14,491 bases of DNA from Desulfobacteraceae bacterium (GTDB lineage: Bacteria; Desulfobacterota; Desulfobacteria; Desulfobacterales; UBA11574): assembly GCA_029857875.1 (NCBI GenBank), contig JAOUGB010000014.1, positions 1 through 14,491 of the forward strand. Direction: 5' to 3'. Positions 1-14,491 of the stretch are shown here, one piece after another (position 1 is the first letter of the stretch; the number at the start of each line of letters is the position of its first letter). The position numbers and the translations under genes were made by a program. Below the pieces are notes generated by a model, which saw only the letters and a program-made list of their open reading frames with translations, had not been told where the DNA came from and did not search any database.

Positions 1-25
1 TTCCGCAGCGTAAGCTGCTTAGTGC

Positions 26-60
26 TTTTCCATTGCCGTCCTCTCAACGACAATGGAAAA
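26..60. repeat. Inverted repeat, hairpin-forming
   Basis: A perfect 10-base inverted repeat, TTTTCCATTG (26-35) and CAATGGAAAA (51-60), is separated by 15 bases. After one mismatch the pairing continues with CGT/ACG, leaving a loop of about 7 bases. The plus strand continues with ATTATTATT, so it could act as a weak terminator for a gene outside the window, but the stem is AT-rich at its base. The function is uncertain. Confidence 0.5.
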
Positions 61-141
61 ATTATTATTCTCTGCGTCCTCTGTGTCTTGAGCGAAGCGG
101 GCGGTAAATATAAACTCACATACCTGCATAGCAAAGCTGCG

Positions 142-162
142 ACCTTCAGCTTAGCTGAAGGT
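142..162 (-). terminator. Possible terminator of the minus-strand operon
   Basis: ACCTTCAGC (142-150) and GCTGAAGGT (154-162) form a perfect 9-bp stem with a 3-base TTA loop, 20 bases beyond the stop codon of the alpha/beta hydrolase gene. The position suits a transcript end for that minus-strand run. No good uridine tract follows on the minus strand, so it may be a 3'-end-stabilising hairpin or a non-canonical terminator. Confidence 0.4.
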
Positions 163-182
163 TTAATGGATTAATCAAACCT

Positions 183-785
183 TTAGACACTTGAAGTCAA
201 AACCGATTCCAATTGTTTCAAATAACCTCCGTAAAAATGATCCGCACCATCGATAACTTCAAAGCGGGCATTGGGATTCCATGTAGAAATCATTTTTTCT
301 ATCACATCTGCAGGTGCGATATCATCCCTGTTTCCGGTGACCACAAATTTAAGGGTATCCATCGTGACAATAGATTTAAAATCCATAAATCCCACCGGCG
401 GGGAAACCATGATCATCTGTTTTGTCAAGGTATCTTTCTGTAGAGCATGTGCGTTCACCCAGGCGCCGAATGAATATCCCGCCAAATCGATCCGCTCCAT
501 TCCCATATCCGCGAGAAATGAAAGGGCAGACAAAACGTCTTTTTGTTCGCCGAGGCCGTTGTCATAGGCCCCCTGGCTTCTTCCGACCCCTCTGAAATTG
601 AACTTTAACGTTGAATATCCTTTCATATGGTAAACATGAACGATGGATTCCACTACCAGATTATACATATCTCCGCCATAAAGCGGATGGGGATGGGTAA
701 CCACAACGCCTTTCTTTTCATCCCTTTGATTGAGCAGCCCTTCTATTTCATATTCTTCTGATAAAAACGTTATTTTTTCGGCCAT
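183..785 (-). CDS. Small alpha/beta hydrolase (COG2945-like)
   Basis: A 200-residue single-domain serine hydrolase of the alpha/beta fold, close in length to the COG2945 group. The N-terminal HPHPLYGGDMYN segment (residues 31-42) forms the oxyanion region. The nucleophile elbow is G-Y-S-F-G with Ser105. The acid is probably Asp154 or Asp155 in GNRDD, and the base is His183 in DGADHFYGG, so the triad is complete. There is no signal peptide, so it should be cytoplasmic. The start is supported by a GGAGTAAGGA-type ribosome site just upstream. It is the last gene of a minus-strand run after the thioesterase gene (140-base gap), which may hint at ester or thioester turnover. The substrate cannot be read from sequence. 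Confidence 0.85.
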   Translation of the reverse strand: MAEKITFLSEEYEIEGLLNQRDEKKGVVVTHPHPLYGGDMYNLVVESIVHVYHMKGYSTLKFNFRGVGRSQGAYDNGLGEQKDVLSALSFLADMGMERIDLAGYSFGAWVNAHALQKDTLTKQMIMVSPPVGFMDFKSIVTMDTLKFVVTGNRDDIAPADVIEKMISTWNPNARFEVIDGADHFYGGYLKQLESVLTSSV

Positions 786-925
786 TGTGTGTCCTTACTC
801 CAATCATTTAACTCAGCCATTGATAACGCATCGTAAAATGAACAACCATAGATTAATGGATGCGAAACTTGCCTAAAGAACCATTTAAAATGTTTAAAAA
901 TTCACACTCTAAAAGCAAAACGATT

Positions 926-1396
926 CTACCCTACGATATACGTTCCGGTGCCCACAGCGATCAAGACGTTCTGATCGTTATACAGCTCCATTCGGGTTAC
1001 ACTGACTCTCCTGCCGGCCCGCATAATCGAACCTGTTGCAACAAAATAATTCCCTTTTCCCGGTCTCAGATAGTCGATACGTAGATCAATGGTGCCGATT
1101 TTTATCCAACTTTTCCCGATCTCTTCTGCTGTATGTCCTTTCATTTTCTGAAGAACACCCAAAGAGGCGGTTAACCCGCCGGTGGTGTCCAAAACTGCTG
1201 AAATAACACCCCCGTGAAGAATTCCCTGAACGTAATTTCCGATAAACGCGTCTTTCATTTCGAACTTTACACGCACGTCTTCCATCTTTAAAGATTCGAC
1301 CTTAAGACCTAAAACCTTGTTAAAGGGAATTTTTTGTTCATACAATTTACACAGCATTTTCAACCGATCATCAAGCTCTATTTTTTTATCAGGCAT
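926..1396 (-). CDS. yigI: YigI-type acyl-CoA thioesterase (hotdog fold)
   Basis: A hotdog-fold thioesterase of 156 residues. It shares with E. coli YigI (about 155 residues, a medium/long-chain acyl-CoA thioesterase) the order of motifs: an IPFNKVLGL-type segment near residue 23, GNYVQGILHGGV around 53-64, the catalytic-region Asp about nine residues after the HGG histidine (near residue 70), GTIDLRIDYLRPGKG in the middle and a C-terminus ending GTGTYIVG. It would hydrolyse acyl-CoA to free acid and CoA in the cytoplasm. I chose the ATG at 1396 because GGGAG lies 7 bases before it; an in-frame ATG at 1417 would add seven residues but lacks a good ribosome site. Co-orientation with two Fe-S genes upstream suggests one operon. 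Confidence 0.85.
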   Translation of the reverse strand: MPDKKIELDDRLKMLCKLYEQKIPFNKVLGLKVESLKMEDVRVKFEMKDAFIGNYVQGILHGGVISAVLDTTGGLTASLGVLQKMKGHTAEEIGKSWIKIGTIDLRIDYLRPGKGNYFVATGSIMRAGRRVSVTRMELYNDQNVLIAVGTGTYIVG

Positions 1397-1449
1397 AATG
1401 AAACTCCCATAAGGCAACCTATCCAGTGAAAAAATTCAGGCCAAAAAGA

Positions 1450-2121
1450 TTAAAAAGAATCTGTCTGTTTTTTAAGTTCCGTCGCTTCCTCCGGACAAAC
1501 ATCCACACATAGACCGCAACCATAACACAATTCGGGATTATAATGTATCTCTTCTTCTTGCCAGAATCGGGCGTCAAAAAGACATCTGTCGATACATTCT
1601 CCGCATCCCGTACATGTCGCCATATCGGTTACGGCGATATAGCTGCTGCGGGCGATGAGATCGGTTCGATCATACAATCTCATCATTTGAAGATCATGGC
1701 AGCAGCAATAACAGCAGCTGCAAAATGCATATATTTTGTTGCCGGGCATGTAAAAACTTAAATGCACGAGGCCTTTCTCATTTGCATATCGTAACACATC
1801 TTTTGCTTCTTCAAGAGAAATCTTGCGTCCCCTGCCTTTTTCCATGTTTTTTACTGCAACATCGTCTAAAAGAAAACAGACTTCCAGCGGGTTGTCACAA
1901 CGCCTGTAGTGAGTTCTGCATTCACAATCGGTCAGCGCAATGGTGTTAGCAGCACGAAGTATTTCAAGGGCCTGTTCACTCGGCATGACCCACTGCTTTG
2001 CTTCAACCGACTCACGTACTGGAACAACCCTGGATGCATAGGGTATCTCACCCGCTCCCAGCCATTTATCGTATGTCTTAAGTCTTTTTTCCAAAAACAA
2101 GTCTTTGTTGTTTGGTTTCAT
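1450..2121 (-). CDS. Cysteine-rich 4Fe-4S dicluster protein
   Basis: A 223-residue predicted cytoplasmic iron-sulfur protein. The N-terminal half has CECRTHYRRC (Cys66, 68, 75) followed by Cys82, a pattern seen in anaerobe 4Fe-4S proteins of unknown function. A dense CSCCYCCC block (residues 134-141) could bind a further metal or cluster. The C-terminus carries two ferredoxin motifs: C170xxC173xxC176xxxC180 and C199xxC202xxC205xxxC209P. The ATG at 2121 overlaps the upstream stop as ATGA and has an AAAGG-type site, indicating translational coupling; a longer reading to 2208 would run back into the upstream gene and is rejected. Electron transfer with its flavodoxin-ferredoxin partner is likely. 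The partner pathway is unknown. Confidence 0.8.
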   Translation of the reverse strand: MKPNNKDLFLEKRLKTYDKWLGAGEIPYASRVVPVRESVEAKQWVMPSEQALEILRAANTIALTDCECRTHYRRCDNPLEVCFLLDDVAVKNMEKGRGRKISLEEAKDVLRYANEKGLVHLSFYMPGNKIYAFCSCCYCCCHDLQMMRLYDRTDLIARSSYIAVTDMATCTGCGECIDRCLFDARFWQEEEIHYNPELCYGCGLCVDVCPEEATELKKQTDSF

Positions 2122-2999
2122 TTTTGCAACCTTTCTGTGAGAGATAGAATTATCTGTGAGTAAGGCCTTTCGGAAAAAAACGCTGCTCTGTCTCTGATTC
2201 GCTGCCAAATTTCAGAAAGATCTGCATGTATTGCCTGTTCCGGACATTTTTTCAAACAGTTGAAACAAAAAACACAGCCATGGCCAAAATCCGGATACGG
2301 CGTAAAAGTAACCGCATCCGCCGGGCAAACGTCTGAACATACCTGACATTGATTGCAAAGCTCGGTATCTATGGTTCGCTCCGGCATATGCGCTTTGGCC
2401 GTTTGAAGGCTGATTTTTTCCATCTCTGCATGATTTTCTTTGGTTTGATAGGCCAGGTCAGACAATTTAATCCCTTCCGGGTTGTCTTCGTAAAGTTTTT
2501 GGTTGATATGATTCACAAGTTCCTCAACCATTCGGTCGTCGTCAGCATCCGGATGCCCTTTCCCCAAAGGATCTTCAAGCTGCCACATTAATGAGTGTAA
2601 GGCCAGGATCTTGGCTGCGCCGAGAAGCGTAAACTTTTTGCTTATTAATTCTTTGCCCATTTCATACAAGGAAATACCGGAGCAAGCCCCGCCCCAGGTA
2701 ACAAAAGGAACAGCAAAGGCGCCGGTATTCTCTTTGAGTTCGGCAATACATTTCATCACCAACGGAATCGCATGAGAAACATACACCGGAGAGCCGATAA
2801 AAAGACAGCTGTTGCCTTCTGAGGCTTCCATCTGCTGTGAAATCGTCATGGCGATATCGCAGCTGGATTCAGCCAGGTTGAATGAGGACACCTCGGCACC
2901 CAGCGTCAGAAACTGTTTCTCGATAACCTCTGCGACATGCCGAGTGGACCCTGCCGGCGAAAAATACACAATGAACACTTTTTTCTTTTTTATAATCAT
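2118..2999 (-). CDS. EFR1-family flavodoxin-ferredoxin fusion
   Basis: A 293-residue electron carrier with two parts. Residues about 7-170 are a flavodoxin-like domain with an FMN phosphate loop at S-P-A-G-S-T-R (14-20), GSPVYV around 69-74 and a TWGGACSG loop near 101-108. Residues about 210-256 are a bacterial ferredoxin domain with two complete [4Fe-4S] motifs, C215/C218/C221/C225 and C242/C245/C248/C252. This is the EFR1 architecture, widespread in anaerobes and assumed to shuttle electrons between FMN and two clusters. The ATG at 2999 has AGGA upstream. It is the first gene of the minus-strand run and overlaps the next gene by four bases. Confidence 0.85.
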   Translation of the reverse strand: MIIKKKKVFIVYFSPAGSTRHVAEVIEKQFLTLGAEVSSFNLAESSCDIAMTISQQMEASEGNSCLFIGSPVYVSHAIPLVMKCIAELKENTGAFAVPFVTWGGACSGISLYEMGKELISKKFTLLGAAKILALHSLMWQLEDPLGKGHPDADDDRMVEELVNHINQKLYEDNPEGIKLSDLAYQTKENHAEMEKISLQTAKAHMPERTIDTELCNQCQVCSDVCPADAVTFTPYPDFGHGCVFCFNCLKKCPEQAIHADLSEIWQRIRDRAAFFSERPYSQIILSLTERLQK

Positions 3000-3376
3000 T
3001 TGGTTATCCTATTATCATATGGAATTTTTTAATAACGCAACAGAGCTATCATAAGCAAGTTCTTATTCCACCAGGCACCGTAACCTTTCTCCAAAGTTTC
3101 CGATGCCTTCACTTGCCAGTGATCTCCACCGAATACAATCCCGTCTCTGACATATATTAAAATATTTTTTCCAGTTCAATTGGATCTTTTGATGCTTTGA
3201 AAATATCATAGGCCTTGCTTCGATTTGCTTTATGATTATGCAGGCTTGACCTTTATTGTTTATCGATATATCTAAAAATGCAACATTTGATACCGAATCA
3301 ACGATACAAAGACCAGCGACGTTTTAGAAAAACATCCGAGGGCTCTATTAAATGAAAATGATAAGGGAGAAAATAA
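3000..3376. other. Divergent spacer between two Fe-S gene groups
   Basis: A 377-base gap between the minus-strand EFR1 run and the plus-strand DUF3786 run. The left two thirds contain short protein-like minus-strand frames (annotated separately). The right third is AT-rich and should contain promoters for the plus-strand group; TTGACC at 3246-3251 followed 17 bases later by TATCTA is one weak candidate. A purine-rich AAGGGAG ribosome site at the end serves the gene at 3377. No intact gene was found. Confidence 0.6.
3029..3252 (-). pseudogene. Possible gene remnant, frame-broken
   Basis: Two adjoining minus-strand reading stretches look protein-like but lie in different frames and have no start. 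The upstream piece (3252 to 3157) reads in part KANRSKAYDIFKASKDPIE and ends at TAA. The downstream piece (3154 to 3029) reads in part VRDGIVFGGDHWQVKAS and continues with a Gly/Trp-rich tail before TAA. They could be the decayed 3' end of one gene joined by a frameshift, or chance. I do not recognise the family. Confidence 0.25.
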
Positions 3377-4192
3377 ATGCCGCAACCAAAGAACGCCATG
3401 GAAATTTTTCAACTGCTCGACAGATCGAATTGCCGGGAGTGCGGTCAAAAGACATGTCTGGCTTTTGCCGGAGCGGTTTTCAGAGGTCAAAGCAAGCTCG
3501 AGGAATGTCCGAAACTGGATCGGGAAACCATCGAACAGTTTTCGGGAGAACGCAAAAAGGAACATACCGTTGAAGAAATTCAAGAAGAATACATGAAAAA
3601 AATGAAAGCGGAGATTTCCGACCTTGACCTTGATGAGGCTGCTCAGAGAACAGGAGGCCGGGTATCCAACAACAAACTGACACTAAAGGTGCTGGGAAAG
3701 GATTTCAGCGTCGATTCAAAAGGACATCTTTACACGGATATCCATATCAACATGTGGGTAGCCATCCCGTTTCTCACCTACGTTCTTTATAGCAAAGGAA
3801 TACCGGTGTCGGGAAACTGGGCTTCCTTCAGAGAGTTGAAAGACGGCAAGGAAGAGTATCCCCTTTTTCAAAAAAGATGTGAAGAACCCATGAAACGTGT
3901 CGCCGATACCTATACCGATCTGTTTGACGACATGGTGCATATTTTCAGCGGAAAACAGGTTGAAAAACAATTCGAATCCGATATATCCGTTGTGCTGCAC
4001 CCTCTCCCAAAAGTTCCGATCATGGTATGTTACTGGTTACCGGAAGACGGTCTCGAATCGAGCCTGCATGTTTTTTTTGACAAAACAGCGGACGAAAATC
4101 TCGGCACCAGTGCTGTCTTTACTCTGGGAGTCGGGCTTTCTCAAATGTTTGCTAAACTTTCACTAAGACACGGAGTTTCAGAAACTTATTAA
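3377..4192 (+). CDS. Fe-S domain plus DUF3786 protein
   Basis: A 271-residue two-domain protein. The N-terminus has a four-cysteine Fe-S motif, C19xxC22xxxxC27 and then C44 (CX2CX4CX16C), the pattern found in RnfB-like proteins and in the gamma subunit of the corrinoid iron-sulfur protein. The rest, from about residue 70, matches DUF3786, recognisable from the GKDFSVDSKGHLYTDIHIN segment, the VLYSKGIPVSGNW segment and the LPKVPIMVCYW segment near the C-terminus. The family is common in Wood-Ljungdahl anaerobes; its function is unknown, with roles near corrinoid or C1 enzymes only suspected. The start is supported by AAGGGAG ten bases upstream. Its stop lies two bases before the next ATG, so the two genes are probably translationally coupled. 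Confidence 0.82.
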   Translation: MPQPKNAMEIFQLLDRSNCRECGQKTCLAFAGAVFRGQSKLEECPKLDRETIEQFSGERKKEHTVEEIQEEYMKKMKAEISDLDLDEAAQRTGGRVSNNKLTLKVLGKDFSVDSKGHLYTDIHINMWVAIPFLTYVLYSKGIPVSGNWASFRELKDGKEEYPLFQKRCEEPMKRVADTYTDLFDDMVHIFSGKQVEKQFESDISVVLHPLPKVPIMVCYWLPEDGLESSLHVFFDKTADENLGTSAVFTLGVGLSQMFAKLSLRHGVSETY

Positions 4193-4194
4193 AA

Positions 4195-4533
4195 ATGATT
4201 GCGTATTGCGGCCTTGCCTGTTCTGACTGCCCCACGTTTTTGGCGACTAAAAATGACGATGACGTTGCCAGGCAAAAAACGGCTGACTTGTATGCCGAAA
4301 AGTTTGGACTCGACCTGAAGCCCGAAAACATCAATTGTGACGGCTGTAAGTCCGAGGGAGGAAAGCTGATCGGATATTGTCAGTCATGTGATATCAGGCA
4401 GTGCTGCCGCGAAAAAGGTCTGGAAAATTGCGCACATTGCAAGGACCAGCCGTGTGAAAAATTAACCCAGTTTCATGCGTTTTCCACCGATGCAAAGGCG
4501 AGCTTTGAAGCGCTGAAAATAGAGACTGGATAA
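4195..4533 (+). CDS. DUF3795 cysteine-rich protein (first copy)
   Basis: A 112-residue protein with the DUF3795 signature: YCGLACSDCPTF at the N-terminus, then INCDGC, a YCQSCDIRQCC block, NCAHC and a C-terminal QPCEKL. These cysteines are spaced for metal or cluster binding, but cofactor and role are unknown. There is no clear ribosome site; the ATG follows the DUF3786 stop by two bases, which points to coupled translation. A second, longer DUF3795 gene follows 33 bases downstream, so the pair may have arisen by duplication and divergence. Confidence 0.75.
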   Translation: MIAYCGLACSDCPTFLATKNDDDVARQKTADLYAEKFGLDLKPENINCDGCKSEGGKLIGYCQSCDIRQCCREKGLENCAHCKDQPCEKLTQFHAFSTDAKASFEALKIETG

Positions 4534-4566
4534 CGCTGGATGGATTGATCCAAGGAGGCACTTATC

Positions 4567-5046
4567 ATGAGTATGGAAATTTTTCAGAAAGTAAGAAAAA
4601 TGGGGGAAAAATTAAAAGAGAAAAGAAAAAATGAAGAAATAGATTATAATTATATGACCGCTCCCTGTGGATTGCCGTGTTTCGAATGTTATCTTTATCT
4701 GGCACAGTTCGACCAAGGAATGGCTGAAACAATTGCAGGTGTCTTTAATGTTTCACCTGATGAAATCAAATGTAAGGGATGCAGGGCTGAAAATGGCAAA
4801 TGCGCACATCATCCCATGGAATGCAGGGTCTATAAATGTATCGAAAGCACTGATATGAAAACTTGTGCAGAATGCAACGATTTCCCCTGTGAATATCTTC
4901 ATCCCTATAGAGACCAGGCTGAAAAATGGCATAATACTAAAATATATAATCTTTGCCGCATAAAAAAACTCGGGCTTGAAAAATGGGCAAAAGAGGAAGC
5001 CGGCGGTATTTTGGATAAATATTTCTACGGAACCTGGACCTTATAG
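4567..5046 (+). CDS. DUF3795 cysteine-rich protein (second copy)
   Basis: A 159-residue DUF3795 relative. After a lysine/glutamate-rich N-terminal extension of about 30 residues comes TAPCGLPCFECYLYLA, then IKCKGC, a CAHHPMECRVYKC block, TCAECNDFPCEYL and a basic, aromatic C-terminal tail absent from the shorter copy. A strong AAGGAGG site sits shortly before the ATG, so unlike the first copy it is translated independently. Codon choice is more AT-rich than in its neighbours, which may hint at a different origin. The function is unknown. Confidence 0.75.
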   Translation: MSMEIFQKVRKMGEKLKEKRKNEEIDYNYMTAPCGLPCFECYLYLAQFDQGMAETIAGVFNVSPDEIKCKGCRAENGKCAHHPMECRVYKCIESTDMKTCAECNDFPCEYLHPYRDQAEKWHNTKIYNLCRIKKLGLEKWAKEEAGGILDKYFYGTWTL

Positions 5047-5101
5047 TGGGTTTTGCGAAAGGTTTATAGTAAATACAAAAAAGCAAACAAACGGGGTGAG
5101 T

Positions 5102-6046
5102 ATGTTTGAACACATCCTGGCCGCCAAAGAAAGACTGCAAGGCCATGTCAATGTGACGCCGGTCATGACGTCACGAACGTTAAACCAACGGGTTGGAGCG
5201 CAAGTATATTTTAAGTGTGAAAACCTCCAGAGGATTGGGGCATTCAAGTTTCGTGGCGCATTCAACAGTATCTCTAAACTTTCAAAAGCAGAGAAAGCGG
5301 CTGGCGTCATTACATATTCTTCAGGGAATCATGCCCAAGCCGTGGCTTTAGTCGGTCAAATTCTGGATGTTCAAACAACCATCGTCATGCCGAACAATGC
5401 CCCTGAAACCAAACGCGCGGCTACCGAGGATTATGGTGCCGTGATTGTTGAGTATGACCCTGAGAATACATCTCGTGAGGCTGTCGCAGAAAGTCTTCAA
5501 GCAAAAAACGGCTTTACCATGATTCCACCGTTTGATCATTTGGATGTCATTGCAGGTCAAGGTACTGCCGCTCTGGAAATGTTTGAGGAGGTCGGCCATC
5601 TTGATACCCTACTGGTTCCTTGCGGCGGCGGGGGGCTGTTGAGCGGTTCGGCCATAGCCGCAAAAAATATCGATCCGGATTGTCGGGTCATCGGTGTTGA
5701 ACCTGAACTTGCTGATGATGCAACAAAGTCGTTTTACACCAAAAGACTTCATCGCGTAAAAAACCCGCCCACCATCGCCGACGGAACCCGAACACCCTCT
5801 CTGGGCAAGATCACCTTCCCCCTCGTGCTTGAGTATGTGGACGAGATGAAGACCGTATCGGAGAAAGCGATCATAGAAGCAGTTAAATTTCTATTTTATC
5901 GAATGAAGCTTGTGGTTGAACCGTCAGGCGCACTCGGGCTGGCGGCAATATTGAGTCGAAACGTGATTCCCAAAGGCCGGGCAGGAATCATTATCAGCGG
6001 CGGCAATATTGACGCTGCTACGATGATAATGATTTTAAACTCATAA
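5102..6046 (+). CDS. PLP-dependent threonine/serine or hydroxyaspartate dehydratase
   Basis: A 314-residue fold-type II PLP enzyme. The Schiff-base lysine is Lys49 in GAFKFRGA. The substrate loop is SSGNHAQA (residues 73-80), and the phosphate-binding loop is C-G-G-G-G-L-L-S-G starting at Cys174. There is no C-terminal ACT domain, so it is the short catabolic-type or serine-racemase-like form. The ENLQRIGAFKFRGA and IPPFDHLDVIAGQGT segments resemble threo-3-hydroxyaspartate ammonia-lyases more than biosynthetic IlvA. It would release ammonia and a 2-oxo acid from L-threonine, L-serine or 3-hydroxyaspartate; the preferred substrate cannot be fixed. I chose the ATG at 5102 (GGGGTGAG just before); an upstream in-frame extension overlaps the previous gene and lacks family similarity. 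Confidence 0.88.
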   Translation: MFEHILAAKERLQGHVNVTPVMTSRTLNQRVGAQVYFKCENLQRIGAFKFRGAFNSISKLSKAEKAAGVITYSSGNHAQAVALVGQILDVQTTIVMPNNAPETKRAATEDYGAVIVEYDPENTSREAVAESLQAKNGFTMIPPFDHLDVIAGQGTAALEMFEEVGHLDTLLVPCGGGGLLSGSAIAAKNIDPDCRVIGVEPELADDATKSFYTKRLHRVKNPPTIADGTRTPSLGKITFPLVLEYVDEMKTVSEKAIIEAVKFLFYRMKLVVEPSGALGLAAILSRNVIPKGRAGIIISGGNIDAATMIMILNS

Positions 6047-6091
6047 AAAACGGAAATGGGTTTGACAATCCAAGAATCAGGAATCGATACA

Positions 6092-6378
6092 TTAACCCTT
6101 AGCACATGTATTCTTAAATACGGTAAAGTATTTATAGCTTGTTTTATTCATTATATTCACGGAAAAGTGTAAAGTGCCTAAAGTGAACTAAAGTGCCTAA
6201 AGTTAAGGTATTCTATCAATTTTAATTATAATTGATTGCGCTGAAAGCGCGTTCCTCAACTTTAGCTCACTTTAGGCATTTCAAACTTCAAACTTTTGGG
6301 CTTCAGCTTATCCAGAATAGCGATCCTGATCAAAATACGTCACCGTATTTATGAATTATAGCACTTAGCCTGGGTTAA
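6092..6378. repeat. Flanking inverted repeat around MITE copy 1
   Basis: TTAACCC (6092-6098) and GGGTTAA (6372-6378) form a perfect 7-bp inverted repeat just outside the element ends, extending the hairpin of copy 1. The second copy lacks this flank, so it belongs to the insertion site or to local divergence and not to the element core. Confidence 0.5.
6098..6368. mobile_element. MITE-like palindromic element, copy 1 (271 bp)
   Basis: A non-coding element between the convergent dehydratase and rnd genes. Its ends form imperfect terminal inverted repeats: the outer 36 bases match at 26 positions, including AAATACGG near the inner part. Inside, AAAGTGCCTAAAGT occurs twice (6171-6184 and 6190-6203) and its complement recurs at about 6261-6280, so the element can fold into a long hairpin. 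The centre has an AT-rich dyad and a GCGCT/AGCGC hairpin. CTTAG stands at both ends in direct orientation, possibly a target duplication. It is nearly identical over 90 bases to the copy at 9577-9948. It contains no transposase, so any movement would need one elsewhere. Confidence 0.75.
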
Positions 6379-6384
6379 AAGACG

Positions 6385-7521
6385 CTATGAGACCTTTTTT
6401 AAAACCCTTATTATCTCGGCACCAAACGCCTGCTTCTGCCAGTTTTTCATTTCCTTGACTGTCTCAAGGGATTTACTGTCACCAGGATTCTTTACGGCAA
6501 TGGCCGTGATCAGCGCATTATTGCAAAGTATCCCGGGATCGATCCCAAGAGTGCTTGCTTTCGAAGCTCTCCAGAATTTAAGGGCTTTTATTTTTGCCGA
6601 CGCCCCGTTGGGCAACACAGGGGGTTTTTGGGAAGGAAAAACCGGAAGTTCGCTTTCAGGTATTTTCAAGGGCTTGGCCACCACCTTTATCAAATCATTG
6701 CCGTACATGGAGATCTGCCTGTTACTCAAAGCTTTTATGTTTTTTAAACGGCGCAACGTTACGGGTCTTGCCGTTGTAATCTTCATTATCGACTCATTCC
6801 CAATAATTTTGAAAAATGGTTTGTCCTTTTTTTCAGCAACACGTTTTCTGAACTGCAGCAAGGCTTCGAGCACGGCAAGACTTCTTGATTTGAGCCGACC
6901 CGCGCCTTTGAATTTCATAAATAATGGCGCCTCATTGGATAACACAGGCCTCACCTTGCTTAAATCTTCGCACTCTTCAAGCACCCATGTCATCCGGTCT
7001 ATTTTTTTAAGCCTATGAATCAGCATCCTGGCAAGGGGAAGAAGATAGATCACATCTTTTGAAGCATACGCCATCATTTCCTTTGGCAACGGTCTTTTAG
7101 ACCAGTCTTTTTTCTGGTATTTTTTATCGACATTGACGTTAAAAAACATCTTCAACACCGCCTGCAATCCGGTCTCTTTGATCCCTAAAAATCGGCAAGC
7201 AAGTTCCGTATCAAAAAGATTGTTTATTCTAATTTTGAAATCCCGGTAAAGACTGCGGACATCATAGTCCGCTCCATGAAAAATCTTTTTGATATCGGGG
7301 TTGGAAAAAATCGGATTAAGTGGGGCCAGGTTTTTTATCGCCAATGGATCAACCACAACAGAGATTTTTTCAGTGGCGATTTGAATCAAACAAACCTTTT
7401 CTTTATAATGATACATGGAATCTGCTTCCAGATCAACGGCCACGGCCTTTTCCTTTTCAAGGGATCTTACAATTTCTTCTAGACCAGCTGCCGTATCTAT
7501 TACCTGAGATTCGATTTCCAT
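6385..7521 (-). CDS. rnd: Ribonuclease D
   Basis: A 378-residue DEDDy 3'-5' exoribonuclease, almost the length of E. coli RNase D (375). Exo I is D30-L-E32, Exo II is HGADYD with Asp87 the probable metal ligand, and Exo III is Y152-A-S-K-D156; these bind two divalent metals. An HRDC domain follows at about residues 205-285. It would trim 3' ends of tRNA precursors and other small structured RNAs in the cytoplasm. The ATG at 7521 is preceded by AAGGGAAA on the minus strand. It diverges from thrS across 143 bases, and the stop lies 16 bases from the repeat element at 6098-6368. Pairing of a tRNA-processing and a tRNA-charging gene is suggestive but may be chance. Confidence 0.93.
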   Translation of the reverse strand: MEIESQVIDTAAGLEEIVRSLEKEKAVAVDLEADSMYHYKEKVCLIQIATEKISVVVDPLAIKNLAPLNPIFSNPDIKKIFHGADYDVRSLYRDFKIRINNLFDTELACRFLGIKETGLQAVLKMFFNVNVDKKYQKKDWSKRPLPKEMMAYASKDVIYLLPLARMLIHRLKKIDRMTWVLEECEDLSKVRPVLSNEAPLFMKFKGAGRLKSRSLAVLEALLQFRKRVAEKKDKPFFKIIGNESIMKITTARPVTLRRLKNIKALSNRQISMYGNDLIKVVAKPLKIPESELPVFPSQKPPVLPNGASAKIKALKFWRASKASTLGIDPGILCNNALITAIAVKNPGDSKSLETVKEMKNWQKQAFGAEIIRVLKKVS

Positions 7522-7531
7522 TCAATTTTCC

Positions 7532-7545
7532 CTTGACCCGTCAAG
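7532..7545. promoter_or_regulatory. Palindrome in the rnd/thrS divergent spacer
   Basis: CTTGAC-CC-GTCAAG is a perfect 6-bp inverted repeat with a 2-base centre, lying 11 bases upstream of the rnd start codon. It overlaps a possible thrS -35 box (TTGACC, 7533-7538). It could be an operator or merely a small hairpin in the rnd leader. Confidence 0.35.
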
Positions 7546-7561
7546 TTATTTCACCTAATCT
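7533..7561 (+). promoter_or_regulatory. Candidate sigma70-type promoter for thrS
   Basis: TTGACC (7533-7538) and TAATCT (7556-7561) are separated by 17 bases, facing thrS with a predicted start of transcription around 7568. The -10 match is only moderate and the spacer is AT-rich enough to offer alternatives, such as a second TAATCT about 25 bases further on. This is inferred from sequence only. Confidence 0.35.
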
Positions 7562-7657
7562 TACTTTTTTTAATTTACAAAATAATCTTTTCGTTGTTCT
7601 GAAATTTGTACTTTTTACGAAAAAAACTCGAATTTCCAAGTTATCCAGATTAGGTGA
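7551..7657. repeat. 11-bp inverted repeat spanning rnd/thrS spacer
   Basis: TCACCTAATCT (7551-7561) is the exact reverse complement of AGATTAGGTGA (7647-7657), 85 bases apart. The right copy contains the AGGTGA that serves as the thrS ribosome site. The left copy overlaps the candidate -10 box. On the minus strand the left copy also reads AGATTAGGTGA toward rnd, so both divergent genes have the same motif upstream. CAAGTTAT also occurs next to both copies. Confidence 0.6.
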
Positions 7658-7664
7658 TCATATT

Positions 7665-9581
7665 ATGGTGAACATAACATTTCCTGACGGTAATATAAAG
7701 AGCTTTGAAAACAACCCCACGGGTTTGGATGTGGCAAAAAGCATTTCCGATGGTTTTGCACGAAACTGCGTGGCCATGGAATTGAACTCGGAGCTTGTCG
7801 ATTTAAGCACAACAATCACCCATGATTCCAAAGTCAGACTGGTCACAACCAAAGATCCCGAAGCGCTGGAAGTTCTTCGGCACAGCGCAGCCCATGTCAT
7901 GGCCCAGGCGGTTATTCATCTCTACAAAGATGCCAAACTGACCATCGGGCCATCGGTTGAAGACGGATTTTATTACGACATCGATATGGAACCGGTCTCT
8001 AAAGAGGATTTTGAAAAAATCGAAGCTGAAATTCAAAAAGCCATCAAGGCCAAGATACCCTTTGAACGCCGCATGGTTTCAAAATCCGAAGCTCTGGAAT
8101 TTTACAAAGACGAGCCGTATAAACTCGAAATGATCTCGGAACTGGAGGAAGGCACAATTTCGTTTTACAAACACGGCGATTTTACGGATTTGTGTCGTGG
8201 CCCGCATCTTCCCCATACCGGATTTATTAAAGCCATAAAGCTGATGAAAGTCTCCGGTGCTTACTGGCGTGCCGATCAAACAAAGGCACAGCTACAAAGA
8301 ATTTACGGTACGGCATTTTTTTCCAAAAAAGAGCTTGATGAATACGTATATTTTATTGAAGAAGCCAAAAAAAGAAACCACCGCAAAATCGGTATTGCTC
8401 TCGATCTTTTCAGTTTTCACGATGAAGCGCCTGGAATGCCTTTTTTTCATCCAAAGGGAATCAGTATTTGGAACTGTCTTTTCGATTACTGGCGGGAAGA
8501 ACACAGAATAGCAGGTTATGTGGAAACAAAAACCCCGATCATGCTCAATCGCAGCCTTTGGGAAAAAAGCGGTCACTGGGACAATTACCGCGAAAATATG
8601 TACACCTCCCTTGTTGATGAAGAAGAATACGCCATAAAACCGATGAACTGCCCGGGAGGGATGCTCATATACGGGATGAAACCCCACTCATATAAAGACC
8701 TGCCGATTCGGGCCGCAGAAATCGGACTGGTGCACAGACACGAACTTAGCGGTGTGCTGTCCGGCCTGTTCAGGGTCAGGGCCTTTCATCAGGATGATGC
8801 GCATATTTTTATGAGACCGGATCAGATCGAAAAAGAAATATTAGGCGTGCTCAGGCTGGTGAAACGGATTTACCGCACATTTGGGCTCGGATTTCATTTA
8901 GAGCTTTCCACAAGGCCTGAAAAATCTATCGGAACAGATCAACAATGGGAATTAACAACTAAAGGGCTCAAGGCAGCACTGGATACGTACGGCCAAGATT
9001 ATAAGATAAATGAAGGAGACGGTGCATTTTACGGGCCCAAGATAGATGTACACATCAAAGATGCCCTTGGCAGAACCTGGCAGTGCGGGACCATTCAGCT
9101 CGATATGTCGCTGCCTGAACGGTTTGACCTTTCATACATTGACAGCAACAATGAAAAACAACGCCCATTGATGATCCATCGGGTCATTTACGGCTCCATC
9201 GAACGATTTTTCGGAATTCTCATCGAACACTTTGCCGGCAAGTTTCCGCTGTGGATGGCACCGTTCCAGGTCATTCTCTTGCCCATCAACGACGATCTCG
9301 TGTCCCACGCAAACGATGTGAGAATCATGCTTGAAAAGGCCGGGCTTCGCACGGAAGTGGACAGCAGAACCGAGAGCCTGAACAAAAAAGTTCGAGATGC
9401 CCAAATCAACAACATCCCGTTGATTCTGACCATCGGGGATAAAGAAAAAAAATCCAAAACCCTTTCGGTGAGAACCCTGGACGGCAATGTCAGGTTCGGT
9501 GTTTCACATGAAGAATTTTTGGAAAAGGTTTTATCCCACGTCCGGGAGAGAAAACTGGGTCTTAATATCTTTTTGGCTTAG
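7665..9581 (+). CDS. thrS: Threonyl-tRNA synthetase
   Basis: A 638-residue class II synthetase, the usual full length. The order is a TGS domain (1-60), the editing domain with H73xxxH77 and CRGPHLPHTG around 178-186, the catalytic core, and an anticodon-binding domain from about 535. Zinc ligands are Cys329 (MNCPGG), His380 (QDDAHIF) and His505 (PLMIHR). Motif 2 includes the RVRAFHQDD segment and motif 3 the IHRVIYGSIERFFG segment. It charges tRNA-Thr and hydrolyses Ser-tRNA-Thr. I chose the ATG at 7665 because AGGTGA precedes it and the TGS domain starts there; the open frame upstream is rnd antisense. The TAG stop lies inside CTTAG at the left end of MITE copy 2. No infC-rpmI-rplT follows, unlike the enterobacterial operon. 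Confidence 0.97.
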   Translation: MVNITFPDGNIKSFENNPTGLDVAKSISDGFARNCVAMELNSELVDLSTTITHDSKVRLVTTKDPEALEVLRHSAAHVMAQAVIHLYKDAKLTIGPSVEDGFYYDIDMEPVSKEDFEKIEAEIQKAIKAKIPFERRMVSKSEALEFYKDEPYKLEMISELEEGTISFYKHGDFTDLCRGPHLPHTGFIKAIKLMKVSGAYWRADQTKAQLQRIYGTAFFSKKELDEYVYFIEEAKKRNHRKIGIALDLFSFHDEAPGMPFFHPKGISIWNCLFDYWREEHRIAGYVETKTPIMLNRSLWEKSGHWDNYRENMYTSLVDEEEYAIKPMNCPGGMLIYGMKPHSYKDLPIRAAEIGLVHRHELSGVLSGLFRVRAFHQDDAHIFMRPDQIEKEILGVLRLVKRIYRTFGLGFHLELSTRPEKSIGTDQQWELTTKGLKAALDTYGQDYKINEGDGAFYGPKIDVHIKDALGRTWQCGTIQLDMSLPERFDLSYIDSNNEKQRPLMIHRVIYGSIERFFGILIEHFAGKFPLWMAPFQVILLPINDDLVSHANDVRIMLEKAGLRTEVDSRTESLNKKVRDAQINNIPLILTIGDKEKKSKTLSVRTLDGNVRFGVSHEEFLEKVLSHVRERKLGLNIFLA

Positions 9582-9948
9582 TAAATGTATTCTTTGATAC
9601 GGAAGCGTATTTATACCTTAGTTTATTCATTCTATGCATGCATAAGTTTAAAGTGCCTAAAGTGAACTAAAGTGCCTAAAGGTAAGGTATTCTATCAATT
9701 TTAATTATAATTGATCGCGCTGAAAGCGCATTCCTCAACCCTGGCCCAGACCGATTACAAATACTCTTAATTCAAAAGGTCAAGTTTATAATGATGTATC
9801 GGTCAGATCAATAATATAAACGAGTCGCACCAGGGCCGGGCTTTAGCTCATTTTAGGCACTTCAAACTTCAAACTTTTGGACTTTAGCTTATCTGGGATA
9901 GTTGTCCAGAGAAAATTCTTCTTAGTATTTATGAATTAGAGCACTTAG
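9577..9948. mobile_element. MITE-like palindromic element, copy 2, with nested insert
   Basis: The second copy of the element at 6098-6368, in the same orientation. Bases 9650-9739 match 6171-6260 at 87 of 90 positions, including both AAAGTGCCTAAAG units. Subtracting a 102-base insertion (9740-9841) leaves 270 bases against 271 for copy 1. CTTAG again marks both ends (9577-9581 and 9944-9948). The left CTTAG includes the thrS stop codon, and the right end lies just before the ribosome site of the small gene at 9964, so the element fills nearly the whole gap. It has no coding potential. Confidence 0.75.
9740..9841. repeat. 102-bp nested insertion within MITE copy 2
   Basis: Compared with copy 1, which runs directly from CTCAAC into TTTAGCTCA, copy 2 carries 102 extra bases at this point. 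The extra segment has its own dyads: CCCTGG (9739-9744) with CCAGGG (9830-9835) at the ends, and GACCGAT (9749-9755) with ATCGGTC (9798-9804) inside. It looks like a second, smaller palindromic element inserted into the first, although loss of this segment from copy 1 is the alternative. Confidence 0.55.
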
Positions 9949-9963
9949 AAGAAGGATTTAGGT

Positions 9964-10170
9964 ATGACGAAGAACGCCGGTGTTACAACCCACAAGATAA
10001 AATGGTGCGATTTGCGTTGCGAACATGCGGATTTTGCAAAATTGGACGCCCTGGACGGGTCCTGTCGAACGTTTCTGTCGCTCTGGTGCAATAAACTAAT
10101 AAAACATGTCACCAAAAATTCACCCTGTGAAGATCTTTTCGGAAAAAGACGGCCCACAACAGGGTTTTAG
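9964..10170 (+). CDS. Small five-cysteine conserved-type protein
   Basis: A 68-residue predicted cytoplasmic protein with cysteines at 15, 19, 34, 42 and 55 (CX3CX14CX7CX12C) in the pattern W-C-D-L-R-C-E-H-A-D-F, then D-G-S-C-R-T-F and N-S-P-C. The arrangement resembles small cysteine-rich hypothetical proteins I associate with Desulfobacterota, and the spacing suggests metal binding or disulfides. AGAAGGA lies about 8 bases upstream of the ATG, and there is no strong competing frame. It is flanked on the left by MITE copy 2, which may have separated it from its original promoter. The function is unknown. Confidence 0.65.
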   Translation: MTKNAGVTTHKIKWCDLRCEHADFAKLDALDGSCRTFLSLWCNKLIKHVTKNSPCEDLFGKRRPTTGF

Positions 10171-10177
10171 AACAGCT

Positions 10178-10281
10178 TCCAGGGGTCAGGGGTCGGGGCC
10201 CAGGGGTCAGTAAAAAATAATTAATAATTAACAATCGATTATTGATTATTAGATCAGGGACCAGAGGTCGGAGGTCAGGAA
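10178..10281. repeat. GGGGTCAGG-type tandem repeats with AT-rich dyad
   Basis: The spacer before the VanZ gene holds several imperfect copies of the GGGGTCAGG/GAGGTCGG motif on both sides of an AT-rich inverted repeat at 10222-10251 (14-base arms matching at 12 positions around a central CG). Such AGGGGTCAGG strings are dispersed intergenic repeats in many Desulfobacterota genomes. No gene is seen here. Confidence 0.6.
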
Positions 10282-10347
10282 GGTTTAAAAAATCCGGTTA
10301 TTGATCCCGAATCAATTCGATTTGTCACCATAACAGCCAATAATAAC

Positions 10348-10749
10348 TTGGAAAAATTGAACAAATTTTTTGCTTACTGGTTCCCGATTCTTCTTTACTG
10401 TCTGTTGATCTTTATCCAGTCTTCCCACCCGTCGCCTGAGATTGGACCCGACTGGCCGTTCAAGGACAAGGTGCTTCATTTTACCGCCTATGCCCTGCTG
10501 GGCGCCCTATTTCTAAGGGCCTTTTATACCACCCGGATCAAACATCATCTAAAACTCATTTTTGCGCTCAGCGTGCTTTTTTCAGCGCTTTACGGCATCA
10601 GCGATGAAATTCACCAGTCTTTTGTCCCCTATAGAACCGCCGATGTCATGGATGCCCTGGCGGACATACTCGGCAGTATTTTGGGGGTCTATATCTTCTA
10701 TAAAATAAAGATTGGAAAAAACGCTAAAATAACAAAACCCGGTTTTTGA
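10348..10749 (+). CDS. VanZ-family membrane protein
   Basis: A 133-residue integral membrane protein. Hydrophobic segments lie at about 9-24, 44-59, 69-84 and 104-119. The family signature is present: DKVLHFTAYALLGALF (40-55) and SDEIHQSFVPYRTADVMDAL (85-104), followed by a D-I-L-G-S-I-L-G helix. VanZ confers teicoplanin resistance in some enterococci, but most family members have unknown roles and this one is best called VanZ-like. The start is a TTG at 10348, chosen because the frame is open upstream without an ATG or GTG and because this start precedes the first membrane segment; the ribosome site is poor, so the start is uncertain. The stop codon lies in the loop of the terminator that follows. 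Confidence 0.85.
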   Translation: MEKLNKFFAYWFPILLYCLLIFIQSSHPSPEIGPDWPFKDKVLHFTAYALLGALFLRAFYTTRIKHHLKLIFALSVLFSALYGISDEIHQSFVPYRTADVMDALADILGSILGVYIFYKIKIGKNAKITKPGF

Positions 10750-10774
10750 CAAAACCGGGTTTGTATTTATTTTT
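10735..10774. terminator. Strong bidirectional rho-independent terminator
   Basis: AAACCCGGTTTT (10735-10746) and AAAACCGGGTTT (10751-10762) form a perfect 12-bp stem with a 4-base loop. On the plus strand GTATTTATTTTT follows, terminating the VanZ gene. On the minus strand TTGTTATTTT follows, so it can also end the metF transcript coming from the right. The VanZ stop codon lies within the loop. Confidence 0.85.
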
Positions 10775-10865
10775 AAATCGGCATTGATCCGCCTCTTTAA
10801 ACTGCACAACAGATCATTAAATTTAAGATCTGGTTTATTATGCTATATACGATAGGCCTCTGGCT

Positions 10866-11792
10866 TTAATCCACAACCGGTCTGGGCAGAACTTTGGCCC
10901 GTTCAGCGATTTCGGGAACCATGTGTTCCCATTCAATGGCCATCAGGTGGACGCCGTGAACGCCTTTCATTTCCTTGAACTCTTCGATCTGTTCGCAGGC
11001 GAATTTAATGCCCTCATCCGCCACCTTTCCCTTTTCTGCACCCTGAAGGCGCTTGATGACTTCATCCGGCACGTCCATTCCGGGGACCTTGTTCTTCATG
11101 TACTTGGCCATACCCACACTCTTCATGGGCGTCACACCGGCCAACATATAGACTTTTTCCGTAATCCCCATGTCATTGGCCTGTTTGATAAATTCCCGGA
11201 ACTTTTCCATGTTGTAGATACACTGGGTCTGGATGAAATCGCACCCGGCTGCCACCTTCTTTGCCAGGCGGTGTACCCGCCATTCGAACGGATCTGCAAA
11301 GGGGTTGGATGCCGCACCGATAAACATTTTAGGTATTCCATGCAAATCGGCGCCGCTTTGAAATTTTCCTTCATCACGCATGGTTTTGACCATATTGATC
11401 AACTGGATGGAGTCGATATCGAATACACCCTTGGCCAGGGGATGGTCACCAAACATTTGATGATCACCGGAAAGGCACAGCATATTCTTTATACCGTGGG
11501 CATAGGCCCCCAAAACATCGGCCTGCATGGCCAACCGGTTTCGATCCCGGCACACCATCTGGAAATTGGGTTCCAGGCCTTCCTGAAGTAAGAGAAGGCT
11601 CGCAGCCCAGCTGGACATCCGTACCATAGCGGTCTGATTGTCGGTAATGTTCACCGAATCCACATTCCCTTTCAAATGTTGAGCCTTTTCTCTTACTTCT
11701 TCGACATCACAGCCTCTGGGTGGCCCAAGTTCCCCAGTAAATGCAAAATGACCTGCCTTTAAAACTTTCTCCAAATTGCTTCCTGATTTCAT
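10866..11792 (-). CDS. metF: Methylenetetrahydrofolate reductase, catalytic subunit
   Basis: A 308-residue TIM-barrel flavoprotein of the MetF family. The N-terminal FTGELGPPRG carries the conserved active-site Glu. Other MTHFR landmarks are SVNITDNQTAMVRMS near residue 45, LCLSGDHQ around 105, the D-P-F-E-W-R segment, and AAGCDFIQTQCIYN near 180. It would interconvert 5,10-methylene-THF and 5-methyl-THF in the methyl branch of the Wood-Ljungdahl pathway. AGAGGAAG precedes the ATG. It is the last gene of the minus-strand cluster after metV (98-base gap). Cluster context suggests that electrons come through the MetV and Hdr subunits and not directly from NAD(P)H. The direction (acetate oxidation or CO2 fixation) cannot be told. 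Confidence 0.95.
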   Translation of the reverse strand: MKSGSNLEKVLKAGHFAFTGELGPPRGCDVEEVREKAQHLKGNVDSVNITDNQTAMVRMSSWAASLLLLQEGLEPNFQMVCRDRNRLAMQADVLGAYAHGIKNMLCLSGDHQMFGDHPLAKGVFDIDSIQLINMVKTMRDEGKFQSGADLHGIPKMFIGAASNPFADPFEWRVHRLAKKVAAGCDFIQTQCIYNMEKFREFIKQANDMGITEKVYMLAGVTPMKSVGMAKYMKNKVPGMDVPDEVIKRLQGAEKGKVADEGIKFACEQIEEFKEMKGVHGVHLMAIEWEHMVPEIAERAKVLPRPVVD

Positions 11793-11890
11793 TTCGGCTT
11801 CCTCTGCTCTAATTGCAAAATCATTATTCTCATAATCCGATGCGCCGGATTTACTCCAATATACGCGCTTTCATCCGTATAAATGGGATG

Positions 11891-12571
11891 TTATGATTCT
11901 TCAGCTTTCTCGGGTTTTTTGTAACCGGGCTGAATCAACGTCCTTGGAATCTGGTCATTCCATTCTACCGGGGGTGTATATGCTTTAATATTATCAAGAC
12001 GGCCCTGTCTTTCCAGACGTTCATAGATCCTGAACCAGGCACAGGGTTGATCCGTGTTTATCTCGCAGCTTCCCCTATTGGTGCCGCCGCAGGGACCGTT
12101 ATAAAGCCCCTTTGCACACATGGTGACCGGACAGATGGCAGCGGTCATTCCGAGCACGCATTTGCCGCAGGAACGACAACGCTCTTCATACCAGCCCACC
12201 CCCTGGTTGGCGGACATGCCGCATGTATCCACACCCGGAAAAACCGGCTTGTCCGGAAATCTTTCCGCCAGAAACTGAATCCCCACGCCGCATGCCATGG
12301 AAAGAATCGCATCATAGCCTCCGACGATATTATCCAGCTCCTCGAGATATTCATGGTCACATTGTCTTTCTATAGTTTTTGCACCAAGTTCTACAGGGTT
12401 GTTGTCCAGTTTTCTGGCCATATCGATCTCGGCATTCAGAACGACAACCTCTTTTTCACCCCCTGCAAGGCAAACCGCCACACAGGTACCGCAGCCCACA
12501 TTAAGGACCTTTTTATAGTCCTTGATCATTTCCTTTATTTCTTCAAAGGGTTTTCTTTTGGCAACTATCAT
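11891..12571 (-). CDS. metV: MetV, Fe-S/zinc partner of MetF
   Basis: A 226-residue cysteine-rich protein of the MetV group (methylenetetrahydrofolate reductase C-terminal family). Cysteines cluster at 27, 30 and 34 (GCGTCVAVC), 71, 94 (SMACGVG), 117 (DTCGMS), 132/135/138 (CRSCGKC), 147, 152, 161, 169 and 177. They are enough for a [4Fe-4S] cluster pair and a zinc site. In Moorella, MetV bridges MetF to HdrABC-MvhD, and the same role is likely here. GAGGAGGG sits a few bases upstream of the ATG. A 94-base gap with a hairpin-forming repeat separates it from the Hdr fusion gene. There is no in-frame stop in this gene. Confidence 0.9.
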   Translation of the reverse strand: MIVAKRKPFEEIKEMIKDYKKVLNVGCGTCVAVCLAGGEKEVVVLNAEIDMARKLDNNPVELGAKTIERQCDHEYLEELDNIVGGYDAILSMACGVGIQFLAERFPDKPVFPGVDTCGMSANQGVGWYEERCRSCGKCVLGMTAAICPVTMCAKGLYNGPCGGTNRGSCEINTDQPCAWFRIYERLERQGRLDNIKAYTPPVEWNDQIPRTLIQPGYKKPEKAEES

Positions 12572-12665
12572 TTTCCCTCCTCAACAGTCATTTGTCGCCA
12601 GCCGTTTATCATTTATCATCCATCAGGCATCCATTCTCAAATGACCCATGACTGATGGCCAATGA
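12572..12665. repeat. Hairpin-forming intergenic repeat inside the cluster
   Basis: The gap between the Hdr fusion and metV carries CATCAGGCAT (12621-12630) and ATGACTGATG (12648-12657), pairing at 9 of 10 positions, with outer partial pairing between TCATT...GCCA and TGGC...AATGA. The TTTATCATTTATCATC phrase resembles a dispersed repeat type seen in Desulfobacterota. It could cause partial termination or mRNA processing inside the operon. Confidence 0.5.
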
Positions 12666-13985
12666 TTACATTGCCGATTCTGGGTGAAAGGGCAAAACTT
12701 CTTTAAGATCATCTCCCAGGTATTCACGCTCGTTGGGTCCAAGAATTCCCAGAGAAAGACAGATCAACGTCCACAAATGAACGGTTTGCCATGCGTGATT
12801 GTTGATGTCACTCAGATCATGGACCTGGGCATGGCAATTGTGGCATGGTGTAATACAGTAATCCGCCTTTGTCGCCAGAATCTGGTTTGCTTTGAGTTTG
12901 CCGTAGCTTCGACGCGCTTCAGGATATCCTGACTGGAGAAATCCTCCTCCGCCGCCACAGCAGTAATTGTTGGACTTGTTGGGATGCATTTCAATAAAAT
13001 TTTCTTCACCCACAACCGCTTTCACCGTATACCGAAGATCTTCGGCCACCGGATCCCCAAAGGTCTTTCGCACCAACTGGCAGGGATCCTGAACCGTGAA
13101 TTTGATTTTCAGATCCTTGTTCCAATCGGAATTGACCTTCAGTTTGCCTTCACGAATCCACTGGGCATAATACTGAATGATGCTCTTTACTTCAAACTTG
13201 TGCTCGATCTTGAATTTTTCCAGTCCGACCCGGACTGCAAATAGCTCGTGCCCTCACTCGGTATTGAGCCAGACCTTGCACTTGAGATCATCTACGGCTT
13301 TGGCCTTGACCCTTACAATATGCTCCCAGTTTTTATTGTCGGCCAAAAACAGGCAGTAATTTTCCGCCGCCCATCCTTTGGTTCCGTATGTCCAGTCCGC
13401 ACCCACCAGATGAAGAATCTTCCAGAGCGGAACCATCTCATCCGGCTCGGTCACCGGTTCTCTGGAATTCTGATTCAAGTAGAATTCAGCCCCTTCTCTG
13501 TTGACATCCGCCTTCATGTCCTTGAATTCAGGCTGAGACTCCTGATATTCTTCCAGCACGTCTTCTACCACGAATTGAAAATCTTCCTCAGATGCCCCCA
13601 TGGCAGAGCAGGTATCGCTTCTCAATGCCATGTCACATGAGCCGAGGATTCCCTTGGGTCGCTCTTCCCGGGGCCAGCTTGCCCTGGCGTTGAAGACCAG
13701 TTGGGGGATGTTGATTTTCATGGGACAGACATAAATACATCGCGTACACATGGTGCACATCCATACCCAGGGTGTACTGGTTACCTCTTCGTCCATACCC
13801 AGGGCTGCCATGCGCAGAAACTTTCTGGGGTCCATATTTTCCAGACCCGTAGCCGGGCATCCGGACGAACAAGCGCCGCAGGTCAGGCAAAGATTGAGAT
13901 TTCCTCCTTCAGGAAGTAACTCTTTTACCTTGTCCAGAAAAATGCTTTTCTTTTTGCCGCCTATTTTGATTGCTTCTTCAGCCAT
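12666..13985 (-). CDS. HdrC/HdrB-like fusion with selenocysteine (Sec244)
   Basis: A 439-residue reading frame if the in-frame TGA at 13254-13256 is read as Sec. The N-terminal part is HdrC-like, with two [4Fe-4S] motifs: C33xxC36xxC39xxxC43P and C77xxC80xxC83xxxC87P. The C-terminal part has two CCG-type domains as in HdrB/HdrD/DsrK. In the first, the usual ECGH is E-U-G-H with Sec at 244. The second is complete: DPC302, YCC343GGGGG, C377 and P-C381-HNC384. No other stop occurs between the two halves, and the part after the TGA has no start or ribosome site of its own. GGAGGAG precedes the ATG, 16 bases after mvhD. It should pass electrons from HdrA/MvhD to MetFV, perhaps through a non-cubane cluster. 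The first CCG domain otherwise lacks several standard cysteines. Confidence 0.9.
13221..13237 (-). promoter_or_regulatory. Putative bacterial SECIS for Hdr fusion Sec244
   Basis: Immediately downstream of the UGA at 13254-13256, on the coding strand, CAGUCC-GGGUC-GGACUG forms a perfect 6-bp stem with a 5-base loop that begins with G. The loop starts 23 bases after the UGA. Distance, small loop and leading G fit the described bacterial SECIS model, in which the hairpin lies within the coding region and recruits SelB. Confidence 0.75.
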
Positions 13986-14001
13986 AATATCTCCTCCGTT
14001 T

Positions 14002-14424
14002 TTAAACCTTTGCCGAAGCCTTTAATGGATTGGGTCCCAGAGACCGTATATTGTCGGTCATCTCCTTTGCATAGGCTGCAAAAGTGGGTCCTTCACCTGA
14101 AGATAGGTTATACATTCTCACCCTGTCGCCTTCAAGACCGATCTCTTCCAGCAACATACGGACATGTTCCACCCGTTCACGAGCCCTGAAATTACCTTCG
14201 TTATAGTGGCAATTTCCTTCCAGACAGCCCACCACATAAACCCCGTCGGCCCCTTTCTGAAATGCCCTCAGAAGATGTATGACATCAACCTTTCCGGTAC
14301 AGGGAAGTCTAATGATTTTAATGCTTGCAGGATAATCGAGTCGCATGGAACCTGCCAGGTCCGCGGCGGAATATCCTCAGTAATCACAACAAAATGCTAA
14401 AATGGTCGGTTCGAAATCAGCCAT
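14002..14424 (-). CDS. mvhD: MvhD-like iron-sulfur protein with selenocysteine (Sec16)
   Basis: A 140-residue MvhD-family protein if the TGA at 14377-14379 is read as Sec. The N-terminus reads FEPTILAFCCDYUGYSAADL, matching the family's N-terminal C-x-x-C-[ST]-Y-x-x-A-D pattern with Cys13 and Sec16. Later conserved cysteines are 42 (PCTGKVD), 67 and 72 (GCLEGNCHYNEGN). In methanogens MvhD links a hydrogenase to HdrA through a [2Fe-2S] cluster; in MetFV-HdrABC-MvhD it is part of the electron entry route. The true start at 14424 has GGAGGGG upstream and overlaps the hdrA stop by one base (TGATG). Calling from the internal ATG at 14346 would lose 26 residues, including the Sec and its partner cysteine. 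Methanococcal VhuD is a known Sec-containing relative. Confidence 0.9.
14347..14362 (-). promoter_or_regulatory. Putative bacterial SECIS for MvhD Sec16
   Basis: Downstream of the UGA at 14377-14379, GGACCU pairs with AGGUUCC through six base pairs with one bulged U on the 3' side, leaving a GGC apical loop. The loop begins 21 bases after the UGA. After one mismatch the stem can extend by G-U and C-G pairs. The bulged U and G-first loop resemble the E. coli fdhF element in style, although the bulge is on the other arm. Confidence 0.65.
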
Positions 14425-14491
14425 CACATCCCCTCCGCCTCAAGTAAGGCATCAATTTTGCACATTATTTGATCATCATCATAATAACTTA
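14424..14491 (-). CDS. hdrA: HdrA C-terminal end (partial)
   Basis: Only the last 21 codons lie in the window, reading SYYDDDQIMCKIDALLEAEGM followed by TGA. The acidic D-D-D-Q segment followed by an I-D-A-L-L helix resembles the C-terminal tails of HdrA proteins. The stop overlaps the mvhD start by one base, consistent with the common hdrA-mvhD order. The call rests on this short tail and on context, so the rest of the gene, including any FAD domain, must be checked outside the window. Confidence 0.6.
   Translation of the reverse strand, partial: SYYDDDQIMCKIDALLEAEGM

What the first reader, a model, noticed from the sequence alone, without database searches (positions are those of the whole stretch)
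10866..14491. A double-selenoprotein, Hdr-linked methylene-THF reductase complex
The order hdrA-mvhD-hdr(CB)-metV-metF combines every kind of subunit of the MetFV-HdrABC-MvhD complex described in Moorella, but with HdrC and HdrB fused and with selenocysteine in both MvhD and the Hdr fusion. Two adjacent electron-transfer subunits both carrying Sec suggests the redox path between the HdrA flavin and MetFV is deliberately selenium-tuned. This could let the organism bifurcate (CO2 reduction) or confurcate (acetate oxidation) electrons at the methylene-THF step, the energetically unusual step of the pathway. I do not know of a biochemically characterised Sec version of this complex.
Basis: partly seen in the sequence, partly recalled or inferred. 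Interest (0 to 1): 0.85.

Follow-up and report, generated by a model that had tools for sequence, protein, structure and literature searches.

The report
Selenium-rich Hdr-linked methylene-THF reductase operon
A sulfate-reducing bacterium's genome carries an operon for a folate-reducing enzyme of the carbon-fixation and acetate-oxidation pathway whose electron-transfer subunits contain the rare amino acid selenocysteine, a feature shared by relatives.

Summary
On the minus strand the window carries the last 21 codons of hdrA, then mvhD, an hdrC/hdrB-type fusion (hdrCB), metV and metF. mvhD and hdrCB each have one in-frame UGA followed by a SECIS-like hairpin; homologues with UGA keep this hairpin and those with a Cys codon mostly do not. 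Among 60 fetched metV loci of the order, 27 show hdrA-mvhD-hdrCB-metV with mvhD and hdrCB readable; 26 of 27 have Sec in both. Two corrections. HdrCB resembles DsrK/TmcB/HmcF/EtfD: it keeps one noncubane-cluster site, and its Sec lies in a degenerate first CCG domain, in the ECGH motif. And HdrCB-Sec is not confined to metVF clusters. HdrA of relatives keeps the Glu/Lys pair proposed for bifurcating flavins, so bifurcation or confurcation is plausible but unproven. The selenoprotein families and the Hdr-type reductase were each known; their conserved combination and the Sec site in HdrCB are the new part.

The parts
14424..14489 (-). 3' end of hdrA (last 21 codons and stop); the rest lies beyond the contig end
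   Evidence: Reading frame matches HdrA C-termini in homologous loci; the stop overlaps the mvhD start by one base; L048 and L060 have TAA there, so this TGA is taken as a stop
14002..14424 (-). mvhD (FlpD family), selenoprotein, 140 aa with start Met
   Evidence: Pfam FlpD 2.5e-49; one in-frame UGA; 9sfi_K has X at the aligned position
14377..14379 (-). Sec codon UGA of mvhD
   Evidence: Conserved as UGA in relatives
14347..14362 (-). SECIS-like hairpin of mvhD (GGACCU GGC AGGUUCC)
   Evidence: All pairs form in 13 of 14 distinct Sec sequences and 4 of 46 Cys sequences; third codon positions nearly frozen in the Sec set; single-sequence z-score only -1.05
12666..13985 (-). hdrCB fusion (Fe-S oxidoreductase of the GlpC/'UGH' selenoprotein kind), 439 aa
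13254..13256 (-). Sec codon UGA of hdrCB (residue 244, motif TEUGHEL)
   Evidence: UGA in 57 of the 80 fetched homologues, Cys in 23
13221..13237 (-). SECIS-like hairpin of hdrCB (CAGUCCG GGU CGGACUG)
   Evidence: All 7 pairs form in 53 of 58 distinct Sec sequences and 0 of 23 Cys sequences; more than one pair type at three of seven positions; z-score -2.0 for the window copy
11891..12571 (-). metV
   Evidence: Pfam PF12225 1.7e-33
10866..11792 (-). metF
   Evidence: Pfam MTHFR 1.5e-39

Best explanation
[quoted passage not shown] HdrA by homology). Shown: genes, order, conservation, Sec codons, SECIS-like hairpins, cluster-binding motifs. Inferred: electrons exchanged at the MetF flavin pass through MetV [4Fe-4S] clusters and the MvhD [2Fe-2S] cluster to the HdrA flavin carrying the Glu/Lys pair, which couples the about -200 mV methylene/methyl-THF step to a lower- and a higher-potential carrier (ferredoxin and NAD(P)H likely; some relatives have a GltD-like NAD(P)H domain in HdrA). 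HdrCB is a second redox port with two cubane clusters and one noncubane cluster, with Sec244 beside the latter. In acetate oxidation the complex would confurcate; in CO2 fixation it would bifurcate.
For: Family assignments. Of 60 metV loci fetched from 60 of 116 genomes of the order, 27 have hdrA-mvhD-hdrCB-metV with mvhD and hdrCB readable; 26 of 27 have Sec in both. HdrA there has Sec in 24, Cys in 1 (L180), and is not covered in 2. HdrA domain 1 keeps Glu in 24 of 24 and Lys in 25 of 25 readable sequences out of 26, while domain 2 lacks the Glu in 25 of 25 (residues mapped from PMC9430772 passages through). GltD-like NAD(P)-binding insert in the two examples scanned. MetVF-HdrCBA-MvhD pull-downs in Sporomusa ovata (PMC9430772, passages). 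tRNA-Sec in 5 of 7 relatives with the cluster; SelB in the MAG.
Against: No biochemistry. HdrCB is absent between mvhD and metV in 6 of the 60 loci and in some genomes is encoded elsewhere, so it may not be an obligate subunit. tRNA-Sec was not found in the MAG itself, which is 87% complete. [quoted passage not shown] in Thermacetogenium a bifurcating reaction was not observed and a quinone link was proposed (PMC6895022, passages). Window HdrA is seen only as 21 codons.
Confidence: 0.6

Rival explanations
1. HdrCB is the main electron outlet: methyl-THF oxidation electrons leave through HdrA-MvhD-HdrCB to a protein disulfide such as DsrC or to a membrane/quinone partner, without true bifurcation at this step.
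For: HdrCB's best NCBIfam relatives are the DsrK, TmcB and HmcF subunits of respiratory complexes; its best fold match is EtfD, which wires ETF to menaquinone (PMC13083937 passages); CCG proteins of this type are predicted to meet DsrC (PMC10553843 passages); menaquinone or a quinone link is proposed for related enzymes (PMC13040438, PMC6895022 passages); in 8 of 18 loci of one architecture hdrCB-Sec was read after a HdrA-like/HdrA-MvhD pair resembling QmoAB (the Qmo likeness is my reading, no family model was met).
Against: HdrA of relatives keeps the Glu/Lys pair proposed for bifurcating flavins; I noticed no membrane subunit or DsrC gene beside the clusters, but did not test this systematically.
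Confidence: 0.27
2. MetVF is a stand-alone ferredoxin-dependent reductase, and the adjacent Hdr/MvhD genes make a separate complex that merely shares the operon.
For: MetVF of Clostridium ljungdahlii is reported as reduced-ferredoxin-dependent (PMC8515935, title and start of abstract in the listings); HdrCB-Sec occurs away from metVF.
Against: Conserved synteny in 27 readable loci of the order survey; pull-downs in Sporomusa (PMC9430772 passages).
Confidence: 0.11
3. The UGA codons are stops: the genes are split, decayed, or wrongly sequenced.
For: The MAG lacks a recognisable tRNA-Sec, and 116 of the 120 listed database relatives of MvhD are pieces of 109-124 aa.
Against: UGA at the same codon in many genomes, hairpins tied to UGA, SelB in the MAG, tRNA-Sec in 5 of 7 relatives, known Sec families.
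Confidence: 0.02

Closest known systems
Type IV (Hdr-type) MetVF-HdrCBA-MvhD methylene-THF reductase of Moorella thermoacetica / Sporomusa ovata
   Same: Same kinds of subunits, gene adjacency; HdrA of relatives has two flavin domains of which one keeps Glu/Lys, as described for S. ovata (PMC9430772 passages).
   Different: HdrC and HdrB are one chain with a degenerate first CCG domain; Sec in MvhD, HdrCB and (in relatives) HdrA. Whether Moorella's own met-cluster HdrA/MvhD carry Sec I could not check: PMC1794560 lists Sec HdrA and FrhD for that species without saying which locus.
glpC-hdrA-frhD-frhG-frhA operon of Syntrophobacter fumaroxidans and Desulfotalea psychrophila (PMC1794560, passages)
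   Same: The same three selenoprotein families, GlpC/Fe-S oxidoreductase, HdrA and FrhD/MvhD, side by side.
   Different: Linked there to a hydrogenase, here to MetVF.
hdrABC-mvhD-metVF with fused hdrCB in Chloroflexi DscP3 (PMC5736913, passages)
   Same: HdrCB fusion in a MetVF cluster.
   Different: No Sec is mentioned for those subunits in the passages I saw; different phylum.
metF-HdrABC in Seep-SRB1g (PMC10553843, passages)
   Same: Hdr genes next to metF in syntrophic sulfate reducers, same proposed coupling.
   Different: Sec not mentioned in the passages I saw.
Desulfobacterium autotrophicum HRM2 HdrA/HdrL/HdrD/MvhD selenoproteins (PMC2702500, passages)
   Same: Sec in HdrA1, HdrA2, HdrL1, HdrL3, HdrD4 and four MvhD.
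   Different: No link of these to metF is made in the passages I saw.
Mycobacterium smegmatis EtfD (PDB 9ojn, PMC13083937 passages)
   Same: Best fold match over most of HdrCB; C-x-H motif before the noncubane-cluster domain.
   Different: EtfD is membrane-bound and has four ligands for a linear [3Fe-4S] cluster; HdrCB appears to keep two of the four positions.

Membership tests
Type IV (Hdr-linked) methylene-THF reductase | metV and metF adjacent to hdrA, mvhD and an HdrC/HdrB unit | tested here: met
   Window order; hdrA from a 21-codon tail plus homologous loci
Type IV (Hdr-linked) methylene-THF reductase | HdrA flavin site with the Glu/Lys pair proposed for bifurcation | tested here: inconclusive
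   Present in relatives (24 of 24 Glu, 25 of 25 Lys readable; also L180); the window's own HdrA is not on the contig
Type IV (Hdr-linked) methylene-THF reductase | Physical complex and coupled NADH-linked activity | not testable with these tools
   Needs biochemistry
Bacterial selenoprotein genes | In-frame UGA with a SECIS hairpin just downstream, apical G about 16-37 nt after the UGA (distance rule recalled) | tested here: met
   apical GG about 21-24 nt after the UGA; single-sequence folds only moderately better than shuffles or not better
Bacterial selenoprotein genes | Sec machinery in the genome | tested here: inconclusive
   SelB found over cut-off; tRNA-Sec not found in the MAG but in 5 of 7 relatives; selA and selD not tested
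HdrB (two noncubane [4Fe-4S] clusters) | Two complete CCG cysteine sets | tested here: not met
   Only the second is complete: C302, C342, C343, C381, C384 invariant in 50 aligned sequences; the first keeps C211 and Cys/Sec244
Fe-S oxidoreductase-like (GlpC, 'UGH') selenoproteins | UGH motif in a CCG-domain Fe-S protein | tested here: met
   TEUGHEL in HdrCB; family listed with motif UGH in PMC13188914 (passages)
EtfD-type linear [3Fe-4S] site | Four Cys ligands (503, 538, 581, 584 in EtfD) | tested here: inconclusive
   By motif and offset only two positions seem kept, C211 and U244; no residue-level structural alignment was available

The most novel reading that the evidence does not exclude
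In HdrCB one of HdrB's two noncubane clusters has been replaced by a redox-active Cys211-Sec244 pair facing the remaining noncubane cluster, so that the Hdr-linked methylene-THF reductase uses a selenol/selenenylsulfide site to exchange electrons with a protein or small-molecule disulfide (DsrC is a candidate), tying the Wood-Ljungdahl methyl branch directly to sulfur respiration.
Probability: 0.2. Interest if true: 0.85.

Novelty: new variant of a known kind. Interest (0 to 1): 0.6.

Why it matters
The electron partner of the methylene-THF reductase step is an open question in acetogens (PMC13040438, PMC9430772, passages) and, to my knowledge, in acetate-oxidising sulfate reducers. An operon with Sec in HdrA, MvhD and HdrCB that is also found in cultured strains (Desulfopila aestuarii, Desulfosediminicola flagellatus), with a Sec site beside a putative noncubane cluster, offers a concrete system to purify and probe spectroscopically. 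It also suggests that automatic annotation hides such subunits: 116 of the 120 listed database relatives of MvhD have the length expected if translation is started after the UGA.

Tried and rejected
UGA as stop or assembly error: rejected. HdrCB as an ordinary HdrB: rejected, only one complete CCG set. HdrCB carrying an EtfD-type linear [3Fe-4S] cluster: unlikely, two of four ligand positions seem kept, but not settled. Sec as a MetF-specific adaptation: rejected, Sec-HdrCB occurs in other contexts. An Rfam scan at E up to 1 found nothing in the window; Rfam may hold no model that fits these hairpins. A plasmid search with HdrCB gave two distant hits, and with MetF 20 records, all below 60% identity. 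A tRNA-Sec search of the MAG returned other tRNAs.

Limits: the AF2 model gives no coordinates, so no distance from Sec244 to the cluster could be measured. The match of U244-G-H246 to EtfD Cys581-x-His583 rests on motif, nearly constant offsets and a global fold match, plus a MAFFT alignment in which the ECGH motif of DsrK, a TmcB-like protein and a Methylovirgula protein falls on it. C211 is not conserved in those three. Gene sampling is uneven because many contigs end close by, and the loci and overlap in part, so the two surveys are not independent.

Rows dropped: alignment A1 used 38 of the 80 fetched loci, the window, L004 and 10 of 120 listed proteins; L103 was dropped for an in-frame stop. 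From I fetched only the first 60 non-window places of the list (59% identity and above, one per genome); the cut is mine. In one search, 7 of 60 loci were truncated or unclassed, 2 showed hdrCB-Sec with no mvhD before the contig end, and 1 (L180) has Cys in MvhD with Sec in HdrCB. L161 and L180 were left out; L180 was read (HdrA with Cys at the Sec site, Glu and Lys present), where the tblastn column had shown V through misalignment; L161 covers only the HdrA tail.
Full report
Setting. The window is a complete 14,491-base contig (C203) of a fragmented MAG (G000: 3.46 Mb, 722 contigs, 87% complete, 6% contamination). Its nearest HdrCB matches in named records are MAGs titled Desulfobacterales or Deltaproteobacteria.

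What is there. On the minus strand lie the last 21 codons of hdrA (14489-14427), mvhD (14424-14002), hdrCB (13985-12666), metV (12571-11891) and metF (11792-10866). Pfam gives FlpD for MvhD, 4Fe-4S dicluster models plus one CCG for HdrCB, PF12225 for MetV and MTHFR for MetF. The hdrA tail matches HdrA C-termini in eight homologous loci with hdrA at this place.

Selenocysteine. Both UGAs are conserved. I took the 53 bases around each UGA and tested hairpins against Cys-codon homologues. HdrCB: all seven pairs form in 53 of 58 distinct Sec sequences and at least six in 58 of 58; 0 of 23 Cys sequences form all or all but one. MvhD: all in 13 of 14 Sec against 4 of 46 Cys; all but one or better in 14 of 14 against 8 of 46. 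HdrA: 15 of 15 against 2 of 19; with one missing pair allowed, 15 of 15 against 7 of 19. Third codon positions in the stems are nearly frozen in the Sec sets of MvhD and HdrA, and mostly so in HdrCB, and vary more in the Cys sets. HdrCB shows more than one pair type at three of seven positions. Against this stand three points: the stems were defined on Sec sequences; mean folding energy is lower in the Cys set for MvhD (-14.4 against -10.7), though not for HdrCB (-9.1 against -12.2) or HdrA (-9.9 against -11.1); and single-sequence folds are only moderately better than shuffles for hdrCB (z -2.0 and -2.7) and hardly or not for mvhD (-1.05 and 0.09). The comparative pairing result and UGA conservation carry the argument. 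The MAG has SelB but no recognised tRNA-Sec; 5 of 7 relatives with the cluster do have it.

How general. A search of 116 genomes of the order (the MAG itself among them) with the window's MetV matched 107. I fetched the best 60 other places, 59% identity and above, one per genome, and scored neighbours with tblastn. Twenty-seven show hdrA-mvhD-hdrCB-metV with mvhD and hdrCB readable: 26 have Sec in both, 1 (L180) has Cys in MvhD and Sec in HdrCB. HdrA has Sec in 24 of these, Cys in L180, and is not covered in 2. Two further loci end just upstream of hdrCB-Sec. Six have mvhD directly before metV without hdrCB (3 Sec, 3 Cys). Eighteen have metV-metF followed by two HdrA-like genes, the second with an MvhD-like end that shows Ser at the Sec position in the 16 where it was reached; hdrCB follows with Sec in 8, is cut before the residue in 2, and was not found in the fetched stretch in 8. 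Seven are truncated or unclassed. An upstream hdrA or hdrL with mvhD-Cys precedes a good part of the first group, and where its N-terminus was read it can carry Sec too (for example L157, L159, L187), giving four selenoproteins in one operon.

A separate scan started from HdrCB gave 80 loci, partly the same contigs: 57 have Sec and 23 Cys at this residue (leaving out the window and L004); metV lies in the fetched stretch in 16 of the 57 Sec loci and 4 of the 23 Cys loci. HdrCB is thus a shared module. The same MAG has a second cluster, mvhD-Sec, metV, metF, a response-regulator-like gene (named by eye), hdrCB-Sec (L004); since the bin shows 6% contamination, it may not be the same organism, but the MAG Ww166 also has both arrangements (L051, L072). 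Named strains with the full cluster are Desulfopila aestuarii DSM 18488 (L269) and Desulfosediminicola flagellatus IMCC35005 (L270).

HdrA. In L028 it has about 1,000 residues and two flavin domains; its Sec (residue 59, DCAMU) aligns with a Cys of solved HdrA. PMC9430772 (passages) names E356 and K409 of Methanothermococcus HdrA as the mark of a bifurcating flavin. I mapped these through the printed 8rvu alignment, where an E and a K with the same spacing of 53 stand (inference). In 26 sequences (L028 plus 25 survey loci) domain 1 has E in 24 of 24 and K in 25 of 25 readable; domain 2 has S, A, G or T in place of E in 25 of 25 and keeps K. L180 also has E and K in domain 1. The two long proteins with an insert that I scanned carry a GltD-like NAD(P)-binding module over the cut-off of NF009410.

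MvhD. The Sec aligns with X in the solved VhuD chain 9sfi_K, which I take to be Sec; if so, Sec at this site already has a structure in a methanogen.

Mechanism. The methylene/methyl-THF couple is near -200 mV (PMC9430772, passages). I consider most likely a soluble complex in which HdrA couples this step to ferredoxin and NAD(P)H, with HdrCB as a further port. Whether HdrCB serves DsrC, a membrane partner or only internal transfer is open.

Prior knowledge (all read as passages). Sec families HdrA, FrhD/MvhD and GlpC, and their joint operon with a hydrogenase, are in PMC1794560 (2006) and reviewed in PMC13188914 (2026). Sec in several Hdr and MvhD proteins of D. autotrophicum is in PMC2702500, Sec HdrA and MvhD of Desulfococcus multivorans in PMC5109826, and Sec Hdr, MvhD-type and Fe-S oxidoreductase proteins of a marine deltaproteobacterium in PMC8318568. 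HdrCB fusions beside metVF are in PMC5736913. metF-HdrABC in Seep-SRB1g is in PMC10553843. PMC6085437 counts 25 MetF homologues from genomes that also encode MetFV, MvhD and HdrABC. In the listings of my ten paper searches and the passages I opened I saw no Sec-containing MetVF-Hdr complex, but the library holds open-licence papers only, and figures and supplements were not seen.

Verdict. A real and widely conserved selenium-rich variant of the Hdr-linked methylene-THF reductase operon. The claimed role of selenium in tuning the path to MetFV is not established.

Noticed in passing
public protein entries P0121-P0240 (query MvhD of L028): 116 of the 120 listed database relatives of this MvhD are 109-124 aa long and cover about 80% of the query, consistent with gene callers starting after the UGA; the selenoprotein is hidden by annotation.
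   Followed up: partly
L109 (contig C3 of the same MAG), 499-963: Another MvhD-like frame has Cys at the first site but an in-frame UGA at the later GCH site (SGUH); solved VhuD 9sfi_K also has X there.
   Followed up: no
L113 (contig C120), 1855-3858: A third metV-metF pair in the MAG follows an MvhD-like protein whose N-terminal Cys/Sec motif is not recognisable.
   Followed up: no
L189, L191, L201, L203, L206, L209, L213, L214: metV-metF followed by a QmoAB-like HdrA pair (MvhD end with Ser at the Sec site) and hdrCB-Sec: an alternative MetVF partner module.
   Followed up: partly
L157 2892-7316; L166 6748-11178: HdrA variants of about 1,475 aa with a GltD-like NAD(P)H domain inserted after the Sec motif, reminiscent of HdrL of D. 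autotrophicum and Moorella HdrA as described in papers.
   Followed up: partly
window 7320-9581 and 10348-10749: A threonyl-tRNA-synthetase-like and a VanZ-like frame (named by eye) near metF recur near the cluster in L028 and L031, so the surroundings are partly syntenic.
   Followed up: no
L088 2728-3990: A second, distant HdrCB paralogue (34% identity) also with UGA at the aligned position lies just upstream of the closer one.
   Followed up: no
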